From Chloroflexota bacterium (GTDB lineage: Bacteria; Chloroflexota; Dehalococcoidia; Lucifugimonadales; Australimonadaceae): DNA of 64,000 nt. This document shows positions 1-64,000 of this stretch, piece by piece. Where the stretch lies: positions 72,014 through 136,013 of the forward strand of contig VXQP01000081.1 in NCBI GenBank assembly GCA_009838965.1, written 5' to 3'. The position numbers were made by a program, and so were the translations under genes. The stretch's first letter is position 1, and every line of letters starts with the position of its first letter. The notes beneath the pieces were generated by a model, which was not told the origin of the DNA, made no database searches, and saw only the letters and a program-made list of their open reading frames with translations.

Positions 1-1
1 G

Positions 2-3000
2 GACCCACTCCAGAGGGCTGCGGCTGCTCAGCTCATGGGGGAGCGGGAGTACTCCCACACCAGAGCGTTGGAGGCATTGGTGCGAGCCCTGGCTACGGAT
101 GAGTCCGCCCGGGTCAGGGCGGCGGCGGCCTCAGCCTTGGGCAAGATCGGGCACAGCGTGGCGCTGCGTCCTCTGCTCGATGCCCGTTCCGATGACGGTT
201 CGGCTGTCGTCAGGAACGCGGCAGCCGAGGCCTTGGCCGGATGGGACCTCTCCGCCCTGCTGTCGACCCTCGCAAACGCGGCTGATCCGGCCCAGCGGGC
301 TGCGGCGGCCCAGCTCATGGGAGAGCGGGGGTACACGGAGGCGATACCGGCCTTGACGAGGGCCCTGGCCGATCCCGCTGAGGAAGTCCGCGATGTCGCC
401 CGGGAAGCCCTGGAGAGACTGGGCGCGGACGCGACTGAACCGGAGGGCAGCGAAGGCACCGACGGACAGGGCGGCGAGGGCGACGGCGGCACCGGACCAC
501 GGCTGTCGGCGGAGGACATCGCGTCGCTCGCCTGGGCAAACGAAGCGACCCGCGATGCCGCGCTCGAGGCCCTGGAGGAGCAGGGTGCCGATGTAACTCG
601 GTTGGAGAACGGCGGGGCGATCCTGAGACAGGGCGATGTCGAATACCACACCTCTGGGACGACGACGGCCCAGGCCTCACAGCCGCCCCACATCCCGGTC
701 ATGGATATAATCGGGGCCGCCCACACGGGCTACCTGCGGATGGCCACAGGGGACGTTTACGAGAGCGGTGGCTGGAGACAGTTGGACCCGGTGGGCATTC
801 CCTTCGCTGCTGGAGACGACATTCCAGGAGGGGTATGGGACCGGTACACGGCCGCCTCAGGCGGATTCGGCGCGGTCCCCTCGGAAAGGCGCACCTCCCG
901 GTCACTCTTCGGATTCCGCGATGAGGCGGTGCGCGTTGTTTCCGACCGCATCCGTGTCCTTCCTGTCGGGGAACTGGACGAGTTGCCGATCGGCATCATG
1001 CCCACGTCGCCCGACCTGCAGGAGACGGACGTCGACGGGGTCTACTATCCCTTCAGCGGCACTTTCTCGGCAGAAACTCCAGCGGCGAGCTACTCCTGGA
1101 ATTCCCGCGTCTCGTCGTTCTCCCAGAGCCAATACCGGGCCGCAGCCGCCGTCACTGACCCCACCTATACGCAGCTGCCCCCGGGCCTGCCCGACCGGAT
1201 CAGGCAACTCGCTGAGCGGATCACCCAGGCCCACGACTCTCCGTACGCCAAGGCAAGGGCACTGGAGCGGTACCTCAGCACCCAGCTCACCTACGAATAC
1301 GCCGACAGCTCCAACCCGACCGGGCCGTCCGTGGGGCAGGACCCGGTGGACTGGTTCCTCTTCGATACGCGCCGGGGCACGTGCGGACAGTTCAGTAGTG
1401 CGTTCGTCGTCTTGGCCCGCTCCGTGGGTATACCTGCCAGGGTGGTTTCGGGATGGGGGGGTGCGGCGACGCCCGGAAGGCAGACGGTCTATATGGACCA
1501 GGCGCACCAGTGGGCGGAGGTCGCGTTGGAGGGCATCGGCTGGGTCCGCTTCGAACCAACGGCACCGGGTGGCCCTCCGTCCCGGGCGGGCGACCCAGGC
1601 GCCGCAGCGGTTTGGCGCGGCCCCTCTGCCACGCTAACGAACATCACCCAGTGGCCATCGGAGATCCGGCGCCTGACGCCGTTCGTGGTGGGTGGAACAG
1701 TGCTCACGCCAGGCGGGGTGGGCGTCAGTGGGATGACGGTGGAGATCTACATCAACGAGACGAAGGAGCACGGCGGCACGAAGATCGGGACGACCACGTC
1801 CCGCTCCGGCCGCTTCGAAGCGGAGGTGCGGCTCCCGGCGGATATGGAGCTTGGCGGATACCAGCTCCTGGCCCGCGCCGTTGGGAACGACCGCTTCAAC
1901 GAGTCTTGGAGCGACCCCGACATCAAGGTCTTCTCCGGGAACAGGATCGAGCTGAGCGGCCCCGCGGAGGTCGCCTTGAATTCTTCAGCCCGATTCGAAG
2001 GAAGGCTGATCGAGGACGCCGGACAAGGAGTGGCCGGACGCGAGCTCGCGGTGACGTTCGATGGGAACGCGGCCCCGTCGGTGGTGACCGATGCGGTGGG
2101 CCGGTTCAGCTTCTCCGGGACTTTCTCGCGCCTTGGACAGCACTGGGTGGAGGTGAAGATCCAAGGAGAGGAGTTCCTGCTGGACAACACGGCCCGCCTG
2201 GAATTCGAGGTAGTCCGCCCGACGGAGGTCGAGATCCATGCACCTGCCTCGGTGGTGATAGGAGAGGAGTTCCTGGCGACGGGTCAACTGCGCGGGAGCG
2301 ACGGAGTCGCGCTTTCGGGGAGACGTGTCGGCGTAAGGGTCGGCCGCGGTACTGAGCAGTCGGTCACAACGGACGGGGAAGGCTGGTTCGAAGTTGCCGG
2401 CACGGTATCGACGGAAGGTGAGTTCGTCGTCAGCGCCAGATTCCGGGGCGAGGGGTCCGTGCTCGGTTCCAGCGGGACGGTTCGCTCTGCAGCCCTCCAC
2501 GCCGTGGCGCTGACGCTGGAGGGCCCGCTCCGGTTGGAGCGCGGTGAAGGAGCGACGTTCCAGGGCAGGGTTGCGTCGGACACGTTCTCGCCCACCGGAC
2601 AGGTCGAGTTGACCATAGAGGACGCCGGAGACGGGTGGCGCGCCGCCGCGAACGTCGGTGAGGACGGGACGTTCGAATACGAGCATCCCTCCTTCGACAA
2701 CACGGGCGCACACACGCTCACGGTCCGCTTTGCCGGAGGAGAGTTCGTCGAAGCCGCATCGGCCGATTTCGCCTTCGAGGTGCTGGAACCCACGATCCTG
2801 ACGCTCGACGGGCCCACGGTCGTTCGTGACGGCGAGGGATTCCGGCTCACCGGAACGCTGCGCGAGAGTGGCGGGAGCCCGGTCCCGAGCGCCGCCGTGC
2901 AGGTGGTGAGCGATGAGCCGCTCTCCCTGACGACCGACGCCGAGGGCAGGTTCGCGTGGGACGTTCAGGCGGCGTTCGACGAGGGCGCCGCACACGATCC

Positions 3001-4399
3001 GTATGAGTCCACGTTGAGCGTCGAGGTGGTGTTCGAGGATACGGAGCGGCTGGGTGCCAGCCGTGCCACCCTGGACGTTGCAGTCGGGCTTCCGCGGATC
3101 CTGGTGGAACCGCTGGAACCTGTGGCGCGTGGCAGCGAGGCGGTCCTCCGAGGGACCGTCCTGCTGGGGACCTATCCTGTGCCCGGCGCCGAACTGACCG
3201 TCGGCGCCCACATAGCCTTCAGGTCCAACGACGTTGGCACGTTCGTGCACATGTATCCGGTGGCCGGAGACGAGCCGCTGGGGGCCACCGAACTCGTGAT
3301 CGCTGCTCCGGCGCTGGATGCCAGCGTCACGACGCCCCTCGTGGTCAAGTCCGCCGCCAACCTCATCGTGACTCCGGTGGGCAAGGTGCGTCCCGGCGGC
3401 ACGACGTTGCTCCAGGCGGCGCTGCTGGACGACACCGGGGCCGGGATACCGCAGGCGGTCCTGCAGTCGAGCCAGGGCGTGGACGCCGTCACGGACGAGT
3501 CCGGAATCGCGATGCTGGAACTCACGGTACCGGAGCAGGAGGATCTGCAGGGCAGCCTCGTCGAGTTCACTTACCCCGGGGACGGCCTCCGCACGCCGCT
3601 CAGTGTGTCGTACTTCTGGGAGGGCGCCATCACCCCGGCCGGGTTCAACTGGCTCCTCTGGGTGGGGATACCCGGCCTCATCGCGCTGGCCGCAACTGCT
3701 GCGTATGCGGGTAGAAGGTTCAACGTGATGCCGCTGCCCGCGCTCATGCGCTGGAAGGGCGCGTCGACAGAACTCGAGCCGGATACGGCAGGCGAGGGTG
3801 ACGGGGGCGAGGACGACGCGGCCCTGGCGCCCCAGCCTGTCCAGCTGCGGATCGCGTTCCAGAAAGCGGCCCCGGACCTTGCCCACGTCTGGGGGATCGG
3901 TGAAGAGGTGCGCATCACCGTGAGCGTAGCCGACGAGGTAGGGCTCGCCATCGCCGGAGCCATCGTCGGCGTATCGGTAGGCGACGATGCCCCGCCGCAA
4001 CTGGCGGTCGTCGACAACGATGGAGCGTACGCCTTCAGCTGGAGCGGCGCTGAGCCGGGCGAGTACCCGGTGTCTGTGGAGTTCGGGGGCGATAGCGGCT
4101 ACCTGCCGTCCTCCGAGTCCCGGACCCTGCGGGTAGTGGTCTTCCGGGAGGAGATCGTTCGCCTGTACGGTGCTTTTCTGGACTGGGCGAAGGAGAGGGC
4201 CGCCGGTATAACGGAACAATCGACGCCGCGAGAGGTGGAAGTCCTTCTGGTGACCCAGGGACTCCCCATCCCCCAGAAGCCGCTCGACGAACTCATTTCC
4301 CGGTTCGAGGAAGCGGACTACAGCGAGCACCCGATCGTGCGCCGTCACTACGAAGCGATGTACCGCGCATGGAGCGCGGTGATGGAGGCCGGAGCGTGA
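2..4399 (+). CDS. HEAT-repeat / transglutaminase-like / Ig-like membrane protein with DUF4129-like tail (5' partial)
   Basis: The reading frame is open from base 2, and the upstream codons (DPLQRAAAAQLM) repeat a later HEAT unit (DPAQRAAAAQLM). The ATG at 35 is therefore probably internal and the gene starts outside the window. Numbering from that ATG, residues 1-135 are HEAT-like repeats, followed by a Gly/Glu-rich linker and a transglutaminase core at about 380-515. Its triad is Cys450 (RRGTCGQFSS), His491 (QAHQWAEV) and Glu507 (RFEPT). A long run of Ig-like/carboxypeptidase-regulatory modules (about 545-1190) precedes one membrane helix (about 1203-1228), another Ig-like domain and a DUF4129-like C-terminus (TPREVEVLL). 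By analogy with TgpA proteins the transglutaminase face is probably extracytoplasmic. The gene overlaps the next by GTGA and heads a MoxR-DUF58 operon. The biological substrate is unknown. Confidence 0.85.
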   Translation, partial: DPLQRAAAAQLMGEREYSHTRALEALVRALATDESARVRAAAASALGKIGHSVALRPLLDARSDDGSAVVRNAAAEALAGWDLSALLSTLANAADPAQRAAAAQLMGERGYTEAIPALTRALADPAEEVRDVAREALERLGADATEPEGSEGTDGQGGEGDGGTGPRLSAEDIASLAWANEATRDAALEALEEQGADVTRLENGGAILRQGDVEYHTSGTTTAQASQPPHIPVMDIIGAAHTGYLRMATGDVYESGGWRQLDPVGIPFAAGDDIPGGVWDRYTAASGGFGAVPSERRTSRSLFGFRDEAVRVVSDRIRVLPVGELDELPIGIMPTSPDLQETDVDGVYYPFSGTFSAETPAASYSWNSRVSSFSQSQYRAAAAVTDPTYTQLPPGLPDRIRQLAERITQAHDSPYAKARALERYLSTQLTYEYADSSNPTGPSVGQDPVDWFLFDTRRGTCGQFSSAFVVLARSVGIPARVVSGWGGAATPGRQTVYMDQAHQWAEVALEGIGWVRFEPTAPGGPPSRAGDPGAAAVWRGPSATLTNITQWPSEIRRLTPFVVGGTVLTPGGVGVSGMTVEIYINETKEHGGTKIGTTTSRSGRFEAEVRLPADMELGGYQLLARAVGNDRFNESWSDPDIKVFSGNRIELSGPAEVALNSSARFEGRLIEDAGQGVAGRELAVTFDGNAAPSVVTDAVGRFSFSGTFSRLGQHWVEVKIQGEEFLLDNTARLEFEVVRPTEVEIHAPASVVIGEEFLATGQLRGSDGVALSGRRVGVRVGRGTEQSVTTDGEGWFEVAGTVSTEGEFVVSARFRGEGSVLGSSGTVRSAALHAVALTLEGPLRLERGEGATFQGRVASDTFSPTGQVELTIEDAGDGWRAAANVGEDGTFEYEHPSFDNTGAHTLTVRFAGGEFVEAASADFAFEVLEPTILTLDGPTVVRDGEGFRLTGTLRESGGSPVPSAAVQVVSDEPLSLTTDAEGRFAWDVQAAFDEGAAHDPYESTLSVEVVFEDTERLGASRATLDVAVGLPRILVEPLEPVARGSEAVLRGTVLLGTYPVPGAELTVGAHIAFRSNDVGTFVHMYPVAGDEPLGATELVIAAPALDASVTTPLVVKSAANLIVTPVGKVRPGGTTLLQAALLDDTGAGIPQAVLQSSQGVDAVTDESGIAMLELTVPEQEDLQGSLVEFTYPGDGLRTPLSVSYFWEGAITPAGFNWLLWVGIPGLIALAATAAYAGRRFNVMPLPALMRWKGASTELEPDTAGEGDGGEDDAALAPQPVQLRIAFQKAAPDLAHVWGIGEEVRITVSVADEVGLAIAGAIVGVSVGDDAPPQLAVVDNDGAYAFSWSGAEPGEYPVSVEFGGDSGYLPSSESRTLRVVVFREEIVRLYGAFLDWAKERAAGITEQSTPREVEVLLVTQGLPIPQKPLDELISRFEEADYSEHPIVRRHYEAMYRAWSAVMEAGA

Positions 4400-6888
4400 A
4401 CGCCGCCCTCTCTGAACGCCCGGCACTGACGGCAGCACTCCTGGCAGGCGGCTCACTGGTGGCGCTTGCGTTGCTGTGGGGCACGGACAGCCTGCTCTCC
4501 CAGTTGGTGCGGCTGGACCTGAGCTTCCTGGCTCTGCCCGTGACGTTGTGCGGGGCCCTGCTGGCTCTCGGCAGGTTTGCCCTGTGGTTGCGCAACACGG
4601 AGTTCGCCGATCGCGTGACCCTGCGGGCGTGGACGCGCCGGGAGGCTGTGCGCCCGCTGCCGCTGGCTGCTGTGCTCCCGGTAGCTCATCGGGTGCTGAC
4701 GGACCTGGGCTGGACGGCGCTGGGGCTGGGACTGTTGTCGTCCGTATCGGCATTGCCGGGCGTGGTATCCGGGCACCCGTGGGCGCCGGACATCGCATCC
4801 CTGGCGCCATACCTGCGCGGTTTCGACTCGCTCGCAGTGTGGAGCATATTGCTCCTGGCTCCGTTCGTCGCCGCTAGGGCAGTTGCAGTGGTGCGCCCGC
4901 ACGTGGGGACGGTCGTCGGCTTCCCACGGACCCACCTGGGGGCTTTCGTTGCTGCCTACGCCCTCCTAGGGATAGACGGCGCGCTCTCCGCTGCCTTCGC
5001 CCTTGGTGGGGCATGGGCGTTGGTTGCGTCCAGCCTCGCGCTGGGATTGTCCTATGTCGCCTCGGCCATCCGGCGCGCCATGGCATTGAAGCCCGCAGAG
5101 CGCCTGCTGGACCTCCGCAAGGCGCTCCTCGTCACCGAGGTCGCATGGCTCGTTGCGTTGTGGGCAGCCGTCACTGCCTTGGCCCTCGCGGCGGAGAGCA
5201 CGTCCGCGAGCGCTGGGGCAGTGGGTCCAGACTCCGTGGACACATCGTACCTGGCAGTGCTTTACTCCCTGTCGGTTGTGCAGGTACTGGCTGCGTTACT
5301 CCCCTTTGCACTGGTTCACTTTGCCGGAGTGCTCCGGCCCAGTGTTGCCCGCATCCTGGGCACTCCCATCGGGCACCTCGCATTGCTGGCGGTCGTGTAC
5401 GTTGTGTTCTCCGGCAGCGGTGTGCTCTCGACGGCGTTTGCGGTTGACGTCTCCGGGATGCTCACTGCGCTCATCGCTGCATCAGTCCTCTCCTACGCGG
5501 CGATGGTGCTGCGCAACGTGGCGATGCTCGACGTCCCGGAGCGTTATGCGCTGCTGACGGCGAACGGATCGAGGGCACTGAACGCACTGGCCGTGGCCGC
5601 AGCGCTGGCGCTGGTCGTCGGGACTGCACTCGCGCACCTTCCTGTCGCCAACGCGGTGCTCCTGGACCGACCGGAAACGAGAGACCTCGGAGAAGACTTC
5701 CTGCCCTTCCTTGGAGGGTTCTACGAAGCCCGGCACTCCATCGCCTGGTTGTCGTTCACGGCAGTCGCGATGTTCCTCCTGCCGCGGGTACTGAGTGGGC
5801 AGCCCTTCCTGCGCTACCGGGCCATCCTATCCGCAGTGAGTTACTTTGCCGTGGGATGTTTCACTTGGCTTACGGCATCCGGCCTGTCCGCGTTCGGACA
5901 CGGCTTCACCTTTGGCGGCGCCATCACCGCGGCAGGCATGTTCTCCCTGGCGCTGGCCCGGTTGGCGCCGTACGCCTCCGCCTCCTCCAACCCCGCGGTG
6001 GCCGACATTGCCGGGTGGCTCGCAGCATCCCAGGTCCGTGGCTTCATGGCCGGGGCAGCCGTTGCCTTCTACGTGCTGCTGCTTCGACCCGTCGTCTACG
6101 AGATGCTGTGGCTTGCCGCCCTCTACGAGTACATCGCGCTGCTGGTCCTGCTCCTCGCCGTGCTCATGAACGTGGTCAACAGGATGCGCGTCGTCGCTAA
6201 TACACCGGAGGCTGCGGAGCCCGGTTGGGCCGACTGGTCTCATCACCGACAGGTCCTCGAAAGCAAGGCGGACCCGCGGGCCGCGTTGACCGACGTGATG
6301 CGACAGCGGTTCGTGGACCGCGGTGATTGGAGGCCCCTGTGGGTGTACCTGCTGGAACTGCTCTATCGAAGCGAGGCTTCCCTGGACGCCATGGTGGCTG
6401 TCTGCCGGTCCCTTCGCCGCGGGGCGGTCACGCCCTTGGCGTGGAACATCCTGGGCCGGAACCGCAGGGCGTCAACGAGAACAGCCGCTCTGGAACATGC
6501 CCTGGACACCGCGGGCTGGGCGCTGGCCTCTTCGACGCCGCAGCTCGAACTAGTAAGTGAGGAGGACGCGCGGAGAGCGGGCGCGCTATACATCGACAGA
6601 AGGACGGACCCGGAGCCTCTGGCCGTGGCCCTTATCGTCGCCCACTGCCAGAGGGGGGATGATCCTCAGGAGGCTGTTGACCGCTGGTTCTCGCTGTTGG
6701 ACACGCCGGACCCGTTTCTGGAGTGGCTCACTCGGCGGTGGGGCAGATCGGACACGAGGGTCGGAACTCCGCTGCGCCGCCAGGGCTTGGTCAATGAGGC
6801 GATCGCCTCGCTCTTCGAGGACGCGACGCCTCCGGAGGCTGTTCGGTCGAGAGGCCCGGCTGCGAGCTACGAGAGGAGCCTTCCGTGA
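4396..6888 (+). CDS. Large polytopic membrane protein of MoxR operon, unknown function
   Basis: This protein of about 830 residues has roughly a dozen hydrophobic segments over residues 10-590 and a soluble C-terminal domain of about 230 residues. I recognise no family. The ORF track starts at ATG 4369, but GTG 4396 is preferred: it overlaps the upstream stop as GTGA and lies seven bases after GGAGG. The resulting N-terminus runs straight into the first hydrophobic helix. The translational coupling puts it in the same envelope operon as the transglutaminase fusion and the MoxR ATPase. A membrane scaffold for that system is a context-based inference only. Confidence 0.75.
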   Translation: MNAALSERPALTAALLAGGSLVALALLWGTDSLLSQLVRLDLSFLALPVTLCGALLALGRFALWLRNTEFADRVTLRAWTRREAVRPLPLAAVLPVAHRVLTDLGWTALGLGLLSSVSALPGVVSGHPWAPDIASLAPYLRGFDSLAVWSILLLAPFVAARAVAVVRPHVGTVVGFPRTHLGAFVAAYALLGIDGALSAAFALGGAWALVASSLALGLSYVASAIRRAMALKPAERLLDLRKALLVTEVAWLVALWAAVTALALAAESTSASAGAVGPDSVDTSYLAVLYSLSVVQVLAALLPFALVHFAGVLRPSVARILGTPIGHLALLAVVYVVFSGSGVLSTAFAVDVSGMLTALIAASVLSYAAMVLRNVAMLDVPERYALLTANGSRALNALAVAAALALVVGTALAHLPVANAVLLDRPETRDLGEDFLPFLGGFYEARHSIAWLSFTAVAMFLLPRVLSGQPFLRYRAILSAVSYFAVGCFTWLTASGLSAFGHGFTFGGAITAAGMFSLALARLAPYASASSNPAVADIAGWLAASQVRGFMAGAAVAFYVLLLRPVVYEMLWLAALYEYIALLVLLLAVLMNVVNRMRVVANTPEAAEPGWADWSHHRQVLESKADPRAALTDVMRQRFVDRGDWRPLWVYLLELLYRSEASLDAMVAVCRSLRRGAVTPLAWNILGRNRRASTRTAALEHALDTAGWALASSTPQLELVSEEDARRAGALYIDRRTDPEPLAVALIVAHCQRGDDPQEAVDRWFSLLDTPDPFLEWLTRRWGRSDTRVGTPLRRQGLVNEAIASLFEDATPPEAVRSRGPAASYERSLP

Positions 6889-6891
6889 CCC

Positions 6892-6939
6892 ATGGACGAA
6901 ACCGGGATGCGCGCGCACTGGCCTCATGATTACCTGTAA
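6892..6939 (+). CDS. Possible 15-aa leader peptide
   Basis: A micro-ORF in the gap before moxR encodes MDETGMRAHWPHDYL. It begins four bases after the stop of the preceding membrane protein. Its TAA stop lies inside the TAAGGAGG ribosome-binding site of the next micro-ORF. It has no clear Shine-Dalgarno site at ideal spacing and no known relative, so it may be chance. It is recorded because two such frames sit in tandem. Confidence 0.2.
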   Translation: MDETGMRAHWPHDYL

Positions 6940-6950
6940 GGAGGATGGCT

Positions 6951-7004
6951 ATGCTATTGAGAACGATGCTGATCGATGACGGGGCGGTGCCCACCTATGA
7001 ATGA
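6951..7004 (+). CDS. Possible 17-aa leader peptide coupled to moxR
   Basis: ATG 6951 lies six bases after AAGGAGG, the best ribosome-binding site in the interval, and encodes MLLRTMLIDDGAVPTYE. Its stop (7002-7004) overlaps the ATG of moxR at 6997, which has only a weak site of its own. Translating the micro-ORF would deliver ribosomes to the moxR start. It could also be a chance frame using moxR's ribosome-binding region. Confidence 0.35.
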   Translation: MLLRTMLIDDGAVPTYE

Positions 7005-7968
7005 GAAAGAGCTGGAAGAGGCCCGTCTATCCTGCGAGCAGATTATCGACCGGGTCGCCGAAGCCTTCGTCGGCAATCGCTTGCTGCTGCGAAAGCTCCT
7101 CGCGGCGGCGTTGGCGAACGGCCACGTGCTCTTTGAAGACTTTCCCGGCCTGGGGAAGACGCTCCTGGCCAAGGTGTTCGCGCGGGCGATCGGAGGAGAC
7201 ACCAAGCGCGTTCAGTTCACGCCGGACCTGCTCCCGTCTGACATTCTGGGGATGAACGTGTGGAGGCAGAAGGACTCGACATTCCAGATGATGCCGGGCC
7301 CCGTGTTCACCAACGTGCTTCTGGCCGATGAGATCAACCGGGCCCCGCCGAAGACCCAGTCCGCCCTCCTGGAAGCCATGGAGGAGCGCCAGGTCACGAT
7401 CGACGGCGCGACGCTGCGCCTCGAGTTCCCCTTCGTGGTCATCGCAACGCAGAACCCCATCGAACAGGAGGGCACGTATCCACTTCCGGAAGCCCAGTTG
7501 GACCGCTTCCTGCTCAAGCTGTCCGCCGGATATCCGGCCAACGCGGCATTGGAGAACGACATTCTCCTGAGGCGCATCCATTGGCAGAAGGATGACCCCA
7601 CTGCGGACATTGAGCCGGCCGTCAACGTGCGCCGCTTCGTCGAACTGCAACGGTTCGTGGAGACCGGCGTCTACACTGACCGGCTCATCGTGGACTACAT
7701 CACGCAGTTGGTCAGACTCTCCCGCGAACACGCAAGGGTAGCGGTCGGCGTCAGTCCGAGAGGAGGTCTGGCCCTGCTCAGGGCATCACGGGCGATGGCC
7801 CTGATTCACGGCAGGGACTTCGTCGTTCCAGACGACGTCAAGCTACTGGTCCCTGACGTGCTCGCTCATCGCATCATTCTGAACATAGAGGACACGCTGG
7901 AGGGCGTTCGTGGCGGCCTCGTCGTCGAGGAGGTCCTGTCGCAGGTGCCCGTGCCCGGCGAGGCATGA
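6997..7968 (+). CDS. moxR: MoxR-family AAA+ ATPase
   Basis: This is a MoxR-type AAA+ ATPase of about 323 residues, a cytoplasmic chaperone-like motor that usually partners with VWA/DUF58 proteins. Walker A (GLGKT, residues 51-55), Walker B (LLADEINRAPPKTQ) and sensor 1 (VIATQNPIEQEG) are intact, as is the C-terminal lid motif SPRGGLALLRA. The ORF track begins at 6976. The start at 6997 is chosen because the protein then opens at MNEKELEE and overlaps an upstream micro-ORF with a strong ribosome-binding site. The next gene starts 12 bases after the stop. The moxR-DUF58-transglutaminase grouping is a known conserved arrangement. Confidence 0.93.
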   Translation: MNEKELEEARLSCEQIIDRVAEAFVGNRLLLRKLLAAALANGHVLFEDFPGLGKTLLAKVFARAIGGDTKRVQFTPDLLPSDILGMNVWRQKDSTFQMMPGPVFTNVLLADEINRAPPKTQSALLEAMEERQVTIDGATLRLEFPFVVIATQNPIEQEGTYPLPEAQLDRFLLKLSAGYPANAALENDILLRRIHWQKDDPTADIEPAVNVRRFVELQRFVETGVYTDRLIVDYITQLVRLSREHARVAVGVSPRGGLALLRASRAMALIHGRDFVVPDDVKLLVPDVLAHRIILNIEDTLEGVRGGLVVEEVLSQVPVPGEA

Positions 7969-7980
7969 GTTTGTGACGAA

Positions 7981-9312
7981 GTGAGGTACCAGCCGTCGCA
8001 ATTGAGTTGGATCGCCATCGCCCTGGTCCTCTTGGTGGCAGGGCTCATCCTGGGCAACCTCGTCCTGCTGGCCGGAGCGGTCTTCGTTCTGGTCTCAGCC
8101 CTGTTGTCCACGGCCATCCCCCCGCCGTCCGGCATAGCCGTGACCCGGAGCCTGGCGAAGGTCGCGTGCTGGGTTGGGGACACGTTGACCGTGGAGCGGC
8201 GGCTGACGGCCCGTCACGGTACTGGCGCGATCTTCGTGCATGATGATCTTCCTCCGGAGGCCCGGGTGGTGAGCGGAAGCAACCTGCGCGTCGTGTGGAA
8301 ATGGCCGGGGAGCAAGGCCGCGGACATCTCATACCGCGTGCAGTTCTCCAAGCGGGGACAGTACGCCCTACAGGAAACCGAGTGGGAATCCCGCGCACCG
8401 TTCGGCGTTGACCAGGGCGTGTCCGCTTCGTCCGGCCCCCCGTTCCAGGTCTCCGTGGTGCCCAGGATACGCAGCATCACCCGTCTGAACGCGGTCCGTG
8501 GCGTAGCCAGGCACGGCCGATACCTGGGCGACCTCTCCAGAACGGGAGCGGCCACGGACGAGTTCCGGGAACTCCGGCCCTACCAACCGGGCGACCCCTT
8601 CAAGCGCATCAACTGGAAGGCCAGCGCGCGGGGGATCAGGGCGGACAATCTCCCGCTGGTGAACGACGTTGAGCCGGAGACGAAGAAGGGAGTCTGGATC
8701 TTCCTGGATATGGCGGACTACATGGACGTGGGCGTGCCATTGTCCAATCCGTTGGAGAACACTGTGGAAGCGTCCGGCACGCTGGCACAGTACTACCTCG
8801 CACAGGGGTCAACGCTCGGCGCCTACGCCTACAACAGCTACGACGGCAGGGGCGAGTTGCTGACGCCCGAAGCAGGGAAACGCCAGTTCAACCGGCTCAT
8901 CCAGATGCTGGCCGGCCTGAAGCCGGGCCCGCCCGAGGAAGACCTGCTGCTGGCGGTGGAACGATGCAAGAGCTTCCTCCTCCGCCTGGAGCCGGCCGTG
9001 TATGTCATCACCCGGCTGGATGTCCACTACGACAGGCCCGGGGAAGCGCCGGGTTCTTTCGACCGCTTCAAGACGGCGATCACACGCCTTGCGTCGCTGG
9101 GGACGCTATCAGGCTGGAACAATCCTGTGCGAGTGGTGCACGTGGACCCTCAGGGGTCTCCTGAGGCGGCGCAGGGATTGGGGTTGACCAGATGGGAAAC
9201 AAGGTTGGTCGCCAAGGACCTTCGTGACGCGGGCGCGTCAGTCATCGAGTGGGAGCCCTCCCGGGAAGAGTTCACGTCAGTGTTGGTGCGACATGTCGAA
9301 GCCTATCGGTAG
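7981..9312 (+). CDS. DUF58 domain-containing protein
   Basis: A 443-residue protein with two N-terminal hydrophobic segments (about residues 10-40), a beta-rich region, and the DUF58 signature RPYQPGDPFKRINWKASAR near residue 200. A degenerate VWA-like stretch (WIFLDMADYMD) follows; the metal-binding DxSxS motif is not intact. The start is GTG 7981, since no other start codon lies between the moxR stop and this codon in frame. DUF58 proteins are standard partners of MoxR ATPases in envelope processes. The gene overlaps the next by 20 bases, which suggests coupling. Confidence 0.92.
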   Translation: MRYQPSQLSWIAIALVLLVAGLILGNLVLLAGAVFVLVSALLSTAIPPPSGIAVTRSLAKVACWVGDTLTVERRLTARHGTGAIFVHDDLPPEARVVSGSNLRVVWKWPGSKAADISYRVQFSKRGQYALQETEWESRAPFGVDQGVSASSGPPFQVSVVPRIRSITRLNAVRGVARHGRYLGDLSRTGAATDEFRELRPYQPGDPFKRINWKASARGIRADNLPLVNDVEPETKKGVWIFLDMADYMDVGVPLSNPLENTVEASGTLAQYYLAQGSTLGAYAYNSYDGRGELLTPEAGKRQFNRLIQMLAGLKPGPPEEDLLLAVERCKSFLLRLEPAVYVITRLDVHYDRPGEAPGSFDRFKTAITRLASLGTLSGWNNPVRVVHVDPQGSPEAAQGLGLTRWETRLVAKDLRDAGASVIEWEPSREEFTSVLVRHVEAYR

Positions 9313-10042
9313 AGCGGACTGGCGCGATGGAAGCGCGAGGTCCGCTGCGGCGGAGTCGTTAGTGCTGTCCATCCTGCTGCTGCTCGCCGCCTACGTGTCT
9401 TGGGACATGGGCTTCGTTCTGAACGTGCGCGTGACCTCATGGGTGGAGAGGGCGGATGAGTTGGTGTTTCACTTCGTCCCCTGGCAACCCGTTCTGGCAG
9501 TAGGAGCGGGCCTCGCGGCGTATTGGGCGCTTCAGGCCTTGGGCCGCCACCGCCTCGCATTCTGGCTGATGGCGCTTGCGGTTGCCGTGCCTCACGTCCT
9601 GCCAGCCTGGTCCCACAACCGCATCGGATGGCATGAGCTACTGGAGTTCCAGGAAGGGCTCGTAGATGAGCGCTCCGTCTACGGGGACATGACACTCTTT
9701 GTCGTGTGCCTGGTCGGACTCGTTGCGCTGCACCGCCTCATCGGGATCAAGCGGCTGGAACGCCTGATGCGGTTGCAAGGGGTGGGCCCACTGGAGAGGC
9801 GCTCTATCATTACGTACGAGAACCTCATGCTCATTGGACTGATCGTAGCCGGGCTGCTGGTGGCTGGCCTGATGGTAATGGTTGCAGCAGTGTTGGAGAG
9901 GTACGACGGAGTATTGGGTGGGTCGTCCCTGGCCATAGCGATAGTCGGAGGAGGAGCGGCCCTCCTTTTCGCTCTCACACTCCTGCTCTGGTTCGGAGGC
10001 CGACGGGACGCTGACGAGGAAGGCTCGTCTGGCATAGCCTAG
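9293..10042 (+). CDS. Four-helix membrane protein, unknown
   Basis: About 249 residues with clear hydrophobic segments near residues 20-40, 60-100, 135-150 and 175-235 and a short charged C-terminus. The ORF track start at 9224 runs deep into DUF58; ATG 9293 (MSKPIGRADWRDG) gives a compact cytoplasmic N-terminus before the first helix. It is the last gene of the MoxR operon. Its TAG stop shares bases with the stop of the convergent lipoprotein gene (CTAG, 10039-10042). No family was recognised. Confidence 0.75.
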   Translation: MSKPIGRADWRDGSARSAAAESLVLSILLLLAAYVSWDMGFVLNVRVTSWVERADELVFHFVPWQPVLAVGAGLAAYWALQALGRHRLAFWLMALAVAVPHVLPAWSHNRIGWHELLEFQEGLVDERSVYGDMTLFVVCLVGLVALHRLIGIKRLERLMRLQGVGPLERRSIITYENLMLIGLIVAGLLVAGLMVMVAAVLERYDGVLGGSSLAIAIVGGGAALLFALTLLLWFGGRRDADEEGSSGIA

Positions 10043-11094
10043 GACGTAGGCGGAACGCCGGCTTCGAGTAAATCGTCGAACCGTTGTGGGTCCTGCCTGG
10101 CAGCCTCGTAGAGGGCCATCACCGATGCGGCCTCCGCGTCGTCAAGGCCGTCAACGAACCAGGCCTGAGTGACCAGTCGGTCGAATTGGTCGACGGTGCC
10201 ACGGTTTCTCGCCAGTATCGCCAGCGAGGTCAGGATCTGACGGCCGGCGTCGACGTTGCGCTCCGCGAACGTGGCGGCCGTCAACGCCGCTTCCATGCTG
10301 CGGTCTGCGATATGGACCCAGTTCTGTGCCATTCGACCATCGCCGAGCACGCTCCCTGCAATCCGGGGAAGGTCCTGTAGTACCGGCACTAGAGCGGGGT
10401 TGTCGTCAGCGGCGCCAGCTATGAGGACGAGCACCTCGAGATGCGCCTCCCGCAGGTCGATTTGGTTTGGGTTGGCTGTGAGCCAGTAGCGGCCCTGAAC
10501 GACGCGTGCATGGGGGTCGGCATAGACACGGTCCCTCGCGTACCAGAGCATCCGTATCTCATCGACACGGATGCCGTCGTTGACCCATGGGACTAGGGCA
10601 ACCGCGTCGCCGAGATGGCGGTCCTTGACCCACGTCTTGACCAGCGCCGTAACCGCCTCGGCGTGCCATTCGTCCGGCGGGTCGGCGAACCATGGCACGA
10701 GTTGTGATAGCCGGTCGAAGGCTTGCTTCTCCCTGGACGTGGGCGTGGGCGTTGGGCTGGGCGTTGGAGTGAGACGCGGCGTGGGCGTAGGTGTTGGCCC
10801 GGGAGTCGGTGTGAAGGTGGGAATAGGAGTGGGCGTTGCCACAGGGATGGATGTTGGAGTGAGCGCGGGAGTGGGCGGCGGTATCAGCAGAGGAGACTGT
10901 CCAAAGATGCGCTGGTAGTCGTCCGAACGGGACGACGACTCCTCAGCGGTTGCGGTGGCCTCCACGGTCGCAGTGGCCCCAACCGCAGCGGTGGCCCCTG
11001 CATCCGGGTCGGGTGTAGGGGTCTCTGGATCAGACCTGCACGCGGCGAGCGCGAGTGCAAGGAGCACTAGAGCAAGCAGGGCGAGCGTTCGCAA
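10039..11094 (-). CDS. Lipoprotein with Pro-Thr linker, unknown function
   Basis: A secreted lipoprotein of about 351 residues. The signal peptide runs MRTLALLALVLLALALAAC with lipobox LAAC. The chosen TTG start at 11094 lies eight bases after GGAGG; the ORF-track start (TTG 11121) adds nine residues without a comparable site. After an Ala/Thr-rich stretch comes a Pro-Thr repeat linker (PTPTPTPRLTPTPSPTPTP). A helical domain of about 240 residues follows, which I do not recognise. It lies directly downstream of the aldolase gene on the same strand. The PT linker is typical of surface-displayed domains in Chloroflexota. Confidence 0.8.
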   Translation of the reverse strand: MRTLALLALVLLALALAACRSDPETPTPDPDAGATAAVGATATVEATATAEESSSRSDDYQRIFGQSPLLIPPPTPALTPTSIPVATPTPIPTFTPTPGPTPTPTPRLTPTPSPTPTPTSREKQAFDRLSQLVPWFADPPDEWHAEAVTALVKTWVKDRHLGDAVALVPWVNDGIRVDEIRMLWYARDRVYADPHARVVQGRYWLTANPNQIDLREAHLEVLVLIAGAADDNPALVPVLQDLPRIAGSVLGDGRMAQNWVHIADRSMEAALTAATFAERNVDAGRQILTSLAILARNRGTVDQFDRLVTQAWFVDGLDDAEAASVMALYEAARQDPQRFDDLLEAGVPPTS

Positions 11095-11117
11095 GCGAGT
11101 AGCCTCCAAACCGATCC

Positions 11118-11885
11118 TCAAAGGTCCGCGTTGACGTTCCTGAGGAAATCCTCTGCGCCGATGCGGAGCAGGCTCCAGGCAGAGACGGTTACGAAGTTCG
11201 CGCCTTGTCTGATGAACTCGGCCACGCCGGCGGTGTCGGCCGGACTGTTGCCACCCACCCCAACGAACTTGCCGCCGGCCCGGATCCGGGGGATGACCTC
11301 GCTCATTACCCGGCGGACTTCGGCGGCGCCGGGGTTGCCTAGGCTCTGCCCCAGATCGGAAGGGGCCACATGGAGAACGTCGGCGCCGGCAACCTGAAGG
11401 ATATCGTCGAGGTTGTTCACGGCTTCGATGTCTTCGACCATCGGGATCACCAGCACTTGTGAGTTGATCCAGGCCGTGGCCTCGTTCCGGGAGACGCCGA
11501 TGCCGTAGTCATGGGCCCGGCCGATGGCCACTCCCCGGTAACCGTCGGGGTAGTAGCGAGCGGCACGAGCAACCGCCGCGGCCTGTTCTCCGGTGTTGAC
11601 GTGGGGGACGATTATCCCTTGGAGGCCGCGGTCGAGGAACCGGAGGATGGTCTGCTCGGAGTGGTCGGGGATGCGGGCGATGGGAGTGATGCCGAAGGAC
11701 TCGGCGGCGCGGACCATGTGCTCGACCTGGTCCAGGTCGGCTGGGCCGTGTTCGCAGTCGATCATGACGAAGTCGTACCCGAGAGCGCCGAGGATCTCCA
11801 CGGTGTCGGGAGCGTAACGGGTGACGATGCCCCCGAAGACGACTTTGCCTTCATGCAGTTTGGCCTTGGTGGTATTGGTGCGCAT
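11118..11885 (-). CDS. HpcH/HpaI family aldolase
   Basis: A 255-residue class II pyruvate aldolase of the HpcH/HpaI family. Such enzymes reversibly cleave 4-hydroxy-2-oxoacids to pyruvate (or oxaloacetate) and an aldehyde, using a divalent metal. Visible family signatures are GYDFVMIDCEHGP (residues about 36-48), GIIVPHVNT with the metal-region sequence, and the late VGGNSPADT. The length is usual. The gene starts seven bases after the upstream ThDP enzyme stop, so the two are an operon. The true aldehyde cannot be deduced. Confidence 0.9.
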   Translation of the reverse strand: MRTNTTKAKLHEGKVVFGGIVTRYAPDTVEILGALGYDFVMIDCEHGPADLDQVEHMVRAAESFGITPIARIPDHSEQTILRFLDRGLQGIIVPHVNTGEQAAAVARAARYYPDGYRGVAIGRAHDYGIGVSRNEATAWINSQVLVIPMVEDIEAVNNLDDILQVAGADVLHVAPSDLGQSLGNPGAAEVRRVMSEVIPRIRAGGKFVGVGGNSPADTAGVAEFIRQGANFVTVSAWSLLRIGAEDFLRNVNADL

Positions 11886-11892
11886 GAGGTTC

Positions 11893-13518
11893 CTAGCGGT
11901 TCAACGCCGTCTCAGCCGACGTGATGAACTCCAGCAGCGCCGCCTGGCCCTCCTCGGTGGCGCGGCGGGCGCGCAGGATCGCGGGGCCGACTTCCTCCGG
12001 GTCCTCGACGCGCTCCGCCCATCCGCCCAGCGAGCGGGCCAGATCGGCGTAGTTGCCGCCCACGTCCCGTGTGCCGTACTTCTCGTGGGAGCCGACGAGC
12101 CGCCTCGTCTCGATGGCCATCGTCGAGTTGTTCGACACCATCGTGATGATCGGAATGCCGTTGCGCACGGCGGTCTCGAAGTCGAGGCCCGTCATGCCGA
12201 ACGCGGCGTCGCCTATCCAGTTGATGCAGACCTTGTCCGGTTCGGCGAGTTTGGCGCCCATCGCGAAGCCGAGGCCCGTGCCGAGCGCATGGGACTTGCC
12301 CCAGCCGATGTAGCTGCGCGGACCTGCTGACCGGTAGAACGGGACCATCTGGTCGCGCGGGCTGCCGGAGTCGTGGGTGACGATGGCCTCGTCTGCCTGG
12401 ATGGTGCGGTTCAGCTCCCAGACGACCCGGTACGGGTTGATGGGCGCGTCCTGCGATTCGAGTTTGCCGCGCCACTGCTCGACCCACGCGCCGTACATCG
12501 ACGCGACCTCCGCCTCGACCGTGGACCGCCGGCCCGCGTTCGCCCCACCCATGTCGCTGACAGCGTCGATGAGCTGAAGCATGCCCGGCTTCGCGTCCGC
12601 CAGCAGGGGGTGAGCGGCGGCGTAGTTCCTGTTCAGGTCCGCCTCGTCGTTGGTGAGCTGGATGATCGTCCGGCCCTCGGGCAGGGGCAGGTTCATCTGG
12701 TGCTTGGCCAGGCTCGCTCCCACCGCGAGGATGACGTCGGCCCGGTCCAGGAAACTCCGCACCATGGGCGAGGTCGACGTCGAGGCCGTGCCGATGGAGA
12801 GCGGGTGGGTCTCGGGGAACGCGCTCTTGCCGAGGAGCGTCGCCGCGACGGGTGCTCCCAGCATCTCGGCCAGCTCGACGACCTCGTCTGTCGCTCCGGC
12901 CCAGAGGACGCCCTGTCCGGCCAGTATCACCGGCGCGTTGGCGTTGGCAAGGGCGCGGGCGGCGCGCTCCACGTCTTGCGGGTCTGCGAGGGTGCGCGTC
13001 GACGTGACCGGTTCATAGCCCGTCTCGCCGATGTCCAGTTCGGCGACGTCGGTCGGCAGTTCGACCATCACGGGGCCCGGCCTGCCGTTGCGCAGCCGGG
13101 AGAAGGCGCGCCGCATCGCGTCGTCGGTCTGCTCGGGGACGTTGATGGTCTCGAGCCACTTGGTCACGTTGCGGTAGCCGCGCTCCGCCGTGAAGTAGCG
13201 GGGCCAGCCCTTGCGGTCGCGTGGGTACCCCGATGGCAGCACGAGGAGCGGCGACGAGTCCGCATAGGCCGTCGTCACCCCGGCGAACGCGTTCTCCGCG
13301 CCCGGCCCCGCCTGCATCGCGAACACCCCGATCTTCGAGCCGTTGCTGGCGCGGCTGAGACCGTCTGCCATACCGAGGCCGACACGCTCCTGGCGGCACA
13401 CGATGGGCCTGATGCCGGCGTCGGCAACGGCGTCGATCAGATCGGTCGTGGGATAGCAGAAGAGGTACTCGACCCCCTCCCGCTTCAGGATCTCAGCCAT
13501 CGCTTCCAGAGCCTTCAT
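11893..13518 (-). CDS. Thiamine diphosphate-dependent enzyme (acetolactate synthase-like)
   Basis: A ThDP enzyme of about 541 residues with PYR, central and PP domains. The catalytic Glu that activates ThDP is present in CRQERVGLGMADG, and the ThDP-Mg motif is GDAAFGMTGLDFE...SNN near residues 430-465. The start is ATG 13518 (MKALEAMAEIL) after AAGGAG; the ORF-track extension to 13599 has no support. It is co-transcribed with the HpcH aldolase and divergent from glycerate kinase. That context suggests 2-oxoacid or glyoxylate chemistry, but classical glyoxylate carboligase lacks this Glu, so Gcl identity is doubtful. Acetolactate synthase, oxalyl-CoA decarboxylase and phosphonopyruvate decarboxylase-like roles remain open. 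Confidence 0.88.
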   Translation of the reverse strand: MKALEAMAEILKREGVEYLFCYPTTDLIDAVADAGIRPIVCRQERVGLGMADGLSRASNGSKIGVFAMQAGPGAENAFAGVTTAYADSSPLLVLPSGYPRDRKGWPRYFTAERGYRNVTKWLETINVPEQTDDAMRRAFSRLRNGRPGPVMVELPTDVAELDIGETGYEPVTSTRTLADPQDVERAARALANANAPVILAGQGVLWAGATDEVVELAEMLGAPVAATLLGKSAFPETHPLSIGTASTSTSPMVRSFLDRADVILAVGASLAKHQMNLPLPEGRTIIQLTNDEADLNRNYAAAHPLLADAKPGMLQLIDAVSDMGGANAGRRSTVEAEVASMYGAWVEQWRGKLESQDAPINPYRVVWELNRTIQADEAIVTHDSGSPRDQMVPFYRSAGPRSYIGWGKSHALGTGLGFAMGAKLAEPDKVCINWIGDAAFGMTGLDFETAVRNGIPIITMVSNNSTMAIETRRLVGSHEKYGTRDVGGNYADLARSLGGWAERVEDPEEVGPAILRARRATEEGQAALLEFITSAETALNR

Positions 13519-13631
13519 GGTCTTCTCCTTGCGTCCGACAGTGGGTCCGTCGCCCCGCATTGTAGCCGCCGCAGCATCTCCTCTCTCCTGTATCCTCACA
13601 GTCCGTTCGTGGGGAGTGAGGAAGGTAAGTG

Positions 13632-14786
13632 ATGAAGGTTGTCATCGCACCGCAGAGCTTCAAGGGAAGCATCTCAGCGCTCGATGCCGCCAGGGCTATG
13701 GAGGAAGGGGTGCTGCGGGTCGTACCGGACGCCGGGACTGTTCTCGTGCCGGTGGCGGATGGCGGCGACGGAACGCTCGAGACGCTTGTTGATGCAACCG
13801 GCGGGGAGATCCGTTCCACGACGGTGACAGGCCCCATCGGAAAGCCGGTCGCGGCGGAGTGGGGCGCGCTCGGCGATGGGCAGACCGCCGTGATCGAGAT
13901 GGCGCGTACCTCCGGTCTTGCAATGCTCTCGCTCGCTGAACGCGACCCACTGCGCGCAACCACGTACGGGCTCGGTGAGGTGCTCCGTGAGGCGCTCGAC
14001 GCCGGCTTTCGCAGCTTCATCGTGGGCATCGGCGGCAGCGCAACGAACGATGGCGGCGCGGGGATGGCTCAGGCCCTGGGCGTCCGGCTGCTGGATGAGA
14101 CCGGGAAAAACCTTCCATGGGGGGGAGCGGCGCTCGCTGACCTCCGGAGCATAGATATGTCGGGACTGGATGAACGAGCAATCGATGCTCGGTTTTCAGT
14201 GGCATGCGACGTATCGAACCCGCTCACCGGCCCCGAGGGCGCCTCGGCGGTATACGGCCCACAGAAGGGGGCCACACCCGAGCTGGTCCAGCAGTTGGAC
14301 GCTGCTCTGAAGAACTTTGCAAAGGTTGTTGAACGCGATACCGGAACGAGCATCGACGCCGTCCGCGGTTCGGGCGCTGCCGGCGGACTTGGCGGGGGGA
14401 TGATGGCATTCCTCGGAGGTTCACTGCGGGCGGGCGTGGACATCGTACTGGACCATGTCGGACTGGACGGAAAGCTGGAAGGGGCCGACCTGGTGATCAC
14501 CGGTGAAGGCCGGATCGATTTTCAGACCGTCTATAACAAGGCCCCCATCGGGGTTGCACGGCGAGCGAAACGAAGAGGTATCCCCGTGCTGGCCGTCTGC
14601 GGCTCTCTCGGCAAGGGGTTCGAAGACGTCCATGCGGAGGGTATCGATGCTGCTGTGTCCATCCTCACTGCTCCGATGACCCTGGATGAGGCGTCGGCTC
14701 GCGCCGGCGAGCTCATCGCGGATGCCGTAGCCGAGGTGATGCGGTCCATGAAGGCAGGAAGCACGGTCTTCGGGCAGGACGGTTAG
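13632..14786 (+). CDS. Glycerate kinase (GarK/GlxK type)
   Basis: A 384-residue glycerate kinase of family I, phosphorylating D-glycerate to 2-phosphoglycerate (GarK/GlxK activity). Family hallmarks are MKVVIAPQSFKGS at the N-terminus, VPVADGGDGTLE, GIGGSATNDGG and VITGEGRID. The ATG at 13632 is preferred to the overlapping GTG at 13629, being well placed after GAGGAAGG. It is transcribed away from the ThDP enzyme, with about 110 bases between the two starts for shared control. Together with the ThDP enzyme, aldolase and CitE-like lyase it fits disposal of C2/C3 acids into lower glycolysis. Confidence 0.94.
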   Translation: MKVVIAPQSFKGSISALDAARAMEEGVLRVVPDAGTVLVPVADGGDGTLETLVDATGGEIRSTTVTGPIGKPVAAEWGALGDGQTAVIEMARTSGLAMLSLAERDPLRATTYGLGEVLREALDAGFRSFIVGIGGSATNDGGAGMAQALGVRLLDETGKNLPWGGAALADLRSIDMSGLDERAIDARFSVACDVSNPLTGPEGASAVYGPQKGATPELVQQLDAALKNFAKVVERDTGTSIDAVRGSGAAGGLGGGMMAFLGGSLRAGVDIVLDHVGLDGKLEGADLVITGEGRIDFQTVYNKAPIGVARRAKRRGIPVLAVCGSLGKGFEDVHAEGIDAAVSILTAPMTLDEASARAGELIADAVAEVMRSMKAGSTVFGQDG

Positions 14787-14837
14787 CCTTCCACCGGCGG
14801 CGGGGCAGTAGAATCGCGGGGAGAGGAGCTGCGGAGC

Positions 14838-16058
14838 ATGGGACTTCACGCCAGGCAGTTCGACCCCGACGACCGTGGGCCGCTGGACGGTCTGCGTGTG
14901 CTCGACATGTCGCGGCTCGTGGCCGGGAACATGCTGACCCTCCAGCTCGCGGACTTCGGCGCCGAGGTGGTCAAGATCGAGGCGCTGCCGAACGGCGATC
15001 CGCTGCGAGCCTGGGGCGACAGCTCAGTGCAAACGCACTGGAAGACATACTGCCGCAACAAGAAGAGTGTGTCGGTCAACCTGCGCGAGGACGACGGGCG
15101 GGCGCTCGTGCGACGGCTGGCAAGGAACGCAGACGTGCTCGTCGAGAACTTCATCCCGGGCCGGTTGGAGGAGATGGGGCTGGCGCCGGAGGCCCTGCAC
15201 GGGGACAATTTCGGCCTCGTTGTTGTACGCGTCTCCGGATTCGGCCAGACCGGGCCATATCGGGAGCGGCCGGGGTTCGGCACGCTGGTGGAGGCGATGT
15301 CCGGGTTCGCGGACCGGAACGGCTTCCCCGACCGAGAGCCCGTCCTGCCCCCGATGGCGCTGGCGGACATGGCGGCGGGCCTGTACGGCGCGATGGCCGT
15401 GCTGATTGCGCTGCGCGAGCGCGAGGTGAAGGGCGGCGCAGGACAGGTGATTGACCTCTCGCTCCTTGAACCCGTCTTCTCCATCCTCGGCGCTGATGCC
15501 GCGGGCTACAAGGTCGATGGCAACATCAAGCAGCGCGTGGGCAGCGGCTCCAACACCGCGTCTCCCCGGAACGTCTACGCCACGAAGGACGGCAAGTGGG
15601 TGGCCCTGTCCGCGTCCATCCAGTCGATGGCGGAGCGCGTGTTCAGGTTGGTCGGCAGAGAGGACGCCATCGAGGACCCCCGTTTCCGCAACAACGCCCA
15701 GCGCGTGCGGCACCGCGACGAGGTCGACGCCATGATCGGCGGGTGGATGGCCGAGCGCGGACTCGACGAAGCGCTCGCAGCATTCAACGACGCGGGCGTG
15801 ACCGCCGGGCCCGTCTACGACATCTCCCAGTTCCTCGACGACCCCCACGTCATCGAGCGCGAGGTGGTGATCGACCTGCCCGACAACGACGTGGGGACGG
15901 TCCCGGCGCACAACATCGTGCCCCGGCTCTCGCGGACGCCGGGCACCTTCCGCTACCCCGCACCCAGGTTGGGGCAGCACAACGACGAGATCTTCGGCGG
16001 CGCGGGCGTCTCCGCCGGGGAGATGGCCGATCTTCGAGCGCGAGGTGTGATTGGATGA
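14838..16058 (+). CDS. Class III CoA-transferase (CaiB/BaiF family)
   Basis: A 406-residue family III CoA-transferase, which moves CoA between carboxylic acids through an aspartyl-CoA anhydride. The N-terminus (GLRVLDMSRLVAGNMLTLQLADFGAEVVKIE) and LVVVRVSGFGQTGPY are typical. The nucleophilic Asp region is MALADMAAGLYGA near residue 175. The start is ATG 14838 after GCGGAG. The stop overlaps the next start as ATGA. The partner is a CitE-like lyase, so a likely role is making the CoA thioester that the lyase cleaves, for example a malyl-, citramalyl- or related CoA. Confidence 0.93.
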   Translation: MGLHARQFDPDDRGPLDGLRVLDMSRLVAGNMLTLQLADFGAEVVKIEALPNGDPLRAWGDSSVQTHWKTYCRNKKSVSVNLREDDGRALVRRLARNADVLVENFIPGRLEEMGLAPEALHGDNFGLVVVRVSGFGQTGPYRERPGFGTLVEAMSGFADRNGFPDREPVLPPMALADMAAGLYGAMAVLIALREREVKGGAGQVIDLSLLEPVFSILGADAAGYKVDGNIKQRVGSGSNTASPRNVYATKDGKWVALSASIQSMAERVFRLVGREDAIEDPRFRNNAQRVRHRDEVDAMIGGWMAERGLDEALAAFNDAGVTAGPVYDISQFLDDPHVIEREVVIDLPDNDVGTVPAHNIVPRLSRTPGTFRYPAPRLGQHNDEIFGGAGVSAGEMADLRARGVIG

Positions 16059-16945
16059 CCGACGAACGAAAGCCCCCGGTGTGGCGGTCGCTGCTGTACG
16101 TGCCGGCGAACGTCGAACGCTATCTCGCCAGGGCCCACGAGCGGGGCGCCGACGGCATCATCCTCGATCTGGAGGACTCGGTCCCGCCCGGGGAGAAGGA
16201 GTCGGCGCGGGCGGGCGTACAGGCCGCTGCGGAGCGTGTCGGACAGGCGGGTGCGGACGTGCTCGTGCGCGTCAACCAGCCCCTGCGGCTCGCCGTGCCG
16301 GACATCGAGGCGTGCGTCTCCCCTGCTGTCCTCGCCCTTGTCCTACCGAAGGTCGCCGGTCCCGCCCACGTCAGGCTGCTCGACGAGATGGTGTCGGAGC
16401 TGGAAGCGGAGCGCGGGATGGCTATCGGGGCGACGGCGTTCCTGGCGATGGTCGAGACGCCGGAGGCCTTCTTCCAGATCAGCGAGATCGCGAAGGCGAG
16501 CCCGCGCATCGCGGCCATCACCATCGGCGCGGAGGACCTGGCGTCGTCGCTGGGGATGCAGCCGGACTCCGAGACGCTGCTTTACCCGAAGACGCAGTCC
16601 GTGTACGCGGCCAAGGCGGCGGGAGTGATGGCGCTGGGCATCTTCGGCACCGTGGCCGACTACCAGGACCTGGATGCCGTGCGCGAGGTGGCGCTCAAGG
16701 CAAGGCGGTTCGGGCTGGAAGGCGCGTCGTGCATCCACCCGAGCGTCGTGCCTGTACTCAATGAAGCGTTCAGCCCCGGTGAGGAAGAGGTCGCCCTCGC
16801 CAGGCGCATCATCGAGGCGAACGCCGAGGCGGAGAAGTCCGGCCGCGGCTCCTTCCAGCTCGACGGCAAGATGATCGACGTGCCGGTGGTGCAGCGCGCC
16901 CAGCGCCTCCTCGCACGCCACGAAGCCATCGCCGCGCGGGGATAG
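16055..16945 (+). CDS. CitE-like CoA-ester lyase (HpcH/HpaI/CitE superfamily)
   Basis: About 296 residues of the CitE/malyl-CoA lyase type, a TIM barrel that cleaves or forms beta-hydroxyacyl-CoA bonds with Mg2+. Visible are SLLYVPANVERYL, the acidic metal motif IILDLEDSVPPGEK, LPKV, AMVETPEAF (Glu metal ligand) and IGAEDLASSLG. The ORF track merges it with a long upstream frame from 15596. ATG 16055 is correct because it overlaps the CoA-transferase stop (ATGA) and starts the conserved fold. Candidate reactions are citramalyl-CoA or malyl-CoA lyase; the second would supply glyoxylate. Confidence 0.92.
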   Translation: MTDERKPPVWRSLLYVPANVERYLARAHERGADGIILDLEDSVPPGEKESARAGVQAAAERVGQAGADVLVRVNQPLRLAVPDIEACVSPAVLALVLPKVAGPAHVRLLDEMVSELEAERGMAIGATAFLAMVETPEAFFQISEIAKASPRIAAITIGAEDLASSLGMQPDSETLLYPKTQSVYAAKAAGVMALGIFGTVADYQDLDAVREVALKARRFGLEGASCIHPSVVPVLNEAFSPGEEEVALARRIIEANAEAEKSGRGSFQLDGKMIDVPVVQRAQRLLARHEAIAARG

Positions 16946-16952
16946 CGAGGCT

Positions 16953-18251
16953 ATGGCCGCTTCGACACGTCCGCTCGGCTGGGTGACTCGTGACGCCTGG
17001 CTGATGGTGAGCGCCCGGTTCCTGAGAACGTTCGCCCAGTCGCTCATAGCCGTCTTCTTCGGGATATATCTCATCGAACTGGGCTACAGCCTCGTGCAGA
17101 TGGGGTTGCTGGTCACCATCGGTTCGGTCGGCAGCGCCCTGTTCGCCACCCTGATCGTCTTCATCGGCGACACCCTCGGCAGACGCCGGTTGCTCATCGG
17201 GTTCACGGCGATGATGGCTCTCGCCGGGCTCGGCTACGCGTTCACGGAGCGGTACACGCTGCTGGCGTTCGTATCGTTCTTCGTAGGGAGCCTCGCCATC
17301 TCAGGAAGCGGGCCGAGAGGACCGGTGCAGCCGCTGGAGCAGGCGGCGCTTCCGGACACCACCACGGCCGAGCACCGCACGGACCTCTTCGCGCTGGCGG
17401 GCATGGGCGAGCGGGCCGCGCGGCTGGTGGGCACGATCGGGGCAGCCGCCCCCGCCGTACTCGTCCCGCTCCTTGGTGTGAACGAGATCACGGCCTTCAA
17501 GCTCATGTTCGTCGTCTACGCCGTGCTCATGCTGGTGTCCGGGGCCATGTACGGCCTGCTCTCGCCGGCGGTCGACTCAGGCGTGAGCGGGGGCGGATGG
17601 CGCAACCCTCTGCGGCTCGAGTCGCGGAGGACCATCTTTACCCTCGCCGCCGTCGTGTCGGTGGACGGCTTCGCGACGCGGTTCGTCTTCTTCAGCCTCG
17701 TGGGGGCGTGGTTCTACCGTGAGTACGGATTCGATGTCAGTGAGGTTGCCTACGTGCTCGCCGGATCGACGGCGCTGAACATGGTTTCGCTCTGGGTTGC
17801 TGCGCGCCTGGCGAACCGGATCGGCCTGCTGAATACGGTCATCTACACCCATATCCCGGCGGTGGCGGCCACGATCGCCATCCCCTTCGTCCCCACGGCC
17901 TGGCTGGCGGTCGTCCTCTGGTATGTGCGGGCGTTCTTCGGGCAGATGGACGTCCCCGCCCGGCAGTCGTACATGATGGCGATCGTGAACCGGGACGAGC
18001 GCGTCGCCATGGCCAGCATCACCAACGTGAGCCAGGCGGCCGTCGGCGCGGCCACGCCGTCGCTCGCGACCGTCCTGTGGCAGGCTGTCTCGGCGAGCGC
18101 GCCGTTCGTCGCCTCGGGCGCCCTCAAGACCGTCTACCTCGTCGGCCTCTACATGGCGTTCAAGGACGTCCATCCGCCGGAGGAGCAGGAGCGCGCCGAG
18201 CGGAAGCGGCTGGAACGCGAGGCGCGACGCACAGGGTCGGCGGACGCCTGA
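16953..18251 (+). CDS. MFS transporter
   Basis: A 432-residue major facilitator with about 12 hydrophobic segments and an intracellular motif A-like loop between helices 2 and 3 (GDTLGRRRLLIG). The cytoplasmic tail is rich in Arg and Glu (EEQERAERKRLEREARR). It starts seven bases after the lyase stop, so it belongs to the CoA-transferase/lyase operon and is a candidate importer of their acid substrate. The substrate cannot be read from the sequence, and a drug-efflux role is also possible. Confidence 0.9.
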   Translation: MAASTRPLGWVTRDAWLMVSARFLRTFAQSLIAVFFGIYLIELGYSLVQMGLLVTIGSVGSALFATLIVFIGDTLGRRRLLIGFTAMMALAGLGYAFTERYTLLAFVSFFVGSLAISGSGPRGPVQPLEQAALPDTTTAEHRTDLFALAGMGERAARLVGTIGAAAPAVLVPLLGVNEITAFKLMFVVYAVLMLVSGAMYGLLSPAVDSGVSGGGWRNPLRLESRRTIFTLAAVVSVDGFATRFVFFSLVGAWFYREYGFDVSEVAYVLAGSTALNMVSLWVAARLANRIGLLNTVIYTHIPAVAATIAIPFVPTAWLAVVLWYVRAFFGQMDVPARQSYMMAIVNRDERVAMASITNVSQAAVGAATPSLATVLWQAVSASAPFVASGALKTVYLVGLYMAFKDVHPPEEQERAERKRLEREARRTGSADA

Positions 18252-18322
18252 GGCTGAGATGGGCATTTGTGCCCTGTTCATGGTTGCGGTAGGCTCGCGC
18301 CATCTCGAATGGGAGGCGCGTC

Positions 18323-19477
18323 ATGGTTATGCAAGGCACCGACATGAAGGTGGCGGAGACCCCTACCGGCCAACTCGAAGACTTCCGCATTCCCGACGCC
18401 TACGAGGACTGGCTGGAGAGCGAGGGAGTGATGGTCCACAAGACCTTCTACATCCCCAACTGGCACGAGGTCGAGGTCGGCCCCTGGGAGCGTAAGGGCG
18501 GCGAGGGCGCGGTCGTCCACATCGACAACGCTCTCCTGCCGAACGACCTGCACGTGGTCGACATCAGGCCCGGCGGCAAGTCCGAGCCTGAGCACCACAT
18601 GTACGAGATCAACTTCTACATCGTCTCCGGGCGCGGCGCGACCACCGTCTGGATGGACGAGTCGAGCAAGCAGACGTTCGAGTGGAGGACGGGCTCCCTC
18701 TTCACCATCCCCCTCAACTCCTGGTACCAGCACTTCAACGGCTCCGGCGATGAGAAGGTCCGCTACATGGCCACCACCAACGCTCCGCCGATGATGCGCC
18801 TCTTCCGCGACACGGACTTCATGTTCAACAACGACTTCATGTTCCATTCACGCTACTCGGACGACGAGTCTTGGTTCTCCGGTAATGGCACGCTCTACAA
18901 CAAGCGCATCTGGGAGAGCAACTTCATCCCCAACGCGCCCGACATGGCGCTCTATGGCTGGAAGGAGCGCGGCGCGGGCGGCATCAACGCCATGCTGCAG
19001 ATGGGCAAGAACGACATGGGGAACCACATCTCGGAGTTCCCGATCGGCACCTACAAGAAGGCCCACCGGCACGGCCCCGGCGCACACCTCTTCCTCCTCA
19101 GCGGCGACTCCGGCTTCTCCCTGCTGTGGACCAAGCCCGACCGCTCCGACATGATCAAGTGCGACTGGCAGGTCGGCACCATCGTCATCATCCCGGGTGA
19201 GGGTACCTACCACCAGCACTTCAACTCCGGCACGACGCGCGCCCGCTACATGGCGCTGCGCGACGGCAAGGGCGGTTTCGTCGCGCCGAACACCGCCGCG
19301 GGCGGGGACGTGAGCATGAAGGAGGGCGGCATCCAGGTGGAGTACGAGGACGAGGACCGCGAGATCCACGAGATCTTCGAGGCTGAACTCGCCAGGTCCG
19401 GCGCCCAGTGCAACATGAAGGCCTTCATCCCGTACTGCACCGGCGTCGCAGGCGTTACCGACGAACGAAGGACGTAG
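18323..19477 (+). CDS. Bicupin-domain protein
   Basis: A 384-residue protein with two cupin barrels. The N-terminal cupin carries EPEHHMYEINFYIVSGRG (residues about 93-110) and the C-terminal one KAHRHGPGAHLFLLSGDSG (about 250-268), both suggesting metal-binding His/Glu sets. The start is ATG 18323, five bases after GGGAGG. Similar database entries are sometimes labelled ethanolamine ammonia-lyase-activating protein, a name I would not rely on. A metal-dependent dioxygenase or isomerase acting on a small carboxylate is plausible. The gene stands alone, ending just before a strong hairpin. Confidence 0.85.
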   Translation: MVMQGTDMKVAETPTGQLEDFRIPDAYEDWLESEGVMVHKTFYIPNWHEVEVGPWERKGGEGAVVHIDNALLPNDLHVVDIRPGGKSEPEHHMYEINFYIVSGRGATTVWMDESSKQTFEWRTGSLFTIPLNSWYQHFNGSGDEKVRYMATTNAPPMMRLFRDTDFMFNNDFMFHSRYSDDESWFSGNGTLYNKRIWESNFIPNAPDMALYGWKERGAGGINAMLQMGKNDMGNHISEFPIGTYKKAHRHGPGAHLFLLSGDSGFSLLWTKPDRSDMIKCDWQVGTIVIIPGEGTYHQHFNSGTTRARYMALRDGKGGFVAPNTAAGGDVSMKEGGIQVEYEDEDREIHEIFEAELARSGAQCNMKAFIPYCTGVAGVTDERRT

Positions 19478-19481
19478 GAGT

Positions 19482-19515
19482 GTTCCCCTTCCTGAGGGAT
19501 TGAGGAAGGGGGAAC
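19482..19515 (+). terminator. Hairpin, probable terminator of bicupin gene
   Basis: GTTCCCCTTCCT is followed nine bases later by AGGAAGGGGGAAC, a 12-bp stem with one bulged G. It lies five bases after the bicupin stop and ahead of the lyase ribosome-binding site. There is no real T-run, so intrinsic termination is likely but not certain. An attenuator for the lyase gene is the alternative. Confidence 0.6.
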
Positions 19516-19534
19516 TCGTTGCGCGGAGTGACTG

Positions 19535-22500
19535 GTGCGAGGGTTCCTGCGGAGAGGCCTGGGTATTGCGCTGGCCGCTCTTGTGCTGACAGCGCTGGTG
19601 GCCTGTTCGGGTGATTCCGGGCCTGCACCCACAGAGACTGCCGCGCCGACCACTGCCCCTGCCGTGGGGACTATTGCCACGCCTCTGCCTGACGCTGCGC
19701 AGACGACAGAGCCTGCGCCTTCGGCCGTGCCCGCTGCTACACCGATAGCTGCACTTCCTGACATCGACACGGAAAAGGTGTTCAGCGGCTACTTCGACAT
19801 CGCGAGCGACAGCGGGCCCGGCTCGGAGGTCATCGGCAGGATCAACCTGGAGCGCAACCGAAACGTTGCGAATTCGCCGATACCCGGCGACTACGAGTTC
19901 GTCATCATCGAGGACGACAGTGGCGGCATGTTCGATCTCCGCGCCGAGCGGGACGGCGACGGGCGGCTGTTCGGCGTGTTCAGCATCGCGGAAGGGAAGA
20001 CGGCGGGGACTGGCGACTACTCGCTGCGGATCGAGCTGCGGCAAAGCGCTACCGTGCTGGCGCGCTTCACCGCGCCGGTGACCGTCGCGCGGCAGACCCA
20101 GTGGGATACTTACTACGACCGGGCGGTGGAGTTCGTCGGGAACCAGGGCCGTCTGACCGGTAGGCAGAGCTACAGAGACTCCGAGGTGGCTGCGCTGATC
20201 GCGGAGATCGAGGCGAATGACGGCGCGTTCGAAGGGATGCGGTTCTACGGCGCTACCACCCTCACAGAGTGGGAGGCCATCGGGACGAACAAGCTCGGCA
20301 GGGATCTGCAGGACGCCGCCAACCGCATCGGCGGGCTGGGGCGGGCGTACTCGGAGAGCCGGAAATATGGGCCGTCGGGGCAGGATGCGGACAGGGAACG
20401 GTTGCGGAATGCCATCTATCTCGCGCTCATCGCCTACGTCGACCACTTCCCGCTGGACGACTTCGCCAACTCCGGGGTGGTCCCCTACGGCGACCGCACG
20501 CACCAATGGCTCTACTCAGACCCCATCAGTGGAGCCGCCGTGCTTATATATCGTGATTTGCTCGCTGACCTGCACGATGGCGTCCAACCGGCACGCGACG
20601 CGAAGGAGCGGCTGTTCCGGCTGCTCCAGCACGTCAACTTCGACTTGCCCGACGGCTGGCGTATGCCAACCGACGTGCGCTACTACCTGCCGGACCAACT
20701 GGCGGAGTCGAGCGGCGCGTGGGCGGACGCCAATCGCCATCACCGCATGCGCAGTTGGGCGGCGATGCCGGTGCTCTGGTACGACTACAACCGTCCGCTG
20801 ACGGAGTTGCCGTGGTGGTATGGCGACTACGAGCCGTTCGCGTCGGAGGACACGAGCATCCTGCCGAAGTGGGAGCCGAGTGGCAGTTTCGCCGACCTCC
20901 GAGTCTGGTTGGAGACCAACGCGCGATACGCCGCGCGGTATGGGCAGTCCGGCATATCGCCGGACGGCAGCATCTCCCATCACGTAGGCAGGCGCCAGGA
21001 CTTAGCATTCGGGGCCTACGGCTTCCCGTGGATGACGGGGACCACTTTCGAGGCGGCGAGTCTTCTGGCGGGGACGCCGTGGCAGGTGAGCGACACTGCG
21101 TATAACCAGGCCGCCGACTTCCTCCTGTTCGCCTACCCCCGGCTCATCTACAAGGACGCCATCGACTTCCAGGTGATCGGGCGGGGTCACTACCAGCAGA
21201 GCGCAGCGACGTACGGCTCCGGCAACCTCGCCGGCGGCATCGAGACGCTGTTCGATGCGCGGGGCGTCGGGACTGCCATCGCTCGCGAGCGGGAACTGTC
21301 CGCGCTCCGCGCATCGATGGTCAATGGCACGCATGAGCAGAGCGGCACCACTGCCTTCTGGGTGAACGACTACCTCGTGCACCGGCGCGGCGGCGCGGGC
21401 GAGACCCCGTACTTCACGTCGGTCAAGATGCAGTCTGCCCGGACGCGTGGGGCCGAGAGCTTCAGTAGCAACCAGGGGTTCCACAACGGCAGCGGCGTCC
21501 TGCTGGTGAAGGTGGACGGCGACGAGTACAACGACAGCCGTCAGAGTTGGGACTGGCACGCGCTGCCGGGCGTGACCGAGGAGATGCGCACCGATCCGCT
21601 CCCGAGACAGTCGGACGCCAACGAGTTCAACCCGAACCATTTCGCCGGAGTGGCATCGAACGGCCATTACGGGCTTGCCGCGTTCCGTTATGCCAGCGAC
21701 AACAGGTACACATCGGCGTCGGCGAACAAGGGCTGCTTCTTCACCGAGGGGTACGTCCTGGCGCTGGGCAACAGCGTCAAACGGGAGCGCAACACCAACC
21801 GCGATCACAGGGGGTCTATCGTCACCACGCTCGATCAGGCGGCGTGGGATACGGACATCACCTACCGGCTGAACGGTGCAGGAAGGGACTCCGTGATCCG
21901 CAAGGGCAGGGACATCGACGAATCGTTGTCGATCACCGGCAACAGCTGGTTCCACCAGGACCGCATCGGCTACGTCATCCTGCCTGCAGGAAAGATCGAC
22001 GTTCTGCTTAGGGGCGGCGAGAGCGTGCTCGATAGCAACCCTGAGGACTCCGGCCCCGACGTCTTCCATCTGGCGATAGACCATGGCATCAGGCCCGATG
22101 GCGAGGGCGCTGCGAGTCAGTACGTCTACTTGCTCGTTCCCAACGTGAGCGCCGCAGATATGCCCGCCGTCGTGAACCGCATCGAGCAGCAGTTCGAGAT
22201 AGTCAATACGTCTGCCGTACAGGGGCATCGGTACGCCGATGGCGCTGGGATGCTGATGCAACTGGCGTTCTACGAAGCGGGTGAGGTCACGGTAGGCGGC
22301 ATGGCGGTTGCGGTCGACAAACCCGCGCTGGTGCAGTTGCAGCAGACGGGCGATGGCTGGAACGTCGCCGTACAGGACCCGATGCACCATGCGGACGAAG
22401 CCGCCATAGCCGCATCGGAGCAGTTCCAGCACATCCTCCTTTCGGGCCCCAACCGGATAACGGTCGAAGTGAGCCTGCCGCTCCGCGCGGGGACGTATAG

Positions 22501-22681
22501 GTACGAGACGCAGGGGCCGGACGTACGCTTCGTGGACGGACAGACTGCGAGCGTCGTCAGCAATGGCGGCACCAGCACGCTTACCTTCGAGCTGCCGGAC
22601 AGCTTGGACGCTGCAGCGTACGGCTACAAGGAAGAGCTCTACGCGGGCATGCCTGCCGTGGTGGACGTGCCGTCAGCGTGA
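19535..22681 (+). CDS. Polysaccharide lyase family 8-like lipoprotein
   Basis: A 1048-residue secreted lipoprotein (lipobox ALVAC, then a Thr/Ala/Pro-rich spacer). From about residue 190 there is an (alpha/alpha) toroid-like half. It contains SPDGSISHH (His482/483) and AFGAYG (Tyr495), matching the catalytic His and Tyr region of PL8 enzymes with a three-residue insertion. The beta-sandwich half carries HNGSGVLLVKVDGDEY and DWHALPGVT, close to the PL8 signature. PL8 enzymes beta-eliminate uronate-containing polymers such as hyaluronan, chondroitin or xanthan. GTG 19535 has GGAG six bases upstream. The polymer is unknown, and no sulfatase or other CAZyme is adjacent. Confidence 0.85.
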   Translation: MRGFLRRGLGIALAALVLTALVACSGDSGPAPTETAAPTTAPAVGTIATPLPDAAQTTEPAPSAVPAATPIAALPDIDTEKVFSGYFDIASDSGPGSEVIGRINLERNRNVANSPIPGDYEFVIIEDDSGGMFDLRAERDGDGRLFGVFSIAEGKTAGTGDYSLRIELRQSATVLARFTAPVTVARQTQWDTYYDRAVEFVGNQGRLTGRQSYRDSEVAALIAEIEANDGAFEGMRFYGATTLTEWEAIGTNKLGRDLQDAANRIGGLGRAYSESRKYGPSGQDADRERLRNAIYLALIAYVDHFPLDDFANSGVVPYGDRTHQWLYSDPISGAAVLIYRDLLADLHDGVQPARDAKERLFRLLQHVNFDLPDGWRMPTDVRYYLPDQLAESSGAWADANRHHRMRSWAAMPVLWYDYNRPLTELPWWYGDYEPFASEDTSILPKWEPSGSFADLRVWLETNARYAARYGQSGISPDGSISHHVGRRQDLAFGAYGFPWMTGTTFEAASLLAGTPWQVSDTAYNQAADFLLFAYPRLIYKDAIDFQVIGRGHYQQSAATYGSGNLAGGIETLFDARGVGTAIARERELSALRASMVNGTHEQSGTTAFWVNDYLVHRRGGAGETPYFTSVKMQSARTRGAESFSSNQGFHNGSGVLLVKVDGDEYNDSRQSWDWHALPGVTEEMRTDPLPRQSDANEFNPNHFAGVASNGHYGLAAFRYASDNRYTSASANKGCFFTEGYVLALGNSVKRERNTNRDHRGSIVTTLDQAAWDTDITYRLNGAGRDSVIRKGRDIDESLSITGNSWFHQDRIGYVILPAGKIDVLLRGGESVLDSNPEDSGPDVFHLAIDHGIRPDGEGAASQYVYLLVPNVSAADMPAVVNRIEQQFEIVNTSAVQGHRYADGAGMLMQLAFYEAGEVTVGGMAVAVDKPALVQLQQTGDGWNVAVQDPMHHADEAAIAASEQFQHILLSGPNRITVEVSLPLRAGTYRYETQGPDVRFVDGQTASVVSNGGTSTLTFELPDSLDAAAYGYKEELYAGMPAVVDVPSA

Positions 22682-22690
22682 GTACCACCC

Positions 22691-23128
22691 CTAGGCCCGG
22701 CGAAGCGTGACGACGGGGATCTGTCGATCAGTGGCGGCGTAGTAGATGCCGAAGCGTGGATTGGCCGCGACTACTCTGTCGTAGAGCGCGGTGCGTTCCT
22801 CTCCCTGGGTGATGCGGGCCTCGGCGGTGAAACGCTCGCCACTGGCCTCGACCGAAACGCTCGGGTCGGCTGCGATGTTCAGGTACCACGCGGGATGGCG
22901 GTCCCGGCCGTAGTTCGAAGCGACGATGATGAGGTCGCCGGACTCCTCGAACCGGAAGTACAGCAGAGGCGACGAGCGCGGCTTGCCGCTCTTGCGTCCC
23001 TTGGTCACGAGGATGAGGACCCCTGTACCCTCCAGGCGGCCCAGCAGACGGCCGTTCGAGAGGCGGAACAGGAGCCGGTGCACCGGCACAAAGAACCAGG
23101 CTATGAGGAGGCGTTTCCAGGTCGGCAT
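22691..23128 (-). CDS. DDN-type nitroreductase-family protein (F420/FMN split-barrel)
   Basis: About 145 residues of the deazaflavin-dependent nitroreductase (DDN/Rv3547-like) family. The core TKGRKSGKPRSSPLLYFR and the ...ASNYGRDRHPAWYLNIAADP motif are diagnostic for binding a deazaflavin or similar cofactor. ATG 23128 (MPTWKRLLIAW) is preferred over GTG 23149 because AAGGAG lies seven bases upstream of it. It is divergent from an F420-type luciferase-like enzyme, which hints that this organism uses F420. The physiological substrate is unknown. Confidence 0.88.
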   Translation of the reverse strand: MPTWKRLLIAWFFVPVHRLLFRLSNGRLLGRLEGTGVLILVTKGRKSGKPRSSPLLYFRFEESGDLIIVASNYGRDRHPAWYLNIAADPSVSVEASGERFTAEARITQGEERTALYDRVVAANPRFGIYYAATDRQIPVVTLRRA

Positions 23129-23222
23129 TACTGGCTCCTTACGGGCCACGATTGTACGCGGGAGCGGAGCAGGCTAACCTGTCGCTCCGGTTATTGCAGG
23201 ATGGACAGCGGTCAGGAGGCAC

Positions 23223-24089
23223 ATGCAGCTGGGCGTCGTTTTCCCACAGAACGAGATAGGTGAAGACCCGGGCGCGGTGCGCGCGTTCGCCGAGGCGGCC
23301 GAGGACCTGGGCTACGAGCACCTCATCTTCTACGACCACGTGCTCGGTGCGGACACCGACCGCAGGCCGGACTGGCAGGGCCCGTACTCGCACCGGGACA
23401 CCTTCCACGAACCGATGGTCACCTTCGGCTACCTCGCCGCGCTGACCAGCCGCATCGAGCTCGTTACCGCCGTCATCATCCTGCCGCAACGGCAGACGGC
23501 ACTCCTCGCCAAGCAGGCCGCGCAGGTCGACGTGCTCAGCGGCGGACGGCTCCGGCTGGGGGTCGGCATCGGCTGGAACGACGTCGAGTACGAGGCGCTG
23601 AACGAGAACTTCCACGATCGGGGCAAGCGCTCCGAGGAGCAGGTGGAGCTGCTGCGGGCGCTCTGGACGAACGAGATCGTCGACTTCCAGGGCCGCTGGC
23701 ACAGCATCCCCGGCGCGGGCATCAAACCGTTGCCGGTGCAACGCCCCATCCCCATCTGGTTCGGCGGCGGACGCTCGGACGGCGTGCTGCGCCGTATCGC
23801 CCGCATGGGCGACGGCTGGTTCCCGCAGTTGCAGGCGGACGAGCAGGGCAGGGAGCGGATGGCAGCGTTCCGCAACTTCGTCGCTGAGGCGGGACGCTCC
23901 CAGGACGACGTGGGCGTCGACGCGCGTGTTGCGCTGTCGCGCGGCGGCATCGACGGCGCTCTGCGTGACTGTGAGACATGGACCGGATGGGGCGCGACGC
24001 ACGTCTCATTCAACACGCTGCGCGCGGGACTCGGTTCAGCGGACGAGCACATCGACGCCCTGCGCCGCTTCAAGGAAGCGGCGGGGTAG
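23223..24089 (+). CDS. LLM-class (luciferase-like) F420-dependent oxidoreductase
   Basis: A 288-residue bacterial luciferase-like TIM barrel (F420- or FMN-dependent). Typical motifs are MQLGVVFPQNEIG, AEDLGYEHLIFYDHVLG, LPQRQTALLAKQ and RLRLGVGIGWN followed by FGGGRSDGVLRRIARMGDGW. The ATG has GGAGG five bases upstream. Enzymes of this class oxidise or monooxygenate alcohols, imines or organosulfur compounds. It lies next to a DDN-type protein and upstream of an isochorismatase-fold gene. The exact cofactor is inferred from family resemblance. Confidence 0.92.
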   Translation: MQLGVVFPQNEIGEDPGAVRAFAEAAEDLGYEHLIFYDHVLGADTDRRPDWQGPYSHRDTFHEPMVTFGYLAALTSRIELVTAVIILPQRQTALLAKQAAQVDVLSGGRLRLGVGIGWNDVEYEALNENFHDRGKRSEEQVELLRALWTNEIVDFQGRWHSIPGAGIKPLPVQRPIPIWFGGGRSDGVLRRIARMGDGWFPQLQADEQGRERMAAFRNFVAEAGRSQDDVGVDARVALSRGGIDGALRDCETWTGWGATHVSFNTLRAGLGSADEHIDALRRFKEAAG

Positions 24090-24107
24090 GGTGGCAAAGG
24101 AGAAAAG

Positions 24108-24656
24108 ATGAACATCGCATTGATCATCCTGGACATGGCGAAGGGTTACGGCTGGGTGCCCGGCTCGTACGGCTACGAGATGGTGGCGAACGTGCGGAGG
24201 CTGAAGGATGCCGCGTACGCCGCCGAGGTGCCGGTCATCCACGTCAACTCGATGCGGCGCGAAAGCGACCAGGTCGGCGACTGGTCCCGCATCATGATGA
24301 AGGAGGGTACCGACGCGCTCGATGTCATCCCGGAATTGCAGCCGGTCGACAAGGATACCCTCGTCTACAAGCGCTACCTGAGCGGCTTCTCCCACAACGA
24401 TCTGGACTACGTCCTGCGTACGATGCACCGGGACACGGTCATCATCGCCGGAGCGTCGACCGACAACACGGTGCTCTGGACCTCCGCCGACGCGTTCCAG
24501 CTGCGCTACAAGGTCGTGGTGGTGGAGGACTGCACGATGGTGCACAGGGAGAGCGAGCCGCCGGAGGTGAAGGAATACGCGCTCCGCATCGTCCGCAACG
24601 TCCTTCACAGCGAGGTGCTGCCGCTGGACGAGGTCGTCGCTCGGTATCTGAGCTGA
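24108..24656 (+). CDS. Isochorismatase-fold cysteine hydrolase homologue lacking the catalytic Cys
   Basis: A 182-residue protein of the isochorismatase/nicotinamidase superfamily. The catalytic Asp9 (IILDMAKG) and Lys88 (VYKRYLSGF) are in place, but the nucleophile segment reads GASTDNTVLWTSADAF. Thr121 therefore stands where hydrolytic members carry Cys. Catalysis like that of isochorismatase itself (EntB-type, which uses no Cys nucleophile) is possible, and so is a non-hydrolytic role. It begins 18 bases after the LLM oxidoreductase and is followed five bases later by carbonic anhydrase, so all three are probably co-transcribed. Confidence 0.88.
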   Translation: MNIALIILDMAKGYGWVPGSYGYEMVANVRRLKDAAYAAEVPVIHVNSMRRESDQVGDWSRIMMKEGTDALDVIPELQPVDKDTLVYKRYLSGFSHNDLDYVLRTMHRDTVIIAGASTDNTVLWTSADAFQLRYKVVVVEDCTMVHRESEPPEVKEYALRIVRNVLHSEVLPLDEVVARYLS

Positions 24657-24661
24657 CCGGT

Positions 24662-25321
24662 ATGGAGTGGGGCTACGTGGGGCTGACCGGCCCGGCGCAC
24701 TGGGGCACGCTCGCTCCGGAGTACGCGCCCTGCGCCGAGGGCTTGCAGCAGTCGCCGGTGGACATCACCGGCTACGAGCACGCCGATGCCCCGATGCTGT
24801 CGTTCTCGTACGATGGCGGAGTTAGCGGCGTCGAACTCGTGCGGGGCTCGGCTGTCGTGGAGTTCGCGCCGGGGAGCAGCCTCATGCTCGGAGAACGTCG
24901 CTATGAGCTGCTGTCGGCCCATGCCCATGCGCCTGCCGAGCACACGGTGGACGGCGAGCGGTTCGCGGCCGAGTTGCACGTGGTGCACGAGGACGCCTCC
25001 GGTGACGTGCTCGTGGTCGGCGTCCTCTACCGGATCGGCCCTTCTGACCCTGTCATGCAGGAGATGCTCGAGGAAGCCGTGGGAGAGACGGCGGGCTTCC
25101 TTTCCGGAGCGGCTTTCAGGCCGCGCTCCAGCGCGTTCTTCAACTACACCGGCTCGAAGACGACTCCTCCGTGCCCGGAACCCGTGGAGTGGGTGGTGAT
25201 GCGCGACGCGGCAACGGTGTCGCAGGCGCAGGTGGAGGTGCTCCAGTCGTTGAGCGGCGGGCCGAACAACAGGCCGTTGCAGCCGCTGCGAGGCCGGAGG
25301 ATCGTGCTGGTTGGGGGGTAA
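24662..25321 (+). CDS. Alpha-carbonic anhydrase
   Basis: A 219-residue alpha-type carbonic anhydrase (CO2 hydration). The zinc ligands are His87 and His89 (SAHAHAPAEH) and His106 (AELHVVHED), and the active-site motif GSKTTPPCPEPVEW is intact. The ORF-track frame extends to 23978, but only ATG 24662 begins at the conserved W-x-Y fold start, five bases after the previous stop. There is no signal peptide, unlike most bacterial alpha-CAs, which are exported, so the protein appears cytoplasmic. The start has a poor ribosome-binding site and is probably coupled to the gene before it. Confidence 0.92.
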   Translation: MEWGYVGLTGPAHWGTLAPEYAPCAEGLQQSPVDITGYEHADAPMLSFSYDGGVSGVELVRGSAVVEFAPGSSLMLGERRYELLSAHAHAPAEHTVDGERFAAELHVVHEDASGDVLVVGVLYRIGPSDPVMQEMLEEAVGETAGFLSGAAFRPRSSAFFNYTGSKTTPPCPEPVEWVVMRDAATVSQAQVEVLQSLSGGPNNRPLQPLRGRRIVLVGG

Positions 25322-25328
25322 GCCCTGG

Positions 25329-25871
25329 CTAGTTCAACTGCGGGACGGTGCCGCCGCCGATGATGCCCGGCAGGATGCCCGTCCAGAGCGGGATGTCCAG
25401 CACCAGCCGGAAGATGATGTACAGCGGCAGGCCCGCCGCCACCATGACCCCCACGGCGTAGACGGGGATGAGGCGCGATTCGATGGTGAGGAAAAGCACC
25501 ATGAAGACCGGGATCGCGATATAGAACCCGAAGACGAACGTCATCGCGAAGTAGAGCACGAGCCAGCCGTAGACGATGCCGACGCGCCGCCACGAGCCGG
25601 CCTCCATGCCGCCCGGGCTGGCGCCCGCGTCGTCCTCGGCGGCCTGCGGGGCGTCGTCCTCCGAGACGCCGAACGCCCCCGTCAGCTTGATCAGGCGCGG
25701 CGTCACCTCCGCCAGCACGAGGAAGACGAGCAGCGTGATGGTCGGGATGCCGATGACGAACGCTGTTAACTGCTGCTTGCCCGCGTAGGCTGTCGCACCC
25801 AGGACGATGCTCAGCGCGACGGTGAGCAGGAAGGTGTAGACGCCCAGATTGAAACCGTTGATGCGCGTCAT
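25329..25871 (-). CDS. tctB: Tripartite tricarboxylate transporter small membrane subunit TctB
   Basis: A 180-residue protein with four hydrophobic segments (about residues 12-30, 38-58, 100-130 and 140-165) and an acidic central loop. This is the TctB layout, and it lies directly downstream of tctA. It overlaps tctA by four bases (ATGA). The gene order here is C-A-B rather than the usual C-B-A. With TctA and TctC it would import carboxylates using an ion gradient. Confidence 0.88.
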   Translation of the reverse strand: MTRINGFNLGVYTFLLTVALSIVLGATAYAGKQQLTAFVIGIPTITLLVFLVLAEVTPRLIKLTGAFGVSEDDAPQAAEDDAGASPGGMEAGSWRRVGIVYGWLVLYFAMTFVFGFYIAIPVFMVLFLTIESRLIPVYAVGVMVAAGLPLYIIFRLVLDIPLWTGILPGIIGGGTVPQLN

Positions 25872-27376
25872 GACTCCCCTGCCTTTGGTGCCGGGGCCTT
25901 CCTCGCGGCCTTATACATGGACCATCCGAGCATGAAGAAGATGGCGAGCAGCAGGACGATGGAGACCGGACGCGTGAAGAATATCGAGTAGCCGCCGCCC
26001 GATATCTGGAGCGACTGCGTGAACTTCTCCTCCGCCAGCTGGCCGAGCACGAACCCGATCACCAGCGTGATGAGCGGAAACCCGGCGCGCCGCATCGAGA
26101 AGCCCACGAGGGCCGCGAACACCGCGAGCGCCACGTCCCAGATGTTGCTGCGAACGGCGTAGACGCCGATGAACGAGAGGATGGCAACGAACGGGGCGAT
26201 GTACTTGACCGGCACGAGGCTGATGCGCGCCAGCCACGCGCCGCCGCCAAGGATGATGATGGTCGTCAGCACCTGTGCCGCGATGACTCCCAGGATGATG
26301 GCCCACACGATGTCCAGCCGGTTCACCAGCAAGTCGCGCCCCGGCTGGATCCCGTGCAGCACGAACGCGCCCATCAGGATGACCATCTCGCCGTTGCCGG
26401 GGATACCGAACGTGAGCGTCGGCAGCAGGATGCCGCCATCCTTCGCGTCGTTGGACGACTCGGAGGCGACGACCCCGCCGGCGTAGCCGGTGCCGAACAG
26501 TTCCGGCGTCTTGGACGCCTGTTTGGCTGTGGAGTAGGAGAGGAAATTCGCCACCGCGCCTCCGGCGCCGGGGATCGCCCCGATGACCGTCCCGATGACG
26601 GAGCCGCGCAGCAGGATCGCCTTGTACTGGAATACCTCCACGGCGCCGCGCATGATCTGCCGGAAGCCGCCGAGGTTGACGCTGGCGTCCCGCGCGATGG
26701 AGCCGCCGCGCGACGTGTAGACGATGAGCTCACTCAGTGCGAAGAAGCCGATGACCAGCGGCACGATCTCGATGCCGTCCCACAGGTACTCGCTGCCGAG
26801 CGTGTAGCGCCGCACGCCGAACACCGGGCTGAACCCGATGAGCGCGATGAGGATGCCGACGCCGCCCGCGGCGAGTCCCTTCATCATGTTCTGCCGCGAG
26901 GCGAACGTCACGGCGATGAGGCCCAGGATGATGAGCCAGAAGAAGTCCGGCGGAGTGAACGCCCGCAGCATGATCTCCGCCAGCGGCAGCAGCGCCGCCA
27001 GCACGACGATGCTGAACAGCGTGCCGAGCGCCGACGCCGTGGCAGCCAGCCCTATGGCGCGTCCGCCCTCGCCTCGCCGCGTCATCGGGAAACCGTCGAA
27101 CGTCGTGCAGACGTTCGCTATCGTTCCCGGCGTGTTGAGCAGGATGGCGGGCACGCCGCCGCCCGTGCTCGCGGTGCCGATGATGCCCGCGAACACGTAC
27201 ATCGCGATGATGGGGTCCCACCCGAACGTGAACGGCAGGATCAGCGTCATGGCGATGACGCTGCCGAGACCGGGAATCACCCCGAACAGGACGCCGAGCG
27301 TCGTGCCCAGGATGATCGCCCCGATCACGGCGGGGTTGCCCATCCCCGCGAGGCCGTCGAGGAACGCCTCGAACAT
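25868..27376 (-). CDS. tctA: Tripartite tricarboxylate transporter large membrane subunit TctA
   Basis: A 502-residue TctA permease with about 12 helices. Family signatures include ILGTTLGVLFGVIPGLGS near the N-terminus, PAILLNTPGTIANVCTTFDG, and the second internal repeat VIGTVIGAIPGAGGAVANFL. GGGAGG lies upstream of ATG 27376. It follows tctC by about 20 bases. The substrate is set by TctC and is unknown; the neighbouring amidohydrolase suggests an organic acid that the local enzymes process. Confidence 0.95.
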   Translation of the reverse strand: MFEAFLDGLAGMGNPAVIGAIILGTTLGVLFGVIPGLGSVIAMTLILPFTFGWDPIIAMYVFAGIIGTASTGGGVPAILLNTPGTIANVCTTFDGFPMTRRGEGGRAIGLAATASALGTLFSIVVLAALLPLAEIMLRAFTPPDFFWLIILGLIAVTFASRQNMMKGLAAGGVGILIALIGFSPVFGVRRYTLGSEYLWDGIEIVPLVIGFFALSELIVYTSRGGSIARDASVNLGGFRQIMRGAVEVFQYKAILLRGSVIGTVIGAIPGAGGAVANFLSYSTAKQASKTPELFGTGYAGGVVASESSNDAKDGGILLPTLTFGIPGNGEMVILMGAFVLHGIQPGRDLLVNRLDIVWAIILGVIAAQVLTTIIILGGGAWLARISLVPVKYIAPFVAILSFIGVYAVRSNIWDVALAVFAALVGFSMRRAGFPLITLVIGFVLGQLAEEKFTQSLQISGGGYSIFFTRPVSIVLLLAIFFMLGWSMYKAARKAPAPKAGES

Positions 27377-27397
27377 AGGTCTGTCGGGCCTCCCTCG

Positions 27398-28399
27398 CTA
27401 TTGCGCCTGCGACTTCTGCCTTACCGTGTCGATGTACTCCGAGACGATGCCGTCCATCCCTTCGACGACCTCGGCCGTCTCGTCGGGAGTGAGCCGATCG
27501 ACGCCCATGCCTGCGTTGTTGATCCCCGCGATCACGTCCGCGTCCTGCAGCGCGCTGTCGAACGCGTCCGCCAGTATCTGCAGGATGTCGTCCGGCGTGC
27601 CGGGGGCTGCCGCGACGAGTCCGTTGTTCGCGAACTTGGAGCCGCCGAGTTCGGGGAAGCCAAGCTCGTCCACCGTCGGCGCGTCAGGCACCGGGCCGAA
27701 GCGCTCGCTGGAGTACATCCACAGCACCTTGAAGTCCGGCCCCTGTACCGCAGTCAGCGTCGAGCCCGCGATCGGGCCGAGTGCCAGCTCGCAGTCGCCG
27801 CGCAGCAGTCCGGCCTGCGTCTCCTGTCCGCGGTAGCCCGTAACCGGGTTCCACGCGATGTTCATCACCTCTGTGGTGACGGATGCAACGAGGAACGAGT
27901 GCCCCGCCAGACCGCTCAGGCAGAAGCGGACGTCGGGCATGCCCTGCAGGTCCTGCGGCGTGTTGAAGTCGTTCGCGGCTGCGGTGTACAGGCCGTAGGT
28001 CTGGATGACCGCACGCCCGACCCACGAGAGTTCGCCGAAGTCGACGTCCTCAGGGTCGAGCCGTTCCGCCGTTATCTGGTTCGGCATGTTCATGATGGAG
28101 ATGGCGTGGCCGTCCGGGTCGGAGCGGGCTATCTCTTGGACGGCGCGCCGTCCGCCGCCACCCTCGATGTTGCGCACCACGACGTTCACGCCGAGGTCAT
28201 CGCTCATCTTCTCGGCGATGATGCGGCTCGCGGTGTCGAATCCGCCGCCTGCTCCGAAGCCGACGAACCACTCGACGTCCCGAGTGGGGAAGTCCGGCTC
28301 GTCGTCGCCGCAACTGACGCCGAATGCGGCGATCGCTGCGAGCGCTCCCGCGAGCAGCATGAGCCGCCCGAAACGTCCGATCTTTCCGATACGTGCCAT
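27398..28399 (-). CDS. tctC: TctC/Bug-family tricarboxylate-binding lipoprotein
   Basis: A 333-residue extracytoplasmic solute-binding protein of the Bug/TctC family. It has an N-terminal lipoprotein signal (lipobox FGVSC) instead of a plain signal peptide. The first ligand-loop region is GFGAGGGFDTASR and the second is GGGGRRAVQEIARSDPDGH. GGGAGG lies eight bases before the ATG. It captures a carboxylate and delivers it to TctA/TctB. Lipid anchoring fits an organism with one membrane. Confidence 0.93.
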   Translation of the reverse strand: MARIGKIGRFGRLMLLAGALAAIAAFGVSCGDDEPDFPTRDVEWFVGFGAGGGFDTASRIIAEKMSDDLGVNVVVRNIEGGGGRRAVQEIARSDPDGHAISIMNMPNQITAERLDPEDVDFGELSWVGRAVIQTYGLYTAAANDFNTPQDLQGMPDVRFCLSGLAGHSFLVASVTTEVMNIAWNPVTGYRGQETQAGLLRGDCELALGPIAGSTLTAVQGPDFKVLWMYSSERFGPVPDAPTVDELGFPELGGSKFANNGLVAAAPGTPDDILQILADAFDSALQDADVIAGINNAGMGVDRLTPDETAEVVEGMDGIVSEYIDTVRQKSQAQ

Positions 28400-28429
28400 G
28401 AGGTTCCTCCCAAGTGTTCTGGTTGTGCG

Positions 28430-29461
28430 CTAGAGCGCGTAGAGTTTAGTCGGGTTGTGGTCCAGTATCTTGTCGGCTACCTCGTCGCCGAGTCCGCCGT
28501 TCTCCCGCAGGTTGCGGAGCGCGTGCAGTTCGGTCGACGTGTCGTTGTGGCCGTAGTCCGTGCCGAGCACGAGGTTGTCCTCACCTGCACAGTCGATGAT
28601 GTAGTCGATGTCGTCGGCGGTCTGCACGGCGACCCAGATGTTGCGCTCCGCCAGCAGCTCGCGCCCCGGCCATGCCTTGCCGCGCTTCTCGAAGCGCAGA
28701 GCCAGGTCGTTCATCGCGTACGGGACCCACGACGCGCTCAGCTCGACGAACCCCCAGCGCAGGTCGGGGAAGCGCAGGTGCATGTCCTTCATCACGATGT
28801 CGTGGAACGCGCCCACGCCGGACAGCTTGAACGTGGAGAAGCCCGCGTCCCGCCCGAAGTAGTCGAAGAAGGCGAAGTTGCCCGTCGCGGCGTGGATGCA
28901 GACCGGCAGGTCCAGCCGCTGGGCCTCCTCCCAGAGCGGGGTCATGTACGGGTCGCTCAGCCGGTGCGGCCCTTCGATACCCCGCATGAACACGGCGCAC
29001 GCACCGTTCTCCTTCCCGAACTGCATCTCCTCGATCGACTCGCCGAGCGACATCGTGGGGAGGACGACGGCCCAGCGGAGGCGTCCGCCGCCCTGCCGGT
29101 GGATGTCGGCCAGCCAGCGGTTGTAGCCCTGCGCGAGTGCCAGGTCGACTTCCGGGTGCGTGGCGAGTGGTCGCAGGAAGATGCTGGGGTAGAGGACGTG
29201 CGTGTCGACCCCGAGCTCGTCCATGTGAGCGATGCGCTTTGCGATGTCGCTCGCCTCCCGGGTTGCCTCGTCGGTGTCGAGGCCGACGTTCACGCCCTTG
29301 CTGAAAGCGCGTCCGTCGATGTACCAGAACTCCGGCGCGGGCGACTTGTAGCCCTCCTTGGGCAGCAGGACGATGGGCCTGAGGTGCTGCAACTCATCCG
29401 GGATGAAGTCCCACGTCCGCTCCGATTCCACGACGTGGGCATCTGAGTCGATCACGGCCAT
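28430..29461 (-). CDS. Amidohydrolase family protein (amidohydrolase_2/ACMSD-like)
   Basis: A 343-residue TIM-barrel amidohydrolase beginning MAVIDSDAHVVESERTWDF. The metal site has the D-x-D-x-H-x-x-E form common in this subfamily rather than HxH. A later metal/acid site is seen in LVLGTDYGHNDTS. ATG 29461 follows GGGAGG; the ORF-track frame to 29716 is an artefact. It is a clear paralogue of the gene at 35839 (ERTWD start, WLADI, GTDYGH, HNP). It lies immediately upstream of tctC, so its substrate may enter by that transporter. It could be a decarboxylase or a hydrolase. Confidence 0.92.
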   Translation of the reverse strand: MAVIDSDAHVVESERTWDFIPDELQHLRPIVLLPKEGYKSPAPEFWYIDGRAFSKGVNVGLDTDEATREASDIAKRIAHMDELGVDTHVLYPSIFLRPLATHPEVDLALAQGYNRWLADIHRQGGGRLRWAVVLPTMSLGESIEEMQFGKENGACAVFMRGIEGPHRLSDPYMTPLWEEAQRLDLPVCIHAATGNFAFFDYFGRDAGFSTFKLSGVGAFHDIVMKDMHLRFPDLRWGFVELSASWVPYAMNDLALRFEKRGKAWPGRELLAERNIWVAVQTADDIDYIIDCAGEDNLVLGTDYGHNDTSTELHALRNLRENGGLGDEVADKILDHNPTKLYAL

Positions 29462-29549
29462 CACGAACCTCCCGGCTACGTCATCCGTCTCACTTGCGGC
29501 GAACTGTACGCCCGCGCGTGGGCGAGGGCAATAGTACCGGTTCGAGCCC

Positions 29550-30365
29550 CTACTCCCCCATCCCGAACAGCCGGTCGCGGCGGAAGCCAAGATAGTGCTC
29601 GGCGATGAAGTTGAGCGGCTTCCTTGCGTCCGGGATGCGGGACGCCAGCGCCCGGTGGACCGCCGACCACTCGCCCGTGTCGTAACGCGCCGCGTGCCCG
29701 TACATCTCCGCCGCAACCGTCTCGTACTCCTCCGTGCTCAGCCTGCGCCGGTACGACGACTGCGCTCGCAGGGCGCCCGAGCCGGGGTAGCGATGCGCGG
29801 TTGCGGCGAAGTCCGGGAAGATGCCGAGGATGAGCAGGCAGAGATCGCCGGTGCGCCGGTAGAGCGGCAGGCGCTCGTGCTCCTCCGTCTGCTGGATCAG
29901 GCGCATCATCGAGTGTACGTCGAGGTCGCTGTAGCGCACCTTGCGCACGACGCCACGCCGTACCCAGACGCGCTCCGTGTGGCTGTGCACCTTCGTGAAC
30001 GACGACAGCATCGCCGCGAGGTAGTGCAGGATGCGCGGCTGCGCCGCGAACGCCGCCACCTCCACCGCGTCGAACACCGGCACGCGCTCGCCGGAGATCG
30101 AGCCGGTGCGCTCGAACGTATGCCGTGCGCCTTGCAGCTCGCCGACCGCGCGCCGCAGCAGCGCTTCGAAGAAGAGCCGGGGCGAGACCGGCGCGAGCGA
30201 GCCGTCGTGCGGCAGCAGGGCATCGAACAACTGCTGGCTGCCGAGCAATCGCGCGCGATGCTCCTCATCTGCCAGAAGTTGCGGCATCTCGTCCTCGGCG
30301 GGCGCTTCCGTCCCGAGCGCCTCGTGGATGAAGGCGATGTCGGCGTGGGTGAGGCCTCGCTCCAC
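29550..30365 (-). CDS. Conserved hypothetical protein
   Basis: About 271 residues, mostly helical, with no membrane segment and no family I recognise. Visible stretches are LTHADIAFIHEALG at the N-terminus, YLAAMLSSFTKVHSHTERVW near the middle and SSYRRRLSTEEYETVAAEMY late. The open frame extends to GTG 30407 through a run of ten Cs that would encode VRGGGE, which looks like non-coding sequence. GTG 30365 is chosen, but its ribosome-binding site is weak. It is on the same strand as, and about 90 bases from, the amidohydrolase-tct cluster. Confidence 0.6.
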   Translation of the reverse strand: MERGLTHADIAFIHEALGTEAPAEDEMPQLLADEEHRARLLGSQQLFDALLPHDGSLAPVSPRLFFEALLRRAVGELQGARHTFERTGSISGERVPVFDAVEVAAFAAQPRILHYLAAMLSSFTKVHSHTERVWVRRGVVRKVRYSDLDVHSMMRLIQQTEEHERLPLYRRTGDLCLLILGIFPDFAATAHRYPGSGALRAQSSYRRRLSTEEYETVAAEMYGHAARYDTGEWSAVHRALASRIPDARKPLNFIAEHYLGFRRDRLFGMGE

Positions 30366-30874
30366 GTTCCGCTCTTGTTTTCTATCACCCTCCCCCCCCC
30401 CACGCACCGTTCATCCTGCGCGCTGCCCGGGGGTGGCCCGCTTTTTAGCGCGCGACCCCGGCCCCTGTCCGGCTCCCCTCGCCCCTTGGGAGAGGCAACG
30501 CGCTTCACCGCGTGGGTGAGGGTTGTCCCTGTCCCGCGTAGCGGCGTCCCTCGTAAGCAGCCCATGCTGTGACACCTGCCGCTTACGCCGTCACCCCCCC
30601 ATCCGGTATGCTGCGCGCACGCGTGGATCGGCTGCAGGCCGCGCAGATAGAGAGAATGCCTATGGGAACGGAGCGGAAGTGATAATTCGATGAAATCTTG
30701 ATGCCTTGGTCGCGGGAAGCAGGCCACGGCCTTGGAAACACCCCATATCAAGGAAGATCAAGATTCCATATGCCCCTCCTCCTTTACTCGTAAGATGCCG
30801 AACAAGATTTCAGAATCCGGGGGCCGTTGAAATCTTGGTCCGGGTTCGCCCCCGCGCGGAGAAAGGAGTACGCG
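30366..30874. other. Intergenic region between divergent operons
   Basis: About 500 bases without a convincing gene. It holds a ten-C run (30392-30401), a degenerate palindromic repeat around 30473-30492 (CTCCC...GGGAG), and several short AT-rich tracts near 30680-30800. Three copies of TGAAATCTTG in alternating orientation lie closer to the next gene. It probably carries the promoters of both divergent units. Confidence 0.5.
30691..30837. promoter_or_regulatory. Three-copy TGAAATCTTG motif, possible operator or attenuator
   Basis: TGAAATCTTG occurs at 30691-30700 and 30828-30837, and its exact reverse complement CAAGATTTCA at 30803-30812. The last two form a 10-bp stem (12 with one mismatch) with a 15-base GC-rich loop, 38 bases before the amidohydrolase ATG. 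A regulator site or RNA attenuator is plausible; no cognate regulator is identifiable here. Confidence 0.45.
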
Positions 30875-31951
30875 ATGCGCATACTCGACGGCGACGGGCA
30901 TGTCATAGAGGACGTGAAGGCGATCATGGAGCGCATCCCGCCGGAACTGCTCGGCGGGAACGCGGTCAGGGGCGTGGGGCCGTTCCCTGCGCCGGACCAT
31001 CTGCACCACCAATCGCACCGCTACCCTGACGGCGCGTTCAGGGACCCCGGCGGCGTCGCGGGCTGGGGCAACTTCCTCGACTCCGCGCACATCGACGGCA
31101 CAGTCGTCTACCCGACGCGCGGGCTGTCATTCGGCAAGATCCTCGACCCCGACCTCGCGGTAGCGACGGCCCGGGCGTACAACGACTGGCTGTATGACGA
31201 GTACCTGAGCAAGGACGAGCGGGTGAAGGCCGCGGCCCTCGTCCCGATGCAGGACCCGGACGCCGCGGTGGACGAGTTGCGCCGCGCCGTCACCGAGCTC
31301 GGATTCGTCGGCGCGATGGTGCCGGGCACCGGACTGCAGGCGCTGCTCGGCAACAGGAAGTTCTGGCCCGTCTACGCGGAGGCGGACCGGCTCGGCTGCG
31401 TGCTGGGCATACACGCGGGCGCGCACCACGCGATGGGGCTGGACGGCATGACGCCGTTCGCGGGCGTTCATGCGCTGGGCCACTCCTTCGCCATCAGCAT
31501 CGCGTTCACGGACATGCTCTTCACCGGCGTGTTCAACCGCTTCCCCAACGTGCGGTTCGGCTTCCTGGAAGGCGGGCTGGGCTGGTTCCTCATGGTGATC
31601 GAGCGGTGCTCCGGCGCGTATGACGCATTCACGCCGGTCGATCCGCAGCGCCGCTTCCTCCGGATCGAGGAGGGCGACAACGTCGAGGCGTACATCCAGC
31701 GCATGATCGATGCGGGGCGGCTGTTCGTCGGCATCGAGGGCGACGAACCGATGCTTGCGAACGCGGTCGACAAGTACGGCAGCGGCGCGTTCGTATTCTC
31801 CAGCGACTTCCCGCACGAGGTGAATATCGACACGATCCGCGCGGAGATCGACGAGCTGCTCGAGAACGAGGCGGTGTCCGAGAGCGCCAAGGAGGACATC
31901 CTCTACCGGAACGCGGCGCGGTTCTACGGCGGCGCCTGGGGGGCCGCTTGA
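30875..31951 (+). CDS. Amidohydrolase family protein
   Basis: A 358-residue TIM-barrel amidohydrolase opening MRILDGDGHVIED (D-x-D-x-H metal motif). A later His cluster is GIHAGAHHAMG and the C-terminal acid site is FVFSSDFPHEVN. The ATG follows AAAGGAG by six bases, so the ORF-track start at 30827 is rejected. It is less similar to the other two amidohydrolases than they are to each other. Its stop overlaps the TTG start of hyuA, implying a joint pathway with the hydantoinase-like pair. The substrate is unknown. Confidence 0.92.
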   Translation: MRILDGDGHVIEDVKAIMERIPPELLGGNAVRGVGPFPAPDHLHHQSHRYPDGAFRDPGGVAGWGNFLDSAHIDGTVVYPTRGLSFGKILDPDLAVATARAYNDWLYDEYLSKDERVKAAALVPMQDPDAAVDELRRAVTELGFVGAMVPGTGLQALLGNRKFWPVYAEADRLGCVLGIHAGAHHAMGLDGMTPFAGVHALGHSFAISIAFTDMLFTGVFNRFPNVRFGFLEGGLGWFLMVIERCSGAYDAFTPVDPQRRFLRIEEGDNVEAYIQRMIDAGRLFVGIEGDEPMLANAVDKYGSGAFVFSSDFPHEVNIDTIRAEIDELLENEAVSESAKEDILYRNAARFYGGAWGAA

Positions 31952-34017
31952 GCGACTGGCGCATCGGGGTCGACGTTGGGGGCAGCTTCACGGACCTCGT
32001 CGCCTTCAATACGAGGTCCGGAGAGCTGAAGATCGAGAAAGTCCCCACGGTCAAGGCGGACCCCGCCGTCGGTGTCATGGACGCTCTTGCAAAGCTGGAG
32101 CGGGACTGGGGCGTTGGCGGCGGTGACGTTGAGGCGTTCCTGCACGGCACCACCATCGGGACGAACGCGCTGCTGGAGATGAAGGGCGCTCGCGTAGGGC
32201 TGCTGGTGACGGGCGGCTTCCGCGCCATCCCGCAGGTGCAGACCGGCTCCCAGCCGAGGCCGTTCCTCCTCTTCTATCACCGCCCCGAGGGACTCGTGCA
32301 GCCGGTCCACGTCAGGGACGTGCCGGAGCGGGTCGACAAGAGCGGCGAGGTCATCACACGACTGGACGTCGAGGCGACACGCCGGGCGGTGCGCGCTCTG
32401 AGGGACGACGGCGTTACGTCGATAGCCGTCTCGTTCCTCTTCTCGTATGCGAACCCGTCCCACGAGCAGGCGGCGCGGCGCATCATCGAAGAAGAGCACC
32501 CCGGCTGCGTCATCTCGCTGTCGTCGGAGATCATGCCGCGCATACGCGAGTGGCCCCGGATGTCGACGACGCTGGTCAACGCCTACCTGGAGCCGGTGCT
32601 CACGGCGTATCTCAGGTCGCTCGACCAGCAGCTCGCTGAGCGGGACGTGACCACGTCCCAGCGCTACCTCATGCAGTCGAACGGCGGCGTCATGCCGTTC
32701 TCCGCCGCGATACGAGGTGGACGAACGCACCACACGCTGCTGTCGGGGCCTGCGGCGGGCGTCGTATCGGCGGCGTTCCTCTGCGCCACTCAGGGGTTCC
32801 GCAACCTCGTGTCGCTGGACATCGGCGGGACGAGCGCCGACGTTGCGTTCGTCGAGGGCGGCGTGCCGGTCGAGGTCACACAGGGCCAGATCGAAGGCAG
32901 GACCGTTTACGCTCCGATGGTGGACGTCGAGGCGGTGAGCGCGGGCGGTGGCACCATCGCGCGCGTCGACTCGGGAGGCCTGCTGCGCGTCGGGCCCGAC
33001 AGCGCGGGGAGCGACCCCGGCCCCGCCTGCTACGGACGTAGCGGGACGGAGGCGACCATCACGGACGCCGACATGGCGCTGGGATATCTCGACCCGGACT
33101 ACTTCCTCGGCGGCGCTATGTCGCTCGACCCGGCCGCGTCGGAGCGTGCGCTGATGGAGGGCGTCGGCAAGCCGCTGAGGAGCCGGAGTCCGCAGGAAGC
33201 CGCGTGGGGCATCGTCAAGGTCATCGAGGTGAAGATGGCCGACCGCATCCTCGCGTTGGCGTCGGAGAAAGGCATCTCTCTGCGCGAGTTCTCGCTGGTG
33301 GCGGGAGGAGGAGCGGGGCCGCTGCGCAGCGCGGGCGTCGCGGAGGAGCTCGGCATAGCCCGCATCATCGTCCCGCCCCGCCCCGGCGCGTTCTCGGCGC
33401 TCGGCCTCCTCTGCTCCGACGTCGTCCACGACTACGTCTGGACGTCGGTGTCGGAACTGGAGAGCACACCCGTCGATGAACTCAACAGGCAGTTCGCACG
33501 ACTCGAACGACAGGCGCTCGCCGACGTCGAGGCGGAGGGGTTGCCTGTGCGGCGCGCGAGACTCAAGCGCGAAGCAGACGTGCGGTATGTCGGACAGGGG
33601 TTCGAACTGCGCGTGCCGGTGCGGAAGGGCACGCTGGTTGACGGCGCGAAGCGCGAGATACGCAGACGGTTCGAGGCGCGGCACCAGCGGCTGTACGGCC
33701 ACTCTGCGCCGAACGAGGCGGTCGAGATCGTGAGCTTCCGCGTCCGGACGGTCGTGCCGACGCCGAAGATGCAGACGGGGCGGAACGACGCCGCATCCCC
33801 CGTCAAACGCCGTAGCGTGCAGCCGTCCGCACACAGACGGATGTACTTCGGCGGCGACGCCGTCTCTGGAGACGTGTACTACCGCGACGAACTCTCCGCC
33901 GGAGCGCGTTTCGACGGACCGGCCGTCGTCTACCAGGAGGACTCGACAACAGTCGTTCCGCCCGGATGGGGCGCGGAGGTCGACGAGCATGCGAACATCA
34001 TCATGACGCGGCGGTGA
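31948..34017 (+). CDS. hyuA: Hydantoinase/oxoprolinase subunit A family protein (HyuA)
   Basis: A 689-residue ASKHA-fold ATPase subunit of the N-methylhydantoinase/5-oxoprolinase/acetone carboxylase family. It shows the N-terminal phosphate loop GVDVGGSFTDLV, HGTTIGTNALLE, the second phosphate motif SLDIGGTSADVAFV and AGGGTIARVDSGG. The start is TTG 31948, overlapping the amidohydrolase stop. HyuA activates a cyclic amide or ketone with ATP, and HyuB is the partner four bases downstream. Family members vary widely in substrate, so hydantoin itself is not implied. Confidence 0.95.
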   Translation: MSDWRIGVDVGGSFTDLVAFNTRSGELKIEKVPTVKADPAVGVMDALAKLERDWGVGGGDVEAFLHGTTIGTNALLEMKGARVGLLVTGGFRAIPQVQTGSQPRPFLLFYHRPEGLVQPVHVRDVPERVDKSGEVITRLDVEATRRAVRALRDDGVTSIAVSFLFSYANPSHEQAARRIIEEEHPGCVISLSSEIMPRIREWPRMSTTLVNAYLEPVLTAYLRSLDQQLAERDVTTSQRYLMQSNGGVMPFSAAIRGGRTHHTLLSGPAAGVVSAAFLCATQGFRNLVSLDIGGTSADVAFVEGGVPVEVTQGQIEGRTVYAPMVDVEAVSAGGGTIARVDSGGLLRVGPDSAGSDPGPACYGRSGTEATITDADMALGYLDPDYFLGGAMSLDPAASERALMEGVGKPLRSRSPQEAAWGIVKVIEVKMADRILALASEKGISLREFSLVAGGGAGPLRSAGVAEELGIARIIVPPRPGAFSALGLLCSDVVHDYVWTSVSELESTPVDELNRQFARLERQALADVEAEGLPVRRARLKREADVRYVGQGFELRVPVRKGTLVDGAKREIRRRFEARHQRLYGHSAPNEAVEIVSFRVRTVVPTPKMQTGRNDAASPVKRRSVQPSAHRRMYFGGDAVSGDVYYRDELSAGARFDGPAVVYQEDSTTVVPPGWGAEVDEHANIIMTRR

Positions 34018-34020
34018 AGC

Positions 34021-35754
34021 ATGACCCTTGCAGCATCCTTCAACACGGAGATCATCCGCACCAAGTTCCAGAGCATGGTGGACGAGATGAACGTGCTGCT
34101 CGCGCGTTCGGCATACTCAACCCTCATGCGCGAGTCGCGGGACTGCTCCTACGAGTTCCTCGACGCCGAGGGGCGCCTGCTCGGGCCTCCGGGCTCGCTG
34201 ATCCACGGCTACTCCTTCCAGCACTTCATAGGGTCGGTCTGGCGCGTGTACGGCAGGGACGACATCAAGCCGGGCGACATCTACATCAGCAATCACCCGT
34301 ACGAGAGCTTCGTTCACCACGCGCCGGACCTGGCGGTGATGACGCCCGTTTTCCACGGAGGAGAACTGGTGGCGTACAGCTGCTCTGCAGCGCATAAGCC
34401 GGACTTCGGGGGCGCGATGCCGGGAAGCTCGTACAGCCGTGCCACGGAGCTGATCCAGGAGGGATTCCTGCTGCCCATCATCAGGTACGCGCGCCGCGGC
34501 AGAGTGTTCGACGAGTTCACGAGGCTCATCCAGACCAACGTCCGGAGTCCGCACCTCGTCCTCGGCGACATGAACAGCCAGATCGGCATCACGAAGGCCG
34601 CGGCGAAGCGGATGACCGGACTGCTCGACCGCTTCGGGAAGCAGGCCGTGCTGGACGCCTTCAACATCACACTGGACGGCACGGAGAAGCTGTTCAAGGA
34701 GTACCTCAGCGCGTGGAACGACGGCACGTTCTCCGGCGAGGCGTGGCTGGACGACGACGGGAGCGGCACAGGCGATCCCGTGCGGCTGTTCGTGACGGTG
34801 ACGAAGAAGGGCAGCACCATAGAGTTCGACTTCAACGGCACCGACCCGCAGACGCGCGGTCCCGCGAACATGGTCATCTCCGTCGTGAAGGCGTGCGTGA
34901 CGTTCGCGCTGGTGTCGCTCATCGACCCGAACTTTCCGTTCAACGATGGCATGTGGCGCTCGATAACGCTCAGGTTCGGCGAGCGCACAGTGGTCTCACC
35001 GCAGTACCCGTCGCCGGTCGGGAACTGCACGCAGTCGATGCACCGGCTCATCGACCTGCTGGTGGAGGTGGTGGGGAAGTTCCAGCCGGAGAAGGGCGTG
35101 GCGCACAGCGGCGGGAGCGGCGGCACCCTCGCGCTCAGCTGGCCTGCAGGTGTGGTGGGCCCGCATCCCTACACCCACTACGAGATACTCGGCGCGGCGA
35201 CGGCAGGCTCGAACCGCGGAGACGGTGAGTCCGGCGTCGCCACGAACTCGTCGTCGAACCTCTTCCTCGCCCCCATCGAGATCATCGAGAACGCAGCGCC
35301 CTTGCGGTTGCGCCGGTTCGAGATGGTCCCGGACTCGGGCGGGCCCGGCAAGTATCGTGGAGGCCTGAGCTACCGGCGCATCTACGAGGTGCTCGATCCC
35401 GCCAAACTCAACCGTCGCGCCGACCGGGTGAAGAAGCCTTCCTCCGGCTCAGACGGCGGGAAACCGGGCCGCACCGGCGAGTTCGCCCTGCACCCCGGCA
35501 CGGAGCGGGAGGAGCACTTCGGCGGCTCCGGCTTCTACGACCTCGAGGCCGGAGATACGTTCGCAGTCGCCGGTTCCGGCGCAGGCGGGTACGGCGACCC
35601 GTCCGAGCGTGACCCTGAGCTGGTGCTGCGCGACGTCCTCGCGGGGTGGGTCACCGGAGAGGCCGCACGCCGCGATTACGGGGTCGTGATCGACGGTGGC
35701 GCGGTGGATGCGGAGGCGACGCGTGCACTGCGGTCAAGGAACGGCGGCGCGTAA
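34021..35754 (+). CDS. hyuB: Hydantoinase subunit B family protein (HyuB)
   Basis: A 577-residue HyuB/HydB protein, the hydrolase partner of HyuA. Family stretches include SMVDEMNVLLARSAYS and LLGPPGSLIHGYSFQ, with PGDIYISNHPYE and later FDFNGTDPQTRGPANMV. The terminal region SGAGGYGDPSERDPELVLRDV is characteristic. The gene begins three bases after hyuA. The amidohydrolase-hyuA-hyuB order suggests stepwise ring opening and amide cleavage of one N-containing compound. Confidence 0.95.
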   Translation: MTLAASFNTEIIRTKFQSMVDEMNVLLARSAYSTLMRESRDCSYEFLDAEGRLLGPPGSLIHGYSFQHFIGSVWRVYGRDDIKPGDIYISNHPYESFVHHAPDLAVMTPVFHGGELVAYSCSAAHKPDFGGAMPGSSYSRATELIQEGFLLPIIRYARRGRVFDEFTRLIQTNVRSPHLVLGDMNSQIGITKAAAKRMTGLLDRFGKQAVLDAFNITLDGTEKLFKEYLSAWNDGTFSGEAWLDDDGSGTGDPVRLFVTVTKKGSTIEFDFNGTDPQTRGPANMVISVVKACVTFALVSLIDPNFPFNDGMWRSITLRFGERTVVSPQYPSPVGNCTQSMHRLIDLLVEVVGKFQPEKGVAHSGGSGGTLALSWPAGVVGPHPYTHYEILGAATAGSNRGDGESGVATNSSSNLFLAPIEIIENAAPLRLRRFEMVPDSGGPGKYRGGLSYRRIYEVLDPAKLNRRADRVKKPSSGSDGGKPGRTGEFALHPGTEREEHFGGSGFYDLEAGDTFAVAGSGAGGYGDPSERDPELVLRDVLAGWVTGEAARRDYGVVIDGGAVDAEATRALRSRNGGA

Positions 35755-35838
35755 GGTACGTCCGCACGACGCGGATGGACGGCTACCGTCTGCTTTGCTA
35801 CGCTCGCGCGCAACCGGCAGGAACGGGAGGATGATGCC

Positions 35839-36933
35839 ATGACTACCGAAACGAAGTTGCGGGTCATCGATGCGGACGCGCACGTCTGCGAGACAGAGCG
35901 TACCTGGGATTACCTGGAACCCGCCGAGGAGAAGTACCGGCCCATCCTCTACACGTCGCCCTCAGCTCCCACCAAGGAGTTCTGGGTGATAGAGGAACGC
36001 ATACGCGGGCTCCGCTTCCCGACACTGTCTGAGCAGCAGCTCCTCACGATGTCCGAGACAGCGGGGCGCCGGATGGACACGCCCCGCGAAGCACGCGAAC
36101 TCGACGACGTTCAGCTCAGACTTCGGGAGATGGACCATCTCGGTATCGACGTCCAGGTGCTGCACAACACCCTCTGGATCGAGCAGGTCAGCGCCGACCC
36201 CGACGCCGAGGCCGCGCTCTGCCGCAGCTGGAACAAGTGGCTCGCGGACATCTGGAGGGAGGCCGACGGCAGGCTTCGCTGGTCGTGCGTCGTGCCGTCG
36301 CTGCTGCCCGACGAGGCGATCGAGCAGATGCGCTTTGCCAAAGAGAACGGGGCCGTCGCACTCTGCCTGCGGCCCTTCGACGGCGACAAGTACCTCATCA
36401 ACCCGTACTTCTACCCGCTCTTCGAGGAGGCGGAGCGGCTGGACATGGCGATAGCGGTGCACATCGCGAACGCCAGTCCGCAGTACCGCCAGCTGTTCGG
36501 CTCCATCTTTACGAACGCGAACTCGTTCGCGCTCTTCCGCGCCCCGACGATGATGGTCTGTCACTCGCTGCTCAACAGCGAGATCCCACAGCTCTTCCCC
36601 AACCTTCGCTGGGGGTTCATCGAGTCGTCCGCCTCATGGGTCCCGTGGGTCTACCACGAGATCGCCAACCGGTGGCGCGCGGGCGGGAAGGAGATGTCCG
36701 ACGACCCGTTCGGAGACGCCAATATCTACGTCACCTGCCAGACCGACGACGACCTCCCGTACGTCCGGAGTTACGCCGGCGAACACTGTCTGGTGATTGG
36801 CACGGACTACGGCCACATCGACCCGTCCAGCGAGGTGGACGCTATCTCCGTCTTCAAGGCCGACGAACGCCTGGACGCGGTGGAGAAAGAACGGATCCTG
36901 CTGCACAACCCTCGCAGGCTGTACGGGATATAG
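35839..36933 (+). CDS. Amidohydrolase family protein
   Basis: A 364-residue TIM-barrel amidohydrolase with DADAHVCETERTWDYL (metal motif) near the N-terminus, VAVHIANASPQYRQ in the centre and VIGTDYGHIDPSSE near the C-terminus. It is a paralogue of the gene at 28430, sharing the ERTWD start, NKWLADI/NRWLADI, RWGF-E-SASWVP and GTDYGH. ATG 35839 lies eight bases after GGGAGG. An MBL-fold gene follows after eight bases. The two are likely co-transcribed and could act on successive intermediates. Confidence 0.92.
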   Translation: MTTETKLRVIDADAHVCETERTWDYLEPAEEKYRPILYTSPSAPTKEFWVIEERIRGLRFPTLSEQQLLTMSETAGRRMDTPREARELDDVQLRLREMDHLGIDVQVLHNTLWIEQVSADPDAEAALCRSWNKWLADIWREADGRLRWSCVVPSLLPDEAIEQMRFAKENGAVALCLRPFDGDKYLINPYFYPLFEEAERLDMAIAVHIANASPQYRQLFGSIFTNANSFALFRAPTMMVCHSLLNSEIPQLFPNLRWGFIESSASWVPWVYHEIANRWRAGGKEMSDDPFGDANIYVTCQTDDDLPYVRSYAGEHCLVIGTDYGHIDPSSEVDAISVFKADERLDAVEKERILLHNPRRLYGI

Positions 36934-36941
36934 GAGACGCC

Positions 36942-37727
36942 ATGCCGACGGTTGACGTCCTGCTGCACGGAGAGTCCATCGCCACCAACTACGGCTCCAT
37001 CGGCTACTGCAGCACACTGTTGGTCCGGGGTGACCGCAATATCGTCGTGGACACGGGTCACGTCGGCAGGCGGCGCGCACTACTCGAGGCGCTGGCGGAG
37101 CATGGGCTGGGGCCGTCCGACATTGACGTCGCGGTGATGACGCACTCGCACTGGGACCATGCGCAGAACTACGACGTACTCGACTCTGCCGAAGTGCTGA
37201 TCCACGAATGGGAGCGGCGGTACGCGCGCAATCCCCACCCGAACGACTGGGCCACACCGCTCTGGACGAGTGCGATGCTCGACACGATTTCGAACCTCAA
37301 GGAGGTCGAGGACGGCTACGAGATCGAGCAAGGGGTGCGCATCCTGCACACGCCGGGGCACTCCGCGGGCACGATGGCCGTTATCGTCGATACGCCGGAA
37401 GGGCCGGTTGCGATAACGGGCGACGGCGTGGCGAACGCGCAGGTGGCGCTGACGAAGGTGAACGCCAACGTCTTCTGGAGCGAGGAGGACTCGCGGCGGA
37501 GCATCGACCGCGTGCTTGAGGAGGCGGAGGTTATCTATCCGGGGCACGATCGCCCCTTCCGCGTGCTCGGCAGCGGGGGAGTCGAGCACATCGCGACACG
37601 GCAGCTGGTGTTCATGGGCGTTGACCTCGAGGACCCGAACGTCTCGGTCACTGTGGAGCGGCGTCCGCCGTACGTCATGCCGGGCACCGACGACCAGACC
37701 ATGGAGCGCCTGGGCTACGAGTCGTAG
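36942..37727 (+). CDS. MBL-fold metallo-hydrolase
   Basis: A 261-residue metallo-beta-lactamase fold protein with the full di-zinc set: MTHSHWDHAQNY (HxHxDH), HTPGHSAGTM, ITGDGVANAQ and a late YPGHDRPF. The ORF-track frame begins 700 bases earlier; ATG 36942, after TAGGAG, opens the fold. The resemblance is to AHL-lactonase/quorum-quencher-like and general hydrolases. With an amidohydrolase just upstream it could be a lactonase or thioesterase step. Substrate unknown. Confidence 0.9.
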   Translation: MPTVDVLLHGESIATNYGSIGYCSTLLVRGDRNIVVDTGHVGRRRALLEALAEHGLGPSDIDVAVMTHSHWDHAQNYDVLDSAEVLIHEWERRYARNPHPNDWATPLWTSAMLDTISNLKEVEDGYEIEQGVRILHTPGHSAGTMAVIVDTPEGPVAITGDGVANAQVALTKVNANVFWSEEDSRRSIDRVLEEAEVIYPGHDRPFRVLGSGGVEHIATRQLVFMGVDLEDPNVSVTVERRPPYVMPGTDDQTMERLGYES

Positions 37728-37781
37728 GTCATGGCGGGCGCAATGGGTTTGGCGCACGGATGCTGGGAGAGATCTGTTATT

Positions 37782-37816
37782 GATACTGGCGCTCGTGGAG
37801 TTGGCATCCAGGTATC
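37782..37816. promoter_or_regulatory. Inverted repeat GATACTGG/CCAGGTATC
   Basis: GATACTGG (37782-37789, with a preceding T that extends the arm) pairs with CCAGGTATC(A) at 37808-37816, with one bulged base and an 18-base loop. It sits some 50 bases after the MBL gene and 50 bases before the promoter-like element, so it could be a weak terminator for the upstream operon or a distal operator. Confidence 0.35.
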
Positions 37817-37863
37817 AGTATGAGGGTGGCGGCGAAACTACGCTGAAATCGGCTTGAAACCGC

Positions 37864-37897
37864 TTGACAGTGCTTAAACGCGCTGTTTAAGATGCAC
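37864..37897 (+). promoter_or_regulatory. Sigma-70-like promoter overlapped by a 7-5-7 palindrome
   Basis: TTGACA (37864-37869) is a consensus -35 box, followed after 16 bases by TTTAAG (4/6 match to -10). The spacer and -10 are covered by the perfect inverted repeat CTTAAAC-gcgct-GTTTAAG (37873-37891), flanked by GTG and CAC. A repressor bound here would block RNA polymerase. It would control the operon beginning at 38155; no regulator gene of an obvious family is adjacent. Confidence 0.6.
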
Positions 37898-38154
37898 CTT
37901 GTCCTGAGTGACTGTGGTTTGAGTGAGCCGCAGGATGAGGTGGCCCCGGGGGACTGGGGGGCCGACTCCAAACGGCGAGCTCGGGCGCCCCAGTTGCTCA
38001 GGACACCTCTTTTAATGCAGGTCGGGGTGTTATACACGAATCCTGGCAGCCCCGCCACCCCATCTCCGTCCGGCCCCTTGCACCTGCTTCAACCCGACGT
38101 CCGCATATCCGCGTTATGCGCTATCCTCCCCCTTGCACCCAGGGAGGCGTACTC

Positions 38155-38568
38155 ATGGAACCGTTGCGACTGGACGAGGCTGTACGGATGCTCGAGGCGG
38201 GGCGTGCGAAGGCCGGGGAGCTCGGCATCCGGGTCAGCATCGCGGTGCTCGATCCGCGCGGCGACCTTGTCGCGCTGAACCGTATGGACGGCGCGCTCTG
38301 GCGCAGCGTCCCCATCTCCCAGGGCAAGGCCGCCGCGTCAGCCGCGTGGGATATGCCGAGCGGCGACCTGAGCGACCGCTGGGACCAGCCGGTCGTCCGC
38401 GCTCTCTCGATGATGGAGAATGGGCGGCTCATCCCGTGGCAGGGCGCCCTCCCCATTCGCAGGCCGGATGGCGCGATGGTCGGCGCGATAGGCGTCAGCG
38501 GTGCGCGCCCGGCAGAGGATGAGGCGGTCGCTGCGGCGGGGCTCGCAGCGTTGGAGACGCAGTCGTGA
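38155..38568 (+). CDS. GlcG/HbpS-family heme-degrading-domain protein
   Basis: A 137-residue protein of the GlcG/HbpS (DUF336) family. The signatures are VSIAVLDPRGDLVALNRMDGA, ISQGKAAASAA and GAMVGAIGVSGARPAEDEAVA. The ORF-track start at 38116 is replaced by ATG 38155, which follows GGGAGG. Members are found in glycolate-utilisation and diol operons and in heme-binding sensors; the exact chemistry is unsettled. It overlaps the Ldh2 gene by GTGA, tying it to 2-hydroxyacid metabolism. Confidence 0.88.
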   Translation: MEPLRLDEAVRMLEAGRAKAGELGIRVSIAVLDPRGDLVALNRMDGALWRSVPISQGKAAASAAWDMPSGDLSDRWDQPVVRALSMMENGRLIPWQGALPIRRPDGAMVGAIGVSGARPAEDEAVAAAGLAALETQS

Positions 38569-39641
38569 CGCAGAGTTTCCACATCCGGGAAGAGGACGCC
38601 GTTCGCGTACAGGCTGAACCGCTGCGCGAGGCCACGGAGGCGCTGTTCAGGAAGGTGGGGCTCGACGAAGCCGATGCTGCGCTCGCGGCTGACGTGCTCG
38701 TCACTGCCGACCTGCGCGGCGTGGATAGCCACGGCGTCTCCAACATGCTCAAGGTCTACCTCGACCGCTACCAGAGCGGCGTGCAGAAGACCGCGCCGCA
38801 GTGGCGCATCGTGCGGGAACGCGCGGCGTCGGCCAACATCGACTGCGACCGTGGACTCGGCGTCATCATCGCGCCGAAGGCGATGGAGATCGCCATCGAG
38901 AAAGCGCGGAACACGGGCATCGGGGTCGTCACGATGTTCAACGGTGGGCACGTCGGCATGGCGGCCTACCACGCGATGCTCGCACTGCCGCACGACATGA
39001 TCGGCGTCTGCATGACGGCGACAGGCCCGGACGTCGCGCCGACGTTCGGACGAGCGCCGCGTCTCGGCACGAACCCCATCGCTATCGCTGCACCCACACG
39101 GGAGGAGCGTCCATGGGTGTTCGACATGGCGACGAGCGTGGTGCCGGTGAACAAGGTGCGGAACGCCCGCCGCATGGGCACGATGCTGCCGCCGGGGACC
39201 ATCGCTGCGGAGGACGGCACGCCGGTGATGGAGCCTGCGCCCGTGCCCGACGACTACATCCTGCTGCCGCTCGGTACGAACCGCGACTCCGGCTCGCACA
39301 AGGGCTACGGCCTCGCGGTGGCGGTGGACATCATGTGCTCCGTGCTCTCGGGGACGGACTACGGGATGCAGGCCGGACGGCAGAACTACCGCCACTACGT
39401 CGCCGCGTACAACATCGACGCCTTCAGCGACGTGGGCGAGTTCAAGGCGCGCATGGACGACTTCATCCGCGAGTTGAAGGCGACGCCTCCGGCGACGGGC
39501 CACGACCGTGTGATGGTGGCGGGCGACCCGGAGTGGGATGCGCTGGAGGAGCGCTCCGTGAAAGGCATCCCGTTGCATTGCGAGGTGGTCGACTGGTTCC
39601 GGGGCGTCTGCGCCGAATTCGATGTCGAGTGCGAGGTATAG
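38565..39641 (+). CDS. Malate/L-lactate/ureidoglycolate dehydrogenase family protein (Ldh2)
   Basis: A 358-residue NAD(P)-dependent dehydrogenase of the Ldh2 (YlbC/ComC/AllD) family. Visible motifs are LRGVDSHGVSNMLKVYLDR, GVVTMFNGGHVGMAAYHAM (catalytic-His region), RLGTNPIAIAAPT and NRDSGSHKGYGLAVAVDIM. It starts at GTG 38565 inside the previous stop. The family oxidises 2-hydroxyacids such as malate, lactate, ureidoglycolate or sulfolactate. The GlcG-like partner and downstream quinone-oxidoreductase-like gene form the rest of the operon. Confidence 0.92.
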   Translation: MTQSFHIREEDAVRVQAEPLREATEALFRKVGLDEADAALAADVLVTADLRGVDSHGVSNMLKVYLDRYQSGVQKTAPQWRIVRERAASANIDCDRGLGVIIAPKAMEIAIEKARNTGIGVVTMFNGGHVGMAAYHAMLALPHDMIGVCMTATGPDVAPTFGRAPRLGTNPIAIAAPTREERPWVFDMATSVVPVNKVRNARRMGTMLPPGTIAAEDGTPVMEPAPVPDDYILLPLGTNRDSGSHKGYGLAVAVDIMCSVLSGTDYGMQAGRQNYRHYVAAYNIDAFSDVGEFKARMDDFIRELKATPPATGHDRVMVAGDPEWDALEERSVKGIPLHCEVVDWFRGVCAEFDVECEV

Positions 39642-39656
39642 GAGGCGGACGGCAGG

Positions 39657-40646
39657 ATGCGAGCGGCATGGTACGAGCGGTACGGCCCTGCGCGGGACGT
39701 TTTCCATGTCGGTGAGATGCCGGACCCGGAGCCGGGGCGCGGCGAGGTGCTGGTGCGCGTCCACGCATCGGGTGTGAACCCGTCGGATTGGAAGTCGCGT
39801 ACCGGCTCACGCGGGCCGGAGATGCCGTTTCCGCGCATCATTCCGCACAGCGATGGCGCGGGCGTCGTCGAGGCGGTCGGTGTGGGCGTGGACGCGTCCA
39901 GGGTCGGCGAGCGTGTCTGGCTGTTCGAAGGCCAGTGGCAGCGTCCGTTCGGCACCGCTGCCGAGTACATCGCGCTGCCGTCGGCCCACGCTCCGGTGCT
40001 TCCGGAGAGCGTGACGTTCCAGGAGGGCGCGTGCATCGGCATTCCGGCGATGACCGCGCACCGGTGCCTGTTTGCCAGCGGGCCGGTGAACGGCATGACC
40101 GTCCTCGTGACCGGAGGAGCGGGCGCCGTGGGGCATTGCGCCATCCAGTTCGCCAGGTGGGGTGGCGCGACAGTCATCGCCACGGTGAGCTCGGACGAGA
40201 AGGCGGGCCATGCGCTGCGTGCCGGAGCCGACCACACGGTCAACTACCGCACGGAAGACGTGGGAGAGCGCGTGCTGGAGCTCACCGGTGGCGAGGGCGT
40301 AGAACGCATCATTGAGGTCGACTTTGGCGGCAACCTCGCCGCCAGCAAGCGCGCGCTGCGGCTGAACGGCGCGATCGGGTGCTATGCGTCGACCGGCGAC
40401 CGCGAGCCCGCGGTCGAGTACCAGGCGCTCTCGCGGAAGAATGCGACGGTGCATTTCGTACTCGTCTACTCGGAGCCGGAGCCGGCCAAGCAGCAGGCGG
40501 TGGACGACATCGCGAGTGCCATCGCCGATGGCGCGCTCACGCATCCCGTCGCGGCGGTCATGCCGCTGGACGACATCGCTGCCGCGCACGAACTGCAGGA
40601 GAGCAACGCAGCCATAGGAAACATCGTCATCGATCTCTCGCCGTGA
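39657..40646 (+). CDS. Zinc-independent MDR / NADPH:quinone reductase-like oxidoreductase
   Basis: A 329-residue medium-chain dehydrogenase/reductase of the quinone-reductase (QOR) type. The NAD(P) motif is VLVTGGAGAVGHCAIQFA, with an earlier VHASGVNPSDWKSRTGS in place of the structural zinc site. The substrate lobe is GVGVDASRVGERVWLF. GGAGG lies ahead of ATG 39657. It is the third gene of the operon and probably reduces a quinone or activated double bond. The coenzyme is likely NADPH by family, but its specificity is not shown. Confidence 0.9.
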   Translation: MRAAWYERYGPARDVFHVGEMPDPEPGRGEVLVRVHASGVNPSDWKSRTGSRGPEMPFPRIIPHSDGAGVVEAVGVGVDASRVGERVWLFEGQWQRPFGTAAEYIALPSAHAPVLPESVTFQEGACIGIPAMTAHRCLFASGPVNGMTVLVTGGAGAVGHCAIQFARWGGATVIATVSSDEKAGHALRAGADHTVNYRTEDVGERVLELTGGEGVERIIEVDFGGNLAASKRALRLNGAIGCYASTGDREPAVEYQALSRKNATVHFVLVYSEPEPAKQQAVDDIASAIADGALTHPVAAVMPLDDIAAAHELQESNAAIGNIVIDLSP

Positions 40647-40685
40647 ACCTGCACTGGAGAAATGCCTCATCTGCTACGCTACTTT

Positions 40686-40725
40686 CAGTAACAGGTCGCA
40701 CTGCATGTGGTGTGACCCGTTACTG
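40686..40725. promoter_or_regulatory. Long palindrome upstream of cNMP-binding gene
   Basis: CAGTAACAGGTCGCAC (40686-40701) pairs with GTGTGACCCGTTACTG (40710-40725) across an eight-base loop, with one mismatch and one G-T pair. It lies 30 bases before the cNMP-binding gene and 40 after the quinone-reductase stop. There is no T-run, so a dimeric-regulator operator (possibly autoregulatory) is preferred over a terminator. Confidence 0.5.
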
Positions 40726-40754
40726 ACAACACGATCGCTGCTGGGAGGGCCGCG

Positions 40755-41255
40755 TTGGAGAATGTGCTAGCACACAGCGAGTTGCTCAAGGGTTTCAGCC
40801 CCATCCACATCGAGCGTTTCCAGGACCTGGCGACGACTGTCACCGCCGAAGCAGGCAGCGAACTGTTCAGAAGCGGGGAGTATGCCCAGCACCTCTATGT
40901 CGCGCTCGATGGCGAGGTGGAGCTGCGCATGAACGTTCCGGAGTGGTGGGGCATCGACACCCCGCACCGCAAGGTTTCCACGGCCAAGGCCGGCCAGATA
41001 TTCGGCTGGTCCGCGCTCGTGGAGCCGTTCGTCTACTCCCTCACCGCCGTGTGCGTAACGGATGCAACGCTCGCGCGGTTCGAAGGTTCGCAGCTCGCGG
41101 ACCTGTGCGTGCGCGATCCGCACGTCGGCTATCGACTGCTCGGCCAGGTGCTCAAGGTGGTGTCGGGCAGGTTCCACACGCTTGCTGAAGCCGTCATGGC
41201 CCAGCGTGCGGTGCAGGTGTCGCAGGCCGCGAGCCGCGCCCGCCACCCCGACTAG
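40755..41255 (+). CDS. Cyclic-nucleotide-binding-domain protein (no HTH)
   Basis: A 166-residue protein with a cNMP-binding fold: LLKGFSPIHIERFQDLATTV, GSELFRSGEYAQHLYVALDGEVEL and KAGQIFGWSALVEP, followed by helices in place of a DNA-binding domain. The typical phosphate-cassette Arg is not obvious, so nucleotide binding is uncertain. The start is TTG 40755 after GGGAGGG. No helix-turn-helix follows, unlike CRP proteins. It is upstream of and probably co-transcribed with a D-aminoacylase gene. Confidence 0.8.
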   Translation: MENVLAHSELLKGFSPIHIERFQDLATTVTAEAGSELFRSGEYAQHLYVALDGEVELRMNVPEWWGIDTPHRKVSTAKAGQIFGWSALVEPFVYSLTAVCVTDATLARFEGSQLADLCVRDPHVGYRLLGQVLKVVSGRFHTLAEAVMAQRAVQVSQAASRARHPD

Positions 41256-41277
41256 GGCCCATCGGGCGAGGTCCCCC

Positions 41278-42834
41278 ATGTTCGACACGCTCATCGTGAA
41301 CGGGAAGGTGATCGACGGTGCGGGGCGCGCGTGGTTCCACGCCGCCGTTGGCATCGAGGGCGACACCGTCACGGTGCTCGAAGGCGACGTGTCGAACGTC
41401 GAGGCGGGGCGCACGATAGACGCGTCCGGCATGGCGGTCTGCCCCGGCTTCATCGACATGCACTCCCACTCGGACTTCGCGCTGCTCTCCTCGCCGCGCC
41501 ATGAACCGAAGGTGAGCCAGGGCGTGACGACCGAGGCTCTGGGGCAGGATGGCCTCTCCTACGCTCCCATCTCTCCCGTCAACCGGCAGCACCTCGTAGA
41601 CTATCTCGCCGCCGTGAACGGCCGCCCGCCCGAGGGCACCGAGTGGACGTCGGTGGCGTCGTTCCTCGATCTGTTCGAAGGCGCATCGTCGTGCAACGTC
41701 GTGTACTTCGTACCGCACGCGGCGCTCCGCATCGAAGCGATGGGATGGGCGAACCGTCTACCGACGGACCCCGAGCTGGCGCGGATGCGGGAGCTGGCGG
41801 TGCAGGGGATGCGCGACGGCGCCTTCGGCTTCTCCACCGGCCTGACGTACGTGCCGAACATCTACAGCGACACGCACGAGCTGACCGAGATTGCCGGTGC
41901 TGTCGCGCCCTACGGCGGCATCTACGTGACACACAGCCGCTATGCGCTCGGTGACGGACTGCTGGACCCGTTCCGCGAGGCGGTCGCGGTCGGCAGGGAG
42001 TCGGGCGCGCCGGTGCAGATATCGCATTATCACAACCCCGTCCCCGGCATGGGCGAACGGATGGTTGCGCTGGTGGACGAGTCGCGCTCGGCAGGCGTCG
42101 ACGTGACGTTCGACCAGTACCCGTACCCCGCGGCGAGCACGATCCTGCTGTCCCTCATCCCGCCGTGGGTGCACGAGGGCGGGCCGGAGATGCTGCTCCA
42201 GCGCATCGCGGACAAGGACGTGCGCGACCGGATTGCGGACGGCGTCTATCCACAGTGGGGCGGCTCGCTGGCCGACTACATGTTCGCGCATGTCGGTTCC
42301 GAGAAGAACAAGGAGTGGGAAGGGCGCTCGCTGCAGGACATGGCGGACGCCCAGGGCAAGCGGATGGTGGACACCATCTGCGACCTGCTCATCGAGGAGC
42401 ATCTGGAGGTGGCGTTCGTCGCCCGCACCGGCAACCCCGACAACGTGCGTACCATCATGGCGCATCCGGCGCAGATGGTGGGCAGCGATGGCCTGATGAC
42501 CGGCGAGATGCCCAACCCGCGCACCTACGGCACGTTTCCGTATCTGCTGGGGCAGGCGGTAGAGGAGGGGACGCTCCGGCTCGAGGACGCGGTGCACAAG
42601 ATGACAGGCGCTTCGGCCCGGCGGCTTGGGTTGCGCGACCGCGGCGTGCTGCGCGACGGTGCGAAGGCCGACGTGGTGGTGTTCGACCCGGAGCGTGTGC
42701 GTGCGCAGGCCACGTTCGAGTCACCGAAGCAGCTGGCGACAGGCATCGAGTATGTGTTCGTCAACGGCACGCTCGTGTGGGAGCATGGGCGGCACACCGG
42801 CGCGCTTCCGGGGCGCGCGCTGCGGAAGTCGTAG
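41278..42834 (+). CDS. N-acyl-D-amino-acid deacylase / D-aminoacylase family protein
   Basis: A 518-residue amidohydrolase of the D-aminoacylase family. The metal motif is GFIDMHSHSDFALL (HxHxD). The loop that carries a zinc-binding Cys in Alcaligenes-type D-aminoacylase (GNCG) reads ALGQDGLSYAP here, an Asp-bearing variant known in relatives. A late segment, GAKADVVVFDPERV, is typical of the C-terminal beta-sandwich. ATG 41278 replaces the ORF-track start at 41062. It probably deacylates N-acyl-D-amino acids or similar ureido compounds. Confidence 0.9.
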   Translation: MFDTLIVNGKVIDGAGRAWFHAAVGIEGDTVTVLEGDVSNVEAGRTIDASGMAVCPGFIDMHSHSDFALLSSPRHEPKVSQGVTTEALGQDGLSYAPISPVNRQHLVDYLAAVNGRPPEGTEWTSVASFLDLFEGASSCNVVYFVPHAALRIEAMGWANRLPTDPELARMRELAVQGMRDGAFGFSTGLTYVPNIYSDTHELTEIAGAVAPYGGIYVTHSRYALGDGLLDPFREAVAVGRESGAPVQISHYHNPVPGMGERMVALVDESRSAGVDVTFDQYPYPAASTILLSLIPPWVHEGGPEMLLQRIADKDVRDRIADGVYPQWGGSLADYMFAHVGSEKNKEWEGRSLQDMADAQGKRMVDTICDLLIEEHLEVAFVARTGNPDNVRTIMAHPAQMVGSDGLMTGEMPNPRTYGTFPYLLGQAVEEGTLRLEDAVHKMTGASARRLGLRDRGVLRDGAKADVVVFDPERVRAQATFESPKQLATGIEYVFVNGTLVWEHGRHTGALPGRALRKS

Positions 42835-42851
42835 GGCGAGGGAGGTTGCCG

Positions 42852-43799
42852 ATGACGGGCAGCGTCTGGGTACGCCTGCCGCTGTCGGAAGAGGACCGGG
42901 CCCTTCTGGCGCGCGAGTTTCCCTGCCTGACGTTCCATACCGGCTTCGATCTCGATCCGGCGGAGCAGGCACGCACTGAAGTCCTGTTCACGAGCGATCC
43001 GTTCAGCGACGACTTCATTCAGGCCATGCCTTGGCTGAAGTGGGTGCAGGTGACGCGGGGAGGCGGGGCGAGCTATATCACGCCGTCTATGCGGGAGCGC
43101 TCTATCCGCGTGACGACGTGCACCGGCATCCACGGAGCGCCGTTCTCCGAGTTCACGTTCGCCACGATCCTTACGCTGACCAAGCAACTGCCGCAGATCG
43201 TGGAGGCCCAGCGTGCTCACCGCTGGGTTGCGGACATGGGGCTGGGGAAGCTGGAGGGTAGCACGCTTGGCGTAGTGGGCCTGGGCGCCATCGGATCGGC
43301 GGTTGCGCAGAAGGCCAGGGCATTCGGGATGCGGGTGATGGCAACACGCCTGCGCCCGGACCACAAGCCGGACTACGTGGACTGGATAGCAGGGCCGGAC
43401 GGAACGCTCGATCTCCTGGCGGGGTCTGATTACGTCGTTGTTGCCAGACCGCCGGGCGGTGACAGGCGACCCTGGATCACGATGAGGGAGCTCAGGCTCA
43501 TGCGCCCGACCGCCATCCTGGTGGTCCTCGTCGGGGGCGGGTATATCGTCGACCTCGATGCGTTGGGTGATGCCCTCCGAGGAGGCGTCATCGCCGGAGC
43601 GGTCATCAACATCTCGCCATTCGAACCGCTTCCGGAAGATTCGCCGGCGTGGGACTTCCCCAACATGATCGTCAGCCCCGGACTTGCCGCCAGCGACCCG
43701 GACAAGTGGACGCTCCAGCGCAGCGTCTTCATCGACAACCTGCACCGTTACCTGGACGGCAGCGAGCTGCGCAACGAGTTCGGCGTTACCTCCTACTAG
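42852..43799 (+). CDS. D-isomer 2-hydroxyacid dehydrogenase-like protein lacking catalytic Arg and His
   Basis: A 315-residue D-2-hydroxyacid dehydrogenase fold with NAD motif VVGLGAIGSAVAQ (about 141-153) and substrate-loop GGGASYITP. The catalytic Arg, normally before GG in the NxARGG segment, is Val227 (VVLVGGGYIVD). The catalytic His, normally in the S/TPH segment, is Gly277 (IVSPGLAASD). Glu258 (FEPLP) is kept. ATG 42852 follows GGAGG. The length is normal, so it is not truncated. It may be a binding or regulatory protein, or have altered chemistry. It is the last gene of the cNMP/D-aminoacylase operon. Confidence 0.85.
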   Translation: MTGSVWVRLPLSEEDRALLAREFPCLTFHTGFDLDPAEQARTEVLFTSDPFSDDFIQAMPWLKWVQVTRGGGASYITPSMRERSIRVTTCTGIHGAPFSEFTFATILTLTKQLPQIVEAQRAHRWVADMGLGKLEGSTLGVVGLGAIGSAVAQKARAFGMRVMATRLRPDHKPDYVDWIAGPDGTLDLLAGSDYVVVARPPGGDRRPWITMRELRLMRPTAILVVLVGGGYIVDLDALGDALRGGVIAGAVINISPFEPLPEDSPAWDFPNMIVSPGLAASDPDKWTLQRSVFIDNLHRYLDGSELRNEFGVTSY

Positions 43800-43834
43800 C
43801 GTCCTGCTCCGTGAGTGCGTGGCGGCAGTCGGCC

Positions 43835-44731
43835 CTACTTTGCCCTGGCGATGACCAGCTCTCCGAACGCGAGGATCTGCTCGTCGATGATGTCGTTCTG
43901 GAACTGGACGTGGAACGTGTCGATGCCGGCCTCGCGGTACTGCTCGACAGTCTCCAGCACCTGCTCTGCCGTTCCCATCAGCCCGCCGGGATTGCCGAAC
44001 ACCGTCGCGAGTTTCGTGGCCGGGTCCTCGTCGCCGACGTAGGCGTTGCAGTTCACCACGCGGTGCAGCGAACCGGGGTCGCGTCCGGCGGCGCTCGCGG
44101 CCTCCTCGACCGCCGCGAGTTGCGTGCGGTAGGCATCGAGGTCGGACGGCCAGCCGCCGTTGCGTATCCAGCCGTCGGCAACGCGTCCGGTGAGGCTGAG
44201 CATGCGCGGCAGGGCGGCGCCGAGGAAGATGGGGATCGTGCCGTTGACGGGCGTCGGCGTGACGGTCGCGTCCTCGACGCTGTAGCGCTTGCCGGAGTAG
44301 CTGAACTGCTCGTTCGCCCACGTGCCCCGCAGTATCTCGATGGCGTCTATCAGCCCGTCCACCCGCTCGCCCGGGGTGCCGAACTCGATGCCGTACGTGG
44401 TGAAGTGGTTCTCCTGTATGCCGGTGCCGAGCGTGAGGATGACCCGGTCGCCGCCGGTGATGTGGTCGAGCGCCGTTGCCATCTTGGAGAGCATCGCGGG
44501 GTTGCGGAACGGGACGTTGAGCGTGGAATGCGTCACGCGGATGCGGTTCGTATGCAGCGCCACGGCGGTCGCGAGCGTCCAGCCTTCCAGGTTGTTCTCG
44601 GGCGGCCTGTCGCTGAACGAGATGTTCTGGAAACCCGCGGCCTCGGCGGCCTTCGCCACCGCGACGACGCGGTCGTACGGGAGTCCTCGCGGGTTGAGTC
44701 CGAACCGGATGCTGTTGCTGCTGCGCGCCAT
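43835..44731 (-). CDS. LLM-class F420-dependent oxidoreductase
   Basis: A 298-residue luciferase-like TIM barrel. Motifs are IRFGLNPRGLPYDRVV, AEAAGFQNISFSDRPPENN, RVILTLGTGIQENHF and TPVNGTIPIFLGAALPRML. ATG 44731 (MARSSNSIRFG) follows AAGGAG by six bases, so the ORF-track extension to 44767 is dropped. It is only distantly like the copy at 23223. The product is likely F420- or FMN-dependent, with unknown substrate. It is divergent from arfB. Confidence 0.9.
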   Translation of the reverse strand: MARSSNSIRFGLNPRGLPYDRVVAVAKAAEAAGFQNISFSDRPPENNLEGWTLATAVALHTNRIRVTHSTLNVPFRNPAMLSKMATALDHITGGDRVILTLGTGIQENHFTTYGIEFGTPGERVDGLIDAIEILRGTWANEQFSYSGKRYSVEDATVTPTPVNGTIPIFLGAALPRMLSLTGRVADGWIRNGGWPSDLDAYRTQLAAVEEAASAAGRDPGSLHRVVNCNAYVGDEDPATKLATVFGNPGGLMGTAEQVLETVEQYREAGIDTFHVQFQNDIIDEQILAFGELVIARAK

Positions 44732-44820
44732 GCGTACTCCTTGGAAGGGTGGGTGTGGGGCGAGCATAGCAGCAGGCGGGGGTCTGTCAACGCGAAGGGC
44801 GCAGGCGTTACCATGAAGAC

Positions 44821-45252
44821 ATGATCCCCATCACCGACACCATCCATCTGGCCGAGCACGAACTGGAGTTCCACTACGTCACCTCTGCCGGGCCCGGTGG
44901 GCAGAACGTGAACAAGGTGGCCACCGCTGCACACCTGCACTTCGACGCCGCGTCATCGCCGTCGTTACCTGACGACGTGAAGCGCCGCCTGCGCAGCGCC
45001 GCCGGACGCAGGCTCAGCCCGAACGGCGTGCTCATCATCAAGGCGCAGCGCTACCGGAGCCAGGAGCGCAACCGCGACGACGCTGTCGAACGGCTCGTGA
45101 CCATCCTGCGCAACGCCGCCGTGCCTCCGCGCGCACGCCGAGCTACGCGTCCGTCGCAGGCGTCGGTGGAGCAGCGGCTGGCGGAGAAGCGGCGGCGCGG
45201 CAGCCGCAAGCAGTCGCGGTCATCCGTGGACGGAGTCGACGAGGAGGAGTAG
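44821..45252 (+). CDS. arfB: Alternative ribosome-rescue factor ArfB (YaeJ)
   Basis: A 143-residue ArfB-type peptidyl-tRNA hydrolase. It rescues stalled ribosomes using the GGQ motif (SAGPGGQNVNKVATAA, residues about 22-37), and its basic C-terminal tail (about 110-138, rich in Arg/Lys) would occupy the empty mRNA channel. It lacks the codon-recognition domain of release factors. The selenoprotein gene begins three bases after its stop, with its ribosome-binding site in the last codons of arfB (GGAGGAG). Confidence 0.93.
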   Translation: MIPITDTIHLAEHELEFHYVTSAGPGGQNVNKVATAAHLHFDAASSPSLPDDVKRRLRSAAGRRLSPNGVLIIKAQRYRSQERNRDDAVERLVTILRNAAVPPRARRATRPSQASVEQRLAEKRRRGSRKQSRSSVDGVDEEE

Positions 45253-45255
45253 CCC

Positions 45256-46434
45256 ATGCCGAGACTCGAAGACCTGCCCGATCTCACACGGCAGGGGATG
45301 CTCAACTTCCCCGCCTTCGACCACGACGACGCGCCATGCGCGGTGATGTCGAAGCCGCTGACCGAGGCGAAGATCGCGCTCGTCACGACGGCGGGCCTGC
45401 ACCTGCGCGACGACACGCCGTTCTCCGGCGGCGACCAGACGTACCGTGTCATCCCGTCGTCCACGCCTGCATCGGGGATCATCCAGAGCCACATGAGCAT
45501 CGGGTTCGACCGGACCGGCATCATGCGGGACGTGAACGTCACGTTCCCCATCGACCGGCTGCGGGAGATGGCGGAGCGCGGCGAGATAGGTTCGGTCACG
45601 GAGAACTACTACTCGTTCATGGGAGCGCAGCGCAGCCCGCGCCGCATCGAGGAGGAGACGGGCCCGGAGGTCGGGCGCCTGCTGCTGGAAGAAGGCGCGG
45701 ACGCTGCCTTCCTGACGCCGACCTGACCGAACTGCACGCACACGGTCAGTGTGCTCGCGCGCGCCATCGAGGAGACCGGCCTGCCGACCGTCACCGTCGC
45801 GCTCATCAGGGAGCACGCCCAGCGGGTGAAGCCGCCCCGGACGCTCTGGGTGCCGTTCCCCTTCGGGTTCGCGCTCGGCAACCCGGATGATCCGCCCTTC
45901 CAGCAGAAGGTGCTCTCCGCCGCGCTGGGCCTGCTGTCGGAGAACGACACGCCCGTGCTCGCCGAGTTCACGGAGGACGCCGACGCTCCGCCCGTGCTGC
46001 TGCAGGCGAGCGCCGCGCAGGCGGACGCGGCGAACCGCGACGGCGACCCCGCCGACGAGGTGACGGCGCTCCGTGGCTACTACGAGCGGTGGGTGGACGA
46101 GCACGAGGGCCGGACGATGGTGGGGCTGAGCGGAGTGCCGCAGCGGCAGTTCCGCGGCCTCGTTCGCCATCTGCAGGCGTTCGCCGCCGGAGAGGACGCC
46201 ACATACGACCGGGCGCCGGAGGGGGTGGAGCCCGTGCGGTTCCTGCGCCTCGCCTCGGACGACCTCAAGGCGTTCTTCATGGAGGCGCGCTTCTCCCAGC
46301 GTCCGGACGACCACGACGATGAACTGCAGCGGTGGTTCTGGTCGGAGACGGCGATGGGGAGCCTCATCGCGTCTGTGGCGTCGCGTCTCGCGGAGCAGGG
46401 CAACGAACAGGCCGCGTGGGGCCTCGCCCGGTAG
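45256..46434 (+). CDS. GrdB/PrdB-like selenoprotein (in-frame UGA read as Sec157)
   Basis: The ORF track splits this gene at a TGA (45724-45726), but the same frame continues to 46434, giving about 392 residues. The TGA falls in FLTPT-U-PNCTHTV, a UxxC motif where glycine/sarcosine/betaine reductase B and D-proline reductase PrdB have selenocysteine. The N-terminal half matches that family (FSGGDQTYRVIP, INxTFP-like NVTFPIDRLREMA, ENYYSFMGAQ). A hairpin with a GGUC loop follows the UGA at the bacterial SECIS distance. The part after Sec reads normally (TLWVPFPFGFALGNP). The start has GGAGGAG six bases upstream. It is probably a redox enzyme acting through a selenenyl or thioether intermediate; the substrate is unknown. 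Confidence 0.88.
45724..45754 (+). promoter_or_regulatory. UGA selenocysteine codon and candidate bacterial SECIS hairpin
   Basis: TGA at 45724-45726 is followed by GCACAC (45738-45743), loop GGTCA (45744-45748) and GTGTGC (45749-45754), a perfect 6-bp stem. The loop starts with GGUC, the same bases as in the E. coli fdhF SECIS loop, and its first G is the 18th base after the UGA, as expected for SelB recognition. Confidence 0.8.
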
Positions 46435-46447
46435 GGGGACGCTTGGA

Positions 46448-47293
46448 TTACGTGTTATACCTCTTCAAGAGGAGAACCTCGTCGATCCCGTTGAGGAGTT
46501 CTCGTCGTGCTTCATTCGATAAGTTCGACAAATGCAGTTCTGCAATCTGATCGGGTCCTATCTTCTTCATTAGCTGTACAACTCCGTTCGGACTCAACCG
46601 GAATATGTCGCTGTCGAATGCTCGGTGGCAATACGCACAAAGGCCTATACCGTTGGCCGGGTTTGCGCGATTCTCGACATCATTAGCATAACCACTTAGG
46701 TGCGCTACATCTAACACTTCCCTCATGCGTGTTCCGCAGATTGCGCATTGATATCCTTGACGGCTAAGTACCGTCTCCTTGAATCGCTCAAGACCATGCC
46801 TCCTCTTGACAAATGACCATGCATCGAGAATTTCATATTCTGCTGGCTGAGGAGGGGTAATTGGAATACTATTCTGCCGATAGGCGAGTGTGAGGATTCG
46901 TTCATATAGTTCTTCATTCAAGGATGCTACTGAGCGGGACCAACCAAGCTGGTTGACATCAACTATTCCTAGTGCCAGCCTGTTCCGCTTTCCTTGCTTG
47001 CTAGTAGTGCGTATGTCGAACGGAGATGAATATTCTATGTAATCCCCGATTATTGCGGTGTATATTCTGCTAATCGCCCTGACCTCGGACTCCTGTTCGG
47101 TAGGTTGTCTCCACTGAAGATCTTCAACTATACCGTGTCCGGTGAACGCATAACCGCCGGATTTCTTGCTGAGATAGATGAATAAATCCCCCTGCTCAAC
47201 CCGAACTGAGTGCATGTTGTCATAGACATACGTGTGCCCTGGTCCTTCAGGATAGATAGGCGTGTCCGATTGTTTGAACATCCAATATGCCAT
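46448..47293 (-). CDS. HNH endonuclease with N-terminal EVE/PUA-like domain
   Basis: A 281-residue protein. The C-terminal HNH nuclease has a CxxC (183-186), the core REVLDVAHLSGY with His198, and CAYCHRAFD (Cys219, Cys222, His223), the zinc-supported HNH arrangement. The N-terminal 110 residues (MAYWMFKQ, GDLFIYLSKKSGGYAFTGHG) resemble EVE/PUA-like readers of modified bases, so a modification-dependent (type IV-like) restriction role is plausible. The resemblance is by eye. The gene is clearly AT-richer than its neighbours and stands alone between convergent and co-oriented genes, a sign of recent acquisition. Confidence 0.85.
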   Translation of the reverse strand: MAYWMFKQSDTPIYPEGPGHTYVYDNMHSVRVEQGDLFIYLSKKSGGYAFTGHGIVEDLQWRQPTEQESEVRAISRIYTAIIGDYIEYSSPFDIRTTSKQGKRNRLALGIVDVNQLGWSRSVASLNEELYERILTLAYRQNSIPITPPQPAEYEILDAWSFVKRRHGLERFKETVLSRQGYQCAICGTRMREVLDVAHLSGYANDVENRANPANGIGLCAYCHRAFDSDIFRLSPNGVVQLMKKIGPDQIAELHLSNLSNEARRELLNGIDEVLLLKRYNT

Positions 47294-47378
47294 GGTACTT
47301 GATGCCTCATGTGGTTCGTGAATTCAAGTGGACCTGATGATGGCTAAGCCTAAGGAATAGTGCAAGCCTGCATCCAAT

Positions 47379-48662
47379 CTAAGCAGCACGCGCTCGCGCG
47401 GGGAGCGGAGGGCGACGGGCGAGGAAGAACGTGAGCGAGCCGACTATCGTGACCATCCCGAGCGAGATGAACGCGAAGACGTAGTCGCCCTGCGCGTCGT
47501 ACATGATGCCCGCGTAGACCGGCCCGATGATGCTGCCCCCCGCCGTGATGGTGTTCGACCATCCGGCGATCTTGCCTAACTGCCGCAGTCCGAAGTAGTC
47601 CGCGCGCAGCGCCATCATCAGGGGCCCGCGCATCCCCCACGACACCCCATGCAGCAGTATCGCCACTACCACTACTGATGGACTCGTGGAGAGCGCCAGC
47701 AGGCAGATGCCCGTGCCGTGCCCGAGCATCGCCAGGCCCGCGAGCAGGCGTTTCGGATAGCGGTCGCCCATGATGCCGCCGCTCACCTGGCCGATGACCT
47801 GCGCGACCATGAGACCGGGGAAGAGGAGCGCGGCGCGGGCGAGGTTCCACTCGTCGCTCTCCACGAGGTGGGGGACGAGGTGCACGGGGATGGTGCCGAC
47901 GACCAGCAGTGCGAGGCCGTGCCCGCTGGAGACGAGCCAGAAGGAGCGGTCGCGGATCGCCTCGCGCAGCGTGAAGTCGTAGTCGGTGCCTGCGGCGCGG
48001 CGTGCTGCCGCGTGACGTGCGGCGACCTCGTCGCTGTCGCCGTCCGGGTTCAGCCCGAGCTCCTGCGGGCTGCGCCGGAAGAGCTGGGCGAGCGGTAGGC
48101 CGATGCAGAACGAGAGGATGCCGGAGAAGACGGCGGTCTCCCGCCACCCGAACGTCGTGATAGCCCACGCGATCAGGGGCGCCACGACCGCGCCGCCCGC
48201 GAAGCCGATGGAGGTGACGGACATGGCGCGGGCGCGCTTGCGGATGAACCAGTGGGCGAGCGCAGTGTTGATAGTGAGGAAGCTGGCGAGGCTCGTGCCT
48301 ACGGCGATGACCGTGAGGGCGGCGAAGAGGTGCCACAGCTCCTGTATCTGTCCGAGCAGGATGAGTCCGATGCCGAACAGGAGCGTGCCGGCGCGCATGA
48401 GCGGGCGCGGGCCGAAGCGGTCGATCAGCCAGCCCTGGATGGGGCCGAGCAGGCCGGTCTCGATGCGGAGCAGGCCGAACGCCCATGAGACCGCGCCTCG
48501 GCTCCACCCGAACGTCGACTCGAACTGCACGACGTAGAAGCCCTGTGAGAGGAAGAGCAGGGACGAGTGCATGATCTGGTTGAAGAACGCGGCGACGACC
48601 ATGCGCCAGCCGTAGAAGACACGATGGCGCAGGGCGAGGACGCTTCGGGCGGATGCGGCCAT
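47379..48662 (-). CDS. MFS transporter
   Basis: A 427-residue major facilitator with about 12 helices. It resembles monocarboxylate/oxalate-formate-type members: GFYVVQFESTFGWSRGAVSWAFG at helix 1, GPIQGWLIDRFGPRPLMRAG as motif A, and a central cytoplasmic loop of about 45 residues (RSPQELGLNPDGDSDEV). ATG 48662 begins MAASARSVLALRHRVFYGW. It lies downstream of a cupin-like gene. The transported solute is unknown, perhaps a small organic acid. Confidence 0.9.
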   Translation of the reverse strand: MAASARSVLALRHRVFYGWRMVVAAFFNQIMHSSLLFLSQGFYVVQFESTFGWSRGAVSWAFGLLRIETGLLGPIQGWLIDRFGPRPLMRAGTLLFGIGLILLGQIQELWHLFAALTVIAVGTSLASFLTINTALAHWFIRKRARAMSVTSIGFAGGAVVAPLIAWAITTFGWRETAVFSGILSFCIGLPLAQLFRRSPQELGLNPDGDSDEVAARHAAARRAAGTDYDFTLREAIRDRSFWLVSSGHGLALLVVGTIPVHLVPHLVESDEWNLARAALLFPGLMVAQVIGQVSGGIMGDRYPKRLLAGLAMLGHGTGICLLALSTSPSVVVVAILLHGVSWGMRGPLMMALRADYFGLRQLGKIAGWSNTITAGGSIIGPVYAGIMYDAQGDYVFAFISLGMVTIVGSLTFFLARRPPLPARARAA

Positions 48663-48675
48663 GCGGGCGGAGCGC

Positions 48676-49212
48676 TCAGTCGTACCACTGGCCGGTGATG
48701 GTGCGCACCTCAGGGTAAGTGGGGTCGTCTATCGTCGTCTTGAACGGCGGGAAGAGGAGGTCTATCAGCAGGCCGGGGCCTCCCGCGGGGCCCTTCGCGT
48801 TGCGTGCCTGGTGCTGCAGCGCGTCGATCTGCTCCTGGAGCGTCTCGGCGATGCGAAGGAGCGACTCGACCTCCGCCGCGCCGCTCTTCAGCTGCGAGCG
48901 CAGCAGCGCGACGCCGTCGGCGACCTCCTGGGCCTTGCTGGCGCGCACCTCGGCAACGCCGCCGTGCCACTCGCCGGGAGGGTGCCACGTGATGAACGGG
49001 GTCATGTCGCCGCCCCAGCGGAACGAGAGTTCGCCGGTCTCGTGGCTGTGGCGCACGCCGGGCTCGCCCGGTATCTGGAGGAGGGCAGTGACGAGCACCT
49101 GGTCGGTCTCCAGCACGGTGTAGACGCGCCTTCGCGGGCGTCCATGTACCTCCATGCCGCGCCAGCCCTTCTGGTCGTCCGGCAGTTGGAACGGGTTGAT
49201 CTCGATGGCCAT
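48676..49212 (-). CDS. Cupin-like small protein with C-terminal coiled coil
   Basis: A 178-residue protein. The first 100 residues are beta-rich with possible cupin metal residues (GVRHSHETGELSFRW and WHPPGEWHGG). Residues 100-145 form a coiled coil (SGAAEVESLLRIAETLQEQ), then a short Pro/Gly tail follows. ATG 49212 has AAGGAG upstream; the ORF-track extension to 49614 crosses the start of the divergent lipoprotein gene and is rejected. Cupin assignment is weak. It lies 13 bases ahead of the MFS gene and is likely co-transcribed with it. Confidence 0.7.
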   Translation of the reverse strand: MAIEINPFQLPDDQKGWRGMEVHGRPRRRVYTVLETDQVLVTALLQIPGEPGVRHSHETGELSFRWGGDMTPFITWHPPGEWHGGVAEVRASKAQEVADGVALLRSQLKSGAAEVESLLRIAETLQEQIDALQHQARNAKGPAGGPGLLIDLLFPPFKTTIDDPTYPEVRTITGQWYD

Positions 49213-49345
49213 CGCGCTACTCCTTCCAATGGGAACCGTCGCGGAATGGGTGTGCCGGGCTCGCCGGCGCGCCTCCACTATACTGTATCCGCTCCCGCGC
49301 CCGGACTTCGGTGTGGGTTGCGACGAACACACGGCGGAGGACGGC

Positions 49346-51244
49346 ATGACAGGGAGACACACGGCGGTAGCGTTGATGCTCGTGGGGGCGCTGTTCAGCG
49401 TGCTCGTGCTGAGCGGCTGCGAGAGCGACCCGACGCCGACCGCGACTCCGGTACCCACGGCAACCCCGACCCTGGCGCCGACTCCCGAGCCTACGCCTAC
49501 GCCGCCGCCATCCACGGCGCCGGGCCTCGAGACGCAGGAAGAGATCGTCGCCCGGCTGCGCCGCAACGCAGAGACGTTCGAGTACGCCGTCGGCACACCC
49601 GGCGGGACGGTCACCTACTCGACCATCGGGGAGCCGCTGACGTTCAACCTGCCGCTCGCGAGCGACGCCAGTTCGTCCGGCTACCTGAGCTACGTGTTCG
49701 AGGGGCTGACCGAGACGTCGTGGCTGAACGACGTTATCGAGCCTCTGCTCGCGGAATCGTGGGGGGTCTCGGAGGATGGAAAGGAGTGGACGTTCCACCT
49801 GCGGCAGGACGTCTCCTGGCACGACGGTGAGCCGTTCACCGCGCACGACGTGGACTTCACGTTCAACCGTATCGTCTACAACGACGACATCCCCACCAAC
49901 GACCGGGAGGCGTTCACCTTCACCTATGTCGACGAGGCGACCGGCGAGCAGATGGACGGACGGATGACCGTGACCGCGCTGGACGACTACACGGTGCGGT
50001 TCGTGCTGCCTGTCTCGTTCGCGCCGTTCCTTCGCTCGATGGGCTACGCCATCTACCCGAAGCACATCCTCGAGCCATACGTCGACGCAGGCACGTTCAC
50101 GGAGGTATGGGACGTCGACACGGACCCTTCGGAGGTCATCGGCACCGGGCCGTTCACCATTACGAGCTACACGCCTCTCGAGCGGCTCACGCTGCGGCGC
50201 AACCCGGACTACTGGATGCGCGACAGCGCAGGCAACACCCTGCCGTACATCGACGAGATCGTCTACCTCATCGTCGACACCCTGGAGGAGGAGCTGGCGC
50301 TGTTCCAGGCGGGCACGACGGACGCGCACGGCGTGCTGGGCGAGGAATATCCCGTGCTGGAGCCGCTGCAGGAGGAGGGCAACTTCACCATATACCGGCG
50401 CGGGCCCGGCTTCGGCACGACGTTCCTCACGTTCAACGTCAACCCCGGCACGGACCCGGAGGGACAGCCGTACATTCGTCCGGAGGCGCGGGCGTGGTTC
50501 GAGACTCGGGAGTTCCGGCAGGCCGTCGCGCACAGCGTGGACAAGGAGCGGGTCGTCCAGGAGGCGCTCGGCGGACTCGGCTACCCGCAGTGGTCGTCCA
50601 TCAGCCCCGCCACGGGCGACTTCCACAACCCCGGCGTCCGGCGGTACGAATACGACCTCGACGCGGCGAATGCGTTGCTCGACGGCCTCGGCTGGACCGA
50701 CACGGACGGCGACGGCGTGCGCGAGGACGACGCAGGTAACCCCATCGCGTTCACCCTCGTCACGAACGAGGGCAACACCGTGCGCGAACAAGCGACGGGC
50801 ATCATCGCCGAAGGGATGGAGAGCATCGGCCTCGGCGTGGACCTCCAGGTGATCGACTTCGGCGAGCTCGTCGGGCAGCTGGTCTCCACGTACGACTGGG
50901 AGACGGTCGTCATCGGCTTCACGGGCGGGCCGGACCCGTACGGCAGCATCACGTTCTGGCACAGCGACGGAGACTTCCACCTGTGGTACCCGAACCAGCC
51001 GGAGCCGGCGACGGCGTGGGAGGCGGAGATCGATGCGTTGTACACCGCGGCGAGCCAGGAGCTGGACCATGAGGAACGGGTGCGGATGTATCACCTGGCG
51101 CAGGAGATAGCGGCCGAGCAGGCGCCCGTCATCTACACGTCGCTGTCGGAGCGGCTGACCGCGGTGCGGAACGTGTTCGGCAATGTCACGCCCACGCTCT
51201 ACGGCCTCTGGGACGACCGGTACGTGTACCGCACGGATCGGTAG
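49346..51244 (+). CDS. ABC transporter substrate-binding lipoprotein (peptide/nickel family, SBP_bac_5)
   Basis: A 632-residue extracytoplasmic binding protein. The lipobox is VLSGC, then a Pro-Thr linker, then the family 5 fold: GTVTYSTIGEPLTFN, LAESWGVSEDGKEWTFHLRQ, WHDGEPFTAHDVDFTFNRI, GTGPFTITSYTPLERLTLRRNPDYW and FRQAVAHSVDKERVV. ATG 49346 follows GGAGG by five bases; the earlier ORF-track start is not used. No permease or ATPase genes adjoin, so it would have to share a transporter encoded elsewhere. The bound ligand may be a peptide or a sugar oligomer. Confidence 0.93.
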   Translation: MTGRHTAVALMLVGALFSVLVLSGCESDPTPTATPVPTATPTLAPTPEPTPTPPPSTAPGLETQEEIVARLRRNAETFEYAVGTPGGTVTYSTIGEPLTFNLPLASDASSSGYLSYVFEGLTETSWLNDVIEPLLAESWGVSEDGKEWTFHLRQDVSWHDGEPFTAHDVDFTFNRIVYNDDIPTNDREAFTFTYVDEATGEQMDGRMTVTALDDYTVRFVLPVSFAPFLRSMGYAIYPKHILEPYVDAGTFTEVWDVDTDPSEVIGTGPFTITSYTPLERLTLRRNPDYWMRDSAGNTLPYIDEIVYLIVDTLEEELALFQAGTTDAHGVLGEEYPVLEPLQEEGNFTIYRRGPGFGTTFLTFNVNPGTDPEGQPYIRPEARAWFETREFRQAVAHSVDKERVVQEALGGLGYPQWSSISPATGDFHNPGVRRYEYDLDAANALLDGLGWTDTDGDGVREDDAGNPIAFTLVTNEGNTVREQATGIIAEGMESIGLGVDLQVIDFGELVGQLVSTYDWETVVIGFTGGPDPYGSITFWHSDGDFHLWYPNQPEPATAWEAEIDALYTAASQELDHEERVRMYHLAQEIAAEQAPVIYTSLSERLTAVRNVFGNVTPTLYGLWDDRYVYRTDR

Positions 51245-51266
51245 GGGAGGCGGTTGCCGGAGGTAG

Positions 51267-51359
51267 ACCGCTCATGGTGAGCCTGTCGAACCACCCCGTC
51301 GTTCCTGCGTAGGCAGAAACCTCGCCCCCACTTCTCCCCTGAAGGAGAGGTCGCCCTCA
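51267..51359. repeat. Degenerate intergenic repeat cluster
   Basis: The gap after the binding-protein gene contains CGCTCATGGTGAGCCTGTCGAA, GTCGTTCCTGCGTAGGCAGAA and a hairpin TCTCCcctgaaGGAGA (51333-51348). These resemble the short palindromic repeats found between genes of high-GC Chloroflexota and other genomes. No gene is seen here. The hairpin may end transcription of the binding-protein gene. Confidence 0.45.
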
Positions 51360-51469
51360 TCTGTCGCATTAGTGACATCCGCTTATTGCGCCAACGATAC
51401 CTCTCTTCCTACCCTGTAGATGCGCGTCTGAAGACCCTGAACGCACGCAGATGGGAGGAGTGACCGGGA

Positions 51470-51976
51470 ATGAGCGGGAAAAGGCAGAAACAGATGAGGA
51501 AAGAGCAGCGGATGAGCAGTAATGAGCAATTGGGCTGCTCATCCGGAGCCCCACATTTACGAGTGGAGAACCACCCGGTGAGCAGAAATGAGCAGCAGTT
51601 CCCCCCGGAACTTTCCGATCGGCAGGTTTCCGCGCTCCCCTACCTCGCCGCTGCCGCCACCAACGAGGAGGGCGCGAGGATGGCGGCGATCAGCATCTCC
51701 ACGCTCACGCGCTGGCGGCAGGACTCCGTCTTCCGTGACGAACTCCGGAGGCTCCGCGAGGACGCGGCCAGTCTCGCCCATACGGAACTCAACGGCCTCG
51801 CCCTCAAGAGCATGGCGGCCCTCACCTCCCTGCTGGAAGACCCCAATCCCCGTGTTAGGGCACAGGCGGTACGCATCGCCCTCGATACCGGAGTGAGGGT
51901 AGGAGAAACCGCCCGGAACACCCGCCGTCTCAACCAGCTCCAGAAGGCCCTCACCCTCCTGAAGAACGTCAAGTAA
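51470..51976 (+). CDS. Phage-like HTH protein (terminase small subunit-like)
   Basis: A 168-residue protein. A basic N-terminus is followed by two near repeats of (M/V)S(S/R)NEQ. A helix-turn-helix-like segment, SDRQVSALPYLAAAATNEEG and ISISTLTRWRQDSVFRDELRR, resembles phage terminase small subunits and phBC6A51-type homeodomains. The rest is helical with a HEAT-like stretch (LLEDPNPRVRAQAVRIALD). The ATG follows GGGAGGAG. The DNA near its start carries repeated TGAGCA motifs. No other phage gene is nearby, so this may be a remnant or a regulator. The gene at 51988 follows 11 bases later. Confidence 0.65.
   Translation: MSGKRQKQMRKEQRMSSNEQLGCSSGAPHLRVENHPVSRNEQQFPPELSDRQVSALPYLAAAATNEEGARMAAISISTLTRWRQDSVFRDELRRLREDAASLAHTELNGLALKSMAALTSLLEDPNPRVRAQAVRIALDTGVRVGETARNTRRLNQLQKALTLLKNVK
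51513..51594 (+). repeat. TGAGCAG(T/A)AATGAGCA iterons
   Basis: TGAGCAGTAATGAGCA (51513-51528) recurs as TGAGCAGAAATGAGCA (51579-51594), 66 bases or 22 codons apart. Between them ATGAGCA-attgggc-TGCTCAT (51522-51542) is a perfect inverted repeat. All lie inside the N-terminal part of the HTH gene, so they may be DNA-binding sites for its product or a simple coding repeat. Confidence 0.5.
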
Positions 51977-51987
51977 GGAAGTGCACT

Positions 51988-52374
51988 ATGACGAACGCGA
52001 TTACCTCCCTCGAACGCTACCTCGTCTGTCAACTCGCTCAGGTAACCCTCTTCCCCATCGTCGAGGACTACGTCGATCGCTGGCGCGACGCGATGGAGAG
52101 CGGCAACCCCTTGCCCGATGTGTTGGACATCGTCGAAGCCGCCGCCAGGGAGGACGTCCCCATCCTCACCATCGCTTCCGTCGACCCCTACCTGCGGCAC
52201 TGCGCGAAGACTAGCCGTGTTCCCGACCCCGCCCGCGTCGTGACCGCCATCGTCCATGGCTATGCGGAAGTGCGCTTGGCTCATGGTAGGACCTGCCGTT
52301 GTCCCGCGCGCCAGCCCCTTGGAGAACCCCGCATCCTCCCCTCCGAACGCCTCGCCTTCTTCGATGATGTGTAA
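51988..52374 (+). CDS. Hypothetical protein of HTH pair
   Basis: A 128-residue protein with a mostly helical N-terminal 95 residues (SLERYLVCQLAQVTLFPIVED) and a short Cys/Pro-containing tail (HGRTCRCPARQPLGEPR). No family was recognised. The ATG has AAGGAAG upstream and lies 11 bases after the HTH gene, so the two form an operon. The stop lies a few bases before the end of the convergent SDR gene. A phage or plasmid-type accessory role is only suggested by the neighbour. Confidence 0.55.
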   Translation: MTNAITSLERYLVCQLAQVTLFPIVEDYVDRWRDAMESGNPLPDVLDIVEAAAREDVPILTIASVDPYLRHCAKTSRVPDPARVVTAIVHGYAEVRLAHGRTCRCPARQPLGEPRILPSERLAFFDDV

Positions 52375-52381
52375 CCGCCGC

Positions 52382-53332
52382 CTACTGGGCGTTGTGGCGG
52401 AGGTGCTCGACGTAGGCGGCGATGCCGGAGTCGATGTCGTGCTCGGGGGCGTAGCCGACGTCCTCGCCGATGCGCGAGAGGTCCATCACCGGGTTCTGCG
52501 CGTTGGAAGGGGTGCGTCCGGGCTTGAGTGCGGAGCAGACCGCGTCCGGCAGCGCCTTCTGGACGGCCTCGAAGACGCGCTTCGTCGACGTGGCCGCGCC
52601 CGAGCCGATGTTGTAGATGCTGTTGGGCAGCGACTCCGCAGTGTGCACGAGCTGGATGCCGCGCGCGAGGTCGCCCACGTACGTCCAGTCGCCCTCGTCG
52701 TCCTCGTTGATCGAACCGCCGGGCCTGTCGGAGAAGTCGGGGTCCTCGCCCTTGAGTGCGGCGTGGCACATGCGGCTCATGGGGTTGAACATGCTGTAGT
52801 AGTAGGGGCCGTAGATGCTGCCGATGCGGAGGGAGACGACATTGACGCCTGCGCGCCCGGCGTAGTGGAACGCGTGGATCTCCATGCCCTTCTTGAACGC
52901 CTCCACCTGCGTGCCGGAGTAGACGGGTAGGGGCATGTCCTCCCGGAACGGCCCCTCCGAAAGGCTGCCGTAGACGGACGTGGAGCTGGCGAGCGAGACA
53001 CGGCGCATGCCGAGGATGCGCGCCGCCTCCAGCGTGTTCTGCAGTCCGGCGGTGTAGATGCGGTAGTCCTCCTGGGGGCTGATGCCGCGCGCGGGCGGCG
53101 CCGCGAACGAGATGATGCTGTCGACCTTGTGGCGGCTCGCAACGTCCATCACCTCGTAGAGTTTGGTCACGTCCATGCGGTCGACGAACGCGCGGTCGTT
53201 CAGGTGCGGCGTCAGCGCGTCGGGCACCCGGTGGGCGCTGTGCTGCGTGATGACGACGCTCTCGCCGGTGTCCAGCAGTCGCAGCGCGGTGTTCAGTCCG
53301 ATGAATCCCATCCCGCCGATGATCAGGATCAT
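52382..53332 (-). CDS. NAD-dependent epimerase/dehydratase family protein (extended SDR)
   Basis: A 316-residue extended short-chain dehydrogenase. The coenzyme motif is IIGGMGFIGLNTA, and the catalytic Ser/Thr region is SLASSTSVYG. The YxxxK site reads PVYSGTQVEAFKKG, so Tyr138 is followed at +4 by Gln142 instead of Lys. LRIGSIYGPYYY and DWTYVGDLARGIQLV are normal for nucleotide-sugar epimerases. The missing Lys may lower or alter catalysis. It is a single gene convergent with the HTH pair. The substrate may be a nucleotide sugar or a small alcohol. Confidence 0.9.
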   Translation of the reverse strand: MILIIGGMGFIGLNTALRLLDTGESVVITQHSAHRVPDALTPHLNDRAFVDRMDVTKLYEVMDVASRHKVDSIISFAAPPARGISPQEDYRIYTAGLQNTLEAARILGMRRVSLASSTSVYGSLSEGPFREDMPLPVYSGTQVEAFKKGMEIHAFHYAGRAGVNVVSLRIGSIYGPYYYSMFNPMSRMCHAALKGEDPDFSDRPGGSINEDDEGDWTYVGDLARGIQLVHTAESLPNSIYNIGSGAATSTKRVFEAVQKALPDAVCSALKPGRTPSNAQNPVMDLSRIGEDVGYAPEHDIDSGIAAYVEHLRHNAQ

Positions 53333-53423
53333 GTGCTTGTTCTCCTTCTAGGTCGTGACGTTCGGGGCGTCCTCTGTTTTACCACGAGCGGGGGATGTGT
53401 GTGGGCCATAGAGGAGCTTCTAG

Positions 53424-54347
53424 GTGAGAATTGATGACACGAGCAGGTTGTCTAGTTGGCGACACGCTCTGCATACTCGTGTAGTTCGGATACCCAGTGA
53501 GGTTGAGCGCATGCGGAAGACACTGAAATCTACCCCCAAGGGGCTGGCCCTCCAAGATGAATATGGACGTCCGATGGGATTTCCCACTCGCTTGGACTAC
53601 ATTGACCACTTGAAGACGCACGACTTGATTTCAAGCGAATCTGACTTTGTCGCCGATGACAGGCTGACCGAGGCCGTCTACTTGGACTGGCTTCTGCGTC
53701 CCCAGGTTGGATGCGTCTTTGCTCAGGTATTGGCTCGCCCTGTCAATCGCTCTAGAGTAAGGACTGTGGTCGCCCGTGGTGCTTCTGGTGCGGGAGCGCC
53801 CAATGAACTAGCGTTTCAGATCGCTAGCTTGGTGGAGGAATGCGTCCAAGATGCATCTACTGAGGCCCTAAGCGTGTTGATGCCGCAGGTGCTTGATCCG
53901 GAGAACCTTACCGACCTCGTTTGGGCACTAGGTCATCAACCGCGCTGGACTATTGAGCAAGAGCGGCTCTGGCGCAGGAGGCTGATGCTCATTGGCCTTC
54001 GAGCTGAGATTGCGGACAACGTGGTGGCAGAGACGCTTGGCATGGGGCCCTTCAACTTCTTTCCAACTACGCGTCAGTGCCCAGTAACGAGCTTGGAGAT
54101 TCGAACCAAGACTAGGCGAGCAAAGCGAAGCCATCTATCGAAAACGCATCTAGCCGCCCACCTTGCTGACTTACCTATCGACGAGGATGTGCTAAGGCCA
54201 GCAGAATTTGGTGTTCGCTTCAAGAGATTCACTCCGTGGTTGAAAAGGCGAATACTTGGACAGCAAGGAGATTCCCGTGCAAAGGCTGGTGTAACCTACT
54301 CTGTCCCGGTGGCCATCTGGTCTTCCCTTAAGATGAGTGACCCATAG
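53424..54347 (+). CDS. Hypothetical protein of AT-richer cassette
   Basis: A 307-residue basic, soluble protein of no family I recognise. It has KSTPKGLALQDEYGRPMGFP near the N-terminus, a helical middle (ELAFQIASLVEECVQ) and a basic C-terminal third (RTKTRRAKRSHLSKTHLA), suggesting nucleic-acid contact. The start is GTG 53424, seven bases after GAGGAG. Base composition is clearly lower in GC than the core genes. The last 20 bases overlap the convergent DHH gene. With DUF488 and DHH it forms a compact accessory unit. Confidence 0.65.
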   Translation: MRIDDTSRLSSWRHALHTRVVRIPSEVERMRKTLKSTPKGLALQDEYGRPMGFPTRLDYIDHLKTHDLISSESDFVADDRLTEAVYLDWLLRPQVGCVFAQVLARPVNRSRVRTVVARGASGAGAPNELAFQIASLVEECVQDASTEALSVLMPQVLDPENLTDLVWALGHQPRWTIEQERLWRRRLMLIGLRAEIADNVVAETLGMGPFNFFPTTRQCPVTSLEIRTKTRRAKRSHLSKTHLAAHLADLPIDEDVLRPAEFGVRFKRFTPWLKRRILGQQGDSRAKAGVTYSVPVAIWSSLKMSDP

Positions 54348-55017
54348 CATGTTCGAGTAGCGGACTAGCCTCACTGGAAAGACAGCGAAAACCACGGACA
54401 GAGCGGTGCATCGCGCAGTCCTCGTCGCCGAGTGCCTCAAAGAAATCCCACTGCCGTTCTTCAATTAGCTTAAGCAGTATTTCGCCAGCAGTTCCTCTAA
54501 CGTGTGCGGCTGCGCGTTTGACACCGAGTGCTCGCTTCCTCAATGTTGGCGTCGAAACGATCCTTGTCGGCGAACCGTCGCACAGGGCTGCCACTTCCAT
54601 AAGGTCCGGGTTCGGGATGCCCAAGCAACAATCATAGGGGTCGTCTACTTCAAACAACAAGACATTGTCCCGTGGACATTCAGGCTGGGTAAAGGGATGG
54701 TGGTCTATTGCGATGAATTGTTTCTTGTCTTCTCGATCAGACACTTGCAGGAGCCGAGACAGAGATTCTGAGGGATTTCTAAATCTAAAGGCAATGTCTA
54801 CGAAGACTATCAAGTCATACTCATGCAGGTCAAACTCATGTAGATGCTCCCAGAATCTATAGTTACGCGTTTTGGGAGATACCAAAGTCGTAACAGCCAA
54901 TCCTCTCTCTACCAAGTAGTGGCGAGTCTGCTCAGCAGCCAAGTGGCCATCCGCATCTGCGTGGCCAAACACTATTGCTGAACTGCAAGACGTTGGAATG
55001 CTGATGTTGTTTGTCAA
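54328..55017 (-). CDS. DHH-superfamily phosphoesterase-like protein
   Basis: A 229-residue protein with DHH-family metal motifs: FGHADADGH (His19, Asp21, Asp23), LIVFVDIAF (Asp74) and IAIDHHPF (Asp105-His106-His107). These bind Mn2+ in RecJ, NrnA and cyclic-di-AMP phosphodiesterases. It is shorter than those enzymes and has no clear DHHA1 domain. ATG 55017 overlaps the DUF488 stop by four bases (ATGA). Possible substrates are short oligonucleotides or cyclic dinucleotides; the small size makes a dedicated accessory nuclease likely. GC is low, as in its neighbours. Confidence 0.82.
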   Translation of the reverse strand: MTNNISIPTSCSSAIVFGHADADGHLAAEQTRHYLVERGLAVTTLVSPKTRNYRFWEHLHEFDLHEYDLIVFVDIAFRFRNPSESLSRLLQVSDREDKKQFIAIDHHPFTQPECPRDNVLLFEVDDPYDCCLGIPNPDLMEVAALCDGSPTRIVSTPTLRKRALGVKRAAAHVRGTAGEILLKLIEERQWDFFEALGDEDCAMHRSVRGFRCLSSEASPLLEHAMGHSS

Positions 55018-55568
55018 CTACGTCTTCCGCGTCGAATTCGTTTGGGCGATACCCATGTGAGGTCTTCCCCGTCTGATTCAAAGAGCGGCATACGTAGGTC
55101 CACTCGTTCAACCATTTGGGTAGCGTCTTGGACTGTGCCATCACGCCGAATGTGCAAGACCTCCAAATCCCGTTCTACTAGCATCCGCGCCAAGAGAGGA
55201 TGACGATGGCATAGTGCGGGGTCTTCCTCGGTACACATCAATGCGAGCCGTTGCTGCTCGCTTGCATCAACAACCTGGCCAATGCCACGACGAAATTCTG
55301 GGAGCGCAGCCACTCGCTCGTATGCCACTCGGCCACCCACATAGAACTCGTCAGGATTCGGATGGCCTCCAAGGCTGTCTCCCAGATAGAGATACCTGAT
55401 GCCAAGACGTGCAAGTCGATCGTCGAGCGGCTCACGATTGAAGTGACGAAAGCGTGAATACGGGTTCGACCTGACATCTACAAGGCACTCGATATTGTGC
55501 TTTGTCAGTAGCGCAAAAAACTCAGCCGCCGGCTGATTCGAATGCCCAATGGTGAATACCGTTGGCAT
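55014..55568 (-). CDS. DUF488 family protein
   Basis: A 184-residue DUF488 protein. Motifs are VFTIGHSNQPAAEFFALL, ECLVDVRSNPYSRF and MCTEEDPALCHRH (the C...CHR signature). DUF488 has no firmly established biochemical role; it appears in accessory and defence-type loci. It is translationally coupled to the DHH gene. It lies in the AT-richer cassette. The first codon is ATG 55568. Confidence 0.9.
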   Translation of the reverse strand: MPTVFTIGHSNQPAAEFFALLTKHNIECLVDVRSNPYSRFRHFNREPLDDRLARLGIRYLYLGDSLGGHPNPDEFYVGGRVAYERVAALPEFRRGIGQVVDASEQQRLALMCTEEDPALCHRHPLLARMLVERDLEVLHIRRDGTVQDATQMVERVDLRMPLFESDGEDLTWVSPKRIRRGRRS

Positions 55569-55651
55569 GACCCGCCCTCATTAGGTGGTGATGCAGTCTA
55601 GTGGTGGTAGGTAGGCTCCTCAATGAGATAGGGGTGACAGTTGTGACGTAG

Positions 55652-55668
55652 GAGGCGCATTACGCCTC
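55652..55668. promoter_or_regulatory. Short perfect hairpin GAGGCG-CATTA-CGCCTC
   Basis: GAGGCG and CGCCTC are separated by five bases in the gap between divergent DUF488 and GNAT genes. It may be a promoter-region element or a weak structural repeat. Evidence is the palindrome alone. Confidence 0.3.
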
Positions 55669-55688
55669 GGCGCCCAGTGGTCGGCTAT

Positions 55689-55706
55689 CCTGTACGTGAG
55701 TACAGG
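55689..55706. promoter_or_regulatory. Palindrome CCTGTAC-GTGA-GTACAGG before GNAT gene
   Basis: A perfect 7-bp inverted repeat with a four-base loop lies seven bases before ATG 55714. A protein bound here would cover the ribosome-binding region or promoter of the acetyltransferase gene. As RNA it is a hairpin that could mask the start. Confidence 0.45.
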
Positions 55707-55713
55707 CGAACCC

Positions 55714-56193
55714 ATGACCGAAGCCAGCTACAGACTCATACGGGCGGGAGAAGAGGAGGAGCTTCACAGCCTCGTGATGCGTGCCTTCGACGAGTTCGTC
55801 GCGCCGGACTTGCCGGAAGGTGGCAGAGAGCACTTCAACGAGTACGCGTCGCCTGCCCGGCTGGGCGCGCCGGAACGCCGGCAGGAGACCGTCGTCGCCG
55901 TCAGCGAGGGGCGGTCGGTGGGGGTAGGCCGCGTCGGGCGCCGGTACGAGGTCCCTCACATCGACCTGCTGTTCGTCGAGAAGGAGATGCACGGGCAAGG
56001 CGTTGGGCGGGAGATCGTGAAACGGTTGCTGGAGGTTGCGCGCGGGAACGACCCGGCCGCCGAGCGCCTCACGGTCAATGCTACCCGCTATGCGGTGCCG
56101 TCCTACGCACGGGTGGGGTTCGCGGCGAGCGGGGAGGAGCGCGTCATGGCCGGCATCATCTCGACGCCGATGGAGATTGCGCTGGGGGACTAA
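55714..56193 (+). CDS. GNAT family N-acetyltransferase
   Basis: A 159-residue GNAT fold protein. The acetyl-CoA pyrophosphate loop is EKEMHGQGVGREIVKRLLE (motif Q/RxxGxG/A), and LTVNATRYAVPSYARVGFA is the usual fourth beta strand. The ORF track begins at GTG 55696; ATG 55714 is used because that GTG lies inside a palindrome. Neither has a good ribosome-binding site. The stop overlaps the convergent MFS stop (CTAA). Acceptor substrate unknown. Confidence 0.85.
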   Translation: MTEASYRLIRAGEEEELHSLVMRAFDEFVAPDLPEGGREHFNEYASPARLGAPERRQETVVAVSEGRSVGVGRVGRRYEVPHIDLLFVEKEMHGQGVGREIVKRLLEVARGNDPAAERLTVNATRYAVPSYARVGFAASGEERVMAGIISTPMEIALGD

Positions 56194-57497
56194 CCCGACG
56201 CTCTTGCTTCCTCGCGGGCGTTGGCTTCCTCGACGAGGCGGTGGATGCCCCTGACCTGGCCGCTGAACGCGAACGCGAGGAGGGTGACGACGATGACGGC
56301 TCCGCCGCCGAGGGCTATGGCGAACGGGGTGCTCGTGTACTGGGCGATGAAGCCCGCCTGCAGCGCGCCGAGCGGCGCAAGGCTCCACATGACGCCGCGC
56401 AGCCCCATGACTCGCCCACGGAACTCCGTCGGGACGAGCAGGTTGAGCAGGGTGTTGGAGGCCGTCTGGAATACGGCGTAGAGCCCGCCGCTCGCGGCTG
56501 CCATCGCCAGCGCGAACCAGTACCACTGCATCTCGCCGTTGACGCCGAAGAGCAGCACGGACAGTCCGAGCAGGCCCGCGCCGCCGCCCAGCATCCATGC
56601 CTTGCTCTGCTGCTGGCCGAAGGACGCCGAGAGGAAGATGCCGGTGAGCCCGCCGACGCCGCTCGCGGTCTGGAGCAAGCCGAGTCCCTCCGGCCCCAGC
56701 CCCAGCACGTCCGCGGCGAACGCGGGCAGCAGCCACTGGTAGGAGAGGCCGAAGTAGCCGATGGAGAAGCTCATCATGAGCAGGATGAGGAAGATGCGGT
56801 TCCGCACGACGAAGCCGAGCCCGTCCGCGATGTCGTGCAGGACGGTGCGTCCCGTCGCGCGCCGCATCTCCGGCAGCGTGATGGTGACGATCGCGATGGC
56901 CATCGCGGCGAACCCCGCCGCGATGAGGTAGAGCGCAACCGCCGCGCCGAGGTGGAAGTCGCCCGTGATACCGCCGACGATGGCGATGGGCATCGCCCCG
57001 ACCATCGGTGAGAAGACGCGGGTGCCATTCCAGACGCCCTGGTTCAGCGCGGTGGCGAACATGAACTGCTGCCGCTCGACGAGCGCGGGCCAGACGACGC
57101 GGCGTGCGGGCTGGTCGAGCGACGTGGAGATGCCGATGAGGAATGCCGAGGCCACGATGTGCCAGACCTCGACCCGTCCGATCAGCACGAGCGTCGCCAG
57201 GATCGCGATGACCAGAGTGGCGACGCCCTCGCCGATCACGATGAGGCGCCGGGGGTCCAGCCGGTCGGCGAGCGCTCCCGCAAGGAGGTTGAAGACGATG
57301 GCGGGAACGGCCTGCGCCGCGGCGACGTACCCGAGGACGACCACCTCGCCGGTGATGTCGTAGAGCAGCCAGCCCTGGGCCGTCATGAGCGCCTGCTGCG
57401 ACGTGACGCTTCCGACGAGGCCGAGCCAGTAACGGCGGTAGTCCCGCCGTCGCAGGACGACGAGGAACTCGAAGCGTCGGGCAAGGAAATCGCGCAC
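56190..57497 (-). CDS. MFS transporter (MFS_3/EntS-like)
   Basis: A 435-residue permease with about 12 helices. Family features include RRYWLGLVGSVTSQQALMTA, LLAGALADRLDPRRLIVIGE (motif A) and DQPARRVVWPALVERQQFMFA, typical of the enterobactin-exporter/macrolide-efflux branch. The start is GTG 57497. It lies between a haloalkane dehalogenase gene and a GNAT and could be an exporter. The substrate cannot be told. Confidence 0.9.
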   Translation of the reverse strand: MRDFLARRFEFLVVLRRRDYRRYWLGLVGSVTSQQALMTAQGWLLYDITGEVVVLGYVAAAQAVPAIVFNLLAGALADRLDPRRLIVIGEGVATLVIAILATLVLIGRVEVWHIVASAFLIGISTSLDQPARRVVWPALVERQQFMFATALNQGVWNGTRVFSPMVGAMPIAIVGGITGDFHLGAAVALYLIAAGFAAMAIAIVTITLPEMRRATGRTVLHDIADGLGFVVRNRIFLILLMMSFSIGYFGLSYQWLLPAFAADVLGLGPEGLGLLQTASGVGGLTGIFLSASFGQQQSKAWMLGGGAGLLGLSVLLFGVNGEMQWYWFALAMAAASGGLYAVFQTASNTLLNLLVPTEFRGRVMGLRGVMWSLAPLGALQAGFIAQYTSTPFAIALGGGAVIVVTLLAFAFSGQVRGIHRLVEEANAREEARASG

Positions 57498-57536
57498 GGG
57501 GCTACGTTACGCCCGTTCCGGTGTGCCGTCGAGGAT

Positions 57537-58403
57537 TCAGAGGGACGCGTACCACGTGGCGAGCGCCTGTCCGACCTCGTCCGGCGAGTCCTCCTGGACG
57601 AAGTGCAGGCCGCGCACGGTCACCTCGCGCTGGTTGGGCCACGTCCGGCAGAACTCGCGCTGCGCGCCCGTGAGGATGATGCCGGGCTCGGCGTTGACGA
57701 ACAGTTTCGGCAGGCCGCTGGCGGCGAGCCAGTCCGCGTAGCGCTGCACCAGCGCGACCACGTCGGCGGGCTCGCCGTCGAGCGGTATCTGCCGGGGCCA
57801 TGTGAGTGTGGTACGCCGCGACTCGCCCGGCTCCAGGTAGGGGCGGCGGTAGACCGCGAACTCCTCCTCGGTGAGGGTGCGCATGATGCTGGCGGGCAGG
57901 ACGCGCTCCACGAAGACGTTCTTCTGCAGGACGATCTCCTCGCCCGCCGGAGAGCGCATCGCCTGGAAGATGTTCCGCGCCTGCTCCGGCCACTCGTCCC
58001 ACGTCATCGGGCGGACGATGCCCTCCATATAGGCCACGCCTTTCACCCGATCGGGGTGGCGGCACGCCCAGTCGAAGCCGAGCGCCGAGCCCCAGTCGTG
58101 TCCGACGAGCACGACGTGCCCGGTGAGGCCAAGGGCGTCGAACCATGCGTCGAGGTAGCGTGCGTGGTCGGCGAAGCGGTACGAGCCGCCGGGCGCCTTG
58201 CCGGAGTCGCCCATGCCGATGAGGTCGGGAGCGAGACAGCGCGCCTGTCCGGACAGATGCGGGATGACGTTGCGCCACAGGTAGGACGAGGTGGGGTTTC
58301 CGTGCAGGAAGACGACGGGGTCGCCGTCGCCAGTGTCGACGTACGTCATCTCGCTGTCGAGGACGTCGACAGTGCGCCGGAGATGCGGGTCTGTTGCGGT
58401 CAC
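57537..58403 (-). CDS. Haloalkane dehalogenase (alpha/beta hydrolase)
   Basis: A 288-residue alpha/beta hydrolase with all five residues of a haloalkane dehalogenase: nucleophile Asp103 and halide-binding Trp104 ([12 protein letters not shown]), halide-binding Asn36 (FLHGNPTSS), acid Glu127 (AYMEGIVRP) and base His266 (GLHFVQED). The Glu position places it with the DhaA/LinB (HLD-II) type. It releases halide from short haloalkanes, giving an alcohol. The start is GTG 58403. It stands 40 bases from the MFS gene, on the same strand. Natural substrates in a marine setting could be brominated or chlorinated alkanes (inference). Confidence 0.93.
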
Positions 58404-58507
58404 GGGTGTCCCTTTCGCGACACCAATACTACAGGGTGAAGGTGTAAGCTCACGCTGTGTTCGGCGTCGTGGGCATAGTCACCTCCTCCCCGAGCGAGAG
58501 GCGCTAG

Positions 58508-59854
58508 ATGGACGACCGGTTCGCGGGGTTCCCGCGCAGGCGCGTCATCTGGGGGCAGTACTTCATGTCCTTCTCCTGGAGCCTCGGCCTCTGGGCAGCG
58601 GTGCCGGTCGTGCCCATCCTCTCGCTGCAGCTGAACGAGAACATCGCGCTGGCCGGGCTGGTGGTCTCGATAGGCGGCGCAGGGCGGTTCTTCGTGAGCT
58701 ACATCACAGGGGCGATGCTTGACCGGTTCGGGCGGCGGGGCGTGGGGGCCATCGGCATATTCATCCGCATGGTGTTCTCGTTCCTGGAGGGGATATCGCC
58801 AACCTACTTCGCGCTCGTTGCTTTCCGGTTCGGGTCAGGCATAGGCACCTCGATATGGGGGACGGCGCACCAGACAATCACGGCGGACGTCTCCACAGCC
58901 GAGGACCGCGGGCGCATCAGCGGACGCAAGCAGGGTTGGGCGCAGTTCGGCGCCATCGTGGGCCCGGTGGTGGGCGGCGCGGCATGGGCGATAACGGGAG
59001 ACATCCGTGTACCGTTCTTTATCAACGGTTTCAGCAAGATGGCCTGCCTCATCGTGATGCTCTTCATCATGGTGGAGACGCGGCATCTGTCGGCGCGCAC
59101 CGCTCCGGCTCAGGCGGTATCTCCGGAGCCCGCCCGGACGGTGACTCACCCTGCGATGCTGCGCGGAGCCGGGTACCTGAGCCGTTTCTACATCCGGGTG
59201 GGCATGGCCGCCGTCCGCCTGGGCGGTGCGCCATCGGCGATACCGTCCATGGCCGCTACGGGACTCCTCTACGCGCTCATCGGGATGTTCGCGGTGAACC
59301 TGATGCGGGCGACGGTGCAGGACCTGACGCTGCCGGTGTACGTGGAGGATGTGCTGGGGCTGGCGAAATCGCACCTGGGCATCGTGATAGCGGCGATGGG
59401 AGTCGGCGGTTTGGTGACCTCGGTGGCGGGGGGATGGGCGACGGACCGGTGGGGCGTGCAGACCGCGCTCGTGCCGGGGGCGCTTGCGGCCGCTGCCGGC
59501 CTTGCGCTGACGGCACAGGGTCCCGGTCTGGTCGGCATAGTGTTGCTGGCGGCGGTGCTCGGCGGAGCAGCCGGTCTCGTCATGGTCGGTACGCAGGCAT
59601 TCTCGATCGACGTTTCGCCGCCCGGGGCGCGGGGGCGGTTCTTCGGGCAGACGCATGCCGCCGGGCACCTCGCTGTGTTCCTGGGGCCGTTCGCGGTCGG
59701 CGGTGTCGCGGATATCTACGGGCTGGAGACGGCGTTCTACGTCATCGGCGCGGTGTTCCTGCTCATGGCGCCGGTCGGCGTGCTAATGGGAATCGTGGGC
59801 CCGCGTGTGCGTGCGCGGTACGAGCAGGAGGCAGCTGCGGCTCAGGTATCCTGA
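58508..59854 (+). CDS. MFS transporter
   Basis: A 448-residue major facilitator with 12 helices, motif A-like GAMLDRFGRRGVGAIG, a cytoplasmic loop near residue 200 (ARTAPAQAVSPEPARTV) and a second-half repeat GGWATDRWGVQTALVPG. ATG 58508 begins MDDRFAGFPRRRV. It is divergent from the dehalogenase gene and followed by a methyltransferase after about 55 bases. Substrate unknown. Confidence 0.9.
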   Translation: MDDRFAGFPRRRVIWGQYFMSFSWSLGLWAAVPVVPILSLQLNENIALAGLVVSIGGAGRFFVSYITGAMLDRFGRRGVGAIGIFIRMVFSFLEGISPTYFALVAFRFGSGIGTSIWGTAHQTITADVSTAEDRGRISGRKQGWAQFGAIVGPVVGGAAWAITGDIRVPFFINGFSKMACLIVMLFIMVETRHLSARTAPAQAVSPEPARTVTHPAMLRGAGYLSRFYIRVGMAAVRLGGAPSAIPSMAATGLLYALIGMFAVNLMRATVQDLTLPVYVEDVLGLAKSHLGIVIAAMGVGGLVTSVAGGWATDRWGVQTALVPGALAAAAGLALTAQGPGLVGIVLLAAVLGGAAGLVMVGTQAFSIDVSPPGARGRFFGQTHAAGHLAVFLGPFAVGGVADIYGLETAFYVIGAVFLLMAPVGVLMGIVGPRVRARYEQEAAAAQVS

Positions 59855-59908
59855 TACGTGCATGGGCATGCCATTGCTGCATCCAGCCGCATGGAAGGAG
59901 ACCTGACC

Positions 59909-60757
59909 GTGACTGACCATCCCACACTCGGCGATTTCATACTCGGCTTCGAGGGCCTCGGCATCATGCGCTCCTGGACGCTGGACCCGGTAGGCGTCAA
60001 GGCGCGGGTCCGGAGCATCGTCGAGATGGCAGGTCGCCTCGACGAAGAGCCCTGGTCGAGTCCCGTCGTCGTGGGCGAACGGACGGTCACGGACGGGTAC
60101 GCCGAGTGGGCCGCCGTCTACGACGCCCCGAACAATCCGGTGCTGCTCGCCGAGGAGCCGGTCGTGCACGAGATGGTCGCGCGCTATCCGACCGGCGATG
60201 CGCTCGACGCGGCCTGCGGCACCGGCCGGCACGCCGAGCACCTGGCGGCGGCAGGTCACCGGGTGGTCGGTGTCGACGCCACGCCTGAGATGCTGGAGCA
60301 AGCCAGTACGAAGGTCCCCGCCGCGCGGTTCGAGACCGGTGACCTCACGGCACTTCCGCTGCCCGACGACGCGGTGGACCTCGCCGTCTGCTCGTTCGCG
60401 CTCACCCACTGCGCCGACCTCGGCCCACCGGTCAGCGAACTCGCGCGCGTGGTGCGGCCCGGCGGGCACGTGGTGATCTCCGACGCCCATCCGTTCTCGG
60501 TGATCCTCGGCGCACAGGCCCGCTACCGGCCCGTCGACGCCGAACGCGGGTTCATCAGGAACCACGTCCACCTGGCATCGGACTACCTCGGGGCGTTCCA
60601 GGCCGCGGGACTGGACGTCGTGCGCTGCGTTGAGCCGCTCTGGGGCGAGCAGGAGATCGCCACGTTCGAGTTCGCGCAGGACTTCCCCGACATGCTGGAC
60701 GCCGCAGTGAAGGGTCTGCCCATCGTCGTCGTGTGGGAGCTGGAGAAGCGCGCGTAA
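59909..60757 (+). CDS. Class I SAM-dependent methyltransferase
   Basis: A 282-residue methyltransferase. Motif I is ALDAACGTGRHAEHLAAAGHRVVG with acidic end VDATPEMLEQ, and motif II/III are LPDDAVDLAVCSFALTHCAD and ARVVRPGGHVVISDAHPF. GTG 59909 follows AAGGAG by eight bases; the ORF-track start at 59858 lacks one. The N-terminal 80 residues are an additional helical segment. The target, small molecule or other, is unknown. Confidence 0.9.
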   Translation: MTDHPTLGDFILGFEGLGIMRSWTLDPVGVKARVRSIVEMAGRLDEEPWSSPVVVGERTVTDGYAEWAAVYDAPNNPVLLAEEPVVHEMVARYPTGDALDAACGTGRHAEHLAAAGHRVVGVDATPEMLEQASTKVPAARFETGDLTALPLPDDAVDLAVCSFALTHCADLGPPVSELARVVRPGGHVVISDAHPFSVILGAQARYRPVDAERGFIRNHVHLASDYLGAFQAAGLDVVRCVEPLWGEQEIATFEFAQDFPDMLDAAVKGLPIVVVWELEKRA

Positions 60758-60770
60758 CGCCGCCCCGATT

Positions 60771-60890
60771 CACCCTCACCCTCACCCTCTCCCCTCAAGG
60801 GAGAGGGGATCAGACCCCCTGAGAGATGTTTCGACTCCGCTGCGCTCCGCTCAACATGACATCATGCGAGGGTCTTCTCAAGGGAGAGGG
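60771..60890. repeat. Degenerate intergenic repeat with bidirectional terminator-like hairpin
   Basis: The gap between two convergent genes holds CACCCTCACCCTC, the hairpin CCCTCTCCC-ctcaa-GGGAGAGGG (60785-60807), TTCGACTCCGCTGCGCTCCG and a second partial copy CTTCTCAAGGGAGAGGGATCA. The hairpin between convergent stops could end transcription from both sides. The pieces resemble those near 30.48 and 51.3 kb. Confidence 0.55.
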
Positions 60891-60891
60891 A

Positions 60892-63800
60892 TCAGCTTGC
60901 CGATGCGGTATCCGGCGCGGGGGCAGGCTGCGAACGGCGGAAGAGCCTGTTCAGGAGCCTCGGTATGCTGTCGTTGAACAGCATGTAGACGATCGGCAGG
61001 ACGAGCAGGGTGAGCCCGGTGGAGCTCATCAGGCCGCCTATCACAACCGTCGCCAGTTCCGCGCTGATGATGCCGCCGCTGCCTTCGCTCGCCACTGCGA
61101 GCGGCAGGAGAGCGAAGCTGGTGGTGAGAGCGGTCATCAGGATGGGGCGCAGCCGCACTCGCGCGCCGGAGACCAGCGCATCGTAGACGGCCATCCCCCT
61201 GGCGCGCTGCTGCTCTACGAACGCGATGAGGACGATGGCGTTCGTCACGACGATGCCGATGAGCAGCAGCATTCCCATCATGGCGGGCAGCCCGAGCGAG
61301 CGCCCGGTTATGGCCAGCGAAACGAACACGCCGATCAGCGCGAGGGGCAGCGTCGTGATGATGACGAACGGGTTCCGCAGCGATCCGAGGCTGGCGACCA
61401 TGACGAGATAGACGAGGACGATGCCGACCGCCATGGAGATGAAGACAGCCTGGAAGCCTTCCGCGATGTCGGCGAAGATGCCGCCGCTCTCGACGCTGAC
61501 TCCCGGCGGGAGTTGCAGGGCATTGATCTTCTCCTGAACGAGGACCCCGACCGCCTGCGCGTCGTCTGAGATGATGTCACCGGTGATGCCGGCGGAGCGC
61601 ACGCCGTCGGTGCGGCTGATCTCGACAGGGCCCTCGCGCATGGCGAGTTCGGCTATCTCTCCGAGAGGCGCCGAGCCGACCTGTCCGGCGATGATGAGGG
61701 AGCCCACGCCGCTGAGCCCTCCGGAGGCGCGCGGGTCCCCGGCAACGACCACGTCGTACGTCCGGCCGTCTATCGTGACGGTCGTTACGGTCTGGCCGAT
61801 CAGGTACTGGCTGAGCTGGAAGGCGACCTGGCGCGTGGTGAGGCCGAGGAACGCGGCCTTCTCGGGGTCGACCTCTATCGCAACCTCGGGACGGGCCTGC
61901 GTCACGGTGTTCTCGACGTTGACGATGTCCTCGATGGCGCCGAGCGACGTGGCCAGATCGCGGGAGACGGCGGCGATGTCGTCGTAGTCCGGGCCGGTGA
62001 CGATGATGTCCACGCCGCCTGCCGGAGGACCGTCCACGAGCTCCGTGATGCTGACCACCTGTCCGGGTTTGTCGAGCTCCTCCCGGAGTATCCCGGCGAT
62101 GTCCTCCGGTGCGTCATCCCTGAGGGTGACGAAGAACTCGGCACGCCGGGCCTGTCCTCCACCTGAGAAGAAGCCGAACTCTGACGCGCCGATAGTCACC
62201 GAGTAGAGGTCGGAGACGTCGTTCAGCCGTTCTTCTATCTCGACGACTGCCGCGAGGGTTTGCTCTGGGGCGGTCCCCGGCGGCAGCGTGACCTCGATCT
62301 GCAGGCTGTCGGTTTCTCCACCGAACAGGTTGACGGGGATGACGGCCAGAAGGCCGAGGCTCGACAGCGTGATCAGGAAAGCGGCGAGCAGCGTGATGAG
62401 TCTGCGCCGCAACACCCAGCGCAGGATGGCGGTGTAGACGCGCTGCAAGGCGGTCTCCGGCAGCATCAACTCACCCTCGTCGCCCGCTCCCTCCGGGAGG
62501 TCGCCGGGGCGGAGGAGGTATGCGCCGAGGACTGGGACAGCGGTCAGCGCGACGAACAGCGACGCGATGAGCGCGAAGGTGACGGTGAGCGCGAAAGGCG
62601 AGAAGAACGCGCCGAAGAGGCCCGGGATGAACGCCAGCGGCAGGAAGACGACGACGGTGGTCAAGGTCGAAGCGAGGATGGCGGGGCCGACCTCCGTTGT
62701 GGCTTCCAGCGCGGCGCGCCACCGCTCGCGTCCGCCCTGGATGTGGCGGTAGACGTTCTCGAGCACGACGATGGAATCGTCCACGACGCGTCCCACGGAG
62801 ATAGCGAGTCCTCCAAACGTCATGAAGTTGAGCGTCATGTCCTGCGAGAACATCAGCAGGATGCCGGTCAGGATGCTCAGCGGGATAGAGAGCGCGATGA
62901 CCACGGTGGGGCGGAGCGTGTTGAAGAATCCACGCACCACCGTCGGCCGGATGGTGAACATGAAGGCGAAGACCACGGAAACGGCGAAGAAGAAGCCGAA
63001 TATCGCCTCCCTGGCTAGGGTGTCGATCTGACGCTGGATGTCGGGGCCCTGGTCCGAGACCACGATGATCTCAACATCCGCGGGGAGCCCTTCGATGTCG
63101 TCCAGCGCGTCGTTGACCGCGGTCGTCACGTCCACGGTGTTGGCGTCAGGTTGCTTGGTGATGGAGACGCCGATGCCGAGCTTGCCATTGGTGCGGTCGA
63201 TGCTGTCGGGCACCCCGTTACCGAGGGTGACGGTAGCGACATCGGCGAGACGCACGGCGCCTGTGGTTGCAGAGCCGCCGACGATGAGGTCCTCGATGTC
63301 CTCCACCGACTCCAGCGTGTGGGTCGTCTTGGCGATGACGGCCTGTGAGCCGTCGAAGATGACCCCGGCGGGAAGCGTCAGGTTGTTCTCGCTCAACGCG
63401 CCCGCGACCTGGAACAAGGGGATGTTGTTGGCCGCCATCTTTTCGGCGTCCACCGTGATGCGCACGCTGCGGTCCACGGTGCCGGCAAGCGAAACGTCCA
63501 TCACACCGTCGAGCCCGGAGATCTCCGGCACGATGCGCGACTGCACGATCTCCTGTATCTCCGGCAAGGGCCTGTCCGATATGACGCTGAACTGGATCAC
63601 CGGGAAGTCGTCCGGGTTGAAGCGCCCGACGTCTGGCTCCTGGACACCATCCGGGAAGTCGACCCCGCCCACGGCAGCCTCGATGGCTGACTGCGCTTCC
63701 GCCATGTCCGTGCCGTAGCGGAAGTTCGCGAATATCGCTGACCTGCCCTCGGACGAGGTGGACTGTATTGATTCGAGTTCCGGCGTATCGGAGATGGCGC

Positions 63801-64000
63801 GCTCGATGGGGTCAGTGATTGAGCGGACGACGGCCTCCGGGTCGGCGGAAGGGTAGGCGACGAACACCGCAACCAGCGGGAAATCTATCTGGGGGAATAG
63901 TTCAACCTGGAGCGAGCGATAGGCGCTCACACCCGAACCGAGGATAAGGATTATGGCAAGCACCGTCACGGTCGGGCGGCGCAGAGCCATCGACGTCAGG
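60892..64000 (-). CDS. RND-family efflux transporter permease (5' partial)
   Basis: A large RND pump of at least 1032 residues that reaches the window edge. ATG 63990 is the last available start, but codons before it stay open (LTS-MALRRPTVTVL), so the true start is probably outside. It has an N-terminal helix, two large periplasmic-type loops, and TM4 with the proton-relay pair GRVVDDSIVVLEN. The second repeat has GMLLLIGIVVTNAIVLIAF. RND pumps normally need a membrane-fusion and outer-membrane partner; none is in view, and the neighbour across the edge may be one. The substrate is unknown (drugs, metals or lipids). Confidence 0.93.
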   Translation of the reverse strand, partial: LTSMALRRPTVTVLAIILILGSGVSAYRSLQVELFPQIDFPLVAVFVAYPSADPEAVVRSITDPIERAISDTPELESIQSTSSEGRSAIFANFRYGTDMAEAQSAIEAAVGGVDFPDGVQEPDVGRFNPDDFPVIQFSVISDRPLPEIQEIVQSRIVPEISGLDGVMDVSLAGTVDRSVRITVDAEKMAANNIPLFQVAGALSENNLTLPAGVIFDGSQAVIAKTTHTLESVEDIEDLIVGGSATTGAVRLADVATVTLGNGVPDSIDRTNGKLGIGVSITKQPDANTVDVTTAVNDALDDIEGLPADVEIIVVSDQGPDIQRQIDTLAREAIFGFFFAVSVVFAFMFTIRPTVVRGFFNTLRPTVVIALSIPLSILTGILLMFSQDMTLNFMTFGGLAISVGRVVDDSIVVLENVYRHIQGGRERWRAALEATTEVGPAILASTLTTVVVFLPLAFIPGLFGAFFSPFALTVTFALIASLFVALTAVPVLGAYLLRPGDLPEGAGDEGELMLPETALQRVYTAILRWVLRRRLITLLAAFLITLSSLGLLAVIPVNLFGGETDSLQIEVTLPPGTAPEQTLAAVVEIEERLNDVSDLYSVTIGASEFGFFSGGGQARRAEFFVTLRDDAPEDIAGILREELDKPGQVVSITELVDGPPAGGVDIIVTGPDYDDIAAVSRDLATSLGAIEDIVNVENTVTQARPEVAIEVDPEKAAFLGLTTRQVAFQLSQYLIGQTVTTVTIDGRTYDVVVAGDPRASGGLSGVGSLIIAGQVGSAPLGEIAELAMREGPVEISRTDGVRSAGITGDIISDDAQAVGVLVQEKINALQLPPGVSVESGGIFADIAEGFQAVFISMAVGIVLVYLVMVASLGSLRNPFVIITTLPLALIGVFVSLAITGRSLGLPAMMGMLLLIGIVVTNAIVLIAFVEQQRARGMAVYDALVSGARVRLRPILMTALTTSFALLPLAVASEGSGGIISAELATVVIGGLMSSTGLTLLVLPIVYMLFNDSIPRLLNRLFRRSQPAPAPDTASAS

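Follow-up and report, generated by a model that had tools for sequence, protein, structure and literature searches.

Gene organization and base composition

The window, the whole stretch of 64,000 nucleotides that was analysed, is located in G000:C4. On its reverse strand, an ORF with an ATG start was identified at 46448-47293 (stop codon included), encoding a protein of 281 aa. It is the sole gene of an interval of 948 bp (46435-47382, GC 0.48) between two convergent genes, and no methyltransferase gene or integrase was found in this interval. The left flanking gene (45751-46434, forward strand) encodes a 227-aa protein without Pfam family and is conserved beside the site in the genus, and the right flanking gene (47379-48662, reverse strand) encodes an MFS transporter (PF07690, E 1.9e-41). 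Two domains were delimited in the 281-aa protein, both read from the reverse strand; an N-terminal EVE/PUA-like domain (residues 1-140, 46874-47293) as a candidate modified-base reader and an HNH (beta-beta-alpha-Me) nuclease core (about residues 166-241, 46571-46798). The gene is referred to below as the EVE-HNH gene.

The GC content of the EVE-HNH gene was 0.479 and its GC3 0.496, against a GC of 0.67-0.72 and a GC3 of 0.86-0.93 in its neighbours, and the lowest-GC stretch of 846 bp in the window started at approximately 46500, inside the gene. The preliminary description had stated that the gene differs in composition from everything around it. This was correct locally, with a GC3 of 0.93 and 0.90 in the two flanking genes, but not across the window, where a second AT-rich island with a GC3 of 0.51-0.57 was located at 53424-55568 (approximately 53.4-55.6 kb). 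This second island encodes a 307-aa ORF without Pfam family, a protein with a weak DHH-like match that fell short of the cut-off, and a DUF488 protein (E 1.2e-20).

Relatives of the protein

A profile search of the genomes of the class produced one full-length relative, found in genome G719 of the same order and another family. The two proteins were 45% identical by BLASTP (128/282, E 5e-91) and 47% identical in a MAFFT pair, and the HNH domain was better conserved (65% identity) than residues 1-140 (43%). Identity between the two genes by codon position was 0.58/0.68/0.31 which, together with the 45% identity from end to end, shows that the EVE-HNH gene is a real coding gene under purifying selection. 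Full-length copies were present in 2 of 250 genomes of the order, namely the window genome and G719. No DNA-level relatives were found in plasmids, and scans of viral contigs with the 281-aa protein, its pairs and L005 produced no relatives.

More distant relatives were rhizobial-type EVE-HNH proteins (L064, L120, L121 and L118, and L127-L129 and L136 on viral contigs), which are colinear with the 281-aa protein over residues 1-250 at about 20-25% identity. Alignment of the pair (the 281-aa protein and the G719 relative) with the viral-contig members by hhalign gave a probability of 96 and an E-value of 4e-9 over these residues. The rhizobial-type HNH lacks the second Cys pair, whereas the 281-aa protein has both. 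The rhizobial-type genes sit in plasmid and phage-like contigs and several of them adjoin toxin-antitoxin-type genes; by eye, the neighbours of L127-L129 and L136 were HipA-, Fic- or RES-like proteins or an integrase. Another HNH family, marked by a conserved 'WTR..LLVAF.LY' domain at the N-terminus, was also seen (G000:C94:36681-37022, L003, L010, L012 and L013). This family occurs in several congeners and may resemble the methylation-dependent PcaRCII (PMC8989522).

HNH nuclease domain

The 281-aa protein matched Pfam HNH_2 with an E-value of 1.1e-6, above the curated cut-off. The zinc ligands C183, C186, C219 and C222 (CxxC...CxxC) and the residues H198, N214 and H223 (H/N/H) were all intact, and D227 was also present, so that the zinc-type HNH of the preliminary description was found complete. 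Matches to solved HNH structures were weak with the 281-aa protein as sole query, and the profile of the pair had its best solved match with 6yex (E 9.7e-4). A five-sequence family profile matched 6yex at E 5.6e-12, TagI (6ghs) at 1.2e-7 and EcoKMcrA (6ghc) at 0.0049. VcaM4I, TagI and EcoKMcrA are all modification-dependent restriction enzymes. The record of 6yex says 'HNH endonuclease'; we read it as VcaM4I from its length of 309 aa and the domain limits in PMC7897488.

The active residues of VcaM4I are H224, N241, D250 and D254 (PMC7897488). The spacing of N214, H223 and D227 (9 and 4 residues) equals that of N241, D250 and D254 in VcaM4I (PMC7897488), and H198 lies 16 residues before N214, compared to 17 in VcaM4I. 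An Ala directly precedes H198, which points to D227 as the counterpart of D254; by this analogy D227 would take its role. Judged by profile and motif, the HNH domain belongs to the VcaM4I/TagI/EcoKMcrA nuclease family and has a complete active site.

N-terminal domain

No Pfam, NCBIfam or PADLOC model named the N-terminal domain, and the region searched alone had no Pfam match. By eye, the domain follows an EVE plan, with YWMFKxSD first, then GDLFIY and F-G-G, and SR-S--SL--E--ERIL-LA last. Residues W4, Y14, Y22, Y40, Y48 and W118 were invariant in the two full-length sequences. For profile comparison, an EVE profile was built from 11 EVE proteins out of PF01878 loci. The pair alone matched it weakly (score 21.8, probability 5%) and so did the rhizobial family alone (score 27.2), both scores exceeding those of shuffles. 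The pair combined with the rhizobial family scored 46.9 (E 2.9e-7, hhalign), and the further inclusion of L005 gave a probability of 92, an E-value of 5.6e-7 and a score of 45.3, with columns 2-136 of the combined profile aligned from end to end with EVE columns 1-154. A total of 100 column shuffles of the combined profile had a mean score of 12.3 and a maximum of 20.1, and 80 single decoy proteins scored at most 16.5, except for two family members among the decoys. The significance of the EVE match comes from the combined family profile only.

Other searches with this region were negative. When the N-terminal alignment was searched as a profile against the PDB, no EVE structure was retrieved and all matches were at chance level, and a search of 400 genomes of the phylum gave weak matches only. 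The one match inspected from the latter search, in G106, was an unrelated ORF of 705 aa and looked spurious. The Pfam scan of the 281-aa protein had no match with SAD_SRA, no SRA proteins were found among the relatives or controls for a comparison profile, and ASCH produced two weak matches, too few for a profile.

Structure prediction, which had been proposed beforehand as a check, was informative for a relative but not for the protein itself. The AlphaFold model of the 281-aa protein alone had a pLDDT of 33.6. The model of a colinear viral-contig relative (four sequences) had a pLDDT of 42.1 overall, with N-terminal parts at about 50-76. A Foldseek search of the PDB with the relative's model returned 2p5d, 1wmm, 2hd9, DrmAB and human YTH domains among the top eight hits with a probability of 0.90-1.00 and a best E-value of 1.2e-3; the hit directly after these had a probability of 0.06, and none of the remaining ones exceeded 0.14. 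The entries 2p5d, 1wmm and 2hd9 are those which we take to be EVE proteins. The relative's model and its hits lend independent but indirect support to an EVE-like N-terminal domain. The PUA/EVE-like assignment made in the preliminary description was thus upheld by the family profile over the full length of the domain, in place of an unrelated fold, and the N-terminal domain of the 281-aa protein is predicted to be EVE-like.

The best NCBIfam match of the protein was the phosphorothioated-DNA restriction family NF045808 (E 1.3e-8), as expected if the enzyme were an ordinary restriction nuclease that depends on phosphorothioate or is specific for unmodified DNA, its N-terminal domain reading phosphorothioate or sequence. 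However, this match spans the HNH only (residues 163-257) and reached 34.3 bits against a cut-off of 180, and the N-terminal profile matches EVE. There is also no adjoining methyltransferase, and without one the host's own DNA would be open to attack by a nuclease that cuts unmodified DNA. Such a nuclease is considered unlikely.

Insertion site

The interval of 948 bp in the window corresponds to 97 bp between the same two convergent genes in the congener G003. Intergenic gap lengths vary in any case. G004 has 762 bp here (GC 0.46), with a PLD-like nuclease gene plus a zinc-ribbon gene (L092:3429-4118), and G001 has 2.3 kb, with a PLD-like nuclease gene of host-like GC plus a zinc-ribbon gene (L094:3539-4303) and a repeat array. 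The two PLD genes were 31% identical to each other and had DrmC/MkoB-like matches in PADLOC. The array in G001 (L094:4741-5310) consists of tandem repeats with ORFs reading 'VGGNPVGAQAP...'. An XRE-type HTH gene occupies the 410-bp interval of G005. The EVE-HNH gene was therefore missing at the same site in four congeners (G001, G003, G004 and G005) which, with its two full-length copies in the order, shows that it is not universal in the clade. The MFS gene of the window lacks three C-terminal codons that are present in G004 and has its stop at the insert boundary. Synteny with several relatives on both sides of the site speaks against misassembly of the contig.

With its atypical GC3 and a near-empty site in a congener, the EVE-HNH gene is a recent arrival at this site. 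The earlier view of a single transferred gene fits, as one gene fills a gap between conserved convergent genes that is 97 bp in G003. The gap itself is a putative exchange site, as an observation on five genomes.

A single HNH gene set cleanly between conserved neighbours, where a congener has an empty site, is also what a selfish, homing-type HNH endonuclease would leave after spreading itself into an intergenic site, the EVE-like domain merely aiding DNA binding. This explanation is very unlikely, since the sister species hold unrelated PLD-like and HTH genes there, so that it is the site that recurs and not the EVE-HNH gene. In addition, the only full-length relative sits elsewhere, in a defence island, the nuclease falls in a restriction-enzyme HNH family, and a search for terminal repeats of an inserting element gave only short, chance-like matches, none convincing.

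Genomic neighbourhood of the full-length relative

In G719, a type IV CBASS cluster precedes the relative on the same strand, with 360 bp in between. This cluster (L066:4849-8162) was identified with PADLOC and comprises QueC (E 6e-64), TGT (3e-87), an oligonucleotide cyclase (1e-103) and an effector (4e-47). A HigBA-like pair, recognised by eye and without PADLOC hit, follows the EVE-HNH gene on the other strand. The CBASS cluster and the EVE-HNH gene had a low GC3 of 0.50-0.58, compared to about 0.7. QueC, TGT and cyclase genes beside EVE-HNH were seen only at the G719 relative, and no TGT (Cap10-like) match was found in the window genome, which indicates that CBASS need not accompany the EVE-HNH gene.

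The position 360 bp behind the cluster, the shared strand and the low GC of all these genes could mean that the EVE-HNH protein is the nuclease arm of a larger system, such as a type IV CBASS accessory, stranded as an orphan in the window. This is very unlikely given the lack of a TGT match in the window genome, the long gap in G719 with toxin-antitoxin-like genes after it and the single instance; the adjacency may be a mere defence island, and it is treated as such here.

Predicted function and comparison with known systems

The product of 46448-47293 is probably a divergent, recently acquired EVE-HNH type IV restriction endonuclease. The reader-plus-nuclease fusion of type IV-like kind that had been suggested is supported by an EVE-like N-terminus joined to an HNH nearest to those of VcaM4I, TagI and EcoKMcrA, and on its sequence the gene most likely encodes a one-gene anti-phage enzyme of known type. 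We infer base flipping, modification dependence, dimerisation and an anti-phage role for this protein. When phage or plasmid DNA enters the cell, the N-terminal EVE domain would flip a modified base out of it and into an aromatic pocket, with 5mC or 5hmC as the candidate base by analogy to VcaM4I, and the HNH domain linked to it, probably dimeric, would then cut nearby. No methyltransferase would be needed because the host's own DNA would lack the mark. A wider proposal, that the gap between the convergent genes serves for the exchange of single nuclease or defence genes and that the EVE-HNH subfamily reads a modification which VcaM4I does not, is speculative and seems improbable. Under this proposal, the type IV CBASS cluster next to the G719 relative would make bases of the 7-deazaguanine type one candidate.

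The EVE-HNH gene is of an ordinary kind; less ordinary are its putative exchange site and the CBASS cluster next to its relative. Among modification-dependent restriction enzymes encoded by one gene, the protein would form a further, divergent branch that standard domain libraries miss. Such enzymes are tools for modified-base mapping and reveal the base modifications that phages use. At this site, where the flanks are constant on both sides, the gain and loss of small defence-type genes can be followed across sister species.

Among known systems, VcaM4I (PDB 6yex; PMC7897488) has the same domain order, EVE-like first and HNH last, a similar size (309 aa compared to 281 aa), the same HNH family and a common catalytic spacing N/(H or D)/D. 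It flips 5mC or 5hmC into a pocket, in which the modified-base residues are P24, W82 and Y130, and its linker is auto-inhibitory (PMC7897488). In contrast to VcaM4I, the N-terminal sequence of the 281-aa protein has diverged so far that it gives no EVE hit in Pfam, and the protein keeps four Cys zinc ligands and has H223 where VcaM4I has D250. TagI (SRA-HNH, PDB 6ghs) shares the HNH family and likewise has a PUA-superfamily reader at the N-terminus, predicted as such in the 281-aa protein; however, the reader of TagI is an SRA domain, for which the 281-aa protein had no match. In defence contexts EVE domains evolve rapidly, and many of them can be detected only with methods like HHpred (Bell, Wolf and Koonin 2020, PMC7641849). 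The EVE-HNH type IV restriction systems described there resemble the present protein in that a fast-evolving EVE domain is fused to an HNH and was found by sensitive profile methods.

Follow-up and report, generated by a model that had tools for sequence, protein, structure and literature searches.

A conserved, horizontally moving cassette of DUF488, a stand-alone DHH phosphoesterase and an undescribed protein, a possible defence module of Chloroflexota

PDC-M45 is a module catalogued in PADLOC, which elsewhere consists of DuOB and two DUF488 proteins. On the Allochromatium, Agrobacterium and Rhodovastum plasmids these are encoded by an operon in the order DuOB-DUF488-DUF488, and Rhodothermus contains DuOB and two DUF488 genes in another gene order. 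CRISPR or CBASS genes adjoin three of these four loci. PDC-S28, another PADLOC entry, is a one-gene helicase. In PADLOC, both PDC-M45 and PDC-S28 are themselves no more than candidates.

The locus described here lies in a Chloroflexota genome, within a 64,000-nucleotide stretch of contig VXQP01000081.1 that is called the window below. At 53511-55568 it contains a three-gene cassette, in which the genes for a DUF488 protein and a DHH phosphoesterase form one operon that converges with the gene for an undescribed protein, U. The cassette shares with PDC-M45 the DUF488-B component (PDC-M45B), the compact operon and the patchy presence on mobile DNA, but it has DHH and U where PDC-M45 has DuOB and another DUF488, U being encoded on the opposite strand. 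One component comes from a catalogued candidate module, while the remaining make-up is new. No description of DUF488 together with DHH was found in the literature searched, the scope of which took in few subscription papers. The first-pass annotation likewise knew of no described system with these three genes.

Open reading frames are present at 53424-54347 on the plus strand and at 54328-55017 and 55014-55568 on the minus strand, as the first-pass annotation had them, and its identification of DUF488 and DHH is borne out by Pfam, conserved motifs, a structural model and Foldseek. The DUF488 gene (55014-55568, minus strand) encodes 184 residues, and its stop overlaps the start of the DHH gene (54328-55017, minus strand, 229 residues) by four bases, at 55014-55017. 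The two genes had been described as translationally coupled through ATGA; the four-base overlap is there, but it reads TTGA with a TTG start for DHH, and on this sequence translational coupling is likely. The tail-to-tail overlap of U and DHH, given earlier as 20 bases, has exactly that length in the open-reading-frame coordinates (54328-54347). The lower GC content ascribed to all three genes is also found, at 0.53 for the cassette as opposed to 0.66 elsewhere in the window. GC at the third codon position is 0.51–0.57 in the cassette genes and 0.84–0.95 in the adjacent native genes. The 64 kb window contains two AT-rich stretches, one being the cassette and the other an HNH gene. No direct or inverted repeats were found at the cassette edges, and the flanks contain no integrase and no recognisable mobile-element boundary.

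The DUF488 protein matches Pfam PF04343 (1.2e-20) and contains the conserved motif CxEExPxxCHR. It also matches PDC-M45B (2e-52), as do the DUF488 proteins of the two other known cassettes, in genomes G021 and G716 (2e-44 and 2e-46). It is the single DUF488 of the cassette, with no second one (PDC-M45C) found there, and neither U nor DHH matches DuOB (PF22557, PDC-M45A). DUF488 was detected by profile in 75 of the 242 genomes of the window's order. The best 28 non-cassette loci of the order contain a second DUF488 in 25 cases and DuOB in 21, and at none of them is DHH or U present within about 1.5 kb. In an unrooted tree, the three cassette DUF488 proteins form their own clade (support 94/91). 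The separate clade and the lack of DHH and U at these other loci indicate that the cassette is a distinct architecture built around a shared component. G021 has a second pair of DUF488 genes elsewhere, on contig 69.

Canonical DuOB-DUF488-DUF488 modules are widespread in the order (loci L056-L083), with DuOB in the first or the last position. Two Bosea plasmids (L087 and L086, at about 5700-10800) share a layout in which a single PDC-M45B-like DUF488 gene is followed by three hypothetical genes and by the gene of a cytosine methyltransferase. In L087, the four hypothetical genes that flank DUF488 have no PADLOC match. This locus is possibly another DUF488-containing system.

The DHH protein matches Pfam PF01368 at 5.9e-05 (23.8 bits), which is under the curated cut-off of 28.1, and a profile search against PDB chains gave no match, its sequence being too distant. 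Its motifs GHxDxDG, VDIAF and DHH are nevertheless intact, and the metal-binding residues Asp21, Asp23, Asp74 and Asp105-His106-His107 are invariant in the three homologues. The AlphaFold model, made with the three sequences, has a pLDDT of 80 and a pTM of 0.82. Foldseek matches it to RecJ (2e-06, probability 1.00), archaeal RecJ/Cdc45 and PAP phosphatase, with values from 2e-06 to 3e-05 and modest TM-scores of 0.35–0.5 when normalised by the query. The assignment to DHH therefore holds in spite of the sub-cut-off Pfam score. The predicted fold and the metal-binding motifs are those of RecJ, NrnA and PAP phosphatase, but while RecJ and NrnA (DHH-DHHA1) possess a DHHA1 domain, PF01368 is the sole domain detected in the 229 residues of the cassette protein, which stands alone, with neither DHHA1 nor OB domains. 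It is most naturally taken to be an active Mn-dependent phosphodiesterase or phosphatase.

U (53511-54347, plus strand) is a protein of 278 residues if it starts at ATG 53511, which is the probable start, since the homologues leave no room for the 29-residue extension to the alternative GTG at 53424. The latter has a good ribosome-binding site and would give 307 residues. Alignment of the three homologues reveals the conserved blocks AVYLDWL, QVGCVFAQ, LGMGPF and TSxEIRT. Searches of Pfam, NCBIfam, PHROGs and PADLOC, and of PDB by profile, returned nothing beyond chance level, and by the four family collections U is not a fragment of a known family; such a fragment would have counted against the original proposal. 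The AlphaFold model has low confidence (pLDDT 42). Weak matches to PlsX, Terminase_6, uL4m or 53BP1 (PDB) were judged to be due to chance, as they cover short stretches that differ each time. By eye, the layout of U was presumed to resemble that of YqcI/YcgG (PF08892); this relationship found no support, with an hhalign probability of 0.1% against four PF08892 members (from shallow profiles) and no Pfam match. U had been characterised as a basic protein, which is correct for the window (pI 9.4) and for G021, but the third homologue, from G716, has a pI of 6.6, so that basicity is not a defining trait.

The cassette is conserved. A DHH search among 39 relatives yielded a single further copy, that of G021, which shares the window's order but not its family, and the U profile, run against 393 genomes from the class, led to the third, in G716, from another order. 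The three known copies thus come from one class, and from three families and two orders. In comparison with the window, the G021 proteins are 61% (DUF488), 58% (DHH) and 63% (U) identical, and those of G716 45–48% (U 45%). All three copies have the DUF488-DHH pair convergent with U and overlapping ends, the U/DHH overlap measuring 20 bases in the window, 41 in G021 and about 50 in G716. The junction between DUF488 and DHH is an overlap in G021 and a five-base gap in G716. The co-occurrence of the three families, proposed as a check by the first-pass annotation, is observed in full, as all three genomes found to carry U or this type of DHH have both adjacent to DUF488 in the same layout, and they were never found apart. 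The differences between the U genes of the window and G021 at the three codon positions are 0.32/0.20/0.62, and those of DUF488 and DHH are similar, which indicates protein-level constraint on all three genes.

The cassette is also rare and has moved horizontally. DHH is present in only two of 250 genomes of the order, which makes vertical inheritance unlikely, and in one of 400 genomes sampled from the phylum. U was found in three of the 393 genomes of the class and in one of 400 of the phylum. A scan of genome contigs with the U and DHH alignments returned nothing, which is weak evidence of absence given the strict peptide patterns. The GC content of the three copies is 0.53, 0.52 and 0.58, as compared to 0.66–0.68 in the remaining sequence of their loci, and their surroundings differ, placing them at different chromosomal sites. 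It is close to established that the three genes are one mobile unit, moving between distantly related GC-rich bacteria.

In the window, the native flanks of the cassette are an epimerase on the left and a GNAT acetyltransferase and an MFS transporter on the right. The sister genomes G003 and G004, from the same genus, possess the flanking epimerase and transporter without the cassette; in G004 the site is occupied by a small GC-rich gene, cupin-like by eye. In the sister genome G005, the epimerase and the same acetyltransferase flank the gene of an 835-residue helicase with 52% GC, which matches PDC-S28 (E=3e-261). This protein is unrelated to the cassette proteins, and its gene is likewise AT-richer than the host. 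Comparison with G003, G004 and G005 delimits a variable stretch of 53404-55703 that contains the cassette, with the left homology limit agreeing within three bases (53401-53403). These differences, and PDC-S28 in G005, show that this is a site of exchange for foreign genes, among them another defence candidate. The cassette thus combines horizontal movement with a place in an exchange site that it shares with a defence candidate, PDC-S28 having candidate status only.

The HNH gene (46448-47293, minus strand, GC 0.48) is located six kb from the cassette and encodes 281 residues with a C-terminal HNH domain (PF13391). It is replaced in G004 by a gene for a 229-residue PLD-like nuclease with zinc-ribbon-like cysteines. 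The N-terminus of the HNH protein has, by eye, the look of a modified-base reader, and at the corresponding place G005 has a shorter gap. The search for neighbouring defence genes that had been proposed earlier led to this nuclease and, in a sister genome, to PDC-S28 at the cassette site.

A 1 kb block at 51361-52368 contains a terminase small-subunit-like gene (51470-51976). It is inverted relative to G002, G003, G004 and G005, while its flanks keep their orientation, and no inverted repeats of at least 14 bases were found around it. In G021 (locus L006), a terminase small-subunit-like gene (12516-12887, plus strand; PHROG 3e-09) adjoins the cassette. A terminase large-subunit-like gene is located there at 329-1777 on the minus strand, 8.5 kb from the cassette. 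The terminase-like genes of G021 suggest a phage remnant.

With moderate confidence, the cassette is considered one functional, horizontally moving unit, whose most likely role is defence against mobile elements, as a compact module. This reading is based on the exchange site, on the presence of PDC-S28 at the same site, on a DUF488 of the PDC-M45B type and on the CRISPR or CBASS genes beside the canonical module. It is also favoured by the recurrence of the layout in three lineages, the rarity and low GC of the cassette, its absence from sister genomes, the separate DUF488 clade, the HNH gene with its PLD-like replacement in G004 and the terminase small-subunit-like gene beside the G021 copy. 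Counting against it are the neighbours of the G716 copy, which by eye resemble housekeeping genes, the plasmid-borne PDC-M45B-like DUF488 genes among metabolic or stress genes, the candidate status of PDC-M45 and PDC-S28, the small number of copies, all from one class, and the lack of an integrase or recognisable element boundary in the flanks. A more tentative proposal is that the genes constitute a new three-gene defence system, comprising a DUF488 enzyme, a stand-alone DHH nuclease and, on the opposite strand, U as the protein that would control or trigger them. DUF488 and DHH would be co-produced from their operon and may act in sequence on a nucleic acid or a nucleotide product, with DUF488 recognising the substrate or acting on it and the Mn-dependent DHH domain hydrolysing a phosphodiester. 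U would be the sensor or control partner, and DHH and U would stand in for the DuOB and second DUF488 of the other loci. The nucleotide-signalling role suggested by the first-pass annotation gained no specific support, whether through cyclic dinucleotides or oligonucleotides, the cassette containing no synthetase or cyclase.

Alternatively, the three genes might be cargo of a mobile element, such as a repair, replication or counter-defence module left by a phage or plasmid, that does not serve the host. The RecJ-like fold of DHH, the similar RecJ and DHH proteins of phages, and the terminase small-subunit-like genes found close to the cassette, in the window as well as in G021, point in this direction. 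However, no relative of U or DHH was found in 50,697 phage records, in 72,556 plasmid records or in five scans of viral contigs, sister genomes without the cassette possess the terminase-like block too, and the cassette site of G005 contains a different defence candidate. Cargo is an unlikely explanation.

It is improbable that the cassette is a toxin-antitoxin-like pair, in which U or the DUF488-DHH pair would harm the host without its partner, and addiction would keep the convergent genes linked. The obligate linkage of U to DUF488-DHH in all three copies, on opposite strands with overlapping ends, is in line with this, but the proteins, of 184–307 residues, are large for a typical pair, toxin and neutraliser would be on separate transcripts and not in the usual operon, and U matches no toxin family. 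An accessory nucleotide-metabolism or repair module that has no role in conflict and confers an occasional growth advantage would fit the PAP phosphatase found beside nucleases among the structural matches of DHH, as well as the two plasmid relatives, PDC-M45B-like DUF488 genes, that sit among metabolic or stress genes. The extreme patchiness, the foreign base composition and the exchange site shared with a defence candidate make such a module quite improbable. Chance adjacency of three unrelated genes, for which only the small number of copies speaks, has a negligible probability and is refuted by the recurrence of the same layout at 45–63% protein identity, at different sites in three families of two orders.

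If the cassette is a defence module, the DUF488 family would work with interchangeable partners, either DuOB together with another DUF488, or the pair of DHH and U. The chemistry of DUF488 would become testable through a partner of known class, the DHH phosphoesterase, and U would add a new protein family to the bacterial conflict systems.
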